Notes under the pieces: model-generated | Told to the model about the DNA's origin: nothing | The model's database searches: none | The model's input: only the letters and a program-made list of their open reading frames with translations | Assembly (NCBI GenBank): GCA_937922785.1 | Contig: CALAJQ010000032.1 | Location: forward strand, 1-37,876 | Direction: 5' to 3' | Length of the DNA: 37,876 nucleotides | DNA from: an uncultured Acidimicrobiales bacterium | Lineage (GTDB): Bacteria > Actinomycetota > Acidimicrobiia > Acidimicrobiales > SZUA-35 | Shown here: in pieces, positions 1 through 37,876 of the stretch | How the letters are laid out: each line of letters starts with the position of its first letter | Position numbering within the stretch: the first letter of the stretch is position 1 | Translations under genes and position numbers: made by a program

Positions 1-254
1 CGGTCTACATAGAACCCGCCCAAAGGAAGCGAGCCTATGAAGATGCCCGAGATCGCTTTCCAAAGTGGCCATCCGAGAGCGTTGAAGTGCTTTAGGACCA
101 TGCCCGCGAACACCAGGAACAAGATGCCGTGGACGGGCCCCATGATTGTGACCCCAAGCTCGGTTCCGCCGGTCCGTTTGACGACTGCCGCAACAATCAA
201 TACCAGATAAGAGACGGCCTCGATTACTGAAATTCGCCTCAGATTGGTTAGCAC
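1..254 (-). CDS. DUF3817 family integral membrane protein (partial, C-terminus beyond window)
   Basis: The minus strand reads open from the window edge back to a GTG at 254, which lies 18 nt after the stop of the upstream ligase gene. The translation has two hydrophobic helices and the segments RRISVIEAVSYLVL, GPVHGILFLVF and FIGSLPLGGFYVD. These match the DUF3817 (YdzA-like) family of small membrane proteins of about 90-110 residues, whose function is unknown. The upstream in-frame stop is at 278-276, so the GTG is the best start, though no clear ribosome site precedes it. It is probably co-transcribed with the ligase. The C-terminal end is missing because the window begins inside the gene. 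Confidence 0.75.
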   Translation of the reverse strand, partial: MLTNLRRISVIEAVSYLVLIVAAVVKRTGGTELGVTIMGPVHGILFLVFAGMVLKHFNALGWPLWKAISGIFIGSLPLGGFYVD

Positions 255-271
255 CCCAAAGAGGGTAACGC

Positions 272-1951
272 TCAGCTAGTGGCGGCGATCTTCTCGTCGC
301 GAATCTGACGCTTCAGGATCTTGCCAGCTGCGTTCCGAGGCATTGGAGAGTCAACGATTTCAATGATCCTAGGAATCTTGAAGCTGGCAACCGAGCCGGC
401 CAGGTGGGCCGAAACCTCCTCGGCGGAAAGAGTCTCCCCCGCCTTCACCATGATGGTGGCTGCAACTTCTTCGCCCAGTCGCTCATCGGGCAATCCATAA
501 ACCGCAGCCTCATGTACCGAAGGATGGGTGTAGATCGCGGCCTCAACTTCGGCGCAGTAGACATTTTCACCGCCTCGCAGAACCATGTCCTTAGCCCTGT
601 CTACAACGTATACAAAACCCTCCTCATCGATGCGGCCGATGTCACCTGTGCGCAGCCAGCCGTCGACAATGGTCTCAGCAGTTGCATCGGGGCGGTTCCA
701 GTAACCCGAAATCAGGTTCGGACCCTTGAACCAAAGTTCACCAAGTTCGCCTTGCGGTAGCACCGTGCCATCGGTATCGGTGGTTCGCATCTCAATAATC
801 GGCAGCGCCCGCCCGGTGCTAGTGGGGTGATTCACAAAATCGTCACCAGCGTTCTGCGGACCGTACGCGTTGGTCTCGGTCATGCCATAGCCCAGTCCTG
901 GCCGACCCTTTGGGAACGACTCGTCAATTCGCTTGACGAGTTCCGGAGGCATTGGTGCGCCACCGCCGCCTACTGACAGAAGGCTGGAGGTGTCACGGGA
1001 GGCGAAGCTTTCTGCTTCGATCATGTCGAAGCTCATGGTGGGTACGCCAACGAAGTTGGTGACTCGCTCGCGCTCAATTAGCTCGAGCGCCCGGTCTGGA
1101 TCCCAGCGATACATGATCACTACCCGAGCCCCGCCAAGGAACGAACCCAGCAGAACAGGCACAAGACCAGTTACGTGGAACAAAGGTACGGCCAGCACAA
1201 ATGCAGGCGTCGGAGCATCGTCGGCTGGTGCCTCGGTTGGTGGCTCCATTAGGCCGTGAACCGCGGCGCGGCCACCGAATGCCATCAGGGCCGACAGAAC
1301 GGCTCGATGAGTGGAGACAGCGCCCTTTGGCTGGCCAGTGGTACCTGAGGTGTACAGGATGGTGATGTTGTCGTCAGGACCGATCTCAACATCGGGCATA
1401 GTTGCGCCGTCGGTAAGTATCTCAGCTAGGGAGTGAACGCCTTCAGGCAGGTCGCCTTCTGGGCGAACGGCCACCATCTGTGCCTCAATTTTTGCATCGC
1501 CGAGCCGGTCAATGCGTTGGGTGTCTATGAATACAACGACTGCGCCCGAGTCTTCGATGCCAAAAACCAGCTCATCTCGTTCCCACCAGGCATTCAGGGG
1601 TACAGCAACGCCACCAACCGAGGTGATTGCAACAAACGCGCTAATCCACTCTGGATAGTTGCGCATCGCTAGGCAGACTCGGTCACCCTTTTTCACGCCC
1701 AGATCGTTCACCAGCATGTGCCCCACGCGGCCAGCATGAGCCAACAAGTCATTCATTGACCAGCGTTCATCCTCATAGACCAAGAACTCGCCATCGCCCC
1801 TTAACGAGGCCAGCTCGAACAGGGTTTTGATGTTCGGAGGCGTGCCTGCGAACGTCTTTGTGGTGATTCCATTGATTTCGGTTTCTGTGATTTCGAAAGG
1901 TGTTCCGGGGGAACACACGGCCGCAACCGCGTCAGTAAAGCTCATTGCCAT
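272..1951 (-). CDS. AMP-dependent acyl-CoA synthetase/ligase (long-chain fatty-acid-CoA ligase type)
   Basis: The 559-residue product is a complete ANL-superfamily adenylate-forming enzyme, expected to activate a carboxylic acid with ATP and then load it on CoA in the cytoplasm. Visible motifs are the ATP loop YTSGTTGQPKG (200-210), GYGMTET (354-360), the hinge region GWLRTGDIG (431-439), RGGENVYCAEVE (459-470) and the C-terminal catalytic lysine in AAGK (K544). Length is typical for the family. The acid specificity cannot be read from sequence; fatty or aromatic acids are both possible. It follows the GH1 gene by 36 nt on the same strand, but the function does not obviously belong to sugar uptake. 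Two ATG codons (1951 and 1945) could start it; neither has a strong ribosome site. Confidence 0.92.
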   Translation of the reverse strand: MAMSFTDAVAAVCSPGTPFEITETEINGITTKTFAGTPPNIKTLFELASLRGDGEFLVYEDERWSMNDLLAHAGRVGHMLVNDLGVKKGDRVCLAMRNYPEWISAFVAITSVGGVAVPLNAWWERDELVFGIEDSGAVVVFIDTQRIDRLGDAKIEAQMVAVRPEGDLPEGVHSLAEILTDGATMPDVEIGPDDNITILYTSGTTGQPKGAVSTHRAVLSALMAFGGRAAVHGLMEPPTEAPADDAPTPAFVLAVPLFHVTGLVPVLLGSFLGGARVVIMYRWDPDRALELIERERVTNFVGVPTMSFDMIEAESFASRDTSSLLSVGGGGAPMPPELVKRIDESFPKGRPGLGYGMTETNAYGPQNAGDDFVNHPTSTGRALPIIEMRTTDTDGTVLPQGELGELWFKGPNLISGYWNRPDATAETIVDGWLRTGDIGRIDEEGFVYVVDRAKDMVLRGGENVYCAEVEAAIYTHPSVHEAAVYGLPDERLGEEVAATIMVKAGETLSAEEVSAHLAGSVASFKIPRIIEIVDSPMPRNAAGKILKRQIRDEKIAATS

Positions 1952-1962
1952 GCAGAGATAGT

Positions 1963-1977
1963 TGCAGACGTTCTGCA
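1963..1977. promoter_or_regulatory. Short perfect inverted repeat upstream of the acyl-CoA ligase
   Basis: TGCAGA, a 3-nt spacer, then TCTGCA form a 15-bp perfect inverted repeat 11 nt upstream of the ligase ATG, in the 36-nt gap after the GH1 gene. It could be an operator, or a hairpin over the translation start. Its function is inferred only from position and symmetry. Confidence 0.3.
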
Positions 1978-1987
1978 GTTCGCAAAA

Positions 1988-3316
1988 TTAGCTATCGGAA
2001 GCCATCATTTGCTGGAACCAAAGCGCGCTGGCCTTGGGGACTCGGGCAAGCGTTTCGTAGTTGACCCGGACGATTCCGAACCGCTTCAGGTATCCCTCAG
2101 CCCACTCGAAGTTGTCCAGCAATGACCAGGCAAAATAGCCTCTAACCGGCACTCCGTTGTCTTGAGCCGCCTTCACCTGCGCTAAATGCGCCCGGTAGTA
2201 GGCAATGCGGTCTTGATCGTCAACAAAATCTGCATCGTCGGCGACGTCAGCAAGTGCGCAACCGTTCTCAGTTACATAGATCTCGGCAAAACCATGTTCT
2301 CTGTGGAGTCGTTCCAGCGTTTCCCTGATGCCTTCGGGGTAGATCTCCCATCCCATGTCAGTTACTGGCAGTCGAGGCTCTACGGGGCTCTCGTCGCCCT
2401 GGATCAGCTGGCGGGTGTAGTAGTTAACGCCAAGGAAGTCGATGGGAGCTGCGATGATCTCAAGATCGCCGTCAAGAACTTCGCTCTGATCCCATCCCAG
2501 AGCTGTGGCCGTGTCTTGGGGGTACCCCTTGCCTGCAATTGGTTCTACAAACCAGCGGTTGTCCCAGCCGTCTGTCACCAGCGCCTGAGCGACATCTTCA
2601 ACGGAGTCGGTGGCTGGTTTGACTGGGGTGAAGTTCAGAACAATTCCGGCCGCTGCATTCGGGGCCAGGTCACGAATCACACCCATAGCGAGGCCGTGGG
2701 CAACAAGCAGGTGATGGGCCGCCTTGAACCCTGCACTTGCCGAACTGATTCCGGGCGCGTGATACCCACTCTTGTAACCGTGGCTGGCCGATACCCACGG
2801 CTCATTCAGTGTGGCCCAGGATGCAACTCGATCTCCGAGGCGACCAACAACGGCCCGGGTGTATTCAACGAAAGCAAAGGCCGTGTCACGGTTTTGCCAG
2901 CCGCCAACGTCTTCCAGGACCTGAGGCAGGTCCCAGTGGTAAAGCGTGGCATAGGGCGCTATTCCAGCCGCTAGAAGTTCGTCCACCAAGCGGTCATAGA
3001 AGTCAAGCCCAATCTCGTTGACAGACCCTGTGCCACCAGGGATAACTCGTGGCCAGGCAATAGAGAATCGGTATGCGTCAAACCCCAGCTCTTTCAGCAT
3101 TGCTACGTCTTGAGGCATCCGCTCATAGTGACCGCACGCCACCGAACCATCGCTGCCGTCGGCAATGTTGCCAGAGATAGAACAGAACCGATCCCAGATG
3201 CTCTCGCCCCTGCCATCGGCGGTGTTGGAACCTTCAATTTGGAACGAAGCTGTAGCGGCGCCCCAAACGAAGTCCGCATCAAACACAGCGGAGCCAAACA
3301 AGTCTTGGTTGTTCAC
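1988..3316 (-). CDS. Glycoside hydrolase family 1 beta-glucosidase-like enzyme
   Basis: From the GTG at 3316 the product has 442 residues, the usual GH1 length. It shows the N-terminal FVWGAATASFQIEG signature (16-29), YRFSIAWPR (82-90), the acid/base motif TLNEPW (E172), NYYTR (299-302) and the nucleophile motif YVTENGC (E350). It should hydrolyse beta-linked glycosides by retaining catalysis. No signal peptide is seen, so it acts in the cytoplasm on imported sugars. The start is chosen because AAGGGA stands 7 nt before the GTG and the family match begins there; the open frame continues further upstream only as an overlap with the permease gene. It is the last gene of the transporter operon, 4 nt after the MalG-type permease, implying that the importer brings in its substrate. 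Confidence 0.92.
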   Translation of the reverse strand: MNNQDLFGSAVFDADFVWGAATASFQIEGSNTADGRGESIWDRFCSISGNIADGSDGSVACGHYERMPQDVAMLKELGFDAYRFSIAWPRVIPGGTGSVNEIGLDFYDRLVDELLAAGIAPYATLYHWDLPQVLEDVGGWQNRDTAFAFVEYTRAVVGRLGDRVASWATLNEPWVSASHGYKSGYHAPGISSASAGFKAAHHLLVAHGLAMGVIRDLAPNAAAGIVLNFTPVKPATDSVEDVAQALVTDGWDNRWFVEPIAGKGYPQDTATALGWDQSEVLDGDLEIIAAPIDFLGVNYYTRQLIQGDESPVEPRLPVTDMGWEIYPEGIRETLERLHREHGFAEIYVTENGCALADVADDADFVDDQDRIAYYRAHLAQVKAAQDNGVPVRGYFAWSLLDNFEWAEGYLKRFGIVRVNYETLARVPKASALWFQQMMASDS

Positions 3317-3320
3317 GTTG

Positions 3321-4232
3321 CTATCCCTTAACAGAACCGGCCAACAAGCCTCTAACGAAGAAGCGTTGTAGCAAGAAAAAGACCATGAGCGGTACTGCTG
3401 CTTGGACGAACGCACCAGCTGACAGCAAGTGTTCTCGCGCACCGAATTGGCCAGCCATGGACGCAATCTTGATGGTTGCCGGATGGTTTGCACCATTGGC
3501 ACCGATCATCGTTAACGCGATGAGATAGTCGTTCCAAGTCCAAAGGAACTGGAAGATGGCAAACGCCGCCAGAACTGGTATGGACAGTGGCACAACCAGC
3601 TTCCAGAAGATGGTGAAGTGATCGGCACCGTCGATTCTGGCCGATTCAAAAAGGTCCTTCGGAAGCTGACTGATGTAGTTGTGTAACAGGAAGATGGCAA
3701 ACGGCATCGCAAAGGCGGTGTGTGTTAACCAAACTGCGGTTGTTGTGCCGGCCAAGCTCATGTCAGGAATGATTGTGATGGTCTTCTCTAACCACGGAAT
3801 GGTGAAGTGTGCACCTCCGGAGTAGGTCTGGAGCAGTGGAATCAGTGCTACCTGGCTGGGGATCGCCAGCAACGAGACCGTGGCGATAAACAATCCCTTG
3901 CGGAATCTGAAGTCCATCCAAGCAAATCCGTATGCGGCAAAGGCCGCTATCGCGATGGGGATGATCGTCGCCGGGACGGCAATGGCGAAGGAGTTAACCA
4001 AGCCTTGCTTTAATCCGCCGGCACTGGTGGAGGCCAGCACGTCGGAGTAGTTGCCCAATCCGAGCGCAGCGTCGTCTTCTGGGAATGCCCACCAACCACG
4101 AGCTGTCTGAGCGTTCTTACTTCGGAACGAGTTCACAAACAGACTGAAGGTCGGGAGCGTCCAGATGACGACGAACACCCACAGCAAGCCGGTGGGGATT
4201 CCCTGCAAGAATTTGTAGAGACGAGCGGTCAT
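3321..4232 (-). CDS. ABC sugar transporter permease, MalG type (CUT1 family)
   Basis: A 303-residue inner-membrane permease with about six hydrophobic helices. The cytoplasmic EAA loop that docks to the ATPase is ESARIDGADHFTIFWK (196-211), followed by PLSIP. This is the standard MalG arrangement of the carbohydrate uptake transporter 1 family. The start ATG at 4232 overlaps the stop of the upstream MalF-type gene by ATGA, which indicates translational coupling and a heterodimeric permease. It works with the lipoprotein binding protein encoded at 7264-8673. No ATP-binding subunit is encoded in this operon. Actinobacteria often use a shared MsiK-type ATPase for such importers, and that is the probable solution here (inference). 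Confidence 0.93.
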   Translation of the reverse strand: MTARLYKFLQGIPTGLLWVFVVIWTLPTFSLFVNSFRSKNAQTARGWWAFPEDDAALGLGNYSDVLASTSAGGLKQGLVNSFAIAVPATIIPIAIAAFAAYGFAWMDFRFRKGLFIATVSLLAIPSQVALIPLLQTYSGGAHFTIPWLEKTITIIPDMSLAGTTTAVWLTHTAFAMPFAIFLLHNYISQLPKDLFESARIDGADHFTIFWKLVVPLSIPVLAAFAIFQFLWTWNDYLIALTMIGANGANHPATIKIASMAGQFGAREHLLSAGAFVQAAVPLMVFFLLQRFFVRGLLAGSVKG

Positions 4233-7159
4233 GCTGCCAACCCCTTTTGCATGGTCCGGATGTTGTAGTACATGACGGGCACCACAGATAGGAACAGCAC
4301 AATTGCTAACGCCGAGCCCAAGCCGATGTCACGCTCAGTAAAGGCCCGTTGCCACATTTCGTTAGCAACCACCTGAGTGTCGAAGTTGCCGTTTGTCATG
4401 ACCTTTACGATGTCGAACACTTTCATGACCAACACGATGAGGGTGGTGACGATCACTCCGACAGTAGGAGCGATAGTTGGAAGGATGATCTTCCAGAAGA
4501 TCTGACTTTCGGTGGCCCCGTCAACTCGTGACGCCTCTATGAACTCTGACGGGACGGCCTTGATGGCCGCGGAGAAGATGACCATCGCAAAGCCGGTCTG
4601 AATCCAGATGAGCACGATCATCAGCCACAGGTTGTTGAAAGGCTGAGACTGAGTCAGGAACAAGATGATTGGCTCGAGCCGCTTTCCGTCGCCTGTTTCA
4701 CCTGCGATACCGCCAATGCCATCTCCGATTGTGAACCGGTACATGACAAACACCAGCAGAATGCCGATGAAAATCGAACTGCCCATGACACCTTTGGCCT
4801 TGGCCACATAGGCGTGGACAAATAGCGTCAGCGCTCCCAGGAGGAGGACGGTCAGGATTGCGATGGACACCTTGAAGCCGGTCCCGGTGGTCGTGCTGTA
4901 CTGGCCGAGCTCCACCCAAAGCGCATTAAAGACGCCGGTCTGAGTCTTGGTGACGGGGCGGGCAATATAAAGGAAACGCCAAATAATGCCCGCGCCGATA
5001 AACGAGATCGCTAGCGGCATGAAGATGAATGACTTCGCCACGTTCTCATGCTTTGCCCGGTCAGCAAGCACTGCAACCGCAAGGCCCAAACCAGTTGCGC
5101 CCAGCGTCACGGTAAACACCCACCAGGCGTTGTTGATCACCGTGCCTCGCAGCGTCGAGAAGATTGCAAAGGCAAAGAAGAACACTCCAAGGGAGAACGA
5201 CGTGATCATTCCACCGTCCATATCGATGCCGATCTTTGGCACCGAGACCCCGCTAGAGATCAATTTGGGGATTGCTAGAAGACCCGCCCCAACCACAGTC
5301 AATAAAATGATGGCCAGCCAATTTCCACCTTGAGCAAGGTCAAGGTTGGCGAGGCTTTCTTCACCAGCCAGCGGTGCGGTCTGTCGGCCGAGCACATACT
5401 CAAGAAGCGCAGCCAGAAGGGCCAGTACACCGACTGTCTGGAGAATTGTCCCGCCCCAGGTGATGCTGTTGCCCGTCTTGCGGCTTCGGAAGAACCCGCC
5501 AATAAGGGCAATTGCAAACAAGACCGCAGCGATCTGGAACAGTCGACTACCGAATAGATCCAGCCTTCCTGTGTAATCGAAACTGGTCGAGTCGGTGAAT
5601 ACCGTCCGGTAGTTGCCTAGTCCGATGTACTCGGTGGTCTGGCGCTCAAACAACGAAAGATAGATGGTCCGAACTAGCGGAATCACTAAACCAAGGGAGA
5701 TGAAGCTCAGGGCTGGCCCCAAGAACACAACGGACCTGGACTTCTGCTCGAACCGCTCCTTGCCAACCACATCTAGGTATGGCTTGGCTCCGTAGCGCAA
5801 TCCAGCGAGCGCTCCAGCAACCCCTGTGGAGAGGAACGTTTCTATTTCGGGGCCGCCACCAAGGTTAGAGAAGCCGAAGGTTCCAATTAGCCAACCAACC
5901 AACGCACCGGTAGCGCCACCGCTAACAACGTTGCGCCCTCGCAACTGAGCAAGTGCGACGCCGGCCGCTCCAAGGATTAGGGGCGAAGCAATTAGCGGAA
6001 CTGTTTCAAGCCGTGGTTGGTAGATCGTCTTGAGCAGGCCACCGACAACTAGGCCAATGACGAGGCCGCCGCCGACTCCGATAATTGCTTTGGTTTGCGC
6101 ATCGGACGCCTTGCTTAGGGCATATCCAACGAGTCCAAAGATGATGGCTCCGAGGGTGGCCATCCAGATCACTCGTATTGAAGTGTCCACTGGAATGCGA
6201 TCTGCGAACATAACGCCCCAGACCGCACCAAGCACTCCGAAAACAGCGATACCGATTCCTCGATTGTTTCCCCCACCTTCGCGGATGTTGCGGGCCATGA
6301 AGTCATAGATCCAACCCAGCACAAGGCCTATGAGTGTTGAAAAGATCAGCAAAGTCCAACGGCCACGGTTGACCAACTCGTGGAGCTCTGTGGCCACGGT
6401 TTCACGCGGGCCAACGATCTGAATCAGTCGGTTGCCGTCAAGTACCCCGAACACGACAAATCCGAGAGCCGCCCCGGTAAGTGCTGAGAAAGCCTCCCAG
6501 CCTTTCGATGAGTGATTGAGCAGCAAGTTCGTTGTGACAAACAACAGACAGCTGGCTCCAACAGCCAACACAACGGCCCAAATGGTGCTGGCAATCGATC
6601 CCATCTCGGCGCTGCCAAGGATCCGACCCATTCGGTCAAACGCTTGAAGCCAATCGACGAGGCCAACAAACGTGGCCACCGCTCCGACCAGCGGAACAAT
6701 CCGTCGCCCGTCTTCAGGCAGTGCCGGGGAAGCCATAACTGCAAGGCCCACACATCCCAACAAGATCAAGACCATAAAGCCGACAAGCTTCGTGGGTCCG
6801 CCCGCAATGAACCCAGCCACCACCAGAGCAAGACTTGCTGCGATTCCGAACGCAAACGTCATGGCGTTTGAGGTGAGCAGTTTTCGGGCCCCGAAGTACA
6901 CCGCAACTCCGGCAGCTGCTCCTGCGATGACTGCTACCAGAAAGGTAAGTGGCTCTCTAGTAGAGGACCCAAAGGTCTCTGGATCAATCAGAAACCAAAC
7001 AACAAACAGGCCCGCAAACATAGACAGAAGTGGGGGCGCGGCGAGAGACAGCGAAAAGCGGTCGTAAAGTTTCTCTAGCCCTATTTTGATAAGAACGGCA
7101 ACCGCAGCTGCCGAGGCAAATAGCAGCAGCCAAGTAAGACCCGTCTCTATGACGTCCAC
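4229..7159 (-). CDS. Greatly enlarged MalF-type ABC sugar permease (976 aa)
   Basis: This is the second permease of the sugar importer. The C-terminal part is clearly MalF-like, with the EAA loop EASRVDGATESQIFWK starting at residue 875 and the family's FL.PA..F..L...PL.RTIYLSLF and IGLGNYRTVF segments around 480-520. MalF-type proteins usually have 290-510 residues; this one has about 470 extra residues at the N-terminus, almost all hydrophobic helices separated by short loops. Further helices are inserted between the first MalF helix and the rest of the core. The frame is open throughout, so this is not a sequencing artefact of two genes. The GTG start at 7159 has AGGGAG 6 nt upstream. What the additional membrane region does is unknown; it may be a fused membrane module or a duplicated helical bundle. 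Confidence 0.9.
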   Translation of the reverse strand: MDVIETGLTWLLLFASAAAVAVLIKIGLEKLYDRFSLSLAAPPLLSMFAGLFVVWFLIDPETFGSSTREPLTFLVAVIAGAAAGVAVYFGARKLLTSNAMTFAFGIAASLALVVAGFIAGGPTKLVGFMVLILLGCVGLAVMASPALPEDGRRIVPLVGAVATFVGLVDWLQAFDRMGRILGSAEMGSIASTIWAVVLAVGASCLLFVTTNLLLNHSSKGWEAFSALTGAALGFVVFGVLDGNRLIQIVGPRETVATELHELVNRGRWTLLIFSTLIGLVLGWIYDFMARNIREGGGNNRGIGIAVFGVLGAVWGVMFADRIPVDTSIRVIWMATLGAIIFGLVGYALSKASDAQTKAIIGVGGGLVIGLVVGGLLKTIYQPRLETVPLIASPLILGAAGVALAQLRGRNVVSGGATGALVGWLIGTFGFSNLGGGPEIETFLSTGVAGALAGLRYGAKPYLDVVGKERFEQKSRSVVFLGPALSFISLGLVIPLVRTIYLSLFERQTTEYIGLGNYRTVFTDSTSFDYTGRLDLFGSRLFQIAAVLFAIALIGGFFRSRKTGNSITWGGTILQTVGVLALLAALLEYVLGRQTAPLAGEESLANLDLAQGGNWLAIILLTVVGAGLLAIPKLISSGVSVPKIGIDMDGGMITSFSLGVFFFAFAIFSTLRGTVINNAWWVFTVTLGATGLGLAVAVLADRAKHENVAKSFIFMPLAISFIGAGIIWRFLYIARPVTKTQTGVFNALWVELGQYSTTTGTGFKVSIAILTVLLLGALTLFVHAYVAKAKGVMGSSIFIGILLVFVMYRFTIGDGIGGIAGETGDGKRLEPIILFLTQSQPFNNLWLMIVLIWIQTGFAMVIFSAAIKAVPSEFIEASRVDGATESQIFWKIILPTIAPTVGVIVTTLIVLVMKVFDIVKVMTNGNFDTQVVANEMWQRAFTERDIGLGSALAIVLFLSVVPVMYYNIRTMQKGLAA

Positions 7160-7171
7160 GTGCTCTCCCTT

Positions 7172-7185
7172 GTGGTCCGGACCAC
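7172..7185. promoter_or_regulatory. 14-bp perfect palindrome before the MalF-type gene
   Basis: GTGGTCCGGACCAC is a perfect palindrome ending a few bases before the ribosome site of the large permease gene. It could be an operator within the operon, a binding site for an internal promoter, or part of the mRNA fold that sets translation of the permease. No regulator gene is visible in the window to pair with it. Confidence 0.35.
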
Positions 7186-7199
7186 GATCTTAGATACAC

Positions 7200-7235
7200 A
7201 AAGGGCGTCGACGCAATACTGCGCCGACGCCCTTT
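7200..7235 (-). terminator. Intercistronic hairpin after the solute-binding protein gene
   Basis: Two 15-nt arms beginning AAAGGGCGTCG and ending CGACGCCCTTT, with one mismatch and a 6-nt loop, form a strong GC-rich stem between the binding-protein stop and the MalF-type start. On the minus strand it is followed by TTTGTGT, an imperfect U tract, so a partial terminator or an RNA-stabilising stem is likely. This position is typical in importer operons where the binding protein must be made in excess over the permeases. Read on the plus strand, the U tract is better, but no plus-strand gene ends here. Confidence 0.6.
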
Positions 7236-7263
7236 TTCAAACGATTAGTTTGAAGTTGTTAGC

Positions 7264-8673
7264 CTATGAAGGCCAGCTTGCCTCAATGTTGTCAGCAGCT
7301 TCCTTGGCAGTGATGTCACCGTTTACTGCAGCGGTTCCTTCAGTCCAGAAAGTGCCGGCACCAACGTCGGCTGGCATTAGGTCAGAAGCGTCGAAGCGGA
7401 AGGTCGTGGCGTTAGCCAAGATGTCCAGGAACGACAGTTCTAGTGGGGTGTACAGACCAAGGTCTACGCCCTGAGCAGCAGATAGGAAGCCTGAAAGGCC
7501 GCCACCCTTGATTTCGGCCTGAGCGGCCTGACGAGCGTTGGCGTATTCAACCGAGCCCATGTACTCAACAACTGCCCAAACCTCTGGACGATCGTCGTGA
7601 GCTACTGCCAATGTGCCGGCACCAAGAACTGGTCGGCCATCGTCAGCTGGGAAGTAGAACACATCAACTGCGTCTTCAGAACCATCAGCGAATGCAGTTC
7701 CATCAGGGATACGTGAGGCAAAGAATGACGCCTGACGGTGCATGAAGCACTCGCCGTCAACTAGGGCCTGGCCGTTGTCACCGAATGGAGTAGTAGCAAT
7801 TGAGCCGCCTGGGGCAAATACTGCCTCTGGTGACCACAAATCGATAACTGCCTGCATCTGGTCAACGATCTGAGGATCGTTGAATGGAATCTCGTGGTTT
7901 ACCCACTGGTCATAGACGTCGCCGCCCAAGTTACGAAGAACCATTTCTTCGACCCAGTCGGTGTAGGTCCAGCCGGTAGCTGGGCCTGACTCGATACCAA
8001 CACATAGTGCCTTGTCGCCGTTAGCAACCATTTCGGCTACCAGTTCGGTGAACTCGGTGAAAGTTCCAGGTACTTCATAACCTGCAGCTGCGAACTTGGC
8101 TGGCTGGTACCAAACAAGTGACTTGACGTCAGCCTTAACAGGCATGCCGTACTGGTCACCGTCAACGTTACCGAAGGCCAAGAATGCTTCGCCCCATGCG
8201 GTCGCGCCAACAACGTCGTCAGGTACCTGAGCTAGGAAACCCTCACGTGCGAAGTCAGCAACCTTGCCAGGCTGTGGGTAGATGCCGATGTCTGGAGCGT
8301 TGCCGCCAGCAATCTGTGCGTTGATCTGGTCAGAGAAATCGGTTGCGCCGGTGAAGGTCACGTTGATTCCAGTTTCAGCTGCGAAGTCTGCAAATACTGC
8401 AGAGATTGCGTCAGCTTCCTGATCGGTTTCTGAACCAAAGACAGTTACTGAGGTGCCGGAGAGATCTTCCATCTCATCTTCCATGGCTTCAGTTGTCTCG
8501 GCTGCTTCGCCGTCGTCTTCATCTTCCATTGCCTCTGTAGTTTCAGAGGTGTCGTCTTCCATTGCTTCAGTAGTTGGCGTCTCGTCGCTTCCAGTTTCGT
8601 CACCGGAGCATGATGCTGCTACCAGTGCCAAAGCCAGAAGGGCCATCAGCCACTTCAAACTTGCTTTCTTCAT
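7264..8673 (-). CDS. Extracellular sugar-binding lipoprotein of the ABC importer (AglE-like)
   Basis: The 469-residue product starts at the ATG at 8673, preceded by AAGGGA. A lipoprotein signal (MKKASLKWLMALLALALVAA) ends at lipobox cysteine C22. Residues 24-70 form a very acidic linker with the heptad TTEAMED repeated at 34-40, 45-51 and 60-66. The remainder is a family-1 type periplasmic-binding fold with segments such as TDWVEEMVLRNLGGDVYDQW that resemble alpha-glucoside binding proteins (AglE group). It should be anchored on the outside of the membrane and deliver a sugar or glycoside to the two permeases. Codon choice here looks different from the neighbours (more GCT, CCA and GTT), which fits high expression. 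The ligand is not determined; the divergent desulfonation genes suggest a sulfosugar or its glycoside. Confidence 0.9.
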   Translation of the reverse strand: MKKASLKWLMALLALALVAASCSGDETGSDETPTTEAMEDDTSETTEAMEDEDDGEAAETTEAMEDEMEDLSGTSVTVFGSETDQEADAISAVFADFAAETGINVTFTGATDFSDQINAQIAGGNAPDIGIYPQPGKVADFAREGFLAQVPDDVVGATAWGEAFLAFGNVDGDQYGMPVKADVKSLVWYQPAKFAAAGYEVPGTFTEFTELVAEMVANGDKALCVGIESGPATGWTYTDWVEEMVLRNLGGDVYDQWVNHEIPFNDPQIVDQMQAVIDLWSPEAVFAPGGSIATTPFGDNGQALVDGECFMHRQASFFASRIPDGTAFADGSEDAVDVFYFPADDGRPVLGAGTLAVAHDDRPEVWAVVEYMGSVEYANARQAAQAEIKGGGLSGFLSAAQGVDLGLYTPLELSFLDILANATTFRFDASDLMPADVGAGTFWTEGTAAVNGDITAKEAADNIEASWPS

Positions 8674-8922
8674 AATTCCCTTTCCCAAGGATTCTCTCCC
8701 CACCTACATGTGGGCAACCAAAGAAGGCTAGCCAAACCGTTTTGTTTTTGTGTGGCATGGGCCAAAAATCGGCTCAGCCAGCGGGGTTAATTGTTTAAGC
8801 TCGCTGTGTTTTCGGCGATTTTGCGAAGTTATGACAACGGGTGTGGTTTAGGCGGAAGGCGGCCACACTGGTTAGCTAACAAAACCAGTGCACCTCTGGT
8901 GAGGCACTTATTCTGAGGCTTA
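8674..8922. promoter_or_regulatory. Divergent control region between importer operon and reductase/monooxygenase operon
   Basis: This 249-bp gap contains the outward promoters of both operons, so the two sets of genes can be controlled together. An inverted repeat CACTGGTT / AACCAGTG (8866-8873 and 8883-8890, 9-nt spacer) contains the palindrome GTTAGCTAAC at its centre-left and lies 33 nt before the reductase start. A second small symmetric site, AAAC-C-GTTT at 8735-8743, looks like half of a LacI-family operator. No -10/-35 pair could be assigned with confidence. Confidence 0.4.
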
Positions 8923-9825
8923 ATGACTGATTCAATAGTTGATGGGAGTCCCCGCAAAGTCGGGGCTCATGAGGTTGGACCCCTCGCTTGTGGTCTTTGG
9001 CGATTTGTCGATACCGACGTGGCCACATGCACCGGCGTTATCGAAGCGGCTCTCGATGCAGGGATGAACCTGATCGACAACGCCGATGTCTACGGATTCG
9101 ATTGGGGCGGCACCGGGTTCGGTCTGGCCGAAGAAAATCTGGGGCGGGTGCTTGCGGCTTCCCCAGGACTTAGGGACCGAATGGTCATTGCCACCAAGGG
9201 CGGAATCTTGCCTCCACTCCCCTATGACTCAAGTTCGGCCTACCTTCGCACAGCTGTTGAAGGCTCGCTGACTCGCATGGGAATTGACCACATTGACGTC
9301 TATCAGATCCACCGACCCGACATGTTTAGCCACCCCGCCGCCGTTGCAGAAGCACTTGACGCAATGGTGACCGCAGGCAAGGTCGGCGCTGTGGGAGTTT
9401 CCAACTACACAGTTGCCCAGACGGCGGCGCTTAACTCGTTCCTAGAAAACAAACTCGTCTCGATTCAGCCTGAGTTCTCTGCCACACATTTGGATCCAAT
9501 GCGTGACGGCAGCTTTGACCTAGCCATGCAGCACGGGATGACTCCGCTGGCCTGGAGTCCCCTTGGCGGTTCCAAACTGGCAACTGGCGAAGGAGTATCG
9601 GCCGAACTGCTTGCGGTTATGGATCGACTTGCCGAACGTGAAGGCGTCACACGCTCCGACGTAGCAATCGCATTTGTGTTGGCTCACCCATCTCGACCGG
9701 TTGCAATCTTGGGCACACAAAACCTGGAGCGGATTGCCGCAGCGCCCGCAGCGCTCAACGTCTCGCTTAATCGCGCCGATGTCTATGAAATTGTTGCCGC
9801 TTCTGAAGGAGTTCCTCTGCCATGA
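8923..9825 (+). CDS. Aldo/keto reductase (YdhF/SmoB-like; candidate 6-oxo-sugar reductase)
   Basis: A 300-residue NAD(P)H-dependent aldo/keto reductase with the catalytic tetrad in its usual places: D52 and Y57 in NLIDNADVYGF, K92 in ATKGG, and H130 in QIHRPD. Later motifs GVSNYT, PLAWSPLGG and LGTQNLERI bind the nucleotide cofactor. By general resemblance it belongs to the YdhF-type group, which also contains SmoB, the reductase that turns 6-oxoglucose into glucose in oxidative sulfoquinovose breakdown. It overlaps the following SsuD-type monooxygenase by ATGA; reductase followed by monooxygenase is the smoB-smoC order. GAGG upstream of the ATG serves as ribosome site. The fold assignment is secure; the substrate is inferred from context. 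Confidence 0.9.
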   Translation: MTDSIVDGSPRKVGAHEVGPLACGLWRFVDTDVATCTGVIEAALDAGMNLIDNADVYGFDWGGTGFGLAEENLGRVLAASPGLRDRMVIATKGGILPPLPYDSSSAYLRTAVEGSLTRMGIDHIDVYQIHRPDMFSHPAAVAEALDAMVTAGKVGAVGVSNYTVAQTAALNSFLENKLVSIQPEFSATHLDPMRDGSFDLAMQHGMTPLAWSPLGGSKLATGEGVSAELLAVMDRLAEREGVTRSDVAIAFVLAHPSRPVAILGTQNLERIAAAPAALNVSLNRADVYEIVAASEGVPLP

Positions 9826-10907
9826 CAGATCATCTACCTGAGATCTCTTGGTTCTCGGCATTGTGTGATGACGATTATGAGTACCTCGGTGTTCCAAACC
9901 CGGACCTTCAGTCTTCTTGGGAACACTGCAGAGACATCGCCCAAGCCGCAGACCGCAACGGCTTCGACAACATCTTGCTGCCGTCGGGCTACACGCTAGG
10001 TATCGATGCACCGGCCTTCGCAGCCGCAGTGGCCAGCCACACCGAAAACATAAACTTGTTGTTGGCGGTGCGGATGGGCGAACTTTGGGTGCCCCAGCTT
10101 GCCCGTCAGCTGGCGACCATCGATCAGATGTGTGGCGGTCGGCTGACCATCAACATCATTTCCTCCGATCTGCCTGGCCAAGCCATGGAGTCAGAGCCTC
10201 GCTACCAGAGGACGATTGAATACATGCAGGTTCTGCGCAAGCTGCTTGACGGTGAGTCTGTTGACTATGACGGCGAGTTCGTCAAGCTGAAGCTGGACCC
10301 ACCACGCCTCCGCACAGTCAGCGGCAAGTGCCCACCTTTCTACTTCGGAGGATTCTCGCCCGCAGCCAAAGAAACCGCCGCTGCAGAATCTGACGTATTC
10401 CTAACCTGGCCCGACACTGTTGCCTCAGTTGGCGAGACCGTTGCCGACATGACCGAGCGAGCAGCCAAGCACGGCCGCACCTTGGCCTATGGCCTTCGTT
10501 CACACGTGATTGTGCGCGAAACCGAAGACGAAGCGATGGCATCTGCAGACCGCTTGATCTCAAAACTCGACGCAGAGACCGGGGCGGCCATCAAGGGCCG
10601 CTCGCTAGATACCCAATCTGCCGGCGTCAACCGACAGGTCGCTTTGCGAGAAGCAGCAGGCGATGACGGATTCGCCGAACCCAACTTGTGGACTGGCATT
10701 GGCAAGGCTCGAAGCGGCGCTGGTGCTGCAATCGTGGGAGACCCAGACCAGGTACTGGCGAAGCTCAAGGCCTACCAAGAGGTGGGAGTCAGTGCTTTCA
10801 TCTTGTCGGGATACACCCATATCGACGAGTGTGACCTGTTCGCAAAATACGTTCTGCCAAACATCGAACACGCCCCTTACAAGCCAACCTATGAGGCAGC
10901 ACAGTGA
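9822..10907 (+). CDS. SsuD-type FMNH2-dependent monooxygenase (candidate sulfosugar desulfonase)
   Basis: The 361-residue product is a luciferase-like (LLM) flavin monooxygenase most similar to alkanesulfonate monooxygenase SsuD. The SsuD active-site residues known from the literature fall at the same numbers: R226 and H228 in LRSHVIVRE, R297 in ARSGAGAAIVGD and Y331 in SGYTH. The SsuD cysteine near position 54 is not conserved. Such enzymes use reduced FMN and oxygen to cleave a C-S bond, releasing sulfite and an aldehyde. With a preceding aldo/keto reductase to reduce that aldehyde, the likely substrate is a sulfonated sugar such as sulfoquinovose (SmoC role). A flavin reductase is needed as partner, and none is in the window. 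The gene overlaps both neighbours by 4 nt. Confidence 0.88.
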   Translation: MTDHLPEISWFSALCDDDYEYLGVPNPDLQSSWEHCRDIAQAADRNGFDNILLPSGYTLGIDAPAFAAAVASHTENINLLLAVRMGELWVPQLARQLATIDQMCGGRLTINIISSDLPGQAMESEPRYQRTIEYMQVLRKLLDGESVDYDGEFVKLKLDPPRLRTVSGKCPPFYFGGFSPAAKETAAAESDVFLTWPDTVASVGETVADMTERAAKHGRTLAYGLRSHVIVRETEDEAMASADRLISKLDAETGAAIKGRSLDTQSAGVNRQVALREAAGDDGFAEPNLWTGIGKARSGAGAAIVGDPDQVLAKLKAYQEVGVSAFILSGYTHIDECDLFAKYVLPNIEHAPYKPTYEAAQ

Positions 10908-11986
10908 GCCAGATCTCAGCGTCAGAAGAAGTTCGCTACGGGATCATCGGATCCGGAATGATGGGCATAGAGCACATCGAGAACATCAAGGCAATTGATG
11001 GTGCCCGAGTGACTGCCATCGCTGACCCGCACGTGCCCTCTCAGGAATCGGCAGTCGAAGCTGTGGGTGGTCCCATCGAAGTTTTTGGCGACTACAACGA
11101 CATGGTGGCGTCGGGAGCCTGCGATGTGTTGGTGGTAGTTACCCCGAACTTCCATCACATTGAAGTTCTGCGAGACACTTTGGGCGCCAACATGCCCATG
11201 CTGCTTGAGAAGCCGCTGTGCACCACAATGGAGGACTGCAAGGAAGTTCTTCAACTTGCTAAGGGCCGCACCGCTCCTATCTGGATGGGTCTTGAGTATC
11301 GATACATGCCGCCTGTAGCCCGGCTGCTTGATGTTGTTCGATCCGGCGTGCTTGGCAACACAAAGATGATTGCGATACGAGAACACCGTTTCCCATTTCT
11401 TGAAAAGGTCGGCGACTGGAATCGATTCAGCGCCAACACCGGCGGCACGTTGGTTGAGAAAACCTGCCACTTCTTTGACCTGATGAACTTGATCGCCGAC
11501 GCAAAGCCAGTTGAGGTAATTGCCTCAGGTGGTCAGGACGTAAACCACTTGGATGAGACGTACGACGGTAAACAAAGTGACATCTTGGATAACGCTTACG
11601 TGATAGTGCAATACGACAACGGCGTTCGGGCCATGTTGGACTTGTGCATGTTCGCCGAGGCAACCTTCAACCAGGAAGAGATTTCAGTGGTTGGCGACTT
11701 AGGCAAAGCTGAAGCTCTAATTCCCGAAGACGTTGTCCGAGTAGGTATCCGAGGTGAGCACAGCTTTGGCATGGTTCGGCGTGAAGTTGTAGCTAACAAT
11801 GCTCCTTATGTTGGTCATCATCATGGCTCCTCCTATATCGAGCACACGCTGTTCCTCGACTGCATCCGTAACGGCACTACTCCCGAGGTTGGCCTTGAAG
11901 AAGGCATGGCTTCGGTTGCGGTCGGCGTTGCGGCACACATGAGCATCGACGAGGGCCGCACAGTCAAGATGAGCGAGATTCTGTAG
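10904..11986 (+). CDS. Gfo/Idh/MocA-family NAD-dependent oxidoreductase (candidate GH188-like sulfoquinovosidase)
   Basis: A 360-residue protein with an N-terminal Rossmann fold (GIIGSGMMGIEH, 13-24), the family motif EKPL (102-105) and a C-terminal segment GGTLVEKTCHFFDLMNL typical of the Gfo/Idh/MocA superfamily. The GTG start overlaps the monooxygenase stop (GTGA). Members may be sugar dehydrogenases, but the same fold includes NAD-dependent glycosidases, among them the GH188 sulfoquinovosidases found in sulfoquinovose gene clusters that lack a classical GH31 enzyme. The absence of a GH31 gene and the coupling to the SmoB/SmoC-like pair make that role attractive here. Fold is sure; glycosidase versus simple dehydrogenase cannot be decided by eye. 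Confidence 0.88.
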   Translation: MSQISASEEVRYGIIGSGMMGIEHIENIKAIDGARVTAIADPHVPSQESAVEAVGGPIEVFGDYNDMVASGACDVLVVVTPNFHHIEVLRDTLGANMPMLLEKPLCTTMEDCKEVLQLAKGRTAPIWMGLEYRYMPPVARLLDVVRSGVLGNTKMIAIREHRFPFLEKVGDWNRFSANTGGTLVEKTCHFFDLMNLIADAKPVEVIASGGQDVNHLDETYDGKQSDILDNAYVIVQYDNGVRAMLDLCMFAEATFNQEEISVVGDLGKAEALIPEDVVRVGIRGEHSFGMVRREVVANNAPYVGHHHGSSYIEHTLFLDCIRNGTTPEVGLEEGMASVAVGVAAHMSIDEGRTVKMSEIL

Positions 11987-11999
11987 CTACCATCTGTTG

Positions 12000-13385
12000 A
12001 TGGATGCCCTCCCAGAACGGCAGATTTTCAGTAACCGGACCCTGAACCTTCGAAGCGTTCAGACAATCGGTTACGACATGGACTACACCCTCATTCACTA
12101 TCACGTGAGTGAGTGGGAACAAGCTGCGTTCCGTCACGCCATTGAGAACCTGGAGGCTCAGGGCTGGCCAGTAGCAGGAATGACCTTCGACCCTGACGCG
12201 TTCACTCTCGGCTTAGTGTTTGACCTCGAGCTTGGCAATCTTGTTAAGGCCACACGATTTGGGTTTGTGATCCGGGCGGTGCACGGTGGAACCGAGTTAT
12301 CGTTCAATCGACTGAAGGCCACCTATTCAGATGTTGTGGTTGATCTAAGCGAAGAGCGCTTCCAGTTCATGAACACGCTGTTCGACTTGTCTCACGCCAG
12401 CATGTGGTGTCAGCTCGTCGACCTCTTTGACCAGGGCAAGCTGCCACAGGTACAGAGCTACCGCGAGTTGAACAGCGCGATCCGTGACGCGCTCAGCGAG
12501 ATTCACATTGCCGGCGCCTTGAAGGCTGAGATCGTCGCTGACCCCGAGCGATTCGTTGACCTTGACCCGATGGTCGTCCAAACCTTGAAAGACCAGCAGG
12601 CAGCGGGCAAGAAGCTGGCGCTGATCACGAACTCCGAGTGGTCCTATACCCGTCAGATGATGAGCTACGCGTTTGACCGCTATTGCGACGAGGGCACTTG
12701 GCGTGACCTGTTCGACTTAGTGATCGTGTCTGCGGCCAAGCCGCGTTTCTTCTCCGACATGAGCCCGGTCCACCGTGTCGCCGATGAACAGAACTCATTG
12801 TTCACTTCCCACAGCGGAATGCTGGAACCAGGGTCGGTTTATGTGGGCGGCAACGCCCGCCTCGTAGAAGAGAGCCTCGGTCAGACCCGCTCGGAAATTC
12901 TTTACGTGGGCGACCACTTGTTTGGCGATGTACACGTAACCAAGAACGCCTTGCGCTGGCGCACGGCCTTGGTCGCCCGTCGGCTTGAAACCGAGATACG
13001 GGCTCTTCTGGATGCCGCAGATGAACAAGACGAGCTAACCGACCTAATGAAGGACAAGGTCCTAATTGATCGCTGGCAGGCTCGTCTTCGTATGGCCCGG
13101 TTAAGTGACTCCTCTGACGAGTTGGCCGATCAACTAAAGGCAGTGACCGCCGACGCGGTAGCGATGGACCGCGAAATCGCGATACTGGCTCAAGCGTCGT
13201 CGAACCTGGGCAACGCCAAGTGGGGTCAGTTGATGCGGGCCGGCAGCGACAAGAGCCTGTACGCCCGCCAAGTTGAGAAGTACGCGGACGTCTACATGTC
13301 TCGAGTCTCGAACTTCATCTACGAAACACCCTTCGCCTACCTAAGAGCCGCCCGCCTAACCCTCCCCCACGACCTCGCCCATTAG
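12000..13385 (+). CDS. HAD-superfamily 5'-nucleotidase (cytosolic purine 5'-nucleotidase II-like)
   Basis: The 461-residue product carries HAD motif I as GYDMDYTLIHY (nucleophile D26, acid D28), a motif II region LALITNSEWSYT and motif IV VGDHLFGDV, all in the pattern of the HAD-IG 5'-nucleotidase family (PF05761). These magnesium enzymes dephosphorylate purine nucleotides in the cytoplasm. A TTG three bases upstream is also in frame, but the ATG at 12000 is the natural start. It follows the Gfo/Idh/MocA gene by only 13 nt and may be read with it, although the function seems unrelated. The stop codon runs directly into TAGGGGGTCA, the left end of repeat family B (see the stub at 13383). Confidence 0.9.
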   Translation: MDALPERQIFSNRTLNLRSVQTIGYDMDYTLIHYHVSEWEQAAFRHAIENLEAQGWPVAGMTFDPDAFTLGLVFDLELGNLVKATRFGFVIRAVHGGTELSFNRLKATYSDVVVDLSEERFQFMNTLFDLSHASMWCQLVDLFDQGKLPQVQSYRELNSAIRDALSEIHIAGALKAEIVADPERFVDLDPMVVQTLKDQQAAGKKLALITNSEWSYTRQMMSYAFDRYCDEGTWRDLFDLVIVSAAKPRFFSDMSPVHRVADEQNSLFTSHSGMLEPGSVYVGGNARLVEESLGQTRSEILYVGDHLFGDVHVTKNALRWRTALVARRLETEIRALLDAADEQDELTDLMKDKVLIDRWQARLRMARLSDSSDELADQLKAVTADAVAMDREIAILAQASSNLGNAKWGQLMRAGSDKSLYARQVEKYADVYMSRVSNFIYETPFAYLRAARLTLPHDLAH

Positions 13386-13392
13386 GGGGTCA
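13383..13392 (+). repeat. Possible stub of repeat family B at the nucleotidase stop codon
   Basis: TAGGGGGTCA includes the TAG stop of the 5'-nucleotidase and matches the outer end of family B, as at the stop codons of the CaiB and DoeB genes. The rest of the repeat is not present. It may be a decayed copy or chance. Confidence 0.3.
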
Positions 13393-13426
13393 TTCATTCT
13401 GGCGTCCGGCGAACTCTGAGTCGGTG

Positions 13427-13927
13427 TTACTCGCTCGTTAGATCGAATTCAGAAACGACTACGCAGAACTCATCGTCTATCGAGTTCGAGCTGTAGTCGA
13501 TGTTGATGTTCATCGGTTGGCCGTATTCGCCGTAGGCAACTTCAACGGTCTCGGCGTTTTGGGTATCGGCAATTACAGCGAACAGGCGGTCGACTGTGGC
13601 AACTTCGAGCGGAAGCGTTCCGGCTATCAATACGATTTCTTCACCGGTCACAGCAATGGTGACATCGCCTTCGGTTATCCAACCGTTCTCGCCACAGCGA
13701 GACTGGTAAGTCATCTCATAAGTCTCGGACTTGCGCGACTCCCAAAGCTCTCGGTTGACATCTAGGTCGGCAATTGTTTTGCCCCAGGTATCGGAGGGTA
13801 CGACGCCTTCGGATGTTGTCGTCGTCGAAATTCGCTCGCTCGATACCGCCACTTCGCCATTCGCGGCGCAGGCTCCCATCAGAAGTAGCCCGGCAGCAGC
13901 AGCGGTTTTCAAGACTGTGGTTCGCAT
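13427..13927 (-). CDS. Lipoprotein of DUF6174 type, function unknown
   Basis: From the ATG at 13927 the product has 166 residues with a lipoprotein signal ending at C20 (LLLMGAC), so it should be anchored outside the cell membrane. The mature part has W48-like and tyrosine-rich segments, a TIAVTGEEIVLIAG strand, VDRLFAVIAD, and a C-terminal GEYGQPMNINIDYS stretch. This order resembles DUF6174 proteins, which are small secreted or lipid-anchored proteins without known function. The open frame extends upstream into repeat A1, but the signal peptide marks the true start. It is convergent with the 5'-nucleotidase (41-bp gap) and divergent from the membrane-protein operon. Confidence 0.75.
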   Translation of the reverse strand: MRTTVLKTAAAAGLLLMGACAANGEVAVSSERISTTTTSEGVVPSDTWGKTIADLDVNRELWESRKSETYEMTYQSRCGENGWITEGDVTIAVTGEEIVLIAGTLPLEVATVDRLFAVIADTQNAETVEVAYGEYGQPMNINIDYSSNSIDDEFCVVVSEFDLTSE

Positions 13928-13970
13928 GGACTTAGGACGTTCCCTAGCGCAACATGGTTCCAATCCTCCG

Positions 13971-14047
13971 AAATTTCTGCTGGGGGTGACAATTATTGTC
14001 ACCCCGGGCTGACATTTGGGAAAAATGTCACCTGGGGCAGAAATTTG
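13971..14047. repeat. Family A repeat, locus A1 (double hairpin between divergent genes)
   Basis: Outer arms AAATTTCTGC (13971-13980) and GCAGAAATTT (14038-14047) are perfect inverted copies. Inside are two hairpins: a 23-nt perfect palindrome GGGGTGACAAT-T-ATTGTCACCCC (13983-14005), and GACATTT / AAATGTC (14011-14017, 14023-14029). The locus can be read as two inverted copies of one unit of about 35 bp. It lies between the starts of the lipoprotein gene (13927, minus) and the membrane protein gene (14071, plus). Confidence 0.8.
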
Positions 14048-14070
14048 GGAGTCCATGTACTGTTGGGCTG

Positions 14071-14538
14071 GTGGAACAGTTCGATTCGCCGCCGCCTCCA
14101 GGTCCGTTTGCACCGAGGCTGAGCTCTGGATCACAGACCGCTCCGTTCAGGCCAGGCGCGTACTTTTACGTTGCATTCTTTGGCGGCGCGATTGCGCTGG
14201 GGGTAGTTGCACTAATGAACCTCGGCCGGTTGTCCAAGGTGACTAACTTGCCGCAGAAGACCTACGCCGTCCTCGCCCTTACTGCTGCCGCTGCTGTGGC
14301 CTTTCTGCTAGTTGCACCAGAGGACTTGATGGCCACAACCCGCAACGTGCGCCTGGGATTGCGAATGATCGCAGTTGCAGGATCGATTGCGCTTTACCGA
14401 TTCCACAAGGGCCCGGCGCTCGGGGCGTTGAAGTCAGACGGTGAGTACACATCGATGTGGAAAGCCATCGGCTGGATCATCGCCGCTTCGATCGCCCAAG
14501 GCCTGCTCGTGGCACCATTTGTGTTGGCCCGAACCTGA
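14071..14538 (+). CDS. Four-helix membrane protein of unknown function, first gene of TPR/AAA operon
   Basis: The GTG at 14071 gives a 155-residue protein with a proline-rich N-terminus (about 30 residues) and four hydrophobic segments at about 31-51, 64-82, 95-110 and 131-152. No family is recognised. The reading frame is open further upstream, but only through repeat A1, so the GTG after that repeat is the better start; its ribosome site is weak. The stop overlaps the ATG of the following TPR protein as TGATG, and that gene overlaps the AAA ATPase gene, so the three are made together. This suggests a membrane complex served by the ATPase. Confidence 0.72.
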   Translation: MEQFDSPPPPGPFAPRLSSGSQTAPFRPGAYFYVAFFGGAIALGVVALMNLGRLSKVTNLPQKTYAVLALTAAAAVAFLLVAPEDLMATTRNVRLGLRMIAVAGSIALYRFHKGPALGALKSDGEYTSMWKAIGWIIAASIAQGLLVAPFVLART

Positions 14539-15392
14539 TGGATCCACACTTGTTACTAGCGAGCCAAGCGCTCGACCGAGGCAATGGCGCAAGAGCTCTT
14601 AGCCACCTTGACAGTGTCACTGACTTTTCTGATCCGGAGGTGTTCCGGCTTCGAGCTGCAGCGCTGATTAGCAGTGACCGTTTCGCTGAAGCCGAGGACT
14701 CGGCACGGAGGGGACTCGAACTCGCTCCAGGCAATCGACTTTTACAGATGGAGTTGGCCCGTAGTCTTTCGAATCAGGACAAGAATGCCGAGGCCGAACG
14801 AGTCCTTATCACCGCACTCAACCAGGCACCGGAAAACCTGCCGCTCCTGACCCAATATGCCTGGCTACTTGCTCATTCTGGAGATGCCGTCGGGGCTCAT
14901 GCTGTTATGGACAGAATTCCCGGTGACGTACTTAACGGACATCCCTCGACGCTGGCCCTGCAGGGCTACGTGGCCTTGATCGAAGGCAGACAACGCAGCG
15001 CAAGGCAGTTCCTGAACCAAGGCATGGCGATGGACCCCGAATCGGTGAGTACCAGAATGTTGCTAGCGCTTGAGAACTCCCTAGACGACAAGCCAAGGAG
15101 CTCGGCTGACAACATGTTGGCCGCAGCCATGCTGGACCCAGAGATGGCAGGCGAGTACGGCAGGGAGGCCCGCTATATCCAACATCCGCTGTTGGCGCCG
15201 GCCCGGCTAATCGGCCGAATCGGCCCGGCCAAGCTGTGGCTGGCCTTTATCGTGGTGATCTACCTCGGCCCTCAGGTATGGCCCGGCATCCCGCTGGGAC
15301 CAATCCTTGTGGCTTACTTTGCGCTGGTGATCTACTCGTGGACGGTGCCGTGGTTGTTACGTCGGTGGATGATTTTTAGGGGTCAGCTGTGA
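14538..15392 (+). CDS. Tetratricopeptide-repeat protein with C-terminal membrane anchor
   Basis: The 284-residue product has an N-terminal helical region built of TPR-like repeats, for example ALSHLDSVTDFSDPEVFRLR, RFAEAEDSARRGLELAPGN and AEAERVLITALNQAPENL, followed by more degenerate repeats up to about 200. Two hydrophobic helices near residues 233-253 and 257-278 anchor the C-terminus, with a basic tail (RRWMIFRG). TPR arrays bind other proteins. The gene starts within the stop of the membrane protein gene and its own stop overlaps the GTG of the AAA ATPase (GTGA). A structural or adaptor role in a membrane complex with the two neighbours is inferred; the exact system is not recognised. 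Confidence 0.85.
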   Translation: MDPHLLLASQALDRGNGARALSHLDSVTDFSDPEVFRLRAAALISSDRFAEAEDSARRGLELAPGNRLLQMELARSLSNQDKNAEAERVLITALNQAPENLPLLTQYAWLLAHSGDAVGAHAVMDRIPGDVLNGHPSTLALQGYVALIEGRQRSARQFLNQGMAMDPESVSTRMLLALENSLDDKPRSSADNMLAAAMLDPEMAGEYGREARYIQHPLLAPARLIGRIGPAKLWLAFIVVIYLGPQVWPGIPLGPILVAYFALVIYSWTVPWLLRRWMIFRGQL

Positions 15393-16588
15393 GTAAGCAA
15401 GTCGATGCATTGCGAAGCGTTTTGGCTGGTCAACCAGACAACCACGAGGTGCGGCGAATGCTGGCTGGGCTGCTGGTCACCGAAGACCGACCGGTCGAAG
15501 CCGTGGCCGAGTATGTCGCACTAAGCGAAGCACAGATGCTGGATGAGACCGAAGCGAACTATGCGGCGTCGCTGGCCTTGTCACTCGATCTGGCCGAGTC
15601 GGCGAGGCGGATATTGTCGACCGCAACGGGGGGCACTGCGGCGGAGGCGGTTCGAGAAGGACCAGCTGAAGTGAGAGGTACAGACTTCATCGACGACTCG
15701 ACCGACACCATAGGTTTCGCTGACGTTGGAGGTTTGAAAAAGGTCAAGAAGGTCATCAAGCGTCTAATTATCGACCCGCTTGCGAGGCCGGAACTGTTTG
15801 CAAAGTACGGCAAATCTGCGGGCGGTGGTGTCTTGCTTTACGGACCCCCAGGATGCGGCAAAACTTTGATCGCTAGGGCAACTGCAGGCGAAGTAGGACT
15901 GCCCTTTTACAACTTGAGGATCGAAGACATCGTTGACCCTTACTACGGAGTCAGCGAGCAACGGCTGGCTCGAGCGTTCGAGGCGGCTCGTGAACTTCGC
16001 CCGTGCATTCTGTTCATCGACGAACTTGACGCTCTCGGCTACGCCCGGTCGAATCAGAACTCCGAGCGTGCCCGCTCTTTGGTGGAAGTTCTGTTGCAGC
16101 AGCTCGACTCGGTTGATTCTGACAACGAGGGAATGCTGGTGCTGGCCGCCAGTAACGAGCCCTGGGACATAGATGGGGCCCTGATGCGACCCGGCAGATT
16201 CGACCGAACGATCTTTGTTCCACCGCCTGACGACGACGCCCGCGCTGCCATTCTCAATGCTGGATTAGCCAAGACTCCAACTCAGGGTGTGAACATCAAG
16301 AACTTGGTGGGTCGTAGTGCAATGTTAAGCGGCGCCGATTTGCGGGAGCTAATTGACCGAGCGCTTGATGAGGTCTTGGACGAGGCGCTAAGCAGCGGTT
16401 TGGAGCCACCTCTTACTCAGAAACACTTCGACCTTGCATTCGAGGACATGCGGGCCACAAGCCTGCCCTGGCTCCAACGAGCGCGCAACCATGCCGAGTT
16501 TGGCAATGTTGGCGGCAGGTGGGACGACCTCGAGGCGTATCTCAAGACCAGAGCTGTGGCCAAGGAGTTGAACCGAGGGGGCCGCTAG
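15389..16588 (+). CDS. AAA+ ATPase with N-terminal TPR-like region
   Basis: A 399-residue classical AAA ATPase. The first about 80 residues are helical and TPR-like (LRSVLAGQPDNHEVRRMLAG). The ATPase core follows: FADVGGLKKVKK (110-121), Walker A GPPGCGKT (152-159), a pore-loop-like segment DPYYGV (183-188), Walker B ILFIDELDAL (D211, E212) and the second region of homology NEPWDIDGALMRPGRFDR with arginine fingers R270 and R273. The core resembles Vps4/FtsH/CDC48-type unfoldases but has no protease domain. It probably remodels a protein substrate, with the co-encoded TPR membrane protein as adaptor or target. A chaperone, assembly or secretion role are all possible. Confidence 0.9.
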   Translation: MSKQVDALRSVLAGQPDNHEVRRMLAGLLVTEDRPVEAVAEYVALSEAQMLDETEANYAASLALSLDLAESARRILSTATGGTAAEAVREGPAEVRGTDFIDDSTDTIGFADVGGLKKVKKVIKRLIIDPLARPELFAKYGKSAGGGVLLYGPPGCGKTLIARATAGEVGLPFYNLRIEDIVDPYYGVSEQRLARAFEAARELRPCILFIDELDALGYARSNQNSERARSLVEVLLQQLDSVDSDNEGMLVLAASNEPWDIDGALMRPGRFDRTIFVPPPDDDARAAILNAGLAKTPTQGVNIKNLVGRSAMLSGADLRELIDRALDEVLDEALSSGLEPPLTQKHFDLAFEDMRATSLPWLQRARNHAEFGNVGGRWDDLEAYLKTRAVAKELNRGGR

Positions 16589-16700
16589 CTGCCTCCGAGC
16601 ACTGGTGTCGAGAACGGTGTTTCGATGAGCGGTTACGTGGAATAGGCGGCTCGTACCCGTTGTTTCAGTTGTGAGAAGTGACCCGAACTTAGGAGACATC

Positions 16701-16982
16701 ATGAAAGCAATTCTTGACGGCGAAGTCATCGCAGAATCAGATGAGACAGTTGTTGTCGAAGGCAACCACTACTTCCCTCCTAGCGCGGTCAAGGCCGACG
16801 TCCTTCGTGACTCGGACCTCCACACGGTTTGCCCTTGGAAGGGCACGGCCAGCTATCACACGCTTGAGGTGAACGGCGCCGAGCACATCAATGCAGCTTG
16901 GTACTACCCCGACACCAAAGAGAAGGCCTCAAACATCAAGGGCTACATCGCATTCGCCCGGCCGGTAGAAGTAACCGCTTAG
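16701..16982 (+). CDS. DUF427 domain protein
   Basis: A 93-residue cytoplasmic protein starting at the ATG at 16701, preceded by a good ribosome site (AGGAG, 6 nt spacing). The sequence MKAILDGEVIAES, GNHYFPPSAV, CPWKGTASYHTLEVNG and AWYYPDTKEKA is the diagnostic DUF427 (PF04248) pattern: a small beta-tent fold of unknown biochemical function, common in actinobacteria and often encoded as a single gene. An in-frame open stretch upstream to 16671 is not needed for the domain. It stands alone: 112 bp after the AAA gene and ahead of the convergent DoeB gene. Confidence 0.9.
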   Translation: MKAILDGEVIAESDETVVVEGNHYFPPSAVKADVLRDSDLHTVCPWKGTASYHTLEVNGAEHINAAWYYPDTKEKASNIKGYIAFARPVEVTA

Positions 16983-17094
16983 GTTCAAGCCGACTGGTGG
17001 CTCTAGCCTTGAGTTCGGCAGTTCTAGAGATCGCTCTCGAGACTGTAAACGCAGTGCTGCGCCGCAACAGTGCTGCTAACCGCCACAACCTTCA

Positions 17095-17179
17095 GTTGTC
17101 CACAGAAACTGGAGTTATGCCAGGGGCAATCCTGCGGATTACTGAGACCTGACCCCCTAGGAGTTGACCCCCTAGGAGA
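17095..17179 (-). repeat. Degenerate family B repeat downstream of DoeB (locus B1)
   Basis: Read on the minus strand, the DoeB stop TAG is followed by GGGGGTCAACTCC, then a duplicate TAGGGGGTCAGGTCTCAG, an unrelated middle part and finally the inner end TTCTGTGGACAAC. The outer end is thus tandemly duplicated as two 15-bp units (17150-17164 and 17165-17179). On the plus strand the inner end reads TTGTCCACA (17096-17104), which is the actinobacterial form of the DnaA box. Confidence 0.6.
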
Positions 17180-18173
17180 TGGCCCCTTGCATGGCTATTG
17201 CGTCTCCTAGGCGGACTATGCCTGGGAAGTGGCGCATGGCGAGGATGCCGTCCATGGTTGCGTGATAGTCGCGGGGTTGGGTGCCCAGATGAACGGGGTC
17301 GTGCACTCTGGCGATTACCTGACCTTTGGTGATCGGGTCACCAAGCGCAACCACCCACTCGATTAGCCCGTCGGACTCGCTTGTTATGTAGGCGCCTTCC
17401 AGCGGGATGTCCAGGAACTGGGTGGGTGCATCTTCAACTTCACCGGCAAGAACACCCGCTTGACGCAACACGTTCTTGACTCCCCTGAATGCAATCTCGG
17501 CCCAGTCGGGTCGGGTCGTGCCGGTGCCGCCTAGTTCAGTCGTGAGGAACGGAGTGCCCGATTCTTCGACGTGGGTATCCCACATGCCGATCGTGTCAAT
17601 CTCCACCAGCTTACAAGTAAACGGCGCCTTGAAAGCCACTGCATATTGCCAACCGTTGGCCTCCGCGTCTTTGTCATCCAAAACATGGGTGCAGGCCATC
17701 GGCACAAACTCAAGTGTCTTGCCACCGTCGTGCATGTCCATAACAAGATCAGCCATCGGCAGCATGTAGCGGGCCATGTAGTCGGCAATCTTCTCGGTGA
17801 TCGTTCCGTTAGGGCGCCCTGGGAACGAACGGTTCAGGTTGCCCTTGTCGATTGGCGAGGTTCGAGTACCGGCGGCAAACGCCGGCTGGTTCATCGTCGG
17901 CACCACGATGATTCGGCCCGTCACATCAGCAATGTTCACCGAGCTGATGAAGCGGAGCATCGCCAGGGGACCTTGGTATTCGTCGCCGTGGTTTCCGCCG
18001 GTGAGCAGCACGGTTGGCCCTTCACCGTTTTTGATTACCGCAACTGGAACCATCACTGCGCCATAAGCCGAACCGTCGTGGCTGTGGGGCACTTTCAGGT
18101 GGCCGTGGTGGGCTCCGTCTTGGTCAAATGGGATCGTCGGTGAGACGGGGGAAGCCATCATTGTTTCTGCCAT
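17172..18173 (-). CDS. doeB: N-alpha-acetyl-L-2,4-diaminobutyrate deacetylase DoeB-like (aspartoacylase family)
   Basis: A 333-residue zinc amidohydrolase of the succinylglutamate desuccinylase/aspartoacylase family. Zinc ligands are H62 and E65 in TGGNHGDEYQG and H148 in MDMHDGG; NLNRSFPG (112-119) lines the substrate pocket. With the adjacent ectoine hydrolase it should carry out the second step of ectoine degradation, removing acetate from N-alpha-acetyl-L-2,4-diaminobutyrate to give diaminobutyrate in the cytoplasm. The ATG at 18173 has AGAGG upstream. It is the last gene of the operon, 17 nt after DoeA. The stop codon abuts repeat B1. The assignment rests on family resemblance plus the DoeA neighbour. 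Confidence 0.85.
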   Translation of the reverse strand: MAETMMASPVSPTIPFDQDGAHHGHLKVPHSHDGSAYGAVMVPVAVIKNGEGPTVLLTGGNHGDEYQGPLAMLRFISSVNIADVTGRIIVVPTMNQPAFAAGTRTSPIDKGNLNRSFPGRPNGTITEKIADYMARYMLPMADLVMDMHDGGKTLEFVPMACTHVLDDKDAEANGWQYAVAFKAPFTCKLVEIDTIGMWDTHVEESGTPFLTTELGGTGTTRPDWAEIAFRGVKNVLRQAGVLAGEVEDAPTQFLDIPLEGAYITSESDGLIEWVVALGDPITKGQVIARVHDPVHLGTQPRDYHATMDGILAMRHFPGIVRLGDAIAMQGAIS

Positions 18174-18190
18174 GTTCAGACCTCTGTCTC

Positions 18191-19393
18191 TTAACCCTTA
18201 ACGAACAGTTTGCGGGGAACGTTGGCTAGCGCCTCGCATCCGGTTTCGGTGATCAATAACGACTCTGTTATCTCCATGCCCCAGTCGGTCTGCCAGAGCG
18301 CCGGCATGAAGTGGATGGTCATTCCCGGTTTGAACTCGGTCGTGTCGCCGGGACGAATGCTGATGTTCCTCTCGCCCCAGTCCGGCGGATAGCTAATACC
18401 GATTCCGTATCCGGCACGGCTCTCTTTGTCATAGCCGTGGGATCGCAACTCAGTAATGAACGCGGCGTGCATGTCTTCGGCGGTGTGGCCCGGTTTCGCC
18501 GCCGACATCCCTGCGTTAATGGAAGCGACGAGGGCCTCTTCGGCCTTGAACCACTCGACGTCAGGCTCGCCGAGGAAGACCGTTCGGCAAAGCGGCACGT
18601 GATAGTGCTTGTGAACTCCAGCGATTTCGAAGAAGGTCCCAAACCCACGCTCGAACGGCTTGTCATCCCAAGTGAGATGCGCCGCGGTGGCGTCGATGCC
18701 GGTTGGGGCAAGGGGAACGATGCCCGGATAGTCGCCACCGTGCTCGGGCGTGCCGACGATCGACGCATGGTAAATCTCAGCGATCAAATCGTTCTTGCGC
18801 ATCCCCACTTCCATCCGTTCGAGAATTCGAGCGTGCATGTTCTCAACGATCTGACCGGCGATGCGCATGTAGGCAATCTCTTGGGCCGACTTCACTGAAC
18901 GTTGCCAGTTCACCAACGCAGTGGCATCGCCGAAAGTGGCTTCGGGCAGATTCTCAACCAAGGATTGATGAGCTCGGGGCGAGTAGTAATAGCCGTCCAT
19001 TTCGACGCCGATACGAAGTGCTCCCCAGCCTCGCTCCTGGATTTTCTGGGCGAGGTATTCCGACGAGTGCCGCTCGGTCGACATCACATAGTGGTCGGGG
19101 TATCCGATGATGTCATCGGTCGGCATATAGGTGGTCCGAAGCGCTCCGATTGAATCCATGTAGCGACCAAACCAGATCGGGCCGCCGTCGGGTCCAACCA
19201 AAACACACTGAGGCGTGTAGAAAGACCAGCCGTCATAACCGGTCAGCCAAGCCATGTTTGACGGGTCGGTAACTGACAAAACGTCAATTCCCTGCACCGC
19301 CATGGCCGCGCGTGTTTTCGCTAGCCGGTCGGCGAACTCGTCGGTTGTGAAGTGAAGCGTTGGTGCGGTGCGATCCCAGCTGGTGCGACCCAT
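18191..19393 (-). CDS. doeA: Ectoine hydrolase DoeA-like (M24 peptidase family)
   Basis: The 400-residue product is a creatinase/prolidase-fold protein of family M24 and resembles DoeA/EutD throughout, with the signatures RLAKTRAAM, DPSNMAWLTGYDGWSFY, CVLVGPDGGPIWFGR and GIGISYPPDWGE. DoeA opens the ring of ectoine (and, in some species, hydroxyectoine) to N-acetyl-diaminobutyrate. The ATG at 19393 overlaps the stop of the upstream PLP enzyme (TGATG), and DoeB follows, so the two hydrolases are co-translated. Their presence suggests the organism uses this marine osmolyte as a carbon and nitrogen source. No ectoine transporter, DoeC/DoeD or EnuR-type regulator is found here. Confidence 0.88.
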   Translation of the reverse strand: MGRTSWDRTAPTLHFTTDEFADRLAKTRAAMAVQGIDVLSVTDPSNMAWLTGYDGWSFYTPQCVLVGPDGGPIWFGRYMDSIGALRTTYMPTDDIIGYPDHYVMSTERHSSEYLAQKIQERGWGALRIGVEMDGYYYSPRAHQSLVENLPEATFGDATALVNWQRSVKSAQEIAYMRIAGQIVENMHARILERMEVGMRKNDLIAEIYHASIVGTPEHGGDYPGIVPLAPTGIDATAAHLTWDDKPFERGFGTFFEIAGVHKHYHVPLCRTVFLGEPDVEWFKAEEALVASINAGMSAAKPGHTAEDMHAAFITELRSHGYDKESRAGYGIGISYPPDWGERNISIRPGDTTEFKPGMTIHFMPALWQTDWGMEITESLLITETGCEALANVPRKLFVKG

Positions 19394-20571
19394 CAGACTC
19401 CTTCTAATGCCTGGTCCAGATCCGAAAGTAGATCGTCGATGTCTTCAATGCCTGCGCTGTAACGAATTAGCCCCTCGGGAATTCCTAGCGCTTCACGTTC
19501 TGCGGCCGAGCACTCGACGTGGCTGGTGGTTGCCGGCGGCCCGACGATTGTCTCTACCGCGCCAAGGTTTGCCGCCATATGGGCGAAGCGAAGCTTCGGC
19601 AACAAGTTGCGAACCGTGTCGAGGTTGTTGCCCAGGCTGAAGCTGAGCATTCCACCGAATCCACGCATCTGCTTGGCTGCAATTCCGTGCCCATGATGGG
19701 TCTTGAGGCCTGGATAGTTGACCGTGGCCACCTTCGGATGACCGCTTAGATACTCGGCCACCATTTGGGCGTTCTGGTTCTGGCGTTCGATTCGCAGACT
19801 TAACGTCTTCATGCCGCGCAGCAGTAGGTATGCGGCTTCGGGATGCAAGGTGGCGCCGTTGATTTCCCGGTAGCCGTAGATTTGGTCGATCAAGTCTTGC
19901 CGGCCAACAGCCACTCCCCCAAGCGCATCGGCGTGGCCGCCCAAGAACTTTGTGGCCGAGTGCACAACTAGGTCGGCGCCGAAGGAGATCGGCGACTGGT
20001 TGATTGGTGTGGCGAAAGTGTTGTCCACCATTACGATCGCGCCAGCCGCATGGCCGGCGGCGGTTAGTCGTTCAAGATCGAGAATCTTGAGCGTCGGGTT
20101 GGTCGGAGTCTCCAAGTAGAGAAGGTCGCAACCTTCGGCCACGGCCGCCTCAATGGCTTGGGTGTTGTTGGTGTCAACCAGAACACACTCATATCCCATA
20201 CGGGGAAGGAACGTCGTGAACAGAAGGCTGGTGCCTCCGTAAGTGTCTTTTACACTGACTATCTTGTGGCCCGGATCAAGAATTGCATGCAAGGCGTTGC
20301 TGATGATGGCCATGCCGGTCGAGGCTGATGTTGCTGCCTCTCCCCCTTCCAGCAACCGAACCTTCTCTTCGAACACCGACACCGTCGGGTTGGTGTTACG
20401 CCCGTAGATGTGGCCGTCAGCTTTGCCAAGGGCAACGTCAAGCCACGAGTCAAGATCGGGATAACCAAAGGAGACGCTGTGAACCACGGGCACCTGGGTA
20501 GATCCGTCCTGGAACGAACGCTCTTCGCCGCCCCAAATGTTGATTGTCGACCGGCCCGGCTCAGATGTCAT
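19393..20571 (-). CDS. Cystathionine gamma-synthase/gamma-lyase-like PLP enzyme in the ectoine operon
   Basis: From the ATG at 20571 the product has 392 residues and is a full Cys/Met-metabolism PLP enzyme. Visible are IYGRNTNPT (55-63), SASTGMAI (82-89), the PLP-stacking YGGT region, ETPTNPTLKI, the PLP aspartate in MVDNTFATP and the Schiff-base lysine K208 in VHSATKFLGGHADA. The family performs beta/gamma elimination or replacement at sulfur or other gamma substituents. It is the first gene of the operon with DoeA and DoeB, so it may act on diaminobutyrate derived from ectoine, for instance by gamma elimination, instead of the usual transaminase DoeD; this is inference. A longer reading from a TTG at 20598 lies in repeat B2 and is rejected. 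Confidence 0.85.
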   Translation of the reverse strand: MTSEPGRSTINIWGGEERSFQDGSTQVPVVHSVSFGYPDLDSWLDVALGKADGHIYGRNTNPTVSVFEEKVRLLEGGEAATSASTGMAIISNALHAILDPGHKIVSVKDTYGGTSLLFTTFLPRMGYECVLVDTNNTQAIEAAVAEGCDLLYLETPTNPTLKILDLERLTAAGHAAGAIVMVDNTFATPINQSPISFGADLVVHSATKFLGGHADALGGVAVGRQDLIDQIYGYREINGATLHPEAAYLLLRGMKTLSLRIERQNQNAQMVAEYLSGHPKVATVNYPGLKTHHGHGIAAKQMRGFGGMLSFSLGNNLDTVRNLLPKLRFAHMAANLGAVETIVGPPATTSHVECSAAEREALGIPEGLIRYSAGIEDIDDLLSDLDQALEGV

Positions 20572-20589
20572 GGACGGATCGTAGAACGA

Positions 20590-20636
20590 GGGGGTCAAGT
20601 CTCAAAACTGGCTAGGTCGGGTCATCTGTGGATAAC
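20590..20636 (+). repeat. Family B repeat, locus B2 (left end of inverted pair)
   Basis: A 47-bp copy: outer end GGGGGTCAAGTCTCAAAA, middle GGCTAGGT, inner end CTGTGGATAAC. It contains a perfect DnaA-box sequence (TGTGGATAA, 20627-20635, complement of TTATCCACA). It lies just upstream of the PLP-enzyme start and faces locus B3 in inverted orientation. Confidence 0.85.
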
Positions 20637-20817
20637 ACCAAGCCGAACTCGGTGTCAAGGTCTGGTCCTGGTGGGAACGCAGCCTTGAGCTGGACGGCCA
20701 GCTCGAAGCGATTGGGCAACGACGAATCGATCCGACCCGATGCCGATCGCAGTCGCATCGACTCTTGGAGTATCAGCGCTCATCAGCGAATGTGGTCAGA
20801 TGAGGCTAACTAGAGGA

Positions 20818-20863
20818 GTTATCCACAGAACGACAACCTAGACACTTTCGAGACTTGACCCCC
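20818..20863 (-). repeat. Family B repeat, locus B3 (right end of inverted pair, at CaiB stop)
   Basis: A 46-bp copy read on the minus strand: GGGGGTCAAGTCTC, then TCTAGGT, then TTCTGTGGATAAC. The DnaA-box sequence TTATCCACA is perfect at 20819-20827. The last G of the CaiB stop codon TAG is the first G of the repeat, so the gene ends exactly where the repeat begins. Confidence 0.85.
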
Positions 20864-22101
20864 TAAGGGTCTAGCTCGGCCAGGATTTCTTCGCGGTTCT
20901 CATCGACCTTGGGGGCGCCTCGCCAGACACCACTTGGAGTCTTGGAGAACCGCAGCGGCGTATTTGGGGTAATGACTGGTCGTTCAGACCCCTCATGGTC
21001 TACCGCCACCAGCATCTTGCGCGCCTTTACATGCGGGTCAGCCACCAGGTCACGGGCGTCATTAACTGGTCCACACGGCACCACCCCACCGATCTTTTCG
21101 ATTATCTCAGCTCTAGTCATCGTTCCGGTCCATGCGTTGATGATGTCGCTCAGCTCGATTCGGTTAACCACCCGTCGCCTTGCGCTTCGATAGTTGTCAT
21201 CTTCGATCATGTCGGTCCGCCCCATCGCTTCACAAAGTGCAGCCCAATGGCCTGGTCCAGGCGCAGCCAAAGCGATCTGTCCGTCGCTGCACTCATAAGT
21301 TTCAAACGGACTGAGAGAAACATGTTGAGTTCCACGAGGCTGTTGAAGCTCGCCGGTGTAGCCATATCGCCAAGTCATTGCCTCAGACAGCGCCACAATC
21401 GAATCCATCATTCCAACGTCAACGAACTGACCTTCCCCTGTGGCCTGAGCGTGATGCAAAGCACCCAGCACTCCTACCACCATCATCGTGGCGGGGTAAA
21501 GATCGCCAACACTCGGACCGCTAGCTACCCGCTGGCCGTCTACGGTTCCTGTGTGGCTGATAACACCACCCATTGCTTGAGCCACAATGTCGAACGCAGG
21601 CCAGTGGGTGTAGGGGCCCTCGCCAAAGCGCGGGTCTCCAAAACCTCGGATGGCGCCGTATACAAGCTTCGGGTTTCGAGCCGCCATCGCTTCATAACCA
21701 ACGCCGAATCCTTCAAGCACTCCGGCCCGGTTGTTCTCAACTACAAGGTCGGCAGTGTCAGTCAGACGAAGGAGCGTCTCACGATCTTCAGCAGAATTCT
21801 TCAGATCCAACACGATGGCCCGCTTATTCCGGTTCGCACTTGCGAAGTAGCCACCAAAGTGGTGGTCGTCATCAACCTCAGTGTGCGGGCCGATGAGCCG
21901 CATGCCGTCGCCGCCGGGAGCTTCGATCTTGATGACGTCGGCCCCCATGTCGGCCAAGATCATGGTTGCGTATGGGCCCGCCAAAGCACGCGTGAGATCA
22001 ACCACTCGAACGTTGGCCAGCGGCCCTGATCGCTCTGGGTTCATTGGGGCGGCATTTTCGTGCGCTGTTTTGTGCGCACCAGTCTCGTCATAGATTGTCA
22101 T
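20863..22101 (-). CDS. CaiB/BaiF family CoA-transferase (family III)
   Basis: The 412-residue product begins at the ATG at 22101, preceded by AAGAAGG. It has the family III features VRVVDLTRALAGPYATMILADMGADVIKIE (31-60 region), LDLKN, the fold's ENNRAGVLEGFG segment and the expected catalytic aspartate in PSVGDLYPATM (D200), which forms the glutamyl/aspartyl-CoA intermediate in such enzymes. It moves CoA between carboxylic acids in the cytoplasm. The partner acids are unknown. It is divergent from coxMSL-like genes with 82 bp between the starts and an inverted repeat there, so the oxidised product of the hydroxylase could be its substrate (inference). Confidence 0.9.
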   Translation of the reverse strand: MTIYDETGAHKTAHENAAPMNPERSGPLANVRVVDLTRALAGPYATMILADMGADVIKIEAPGGDGMRLIGPHTEVDDDHHFGGYFASANRNKRAIVLDLKNSAEDRETLLRLTDTADLVVENNRAGVLEGFGVGYEAMAARNPKLVYGAIRGFGDPRFGEGPYTHWPAFDIVAQAMGGVISHTGTVDGQRVASGPSVGDLYPATMMVVGVLGALHHAQATGEGQFVDVGMMDSIVALSEAMTWRYGYTGELQQPRGTQHVSLSPFETYECSDGQIALAAPGPGHWAALCEAMGRTDMIEDDNYRSARRRVVNRIELSDIINAWTGTMTRAEIIEKIGGVVPCGPVNDARDLVADPHVKARKMLVAVDHEGSERPVITPNTPLRFSKTPSGVWRGAPKVDENREEILAELDP

Positions 22102-22122
22102 CTGGACCTTCTTAAGCTCCCG

Positions 22123-22154
22123 CGTTGTTGCGCATGGATACATTGTGCAACAAC
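22123..22154. promoter_or_regulatory. Inverted repeat operator candidate between CaiB and coxM starts
   Basis: GTTGTTGCGCA (22124-22134) and TGTGCAACAAC (22144-22154) are 11-bp inverted arms with one mismatch and a 9-bp spacer. The site lies in the middle of the 82-bp divergent promoter region and could control both directions. The two-arm layout would suit a dimeric repressor such as TetR or GntR type, but the regulator is not in the window. Confidence 0.55.
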
Positions 22155-22183
22155 ATCGTGTCCAAGTTGAAAAGAGAATCTGA

Positions 22184-23053
22184 GTGAAGAATCCACCATT
22201 CAACTACCACCGTCCTGCCACCGTCGACGAAGCTTTAGCGCTGCTGGCCACCTACGGTGACGAAGCCAAGGTGCTAGCCGGAGGACAGAGCCTGCTGCCA
22301 ATCATGGCACTTCGGCTAGGCCGGCCAGAGCACGTGGTCGATATCGGAACCATCGCCGACTTGAAGCAAACTAACACCGCCGACGGCGTGACCTTTGGTG
22401 CAATGGTCCGCCACGCCGAGGCGGAGAAATCGCCTGAGGTTGCCCGCCACGCCCCCTTGGTTGCTGCCGCGCTCCCCCATGTTGGACACCGGGCAATACG
22501 CAACCGCGGCACGGTTGTTGGAAGTATCGCTCATGCTGACCCTGCGGCTGAGCTGCCAGCCGTTTGCCTAGCAGCGGGCGCAACGATGACAATTGCCTCC
22601 AGCCGAGGGACCCGTGAAGTTCAGGCCGATGACTTCTTCGAGGGCTACTTCAGTACGGCCATCGAGCCCCATGAATTGCTCACTCAGGTTCACTTCCCTC
22701 GATGGAGCGAGACGGCGGGCGGTTCGGTTGTTGAGATCAGTCGGCGCCATGGCGACTACGCCATGGTCGGGCTGGCCTGTGTCGCCGATGTGCAGAACGG
22801 GGCAATTGCCCGCGCCGCCCTGTCTTTCTTCGGTGTATCTAGCAAGCCGGTTCGAGTTACCGAAGCCGAGGAAGCACTAGTCGGCAAGCCACCAACCGAA
22901 GAGGCCTTCGCTGAAGCGGCCGCGATTGTAGGGCGCGTCCTCGAACCCGGCGGAGACATCCACGCAACAACCCAATACCGGCGCCACATCGCCCAAGTCT
23001 TAACCAGCCGCGGCCTCACCGAGGCGACCTCGCGCATCGGAGAACTCACATGA
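22184..23053 (+). CDS. Molybdenum hydroxylase FAD-binding medium subunit (CoxM/CutM-like)
   Basis: A 289-residue flavoprotein subunit. FAD-binding motifs are AGGQSLLP (32-39) and GTVVGSIAHADP (109-120), followed by ELPAV and the C-terminal CO-dehydrogenase flavoprotein domain. It takes electrons from the iron-sulfur subunit in a heterotrimeric xanthine-dehydrogenase-type enzyme. The GTG at 22184 is preceded by AAGAGA. It overlaps the small subunit by ATGA, the first step of a strict coxM-coxS-coxL order. No accessory genes for cofactor insertion (coxD-G, xdhC) are in the window. Confidence 0.93.
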   Translation: MKNPPFNYHRPATVDEALALLATYGDEAKVLAGGQSLLPIMALRLGRPEHVVDIGTIADLKQTNTADGVTFGAMVRHAEAEKSPEVARHAPLVAAALPHVGHRAIRNRGTVVGSIAHADPAAELPAVCLAAGATMTIASSRGTREVQADDFFEGYFSTAIEPHELLTQVHFPRWSETAGGSVVEISRRHGDYAMVGLACVADVQNGAIARAALSFFGVSSKPVRVTEAEEALVGKPPTEEAFAEAAAIVGRVLEPGGDIHATTQYRRHIAQVLTSRGLTEATSRIGELT

Positions 23054-23574
23054 CCAACCTGCCTTCAAGCCAGTCAAGATCGGCACTCATCGGCGAGAGC
23101 CTTGAAATCTCGATCTCAGTAAATGGCGCTAACCACGCCTTGCACGTGAATCCCCGTCGATCACTAGCCGATGTGATTCGTGAAGATGTGGGCCTAACTG
23201 GAACCCATCTGGGTTGTGAACACGGAGTATGCGGTGCCTGCACGGTTCTGATCGACGGGGAGCCTTCCCGTTCATGTTTGATGCTGGCGGTCCAGGCCGA
23301 CAACACCGAGATCACAACCATTGAGGGGCTGGCCGACGCCGACGGAACGATGCATCCAATTCAGACGGCAATGCACGAGGCCATGAGTTTCCAGTGCGCC
23401 TTCTGTTCCCCGGGTTTCCTTATGAGCACAGTTGCGCTGCTATCAGACAATCCAAACCCGACTGAAGCTGAGATTCGGGAAGAGCTCAGCGGCAACCTGT
23501 GTCGATGCACCGGTTATGAGTCGATAGTTAAAGGCGTCGAAACGGCTGTCCGACTGATTGGTTCAAAGTCATGA
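23050..23574 (+). CDS. Molybdenum hydroxylase [2Fe-2S] small subunit (CoxS/CutS-like)
   Basis: A 174-residue iron-sulfur protein with the two cluster motifs of the family: plant-ferredoxin-type GCEHGVCGAC with later C76 (C56, C61, C64, C76) and the C-terminal CAFCSPG plus CRCTGYE (C116, C119, C151, C153). All eight cysteines are present. It passes electrons from the molybdenum centre to FAD. Residues 1-18 are an extra N-terminal stretch compared with the minimal family. The gene overlaps both neighbours by 4 nt. Confidence 0.95.
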   Translation: MTNLPSSQSRSALIGESLEISISVNGANHALHVNPRRSLADVIREDVGLTGTHLGCEHGVCGACTVLIDGEPSRSCLMLAVQADNTEITTIEGLADADGTMHPIQTAMHEAMSFQCAFCSPGFLMSTVALLSDNPNPTEAEIREELSGNLCRCTGYESIVKGVETAVRLIGSKS

Positions 23575-26147
23575 CCGACACAACAGACCGGCACGCTTCA
23601 GACAGACAGACCTCGGGACTGGGCTTTGTTGGCCAAAGCGTCAAGCGAGTTGAGGACGAACGGCTTCTGATCGGCCAAGGCAAGTTCGTCGCTGACCTGA
23701 ACCCTGCGGGAATCGGCCACGTCGCGTTCCTTCGTAGCCCCTACGCTCACGCCACCATCAACTCAATCGACGTATCGGCGGCCACCAAGTTGCCCGGCGT
23801 AATCAAGGTGTTCACTGCCGCGGAGCTGAACGCAGTGACGAACCCGTTTGTCCCACTCATCACAACCAAGAGCCTCTACACCCCGATCTTCCACTGCATG
23901 ACCGAAGACAAAGTCCGCCACATCGGCGACCCGGTAGCGCTGGTGGTTGCGGAGTCTCGCTATGTCGCAGAAGACGCACTCGAGCTGATCGATGTGGACT
24001 ACACCGATCTCGAAGCCGTCGGCACAATTGATGCTGCCTTGTCCTCTAGCAGCCCCAAAATCTGGGATAAGGCTGACGGCAACGTTCTGGCCCACAAGGT
24101 CGACACGTTCGGAGATCTGACCACCGCGTTTTCCACCGCTGATCACGTGATAACCCGAACACTCGATTGTCCTCGCCAGACAAACCAGCCGATGGAAACC
24201 CGAGGCAGCGTAGTGCTGGTCGACCCAAAGACCGGGCATCTTGAAATCCACAACACATCTCAGGCGCCTCACATGCTGAAGTGGGGCGTTGCCGCTCACC
24301 TTAAGTCTGATCGCGGCATTCGGAGTCTTGGCAAGTTCCTTCGCAACGCCGACAGACGCAAGGCTTTCGGCGGCGCCGCAAAGATGTTCCTCCAGAAAAA
24401 CAAGAACAAGCTTGCAGAGCAAGACCCCGCTGGCAACGTGTCACAGCTGAAGAAAGACAGGTCGTTTCTGAGGCACACACTTCGGATGGCGGCTGGCCTG
24501 TTAGCTGACGAAAGCTACCCCACTGTTAAGGCTGTCGACATCGGCGGGGCATTCGGATCCAAGGGCCCACTGGCTCGTGAGGACATCGCCGTTGCGGCTG
24601 CGGCCAGGGAGCTCGGTCGTTCCGTGCAATGGATTGAAGATCGGGTGGAGAATCTGCTGGACGGGGGCCAGGCTCGAGAAGAACGGTTCACGGTTTCTGT
24701 AGCGGTCGACAACGACGGCACGTTGAAGGGTCTGAAGGTTGAGGCAGCCCTGGATCAGGGCGCCTATCCGGCCTTCCCTATTCCGCCCGTTTTCACTTTG
24801 CTGTTCTGGAAGGTCTACATGCCAGGCCCGTATGACTTCGGGGCCTTCCAGCTTGACGCAAAACTAGTGGCCAGCAACAAAGGCAAGATCGTGCCATACA
24901 GAGGACCATGGGCGAACGAGACTTGGATGCGAGAGCGCATGCTTGACATCGTCGCCGACGAAATTGGCATGGATCGATTCGAACTGCGAGCCAAGAACGT
25001 CTTGCGTGAGGCCACCATGCCGAAGTCAATGATCACCGGGCCCGACTTAGACGAAACGATGTCAGCGGCCAAGACATTAGATCGCGCCATCGAGATGATC
25101 GACTTCGAACAGTTGGATCGTGACAAGGCGGCCGCCGAAGCACGAGGACACCGGCTCGGATTAGGATTGTCGTGCTATCACGAGGCAGCCCCCGGACCGC
25201 CAAACTTCGTCAGTTCGGTCCAGCCGGGCGGTGACCTATTCACCTCCGAGGACGGCCGGGCCGAGATCCACGCCGACGGCAAGATCACCATGTTCACCTC
25301 CCAAAGCCCACACGGACAAAGCCATCAGACCACTTACAAACAAGTCGTAGCTGATGAGTTTGGTGTGAAGATGGAAGACGTCGAGATTGTTTGGGGTGAC
25401 ACCGACCGCACCCAGTTCAGTTTTCTGGGCACCGCAGGCAGTCGAGGCGGCCCCCTTGGTGCCGGTGTGATGCGAATGACTGCCCGTGAGCTTCGCAACC
25501 AGGTAACCGAGATTGCAGCAGACATGCTCGAGGCGTCGGCGGCTGACATCGAGATCATCGATGGCAACATCCACGTGGCCGGGGTTCCTTCCAAGGGCGT
25601 TACCTACGCCCAGGTCGCTGCCAAGGTTGCTGCTGACTCGGGCGTTCAAAGCGGACCCGTGTTCTCGGAGTCTTTGGAATATGAAGGTGTGGGGAACGGA
25701 GGCTGGTCGGTAGCGACGCACGTCGCTTGGGTTGACATTGACCTTGAGACAGGCCAGGTCGAGATCCCCCGATATCTAGTGGTTGAGGATTGCGGCCCAA
25801 TCATTAACCCCGGCGTTGTGGATGGTCAGGTGCGGGGCGGCGTTGCCCAAGGCATTGGCGCTGTGTTCTACGAACGCCTCCACTACGACGAGAACGCCAA
25901 CCTGATGGCCGGCACCTACATGGACTATCTGATCCCGACTGCGATGGAAATTCCCAACATCGAGATCGAACACATGGAGACCCTGACCAAAGGCGAGAAC
26001 GATGCTCGTGGTGTTGGTGAAGGCGGCATGATCGGCGCGCCAGCAGCGCTTACCAACGCAGTGTCAGATGCCCTGGGCGTTCAGGTCACCGAGCAATACT
26101 TGCCGCCGTTCCGAATTCTCGAGCTGGCCGGCGTCATAGATGCCTAG
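23571..26147 (+). CDS. Molybdenum hydroxylase large subunit (CoxL/aldehyde oxidase-like) with basic insertion
   Basis: The 858-residue molybdopterin-binding subunit has the family landmarks SVKRVEDERLLIGQGKFV, the moco segment IGGAFGSKG (324-332) and the catalytic glutamate E817 in GVGEGGMIGAP. In place of the CoxL loop signatures AYRCSFR (form I CO dehydrogenase) or AYRGAGR (form II) it reads PYRGPWA (442-448), so CO is an unlikely substrate and an aldehyde or N-heterocycle is more likely. Between about residues 245 and 308 it has an additional lysine/arginine-rich helix-forming stretch (RSLGKFLRNADRRK, FLQKNKNK) absent from usual members. The frame is intact, so the insertion is real protein. 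Substrate unknown; the divergent CoA-transferase suggests an acid product. Confidence 0.92.
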   Translation: MTDTTDRHASDRQTSGLGFVGQSVKRVEDERLLIGQGKFVADLNPAGIGHVAFLRSPYAHATINSIDVSAATKLPGVIKVFTAAELNAVTNPFVPLITTKSLYTPIFHCMTEDKVRHIGDPVALVVAESRYVAEDALELIDVDYTDLEAVGTIDAALSSSSPKIWDKADGNVLAHKVDTFGDLTTAFSTADHVITRTLDCPRQTNQPMETRGSVVLVDPKTGHLEIHNTSQAPHMLKWGVAAHLKSDRGIRSLGKFLRNADRRKAFGGAAKMFLQKNKNKLAEQDPAGNVSQLKKDRSFLRHTLRMAAGLLADESYPTVKAVDIGGAFGSKGPLAREDIAVAAAARELGRSVQWIEDRVENLLDGGQAREERFTVSVAVDNDGTLKGLKVEAALDQGAYPAFPIPPVFTLLFWKVYMPGPYDFGAFQLDAKLVASNKGKIVPYRGPWANETWMRERMLDIVADEIGMDRFELRAKNVLREATMPKSMITGPDLDETMSAAKTLDRAIEMIDFEQLDRDKAAAEARGHRLGLGLSCYHEAAPGPPNFVSSVQPGGDLFTSEDGRAEIHADGKITMFTSQSPHGQSHQTTYKQVVADEFGVKMEDVEIVWGDTDRTQFSFLGTAGSRGGPLGAGVMRMTARELRNQVTEIAADMLEASAADIEIIDGNIHVAGVPSKGVTYAQVAAKVAADSGVQSGPVFSESLEYEGVGNGGWSVATHVAWVDIDLETGQVEIPRYLVVEDCGPIINPGVVDGQVRGGVAQGIGAVFYERLHYDENANLMAGTYMDYLIPTAMEIPNIEIEHMETLTKGENDARGVGEGGMIGAPAALTNAVSDALGVQVTEQYLPPFRILELAGVIDA

Positions 26148-26169
26148 CCATCTAAGTCTGCGGGCCCGA

Positions 26170-26215
26170 GTTATCCACAGAATGACGACCTAGCTACTTT
26201 TGAGACTTGACCCCC
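26170..26215 (-). repeat. Family B repeat, locus B4 (overlaps 3' end of CAP-domain gene)
   Basis: A 46-bp copy on the minus strand with GGGGGTCAAGTCTCAAAAG, AGCTAGGT and TTCTGTGGATAAC; perfect TTATCCACA at 26171-26179. The TAG inside GCTAGGT is the stop codon of the CAP gene, so the repeat encodes the last residues of that protein. It fills nearly all of the 42-bp gap to the convergent coxL-like gene. Confidence 0.85.
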
Positions 26216-27212
26216 CGCCGTATTGGTGACGGTTGATGAACTCGTCGTTGGCTGCGATCCAGCGGACCACACCACCTCGGTCAAGCTCTCCGCTGTTCAT
26301 TAGGCCCAACCAGTAGTTAAAGCCTTCGCCATCTGCTTCCCGTTCAAGGATGTTGATATACAAAATCGCCAGGTACTCGTGGTTGTTCACGTTGCCGTAG
26401 GTGTTTTGAAACTCCTGGCTCGCCGCAAATTCGAAACTGATCTGATCAATGGTTGCCCCGTTTGCGCTAATGCCTAGCCAGTAGTTGGCCCCGCCGATGT
26501 CTGCGTCACGGCGGAAGAACGCACGATAGAGGCGAAGGACGTCAGCCTCGGGCTTGTCAAAGCCTGGCTGGTTCACTAGCTCGTCCAACGATTCGGCCGG
26601 CGTGTGAGCGGCCAGCGGATCATTGACGGGTTCCGCTGCGCTATTGCGGCATCGATAGTCGTTATCGGTGAAGAACGAGTTGTCTATCGGCTGCAGAGGG
26701 GCAGTGTTGGAGGTGATCCCGCCGTTGTCCGCGCCGATCCAGGCGATAGCCCACGAAGTGTTACCAATGCAGAACACTCCAACGGAGGCAAAGTCCGCGT
26801 TCGCCGCCATCATGATCTGGCGGTGCCCGGTCGACTCGTTCCATTGCTGAACCAAAGTGTTCGTGCTGGCGCCACCTGACCCGAAACGAGCGGCCAAGAT
26901 CTCGGCCTCCACAAATCCTTGGTTACACGAATCGGGGTAGTGCTCAAGGCGGCCCTGATCGGCGTTCTCTGCAGCGATGCAGTTCAAATAGGCCTCGAAC
27001 TGGGCCCAGTGCTTGTTCGCCAACGGGGCCTGACCGTATTGAGCACGGGTTCTGTTGATGGTGTCGAGCATCTCGACTTCAGCGTCATAAGCCCGGACGA
27101 CCTCACCCTCAAAGAATCCTGCCGCAGCAACTGGCCCTACGCCAACCAAGGTTGACCCGAACATGGTCAGCAGTGCGAACGTGGCGGCGAGCAAACGCTT
27201 TCGAGGACCCAT
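26190..27212 (-). CDS. Secreted CAP (SCP/PR1) domain protein with C-terminal DUF4214
   Basis: A 340-residue exported protein with a signal peptide (MGPRKRLLAATFALLTMFGS..., predicted cleavage near A31). Residues about 47-170 form a CAP domain (MLDTINRTRAQYG, TLVQQWNESTGHRQIM, ASVGVFC) with paired cysteines. Residues about 215-330 carry DUF4214 repeats (LRLYRAFFRRDADIGGANYW and ILYINILEREADGEGFNYW). This combination is common in Acidimicrobiia and other marine bacteria and is thought to be cell-surface linked; its function is unknown. The last nine residues GGGSSLKSS are encoded by repeat B4, so the original C-terminus was probably altered by the repeat. The ribosome site is weak. Confidence 0.88.
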   Translation of the reverse strand: MGPRKRLLAATFALLTMFGSTLVGVGPVAAAGFFEGEVVRAYDAEVEMLDTINRTRAQYGQAPLANKHWAQFEAYLNCIAAENADQGRLEHYPDSCNQGFVEAEILAARFGSGGASTNTLVQQWNESTGHRQIMMAANADFASVGVFCIGNTSWAIAWIGADNGGITSNTAPLQPIDNSFFTDNDYRCRNSAAEPVNDPLAAHTPAESLDELVNQPGFDKPEADVLRLYRAFFRRDADIGGANYWLGISANGATIDQISFEFAASQEFQNTYGNVNNHEYLAILYINILEREADGEGFNYWLGLMNSGELDRGGVVRWIAANDEFINRHQYGGGSSLKSS

Positions 27213-27245
27213 GCCAGTTCATCGGCAGAATCACGCTTTCCGCCA

Positions 27246-27265
27246 TATAGGTAAAAAGACCTATA
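27246..27265. promoter_or_regulatory. TATAGGT / ACCTATA inverted repeat upstream of the CAP gene
   Basis: Perfect 7-bp arms with a 6-nt AAAAAG spacer, 34 nt before the CAP gene ATG and 31 nt after the MMPL stop. The arms are AT-rich and no U tract follows, so an operator or promoter element is more likely than a terminator. Confidence 0.4.
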
Positions 27266-27295
27266 CAACCAAGCAGTTCAACCTGACTAGACGTC

Positions 27296-29650
27296 TTAGG
27301 GGACTGACACTGGCTCGGGCTCGACGTTGGCAGCTCGGGAAGCTTCGGCGTGGGAGCCTGAGCCTTCTACATTCAGGTTGGGCAAGATCTTGTCTAGCCA
27401 CTTTGGTAGCCACCAGTTGCGTTCACCGAGCAGTTCCATCGTCGCTGGCACCAATAACATTCGTACGAGGGTGGCGTCCAAGAAGACCGCAGTTGAAAGA
27501 CCAATTCCGAACAACTTGATGATGCGGTTGTCTTCGAACATGAATGACCCGAACACAACCACCATGATTGCCGCAGCGGCAGTGATCACTCGGGCAGTGG
27601 AAGCCAAGCCATCGGCCACCGACTCTTCGGCGTCGCCTGTGCGTTCGTACTCTTCCTTGATTCGGGACAAGAGGAATACCTCATAGTCCATCGACAGGCC
27701 GAAGACGATGGCAAACATCATCATCGGAATGAACGGTTCGATCGGTGCTGGCTCGATTCCGAACACAGAGCCGAACCAACCCCATTGGAAGATCGCCACA
27801 ACGACGCCATAGGCAGCAGCGATGCTAAGCACGTTCATTACTACAGCCTTGATTGGCACCAGCAACGATCGGAAGACCGCCATCAACAGCAGGAAGCTAA
27901 GCGCCAGTACAACTCCGAAGAACAAGATGATCCTGCCGCCAAGGAACGAGGTGAAATCTATGTTGGCGGGAACCTGGCCCGTAACGTTGGCAGTGAACCC
28001 GGTGTCACCCACAACGCTTGGAATCACCACGTCTCTAAGTCGTTTGACCAGCTCTTCGGTTTCAAGATCTTGCGGGCCTGAGGTTGGGACTACCTGAATA
28101 AGCGCCGCAGTTGAATCTTGCGGGCTTTCGAAGTTGTTAGGTACTGGTCCCGCCGCTGCGGCAACGCCAGCATCGGCTTCGATTGCCTGTTGCAGCGACT
28201 GCATCGTGGCCAGATCCGCTGGCGACGCAAGCTCGGCTACAACTACGAACGGGCCGTTGAAGCCTGGGCCGAAGCCGTCGGCCAACAGGTCATAGGCCTT
28301 ACGGGTAGTGGTTGCTTCTGGGAAGTTGCCCTCATCAGAGAATCCCATTCGAAGCGAGAGAACCGGAGCTGCCATGATCAGCAGAATGGCCACACCAACC
28401 AACGCTGCGACCCAAGGCTGGCCCTGAATGAAGCGACTCCATCGATACCAGCCGGTTTCTCGCATCGGCTTTTCAACCCGAGCAGGCACCACGGTGTTTA
28501 GGAACGGAATGAATCTGCCAACAAGCAGAACCACCCCCGCTGCAGCGAACCCGACTAGCGCAATTGGTCCTGCGCCCAGGCCAGCCGAGAGAAGGCCGAG
28601 AGATACAAGCCCAGCGGCAAGAATGCCTCGGTAGCGGGTGAGCTCAACTCTGTCGCCAACCATTCCCAGGAAGGCCGGCAATAGCGTTACTGAAGCAGCC
28701 ATGGTCACAGCAACTGTGACTGCAGCACCAACTCCGAGGCCCGTAATGAAGGCAAGGCCAATTAACAACATGCCCAAAAGACTCACTACAACAGTGAGGC
28801 CAGCGAAGATCACTGAGCGGCCTGCTGTGTCCATTGCGATGCCGACCGCTTCGTATTTGGATATCCCATCGTGAAGTGCGTTGCGATAGCGGGTGACAAT
28901 AAATAGCGCGTAGTCAATTCCGACGCCGAGGCCAATCATGGCGCCGATCTGGATAGCGAAGTCGGGCATGGCGATGGTGTTGCTAATCAAGTTGATCAGG
29001 CCGATACCAGTACCAACACCAGCAACGGCGACGCCGATTGGCAGACCCATTGCCATAACCGAGCCAAAGGCCAGAATCAGTACAACAACCGCAAATGCCA
29101 GGCCGATCAGCTCGGTTTCTGGCGGCTCGAATTCGGCCAGAATCTGACCACCCAGCTCAACTTGAACTGCTTCGCTGAGACCGGCCGCTTCAAGCGTTTC
29201 CTCAACATGTTCCTCAATGTCCTTGCTGAAGACCTGTGCGTTTGTCTGATCTATGTCGTTGGCCACAGTGACAGAGGCAAAGGCAATGTCGCCCGCCGGT
29301 GAAATTTGAGGTCCGGCTGTTTGGCCATAAGGCGAGACGACCGAGATGCCTTCGTCCAACTGCGCGGTGTAGTCAAAGATTTCGGTCATGGCGGCCACAA
29401 CGGCGGGGTCATCAACACCCAGGTCAGTCTTGAACACGATGCTTGCAGCCTGGCCGTTGCCTTGGCCGCCAAAGTCGTTTTCAAGGATGTCGAAGCCGTC
29501 TCGGCTTTCCGATTCGGGGATTTCGAATGCGCCGTTAAACGCGGGCCCAACGGCCCCGGCAGCGCCAACCACGCCAATGATGATCGCTAGCCAGATGCCA
29601 ACAACAATCTTCCAGTGTGAGAAACACCACTTGCCTAAGGCTTCATACAT
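27296..29650 (-). CDS. MMPL/RND-family lipid transporter
   Basis: A 784-residue inner-membrane transporter of the MMPL class of the RND superfamily. It has the usual two-fold layout: a first helix (WKIVVGIWLAIIIGVVGAAG), a large extracytoplasmic domain to about residue 175, a five-helix bundle with the proton-relay type motif GLGVGIDYALFIVTRYR, a second external domain, and a second bundle with FGLSMDYEVFLLSRIKEEY. The Asp-Tyr pairs in both bundles are retained. MMPL proteins export lipids, including sulfolipids in mycobacteria. It starts 55 nt after the BASS-type transporter gene on the same strand and so may be the last gene of the thioester reductase / sulfotransferase operon. The exported lipid is not known. 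Confidence 0.93.
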   Translation of the reverse strand: MYEALGKWCFSHWKIVVGIWLAIIIGVVGAAGAVGPAFNGAFEIPESESRDGFDILENDFGGQGNGQAASIVFKTDLGVDDPAVVAAMTEIFDYTAQLDEGISVVSPYGQTAGPQISPAGDIAFASVTVANDIDQTNAQVFSKDIEEHVEETLEAAGLSEAVQVELGGQILAEFEPPETELIGLAFAVVVLILAFGSVMAMGLPIGVAVAGVGTGIGLINLISNTIAMPDFAIQIGAMIGLGVGIDYALFIVTRYRNALHDGISKYEAVGIAMDTAGRSVIFAGLTVVVSLLGMLLIGLAFITGLGVGAAVTVAVTMAASVTLLPAFLGMVGDRVELTRYRGILAAGLVSLGLLSAGLGAGPIALVGFAAAGVVLLVGRFIPFLNTVVPARVEKPMRETGWYRWSRFIQGQPWVAALVGVAILLIMAAPVLSLRMGFSDEGNFPEATTTRKAYDLLADGFGPGFNGPFVVVAELASPADLATMQSLQQAIEADAGVAAAAGPVPNNFESPQDSTAALIQVVPTSGPQDLETEELVKRLRDVVIPSVVGDTGFTANVTGQVPANIDFTSFLGGRIILFFGVVLALSFLLLMAVFRSLLVPIKAVVMNVLSIAAAYGVVVAIFQWGWFGSVFGIEPAPIEPFIPMMMFAIVFGLSMDYEVFLLSRIKEEYERTGDAEESVADGLASTARVITAAAAIMVVVFGSFMFEDNRIIKLFGIGLSTAVFLDATLVRMLLVPATMELLGERNWWLPKWLDKILPNLNVEGSGSHAEASRAANVEPEPVSVP

Positions 29651-29705
29651 GTCATCACGTTACTCACCGCATCAACCACCATCGCGCCTTAAGTGGCATG
29701 TGCCA

Positions 29706-30731
29706 CTATGCGCGAATGCGGGGTTCGACGACTCTGAACTCGAACTTGGCGGGAAACCTCAGCCGCGGTGGCTGGGCTTTTTGACTGTTTGACGCGTGTA
29801 GATCCATGAGGTCAACATCAGGTGAAGGACCTAGATCTAGCACCACTGGCGGCTCAATTCGGCCAGCGTCGTCTTCACTCTGATCGTCGCTTTGCTCAAC
29901 GCTGGTTCGGTATCTACCGGCAAGCCAGCCGACAAGACCAGGTAGCAACAACATCCAGAAGGACCACAACAAGATGGCCGCCTCTACTTCTGGATCGTCA
30001 AAGAATCTGGCCGCCAGTAGCAGCGCGACCGACATGTTTCGTACAGCTGTGACTGTGAGCAGCGATCGCAACATGCTGCCCGGCCTGGTCATGATCAAGA
30101 TCGGGGCAAGCACCACAAGTAACCCACCGATCAAGTTGAGGTGCACCGACAGGGCGGCCGAGGTCAAGATTTCGCCTCGCAGGACCAACAGCGCGATCAC
30201 TATTCCCACTAACAAAAGGTTGGCAATAAGACCAAGCGGCTTGGATGCACGTGTGGCCAGATCCGGAGATTGCCGGGCGAAAGCCATCGCTGCCACTAGC
30301 GGAATCACCTGGAACACCAAGAGCGCAATGAACATCGGCACAAGCACGCCTCCGTCATCGGCGACGTTGGTCTCTAGGTCAACCAGGAAGTGAATGGTCA
30401 GAGGCGTTGTTGCCAAACCCAGAAGCCCTAGCAAAACCATCAAGCCGGTCGAGAACCCGAGATCGGCCTTGGAAAGTTTGGAGAGTACTGGCCCGATCGG
30501 TCCGGCTGGAGCGGCGGCACACAGAACCAAACCTGCTGCCATTCCGGCCGTTAGTTGAGCTACCTCGGTCTGAGCCCAGATCAGAAGGGGGAACACAACA
30601 AGGTTCAGGATCACCGCCCCCACAACCCATCGGCCTCGTCTCAAGCCGCCTACGAGCTGAGATACCTGAAGGTCTAACCCGATGGCGATCATCATCACCA
30701 CAACCAAGACTTGCAACGCAATGCTAATCAT
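29706..30731 (-). CDS. Bile acid:sodium symporter (BASS)-like membrane transporter
   Basis: A 341-residue membrane protein with nine to ten hydrophobic helices (first helix ISIALQVLVVVMMIAIGLDL, then AAGLVLCAAAPAGPIGPVLSKLSKAD), the topology and sequence style of the BASS/SBF family. This family moves organic anions, including sulfated steroids in animals. A hydrophilic tail of about 65 residues follows the last helix. It overlaps the sulfotransferase stop; the ribosome site AGGAG stands 7 nt before the ATG at 30731 (a GTG at 30734 is also possible). Transport of a sulfated metabolite is inferred from the neighbour. The helix count was judged by eye. Confidence 0.75.
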   Translation of the reverse strand: MISIALQVLVVVMMIAIGLDLQVSQLVGGLRRGRWVVGAVILNLVVFPLLIWAQTEVAQLTAGMAAGLVLCAAAPAGPIGPVLSKLSKADLGFSTGLMVLLGLLGLATTPLTIHFLVDLETNVADDGGVLVPMFIALLVFQVIPLVAAMAFARQSPDLATRASKPLGLIANLLLVGIVIALLVLRGEILTSAALSVHLNLIGGLLVVLAPILIMTRPGSMLRSLLTVTAVRNMSVALLLAARFFDDPEVEAAILLWSFWMLLLPGLVGWLAGRYRTSVEQSDDQSEDDAGRIEPPVVLDLGPSPDVDLMDLHASNSQKAQPPRLRFPAKFEFRVVEPRIRA

Positions 30732-31819
30732 CACTTGGCTCCTAACGATGTTGGCTCAGACCCGATGCGATACTCGATGCCGTTTGCGGCAAGGGCGGCG
30801 AAACCCGGCTGACAGGCTTCGCTCAGATCTCGTTGGGCGGCTGACCCAAGCTGGGTCCAACGTGGAGGGATCTTGCGGACCAACGCTTTACTCGCTTCAA
30901 CCCAATCGTTGCTTGGTTCGAGGCCAGCGAACTCGCTAAGGCGAACAAGCGCCGTCGTCGGATCCGACAAGATGTCTTCGAATCGAAGAGTCAACAATGA
31001 TTCGGAAGGGACCTTCTCCAAAGCCTTCAGGCCAGAGATGATCTCCCCCGACCAGTAGTGGCCACACAGTGCCGCTGGCAGGTCGAACCGGTTAAAGGCA
31101 TCTGCGCTGAAATTCTCGGGCAAGGTGTCGGCCAACTCGTCTGACAAGTCAGCTTCGTCACTGCGGTCGGCGCACTCGTAGGGGTCTACTCCCAGAGAGT
31201 CGGTCTGAAGCCCGCACAGAATCGCCATGCGAAACCCGATATGCCTACTCATAGACAGTGCGGTGTTTCGACCGTCACGCACCAGATGCACAATTGCGGC
31301 CTCGGGGAATGTCTCGGTTAGTCGCTCTACCACTCGAAGCGACCCGCCTGATCTTTCAACCCACTGCTGTTTGCCGTAGCGGGCACACAAATTCTGGAAC
31401 AACCGTCGATAGTGATCGGTCCCGGATGCATCGCCCCAGGCAGTCACCTCAGCCTCCAACTCGTCAAAGAGTCTGTCGGGCGCTTCTAGATCCAGATGGG
31501 GCAACATGGCTTGAAGGATTGGTGGCAAGTTGTTCGAAGTGAAGCGGCCCCGGCTCCACGGGTAGATGACTTCGGGCATCTGAAGGTCGTTAGCCAACAA
31601 CGTCAGCTGTCGGGGCTGAGGGTCAGCCAGAATCGACCAGAAATGACGGCCGGTGATCGGGACAATGGGGAAAGCCCGTTCAATCCGGCCGCCAAGATCG
31701 GTGACAAACGAAAACGTCTCGGACACGCTGAGCAGGGCAGGGTGCTTGCGAACCATGTGTGACAAGAGAGTGCTGCCGCATCGACCGGTGCCGACCACAA
31801 TTAGAGGGCGTTCGGTCAT
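30731..31819 (-). CDS. Sulfotransferase family protein (PAPS-dependent)
   Basis: The 362-residue product starts at the ATG at 31819, which overlaps the upstream stop as ATGA. The PAPS 5'-phosphosulfate loop is GTGRCGSTLLSHMV (10-23), and the 3'-phosphate motif is VHLVRDGRNTALSMS with R181 and R184. It should transfer sulfate from PAPS to an alcohol or sugar hydroxyl. The reading frame continues upstream by 17 codons within the reductase gene and is not used. Position between a thioester reductase and two transporters implies a lipid or fatty alcohol as acceptor. No PAPS synthesis genes are in the window. Confidence 0.88.
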   Translation of the reverse strand: MTERPLIVVGTGRCGSTLLSHMVRKHPALLSVSETFSFVTDLGGRIERAFPIVPITGRHFWSILADPQPRQLTLLANDLQMPEVIYPWSRGRFTSNNLPPILQAMLPHLDLEAPDRLFDELEAEVTAWGDASGTDHYRRLFQNLCARYGKQQWVERSGGSLRVVERLTETFPEAAIVHLVRDGRNTALSMSRHIGFRMAILCGLQTDSLGVDPYECADRSDEADLSDELADTLPENFSADAFNRFDLPAALCGHYWSGEIISGLKALEKVPSESLLTLRFEDILSDPTTALVRLSEFAGLEPSNDWVEASKALVRKIPPRWTQLGSAAQRDLSEACQPGFAALAANGIEYRIGSEPTSLGAK

Positions 31820-32988
31820 CGCAGGACCGCCATCTTCCGCCTGGCCTCGGGAAGTCGATCCAAATACCAAGTGCAGAATCGATGCAACGCTGCGCCTTCA
31901 AGATCGCTTCCTTGCCTTGCGTCGCCGCCCAGAACCCCACGCACGCTCGATCGATCGAACTGCTTTGCGTTGATGATGTAGGAACTGTAGAAATCGATTC
32001 GCTGCTGGAGCTTCAAATCAACTGAAGTCATTTCGCTGGGGTCACTAACGAACTTCGGGGCGGCCAATCCGGACAATTCGAAACAAGCAGCCACTGCATC
32101 GACGATTGGAGGGGGTGTCGGGTTGGTCAGGTGGTAGTAGCCGGGAGGGGCATCGGCATTGCTGAGTCCGACGGCGTCGGCAACAACGGAATCAACCGGC
32201 ACCAAGTCAACACGGCCCACAGGGTCCACGATGATCGACACCTCCAAACTCTTGGCCAGGCCAGGCTGAGTTCGTTCCAGCGCGTTTCGGAACTTCGTCA
32301 GGTTGCGAACAAAGCCATATAGCCCATCTGAACTGGTGGTGTACTGAGTTTGTGAATGCCCAATTACGACGCTGGGCCGCATGATGCGAGCGGTCAAGCC
32401 ACTGCCGATTACCTTCTCTTCGGCCATGATCTTTGACCGTTCGTAGCAGTTGTTTACAAAGGCAATGTCTGGAGGTTCGGGAGAGATCAGACCTCGACGG
32501 CTACCCACTACGTAGGCGGTGCTGACCATATTGAAGATCGAGCAATCGGACCGTTTGGCAAAGTCCAGCACATTTGCGGTGCCAGCTACGTTTGTGTGCT
32601 CAATCTGGGCCCGGTGCCGGTCTTGATACTGCAGCGATGCCGCACAATGCCAAAACTCGGCGCCAGAGAGATCGGGGTCGATCTCAACTCCGCAGAATGG
32701 ACGCTCGATGTCACCGGCCACCGCGTGAACTCGGCTGGCAACTTCAGATCGAAGGCTTTGTGGCAGCTCGTGGCCGTCAATCAGTTTGTTCAACACCTCA
32801 TTGAGGCGCTCTTGGGGACTTTGATCTGCTTTTGGTCTGACCAAAGCAAACACTTCGGCTCTGGTTCGCTGGAGCAGCTCTAGGATCAAGGCCGATCCCA
32901 CAAACCCCGTTGCGCCCGTTACGACATGCGGTGGCGAGATTGAGCGTGGCCCGTTGGCGCCGGATGTTCCTGACTTTTCTGGTGACAT
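31816..32988 (-). CDS. Thioester reductase / fatty acyl reductase-like SDR protein
   Basis: A 390-residue extended short-chain dehydrogenase of the thioester-reductase (male-sterility, NAD-binding 4) type. NADP loop VTGATGFVGSALILELL (23-39), RPKADQSPQERL, catalytic S156 with Y182 and K186 in YERSK. Such domains reduce acyl-thioesters to aldehydes or alcohols; here no acyl-carrier domain is attached. The start is firm: AGGAGG stands before the ATG at 32988. It is the first gene of the operon with the sulfotransferase (ATGA overlap) and the transporters, so it could supply the alcohol that is sulfated. Confidence 0.87.
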   Translation of the reverse strand: MSPEKSGTSGANGPRSISPPHVVTGATGFVGSALILELLQRTRAEVFALVRPKADQSPQERLNEVLNKLIDGHELPQSLRSEVASRVHAVAGDIERPFCGVEIDPDLSGAEFWHCAASLQYQDRHRAQIEHTNVAGTANVLDFAKRSDCSIFNMVSTAYVVGSRRGLISPEPPDIAFVNNCYERSKIMAEEKVIGSGLTARIMRPSVVIGHSQTQYTTSSDGLYGFVRNLTKFRNALERTQPGLAKSLEVSIIVDPVGRVDLVPVDSVVADAVGLSNADAPPGYYHLTNPTPPPIVDAVAACFELSGLAAPKFVSDPSEMTSVDLKLQQRIDFYSSYIINAKQFDRSSVRGVLGGDARQGSDLEGAALHRFCTWYLDRLPEARRKMAVLR

Positions 32989-33293
32989 GCAATTCCCCTC
33001 CTAGGGACGAACGTGTCGGGTTCCCGCAATCACGTTCTGGCTAGGTGAGGGTCGACTAAGGCGCTCAGATACAAACTTCGCCTGGTCGAACGTCACACCA
33101 GCCCTTCCCGACCGGTCCCCCTTCCTCCGAACGGTCCCCTTCCCGAAATTTCCCCCTTCCCGAAATTTCTGCCCCAGGTGACAATTGATGTCACCCCCAG
33201 CAGACAGAACGACGAATTGTCACCTGGGGCTGACATTTGAGAAGAGTGGCGACCGATCACTAGTGTCGCTTTCATGACTGGTGCGAATACTTG
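32989..33293. other. 305-bp divergent intergenic region holding repeat A2
   Basis: No gene is seen. The region contains the start-side signals of the thioester reductase operon (minus) and of the acyl-CoA dehydrogenase (plus). Its centre is repeat A2, preceded by a doubled TTCCCGAAATTTC (33140-33152 and 33157-33169). No convincing promoter hexamers could be picked. Confidence 0.6.
33171..33230. repeat. Family A repeat, locus A2
   Basis: Arms GCCCCAGGTGACAATT (33171-33186) and AATTGTCACCTGGGGC (33215-33230) are perfect 16-bp inverted copies. Within the left half GGTGACA / TGTCACC (33177-33183, 33189-33195) forms a smaller hairpin. The same GGTGACA palindrome core occurs in A1 and A3. It lies between divergent genes. 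Confidence 0.85.
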
Positions 33294-34535
33294 ATGGCCG
33301 AAATTGCCGAGCAACAAGTCATCGATGAAGTCCTGGCGTGGTTTGGTGACTCTTGGGATCCGGATCACACGCTGCTCCAATGGCGAGACCGATTGGTTGA
33401 GAGCGGCTGGGCTGTGCCGTCGTGGTCAACCCGATGGTTCGGTAAGGATCTGCCGGCCTGGGCCGACCGTTTGGCGCACTCAACAATTCGCAAAGCCGGC
33501 GGTATCGCAGTTCCACTTGGTGGTGGGTTCGGTTTGGCGGCGCCGACGATGTATGACCATGCCTCTGATGACCTGAAACATAAGTATCTGCGCCGCACTT
33601 TGACTGGCGAGTTGTCGTGGTGTCAATTGTTTTCCGAACCTGGTGCCGGCTCTGACCTAGCCGGGTTGAAGACCACGGCTGTCCGTGATGGCGACCAGTG
33701 GATTGTCAACGGGCAGAAGGTTTGGAACACCAGTGCCGACCATGCCGACATGGGCATCTTGGTAGCCCGGACTGACTGGGACGCCGTCAAGCATGCCGGC
33801 CTTTCCTACTTCTTAATCGACATGCAACAAGACGGCGTCGAGGTGCGGCCAATAGAGCAGATGAATTATCGGAACTCGTTCAACGAAGTATTCATGACCG
33901 ACGCCCGTGTTCCTCACGAAAACATGGTGGGCGGCCAAGGTGAAGGATGGAAAGTGGCCCGAGGAACTCTGGCCCACGAACGTTCGTTCTCGTCCATGCG
34001 GAGCGCGCCGATCAACCCCGAGGCTTCAGGCCGGGTCATCACCGAGGCCAGAGTCGAAGCCGCCGAATACCTGCGAACTTACGAGTGGTATCCCCAGAGA
34101 ATGGGTCGGGTGGATCTGGTCACCCCGCAGGCGGTCAGGCGAAGCCGGACCGAAGATCAGGTGCTCCGACAGGAAATGATGAAACTCATCAGCTTTCAGA
34201 ACGCGTCGGAGTGGACTTCGGGTCGAGCCCAAGCAGCACGAGCCCTTGGACGGCCACCCGGTTCAGAAGGTTCAATCGGCAAGCTGGCGCTGTCGGAAGT
34301 TGCTCGTCAGGCAAACCACGTGCACTCGCGAATCGCCGGAGCCGATGGCATGTTGACCGAGACTGAAGACCCAGTCGATGCGGTTATTGCCGAGGTCATC
34401 GTTTCGACTCCCGCTCAGTCAATTGCCGGCGGCACCGACGAAATTCAACACAACATCATCGGAGAAACAATGCTTGGGCTACCCAAGGAACCAGCCGCCG
34501 ACCGAGGCATGCCATTCAAAGAAGTAGGTCGATGA
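33294..34535 (+). CDS. Acyl-CoA dehydrogenase family protein
   Basis: A 413-residue flavoenzyme of the acyl-CoA dehydrogenase family, with WCQLFSEPGAGSDLAGLKT, the FAD/substrate region VNGQKVWNTSADHAD and the C-terminal GGTDEIQHNIIGE. At the place of the MCAD catalytic glutamate (YEGT) it reads AGGT, as in many actinobacterial FadE proteins that take the base from another position. Substrate unknown; bulky or branched acyl groups are possible. The ATG at 33294 is preferred over the in-frame TTG three bases before it. It overlaps the crotonase gene by ATGA, forming a two-gene operon. Confidence 0.9.
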   Translation: MAEIAEQQVIDEVLAWFGDSWDPDHTLLQWRDRLVESGWAVPSWSTRWFGKDLPAWADRLAHSTIRKAGGIAVPLGGGFGLAAPTMYDHASDDLKHKYLRRTLTGELSWCQLFSEPGAGSDLAGLKTTAVRDGDQWIVNGQKVWNTSADHADMGILVARTDWDAVKHAGLSYFLIDMQQDGVEVRPIEQMNYRNSFNEVFMTDARVPHENMVGGQGEGWKVARGTLAHERSFSSMRSAPINPEASGRVITEARVEAAEYLRTYEWYPQRMGRVDLVTPQAVRRSRTEDQVLRQEMMKLISFQNASEWTSGRAQAARALGRPPGSEGSIGKLALSEVARQANHVHSRIAGADGMLTETEDPVDAVIAEVIVSTPAQSIAGGTDEIQHNIIGETMLGLPKEPAADRGMPFKEVGR

Positions 34536-35323
34536 GCGACGCAACTGTGTTTGGCAATGGTGCAGTCGAAGTTCAAATCGGTGACGACTATGTGGCCCAC
34601 ATCGAACTTTGCATGCCACCCAACAACTTCTTCTCCTTGGATCTGATTGGCGGAGTGGCAGACGCACTGGCCCACCTCGACAGAGACGATCGTTGTCGAG
34701 CCGCCGTCCTCAAAGCACAAGGCAAGCACTTCTGTGCCGGGGCCGACTTCTCGGGGTCGACCAGCTACACAACAGCCGATCTGTACGCCGCAGCCGTTCG
34801 CATCTTCCGAACTCAGACCCCAGTAGTCGCGGCAATCCAAGGGGCCGCTATCGGAGGCGGTCTTGGACTAGCTCTTAGTTCTGACTTTCGAATCGCAGCG
34901 CCCGAAGCTCGGTTCAGCGCCAACTTCGCCCGGCTCGGCTTCCATCACGGGTTCGGTCTGGGGGTCACACTCCCCCGCCTAGTCGGTGAGCAAGCCACTG
35001 CCGAACTTCTCTTCACAGGACGACGAGTGAAAGGCGAAGAAGCGGTTCAACTTGGCCTAGCCGACAAGCTCGCACCGCTCGAGGATCTGATGGCGGCAAG
35101 CCATGCCCTAGCCAGAGAGATCGCAATCTCGGCACCGTTAGCTGTGCGGTCCATCCGCAACACTTTGCGAGGCCACTTGGCCGAAAAGGTAGAAGCCGCA
35201 ACAGCGCATGAAGCCAAAGAACAAGCCTGGTTAAGACAAACGCCAGACTTCGCCGAAGGCAACGCCGCGATGGCCGCCCGCCGCCAACCAAACTTCACGG
35301 GGTCAAGTCTCAATAGTGGCTAG
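34532..35323 (+). CDS. Enoyl-CoA hydratase/isomerase family protein (crotonase) lacking usual catalytic glutamates
   Basis: A 263-residue crotonase-fold protein. Oxyanion-hole segments KHFCAGADFSG (65-75) and GAAIGGGLGLALSSD (104-118) are clear. Aligned with enoyl-CoA hydratase, both catalytic glutamates (E144 and E164 of the rat enzyme) are replaced, by G112 and about F132, so simple hydration is doubtful; isomerase, hydrolase or lyase chemistry fits better. The last residues GSSLNSG and the TAG stop are encoded by repeat B5. It is co-translated with the acyl-CoA dehydrogenase. Confidence 0.88.
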   Translation: MSDATVFGNGAVEVQIGDDYVAHIELCMPPNNFFSLDLIGGVADALAHLDRDDRCRAAVLKAQGKHFCAGADFSGSTSYTTADLYAAAVRIFRTQTPVVAAIQGAAIGGGLGLALSSDFRIAAPEARFSANFARLGFHHGFGLGVTLPRLVGEQATAELLFTGRRVKGEEAVQLGLADKLAPLEDLMAASHALAREIAISAPLAVRSIRNTLRGHLAEKVEAATAHEAKEQAWLRQTPDFAEGNAAMAARRQPNFTGSSLNSG

Positions 35324-35343
35324 GTTCAGTTTCTGTGGATAAC
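35298..35343 (+). repeat. Family B repeat, locus B5 (overlaps 3' end of crotonase gene)
   Basis: A 46-bp copy with GGGGTCAAGTCTCAATAG, GGCTAGGT and TTCTGTGGATAAC; DnaA-box complement TGTGGATAA is perfect at 35334-35342. The TAG of GGCTAGGT is the crotonase stop codon. It sits between convergent genes. Confidence 0.85.
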
Positions 35344-35357
35344 CACCTCACGTCGCT

Positions 35358-35879
35358 CTATGTCAACGTGACTGGAGTTGGACCGGTGTTGTTTGTGTAG
35401 CGGAAGTCGCAGTGGGAGGCGCCGCTCATGATGGTTTGGGTTCGTGTGAATTCGATGTCCGGGTTGAAACCTTCCATCAAGGTGCCGTCACGGTTGCACG
35501 AGAACAGGGCGCCCAGTTCGGGGATGCCGAGTGACTTGTACATCTCTGCGTAGCGGCATCGAGTCACGTTGAAGGCATAGACCTCGTCGGTTTGTTCGAC
35601 GATCTCGATTTCGAGCGCCCCTCCCCTGGTCCAAGCCTCGTTGCCAGCGGTAAAGGCGGCAAGGTCATTCGCGCCACGAGCTGCGGCCATGCCAGCACCT
35701 TGCTCCTTCGCGACCTCGACCACGACTTCTTTGGCGATCTCTCTGACCCGCTCGTGCCCGAACTCTTCGCCAAGACGCTCGATAAGGGGCGTCACAATTC
35801 TGGCCTCGATCTCACGCCGAGCAAGCACTCCAACCTGGTCATTCAGAGTGTCAGGTGGGAGGTCAGAGTGTTGAGCCAT
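35358..35879 (-). CDS. L-2-amino-thiazoline-4-carboxylic acid hydrolase family protein
   Basis: From the ATG at 35879 the product has 173 residues with the pattern VTRCRYAEMYKSLGIPELG, FSCNRDGTLMEGFNPDIEFTR and SGASHCDFRY, diagnostic of the ATC hydrolase family (PF14196). Characterised members open the thiazoline ring in L-cysteine formation from ATC, but many homologues have unknown substrates. The N-terminal half is helical and charged (RREIEARIVTPLIERLGEEF). It is convergent with the crotonase gene, 34 nt away, and divergent from the GNAT gene across repeat A3. A TTG at 35885 is an alternative start. Confidence 0.85.
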   Translation of the reverse strand: MAQHSDLPPDTLNDQVGVLARREIEARIVTPLIERLGEEFGHERVREIAKEVVVEVAKEQGAGMAAARGANDLAAFTAGNEAWTRGGALEIEIVEQTDEVYAFNVTRCRYAEMYKSLGIPELGALFSCNRDGTLMEGFNPDIEFTRTQTIMSGASHCDFRYTNNTGPTPVTLT

Positions 35880-35932
35880 GTTCAATTATGGCCGGTCGCG
35901 CTCCAGGCCGCAGCCTGCCAATCCAAATCTCA

Positions 35933-35990
35933 GCTGTAGGTGACAAAACACCCAAATGTCTGCTGTAGGTGACAAATAGTGTCGCCTGGG
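35933..35990. repeat. Family A repeat, locus A3
   Basis: The 15-bp direct repeat GCTGTAGGTGACAAA occurs at 35933-35947 and 35962-35976. The second copy continues into an inverted partner TGTCGCC, giving GGTGACA-AATAG-TGTCGCC with one mismatch. It lies between the divergent ATC-hydrolase-family and GNAT genes and is less conserved than A1 and A2. Confidence 0.7.
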
Positions 35991-36055
35991 GCTGATTTTT
36001 GGGAAGTGTCTAGCTTGCGAAGGTTCATTTGACCGGACTGAGCTAGCGTCAAACC

Positions 36056-36511
36056 GTGCCCGAGTTAGTCAATCCAGCAGATCCTTCTGTCGCCGAGCGG
36101 ATCGTGGTGATCCAACTCGCTGCGTATCAAATCGAGGCGGATCTAATCGGCTTTGACGGTATTCCACAACTAACAGAGACAGCCGAACACGTCCGAACAC
36201 TTACCGACATGCAGTGGCGCGGAATGTTTGACGGCGGCCTCTTGCTTGGGATCATTGCCTGGGACGAGCGCGATGGCGAAGTTGATATTGACCGGCTTGC
36301 TGTTCACCCCGACGCCGCTCGTCGGGGCTACGGGCGCGCCCTTGTGCAATCTGTGCCGCAGGACCGACACACGATTGTTTCGACAGGAGCGGCGAATCGA
36401 CCGGCGGTTTCGCTTTATGAGAAAGAGGGCTTTGTTAGAACCAGCGAAACCGAAATCGCCCCTGGGGTTTTCCTGGCACACTTCGAACGTCCGCCATCCG
36501 GCGCCGTTTAG
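36056..36511 (+). CDS. GNAT-family N-acetyltransferase
   Basis: A 151-residue acetyltransferase with the acetyl-CoA motif A LAVHPDAARRGYGRALV (81-97, RRGYGRA loop) and the C-terminal motif B-like SLYEKEGFVR. It acetylates an amine from acetyl-CoA; the substrate is unknown. The GTG at 36056 has no evident ribosome site, so a leaderless transcript is possible. It is convergent with the PhyH gene (19 bp apart) and single. Confidence 0.88.
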   Translation: MPELVNPADPSVAERIVVIQLAAYQIEADLIGFDGIPQLTETAEHVRTLTDMQWRGMFDGGLLLGIIAWDERDGEVDIDRLAVHPDAARRGYGRALVQSVPQDRHTIVSTGAANRPAVSLYEKEGFVRTSETEIAPGVFLAHFERPPSGAV

Positions 36512-36530
36512 CTACTGACCGGCCGGGCGT

Positions 36531-37394
36531 CTACCCGTCATAGAAACCTGCCGGGTGAAGTCCAACGACAGTTCGTTCTCGCTCGGAAACGGCGCGAGCA
36601 ACAGCGTCGTCGCTCAGGTGGTTCACCACGTCGGTGGTTCGAATCCGCTGTGCGATGTCACGTCTGCCGTACTGAACCTGGAGGAAGAATCGGCCGGTGT
36701 CGTTCGGACCTGTGGGCATCCGGCGGTGCCACACGTCAGACACAAAGAACACCACGTCGCCCTGGCCGCCAATTGCGGCGACTGGCCCGCCGCCCTCGTA
36801 ATAGATCGCGCCCGATTCGTCGGGCATCGGTGGCATCTGACCTGAGGTGTGACTGCGAGGAATGAAACCCGTCGGCCCCGATTCAACCGGGCAATCTTCC
36901 AAGAGAATGTGGCATCCAATCATGAACACTGGATAGGGAATGCGTTCATCCCACGGGATTCCGTCCGGGCGCGGAACATGAGGACCAGCATCGATGTGCC
37001 ACGGGTTGCCCACATCGAACGGCGCCTTCTCACGCTGAGGCGAGTTTCGCCAAGCGGTGTTCGACACAACGTGACAGTCCTCGCCCAGCAGCGGCTCGAT
37101 CACTTCAAGCAGGCCAGGATGGGCGACTGCCCGCTGAGCTGCGGCTGACCGATTCAAAGCCTCGTAGCGAAAGTCGGCATAGTCGGCCTCGGTTGCACCG
37201 GGTAGACGAACATCGGGGCGCGTGGTCTCAAACAACTCCGACAGTTCAACTTTCAGCTGTGTCACATCCTCGGGTGAGAACACTCCGGGCACCATCGCAA
37301 AGCCGTTGCGCTCAAGTTCGATACTCGCCCCGGGCGCCGAACCCTGCCGAATCCCAAGATTCCTACCCCGCTTCAGCCCAATGCGCTCGATCAT
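36531..37394 (-). CDS. Phytanoyl-CoA dioxygenase (PhyH) family protein
   Basis: A 287-residue non-haem Fe(II)/2-oxoglutarate oxygenase. The metal triad is H133 and D135 in NPWHIDAGPH and H223 in SDVWHRRMP; R235 in GRFFLQVQYGRR would bind 2-oxoglutarate. The N-terminal GFAMVPGVFSPEDV and the segment GPTGFIPRSH are typical. Members hydroxylate lipids, natural products or osmolytes; this one does not show an obvious ectoine-hydroxylase signature. A GTG at 37397 precedes the chosen ATG. It is divergent from the ABC exporter gene. Confidence 0.88.
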   Translation of the reverse strand: MIERIGLKRGRNLGIRQGSAPGASIELERNGFAMVPGVFSPEDVTQLKVELSELFETTRPDVRLPGATEADYADFRYEALNRSAAAQRAVAHPGLLEVIEPLLGEDCHVVSNTAWRNSPQREKAPFDVGNPWHIDAGPHVPRPDGIPWDERIPYPVFMIGCHILLEDCPVESGPTGFIPRSHTSGQMPPMPDESGAIYYEGGGPVAAIGGQGDVVFFVSDVWHRRMPTGPNDTGRFFLQVQYGRRDIAQRIRTTDVVNHLSDDAVARAVSERERTVVGLHPAGFYDG

Positions 37395-37472
37395 CACCTG
37401 AGTCTGTCAGGTCAGCTCGGAGCCGAACTAATTCACCCGGCGGTGGCTCAGACAGGCTGTAGCGTTGCCGTC

Positions 37473-37876
37473 ATGACTGGGCAGTCTCACTGGCGAGCAC
37501 TGCTCGACCTGATAAAGCCTCACAGGGGCCGAGTAACGATGATGATCATCGTGCTGGCCGTCGCGGGCTCGCTACCACTCGCTGGTCCGCTGCTGGTAGC
37601 CGCCTTCATCGACGCTGCCCAAGGCGATGGAAGCCGCAGCGAACTGCTGACAATCGCCGGCGTATACGTCGGGTTAGGTCTGCTGCGCCAGCTGATGGCC
37701 GTCGCCGTTGCTTGGACCGCAACCGACCTTGCTTGGCTCGTCACCAACGAGCTTCGCACCACGTTGTCTCGTCACGTTCTCAACCTTGACCTGGCGTTCC
37801 ATCGCTCCACCAGCCCCGGTGAGCTTGTTAGCCGAGTCGACGGCGACGTCACTGCCCTTAGCGATTTCGTTGCCAG
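37473..37876 (+). CDS. ABC exporter, N-terminal transmembrane domain (partial, continues past window)
   Basis: The reading frame from the ATG at 37473 is open to the window end (134 codons). It has two hydrophobic helices (VTMMIIVLAVAGSLPLAG and LLTIAGVYVGLGLLRQL), followed by RTTLSRHVLNLDLAFH, STSPGELVSRVDGDVTAL and SDFVA, the signature stretch of type I ABC exporters (MsbA/LmrA group), where the helix-coupling FF..G.l.sR...D motif occurs. The ATPase domain would lie beyond the edge. Substrate unknown. Confidence 0.88.
   Translation, partial: MTGQSHWRALLDLIKPHRGRVTMMIIVLAVAGSLPLAGPLLVAAFIDAAQGDGSRSELLTIAGVYVGLGLLRQLMAVAVAWTATDLAWLVTNELRTTLSRHVLNLDLAFHRSTSPGELVSRVDGDVTALSDFVA

Follow-up and report, generated by a model that had tools for sequence, protein, structure and literature searches.

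The locus examined here raises two questions: which sugar its enzymes degrade, and whether the importer encoded beside them serves the same substrate. It lies in a 37,876-nucleotide stretch of DNA (the window) from an uncultured bacterium of the Acidimicrobiales, and an earlier note had read it as a locus for the oxidative utilisation of a sulfosugar, sulfoquinovose (SQ). That reading is supported by the clade membership of the flavin-dependent LLM monooxygenase and by the scores and conserved residues of the GH188 protein. As far as the enzymes are concerned, and judged from their sequences, sulfolytic SQ utilisation of the sulfo-SMO kind, with a GH188 enzyme and in an actinobacterium, is very probable. 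The importer is more of a surprise than the enzymes.

Gene layout

The features of the locus are as follows.

1988-3316, minus strand: GH1 beta-glucosidase, in the same direction as the importer (TIGR03356, 594 bits against a cut-off of 478.5)
3321-4232, minus strand: sugar ABC importer permease 2 (PF00528)
4229-7159, minus strand: sugar ABC importer permease 1, 976 aa (PF00528 at residues 797-962 only)
7264-8703, minus strand: sugar ABC importer solute-binding protein, SBP (PF01547)
8704-8922, no strand: divergent intergenic region, with presumed promoters
8923-9825, plus strand: aldo/keto reductase (AKR), SmoB-like (PF00248, Aldo_ket_red)
9822-10907, plus strand: flavin-dependent LLM monooxygenase, probably of SmoC/SquD type (Pfam Bac_luciferase)
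10904-11986, plus strand: predicted GH188 NAD+-dependent sulfoquinovosidase, SqgA type (Pfam GFO_IDH_MocA)

The three plus-strand ORFs overlap by 4 nt each and diverge from the importer operon, just as first described. The divergent gap contains one weak inverted repeat (8836-8873); a scan of 8704-8922 for an operator gave nothing convincing, and no sigma-70-like match was found there. A 5′-nucleotidase gene at 11997 was considered as an operon member and rejected, a match of at least 200 bits being absent among the matches listed for the other loci, many of them short.

A GH1 gene is indeed present, as the earlier note had it, but the ORF listed for it (1988-3502) is too long. Homology to GH1 proteins begins only at residue 72 of that ORF, so the start is probably the GTG at 3316, directly past the stop codon of permease 2 (3321-3323) on the minus strand. 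The reported absence of flavin reductase and GH31 genes from the locus also holds in the Pfam annotation of its genes. The source genome encodes three PF01613 flavin reductases, all on contigs other than that of the window, and GH31 (PF01055) has no match in the whole genome. A linked flavin reductase, SmoA, which is common but not obligatory in sulfo-SMO clusters, is thus lacking here. Such an unlinked arrangement is usual in the order, among the matches listed from searches of its loci with two queries and from a PF01613 search.

Enzymes of the plus strand

The Gfo/Idh/MocA protein (10904-11986) was suspected of belonging to GH188, and it can be assigned there by score, with 347, 338 and 315 bits to 8qc2, 8qc3 and 8zn9 (the last annotated merely as ‘Oxidoreductase, putative’) and 84 bits to the next structure. 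It is 46-48% identical to these GH188-type structures. Residues K107, Y136, R166, L170, K172, E189, H193 and H321 of ArSqgA are all eight identical in the aligned window protein. The Glu printed as residue 163 of ArSqgA corresponds to V in 8qc3 and to R in the window, and a conserved Glu lies one residue later. In the window's own numbering, K103, Y132, E160, R162, L166, K168, E185, H189 and H306 are all conserved, and the catalytic and SQ-contacting residues occur in 134/134 relatives, except L166, found in 125/134. The loop packing near the sulfonate-binding leucine has 30 residues in the window and 41 in 8qc3, and is 28-31 residues long in 121 of 135 rows, the query included. From this homology, the protein is predicted to be a GH188 sulfoquinovosidase that hydrolyses SQ glycosides in an NAD+-dependent manner.

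The LLM protein scores 365 and 354 bits against 7olf and 7oh2 (SmoC), versus 249 for MsuD and 223 for SsuD, and is 50-51% identical to SmoC versus 37-38% to SsuD/MsuD. The comparison with SmoC that the earlier note had proposed places it in one clade with SmoC (support 99/92), apart from SsuD/MsuD. This clade comprises 36 rows of the order, including the window, and two SmoC; the rows were picked from a larger set, with a long-branch row (L186) and two rows from the window's own genome (L003 and L006) omitted. The residues R226, H228, R297 and Y331 of the SsuD-family active site are present, as had been observed; the first three are conserved in 119/119 relatives and Y331 in 118/119 (one gap), and the set does not discriminate SmoC from SsuD. 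At 119 columns diagnostic for SmoC or SsuD, the protein has 49 SmoC-like residues, 20 SsuD/MsuD-like residues and 50 that are neither; the latter two counts call for caution on its exact specificity. The protein is proposed to be an SQ monooxygenase of the SmoC/SquD type, which would convert SQ to 6-oxoglucose and sulfite.

The best solved relatives of the AKR are 7bby and 7bbz (SmoB), at 175 bits against 121 for the next, with identities of 41% (111/268) and 34%, respectively. Its tetrad is well conserved, D55 in 90/91 relatives and Y57, K92 and H130 in 91/91. The AKR tree contains only three outside rows and lacks decisive rooting, and the grouping with SmoB is not decided by it. All six genomes of the window's family in which the AKR gene does not adjoin the LLM gene have an AKR orthologue elsewhere. 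The four genomes of family f22, which carry the LLM and GH188 genes, gave no SmoB-like match at E ≤ 1e-30, which counts against the main reading. The AKR may be a SmoB-like enzyme reducing 6-oxoglucose to glucose, the weakest of the three enzyme assignments.

Two other explanations of these enzymes can be weighed against SQ utilisation. The LLM protein might be an SsuD/MsuD-like alkanesulfonate monooxygenase that scavenges sulfur and merely adjoins unrelated sugar genes. It belongs to the same superfamily, the SsuD active-site residues are conserved, and its top NCBIfam model is TIGR03565, alkanesulfonate monooxygenase. However, that match reaches only 284 bits against a cut-off of 518, the protein falls in the SmoC clade, and its gene is nearly always partnered by GH188; this explanation is extremely improbable, and alkanesulfonate scavenging was rejected on the tree and scores. 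Alternatively, the locus could work in the same way with another sulfosugar, or another sulfonated glycoside, as its substrate, as would accord with the modest identity to SmoC, the 50 diagnostic columns matching neither type, and a GH188 loop 11 residues shorter than that of 8qc3, as is usual in relatives. Against this, every sulfonate- and hydroxyl-contacting residue reported for SqgA with SQ is conserved, and GH188, SmoC and SmoB form the combination known for SQ, leaving a different substrate improbable. The earlier suggestion of another sulfosugar or a beta-linked glycoside, drawn from the GH1 gene and the missing flavin reductase, is unsupported, since few such loci contain GH1 and most members of the order likewise encode their flavin reductase away from the locus. 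GH1 occurs in 3/79 SmoC-anchored loci (at most 19 kb long, some ended by contig ends), and was rejected as a core part of the pathway on account of this rarity; it would be an ordinary beta-glucosidase for separate glucoside use.

Known systems and distribution in the order

Comparable systems are known. The sulfo-SMO systems (sulfo-ASMO; SmoA/B/C, SquD/F) of Agrobacterium and Novosphingobium likewise have an LLM monooxygenase and a SmoB-like AKR in one operon and likewise carry out aerobic sulfolysis to glucose and sulfite, the function predicted for the window. As in the window, the flavin reductase of N. aromaticivorans is presumed to be encoded outside its cluster, according to the available text of PMC9594981. 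The window differs from these systems in having GH188 where they have GH31, and in an importer SBP that lies outside the SmoF sequence family. The Roseobacter-clade GH188 sulfo-SMO clusters, as described in the accessible sections of Kaur et al. 2023 (PMC10755693), also have GH188 adjoining SMO genes and lack GH31; the window comes from a different phylum, and its GH188 loop is shorter than that of the solved SqgA.

In the portion available of a 2026 review (PMC12890257), the sulfo-SMO pathway is placed mainly in alpha- and beta-Proteobacteria. Sulfo-SMO clusters of Actinomycetota have been called in aquatic genomes by co-location of SmoB and SmoC within 10 ORFs, according to the main text of PMC13372026; in the window the two genes overlap by 4 nt, provided that the AKR is a SmoB. 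That main text, in the form available, does not contain ‘acidimicrob’ and names no class, order or importer for these clusters, which probably include loci like the window's. Both SMO clusters with GH188 and SMO clusters in Actinomycetota are therefore already published. A literature search found sulfoquinovose together with Acidimicrobi- only in a single, unrelated paper on soil, and not with Ilumatobacter.

In a sample of 298 genomes of the order, the LLM gene is present in 78, and GH188 in 74 of these as opposed to 12 of the other 220 (Fisher 1e-51, uncorrected for kinship). The remaining four LLM-bearing genomes have a divergent LLM protein outside the SmoC clade. The two genes lie at most 5 kb apart in 61 of the 74 genomes with both. 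Gene presence in loci was scored by tblastn, in which permease 2 of the window is masked because the long GH1 ORF overlaps it. Among the neighbour clusters annotated with Pfam are several family-less ORFs, probably antisense.

The importer

Permease 1 carries a very long N-terminal membrane extension with 26 hydrophobic segments. In trees of permease 2, the window's copy belongs to a 43-row lineage (100/99) in which every row comes from an LLM-bearing genome. This lineage is found in 43/78 LLM-bearing genomes and a second in eight more, with neither in the other 220, which suggests a sulfosugar importer unlike SmoEFGH. The copies considered had E ≤ 1e-70, with a single copy taken from each genome. 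The two lineages (43 and 8 rows) are joined with modest support (86/89) in the larger tree and stand apart in the smaller, and are counted separately. These counts come from the trees rather than from a 375-bit cut-off, which was set post hoc; one genome without the LLM gene (G018) has a copy above 375 bits, yet outside the lineage in the trees.

The AlphaFold2 model of the SBP (pLDDT 93.6) is closest in fold to AcbH (Z 43.4) and a glucose/galactose binder (Z 40.8), with SmoF behind them (Z 33.9), the Z-scores for SmoF and AcbH signalling a shared fold class only. A phmmer search with the SBP at E ≤ 0.001 gave no match to SmoF, and SmoF matches the SBP profile at E 3e-4 and 23 bits, far below the 77 bits of AcbH; a relationship of the SBP to SmoF is unsupported by these scores. 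The pathway-lineage SBPs share seven conserved basic positions, six of which are basic too in at least 8/12 SBPs from genomes lacking the pathway. The one clear difference is at residue 147, which is K68 when numbered from the start of the mature SBP (7267-8466); it is basic in 41/41 pathway-lineage rows versus 5/12 others, and may serve as a lead for sulfonate specificity rather than as a site.

It seems modestly probable that, within the order, SQ or SQ-glycerol is the dedicated substrate of this importer lineage, which has an AcbH-like SBP and two permeases, the first bearing the long extension, and which would be a second recruited sulfosugar ABC importer independent of SmoEFGH. Somewhat doubtful, though a serious possibility, is that the importer genes and GH1 make up an operon of their own for taking up glucosides, a mere neighbour of the SQ genes, with SQ entering through another transporter. 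In genomes that lack the LLM gene, related importers have GH1 in 8/22 loci and GH13 in 7/22, the nearest folds to the modelled SBP are binders of galactose, glucose and xylo-oligosaccharides, its residues show little that is specific to sulfonates, and 27/78 LLM-bearing genomes have neither lineage. The confinement of both lineages to LLM-bearing genomes points the other way, and within-genus contrasts agree (g41 and g5 for the first lineage, g42 for the second). Moreover, 17 of the 42 copies above 375 bits in LLM-bearing genomes are separated from the LLM gene by over 15 kb or sit on a different contig, and vicinity alone therefore cannot account for the link. GH13 is also present, by tblastn scoring, in 13/31 SmoC loci with a permease 2 gene.

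Proposed pathway

If the importer is dedicated to the pathway, it would take up SQ or SQ-glycerol, the least certain step, with its ATPase presumably supplied from elsewhere in the genome. From its homology and residues, the GH188 enzyme would then hydrolyse SQ glycosides intracellularly through transient C3 oxidation by bound NAD+. The LLM monooxygenase, given its clade, would cut the C-S bond to release sulfite and 6-oxoglucose, using FMNH2 from a flavin reductase encoded elsewhere, and the AKR may reduce 6-oxoglucose to glucose.

SQ is a sulfosugar of plants and algae. Its yearly production and breakdown are estimated at 10 billion tons, a figure given in the accessible part of PMC10755693. 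The SQ pathway is widespread in the order, its genes being present in about one in four of the genomes sampled. The joint presence of a SmoC-type LLM gene and GH188 in 74/298 genomes of one actinobacterial order adds to the likely SQ degraders, and GH188, SmoC and the permease lineage provide a marker set for metagenomes. Should the reading of the importer be true, the locus would also offer, for testing, a sulfosugar-binding protein that does not belong to the SmoF sequence family.

Gene layout and enzyme identity

The locus consists of two divergent operons with the following features:

8923-9825, + strand, aldo/keto reductase (AKR, SmoB-like)
9822-10907, + strand, LLM monooxygenase (SmoC-type)
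10904-11986, + strand, Gfo/Idh/MocA protein (GH188-type)
8704-8922, intergenic gap between the two operons
7264-8703, - strand, solute-binding protein (SBP)
4229-7159, - strand, permease 1
3321-4232, - strand, permease 2
start probably at GTG 3316, - strand, GH1 glycosidase

The earlier note described a three-gene operon with 4-nt overlaps diverging from a sugar importer operon, and both the ORF coordinates and the domain matches bear this out. Its statement that GH31 is lacking also holds, in that a search of the genome returned no GH31 match, as does the absence of a flavin reductase from the locus, the three of this genome all residing on other contigs. The GH1 enzyme scores 594 bits against a beta-glucosidase cut-off of 478.5, and its C-terminal NFEW motif presumably fits an unmodified C6 hydroxyl, not a sulfonate. 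The window also contains, at 17172-20598, genes for ectoine degradation: DoeB (TIGR02994) scores 466 bits against a cut-off of 403 and DoeA (TIGR02993) 613.4 against 613, and the adjoining PLP enzyme, from the cystathionine gamma-synthase family (NF006097), scores 635 against 600.

The LLM protein possesses all four active-site residues expected of it (R226, H228, R297 and Y331). Among solved structures it is closest to 7olf (365 bits) and 7oh2 (354), followed by 7jv3 (249) and SsuD (223); their database entries carry generic or different names, and we take the first two to be SmoC proteins and 7jv3 to be MsuD. Identity is 50-51% to SmoC, 38% to MsuD and 37% to SsuD, and at the 119 columns separating the two SmoC proteins from MsuD and SsuD, the LLM protein is SmoC-like at 49, SsuD/MsuD-like at 20 and neither at 50. 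In a 45-row tree, the anticipated grouping with SmoC is recovered: 36 proteins of the order, including that of the window, join the two SmoC proteins (branch supports 99/92). Outside this group are SsuD, MsuD, a paralogue from the same genome and four divergent sequences whose genomes lack GH188; the program warned that long branches meet at the outgroup and at these four rows. Within the order, the window LLM protein is separated from a clade containing five members of its own family (loci L159, L161, L163, L164 and L172) and is closer to sequences from other families, whereas the window permease clusters with that of L211, which belongs to the same family; this conflict suggests gene transfer within the order.

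The Gfo/Idh/MocA protein proves to be GH188-like, as had been proposed, scoring 315-347 bits to two GH188 structures (8qc2, 8qc3) and to the related 8zn9, with the next protein at 84. K103, Y132, R162, L166, K168, E185, H189 and H306 are identical in the alignment to eight residues that the consulted part of Kaur et al. (PMC10755693) assigns to catalysis and sulfoquinovose (SQ) binding. A ninth, printed as Glu163, is found one position later in the chain of 8qc3 and is conserved as E160 of the window protein. The named residues are invariant in 134 relatives, save L166 (125/134). Between the same landmarks, the loop packing near this leucine has 30 residues in the window and 41 in 8qc3, making it 11 shorter, and in 121 of the 135 rows, counting the query, it spans 28-31 residues. 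The consulted part of PMC11465081 describes a truncated form of the loop in Tyr variants; unlike those variants, the window protein keeps the leucine.

The nearest solved relative of the AKR is 7bby/7bbz, presumably SmoB (175 bits, next 121), with 41% identity versus 34% to YdhF. The AKR tree has three outside rows only, and its root is not decisive. Of 91 relatives, at least 90 retain the catalytic tetrad. The AKR and LLM genes are not adjacent in six genomes belonging to the window's family, each of which has an AKR orthologue at another position. At E <= 1e-30, an orthologue is missing from seven of 20 genomes searched, namely four from family f22, in which both LLM and GH188 are present, and three from f23, in which the LLM is divergent.

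Distribution in the Acidimicrobiales

The window's order was taken to be Acidimicrobiales from the titles of related GH188 loci: among the best 80 of 259, 47 bear Acidimicrob- names and 12 more are Microthrix, Ilumatobacter or Aquihabitans. Most of the others are unspecific Actinobacteria, alongside two Nitriliruptoraceae, one Deltaproteobacterium and two labelled 'bacterium'. At E <= 1e-60, 78 of 298 genomes of the order contain the LLM gene and 86 contain GH188, with both in 74 (Fisher 1e-51, without kinship correction); the two genes lie within 5 kb of each other in 61 of these 74. The four genomes with LLM but without GH188 (G005, G023, G111 and G194) are those of the divergent rows in the LLM tree. 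Their loci (L187-L191) have neither GH188 nor a linked SmoB and encode SmoC-like LLM proteins (46-50% identity) that perhaps act on a different sulfonate; at L190 the neighboring genes encode a sulfatase, an MFS transporter and a tyrosine phosphatase. Conversely, GH188 occurs without LLM in 12 genomes, and seven of these loci were examined (L244-L250). In L245 and L250 it resides beside housekeeping genes (undecaprenyl diphosphate synthase and RecO; an SRP54-type GTPase), and in L244 beside MalK, LacI, GH1 and GH13 genes.

The commonest arrangement in SmoC-anchored loci is GH188 divergent from SmoB-SmoC (39/79). The window's gene order is found in one of the 79, the window itself, and once among named GH188-anchored loci (L045). 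GH13 alpha-amylase-family genes are present in 16 of the 79 (L135, L137 and L138 among them) and in 13 of the 31 that hold permease 2; MalK and LacI genes are present in 26 and 18 of the 79, respectively. Their recurrence may mean that alpha-glucoside use is linked with the SQ genes.

Of the 74 LLM-bearing genomes searched, a set without the four divergent-LLM ones, 73 encode a PF01613 flavin reductase; among the matches listed, none is closer than 10 kb to the LLM gene. Besides the window, 158 GH188-anchored loci were searched, and three have a flavin reductase nearby (L058, L072 and L076; Microthrixaceae or Actinomycetota). Thus, supply of this enzyme from elsewhere is usual here, as the consulted part of PMC9594981 already presumes for Novosphingobium.

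The importer and its substrate

Permease 2 has a match at E <= 1e-70 in 75 of 298 genomes, 53 with LLM and 22 without. A tree of one copy from each resolves a 43-row lineage that includes the window (100/99) and a second lineage of eight rows (100/99); the two unite at 86/89 in this tree but not in a smaller one. All 51 rows of the two lineages derive from LLM-bearing genomes; outside them fall all 22 rows from LLM-less genomes and two from LLM-bearing ones. In genus g41 (first lineage), G034, G118 and G200 have both LLM and permease and G175 has neither, and the contrasts in g5 (G139 versus G291, first lineage) and g42 (G150, G201 and G224 versus G244, second lineage) agree. Two genomes with LLM, G243 (g41) and G254 (g2), have no permease-2 match at this threshold. 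The confinement of both lineages to LLM-bearing genomes, together with the genus contrasts, suggests a role for the importer in the pathway.

Against this reading, relatives outside both lineages are beside GH1 in eight of 22 cases and GH13 in seven. Six of the seven basic SBP positions conserved in the pathway lineages are also basic in at least eight of 12 other SBPs; the sole clear difference is K68 of the modelled stretch (window residue 147), which is K/R in 41 of 41 pathway rows and K in five of 12 others. The SBP model (pLDDT 93.6) is nearest to AcbH (Z 43.4) and a glucose/galactose-binding protein (Z 40.8), with SmoF at Z 33.9. On balance, SQ or SQ-glycerol is narrowly favored as the substrate. 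Candidate ATPases for powering the importer are two of the MalK type, with 60-61% identity to an ATPase from a relative. Permease 1 has 976 residues and 26 hydrophobic segments, with a permease domain match only at residues 797-962; it is similarly long in L211 and L045, while of the 40 ORFs assigned to its cluster the majority have 519-858 residues.

Proposed pathway and relation to known clusters

In the proposed scheme, uptake by the importer would be followed by cleavage of SQ glycosides by the GH188 enzyme with catalytic NAD+, as its residues suggest. The LLM enzyme, going by its clade, would then break the C-S bond using FMNH2 from an unlinked reductase, and 6-oxoglucose would be reduced to glucose, the weakest of the enzyme assignments. 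No description of SQ genes in this order was found in the literature searched, which covered the main text of openly available papers. In the parts consulted, GH188 is established as a member of SQ monooxygenase (SMO) clusters in the Roseobacter clade (PMC10755693), and SMO clusters are reported as frequent in Actinomycetota (PMC13372026, June 2026). The locus therefore adds to a known type of cluster, in which the importer is possibly new.
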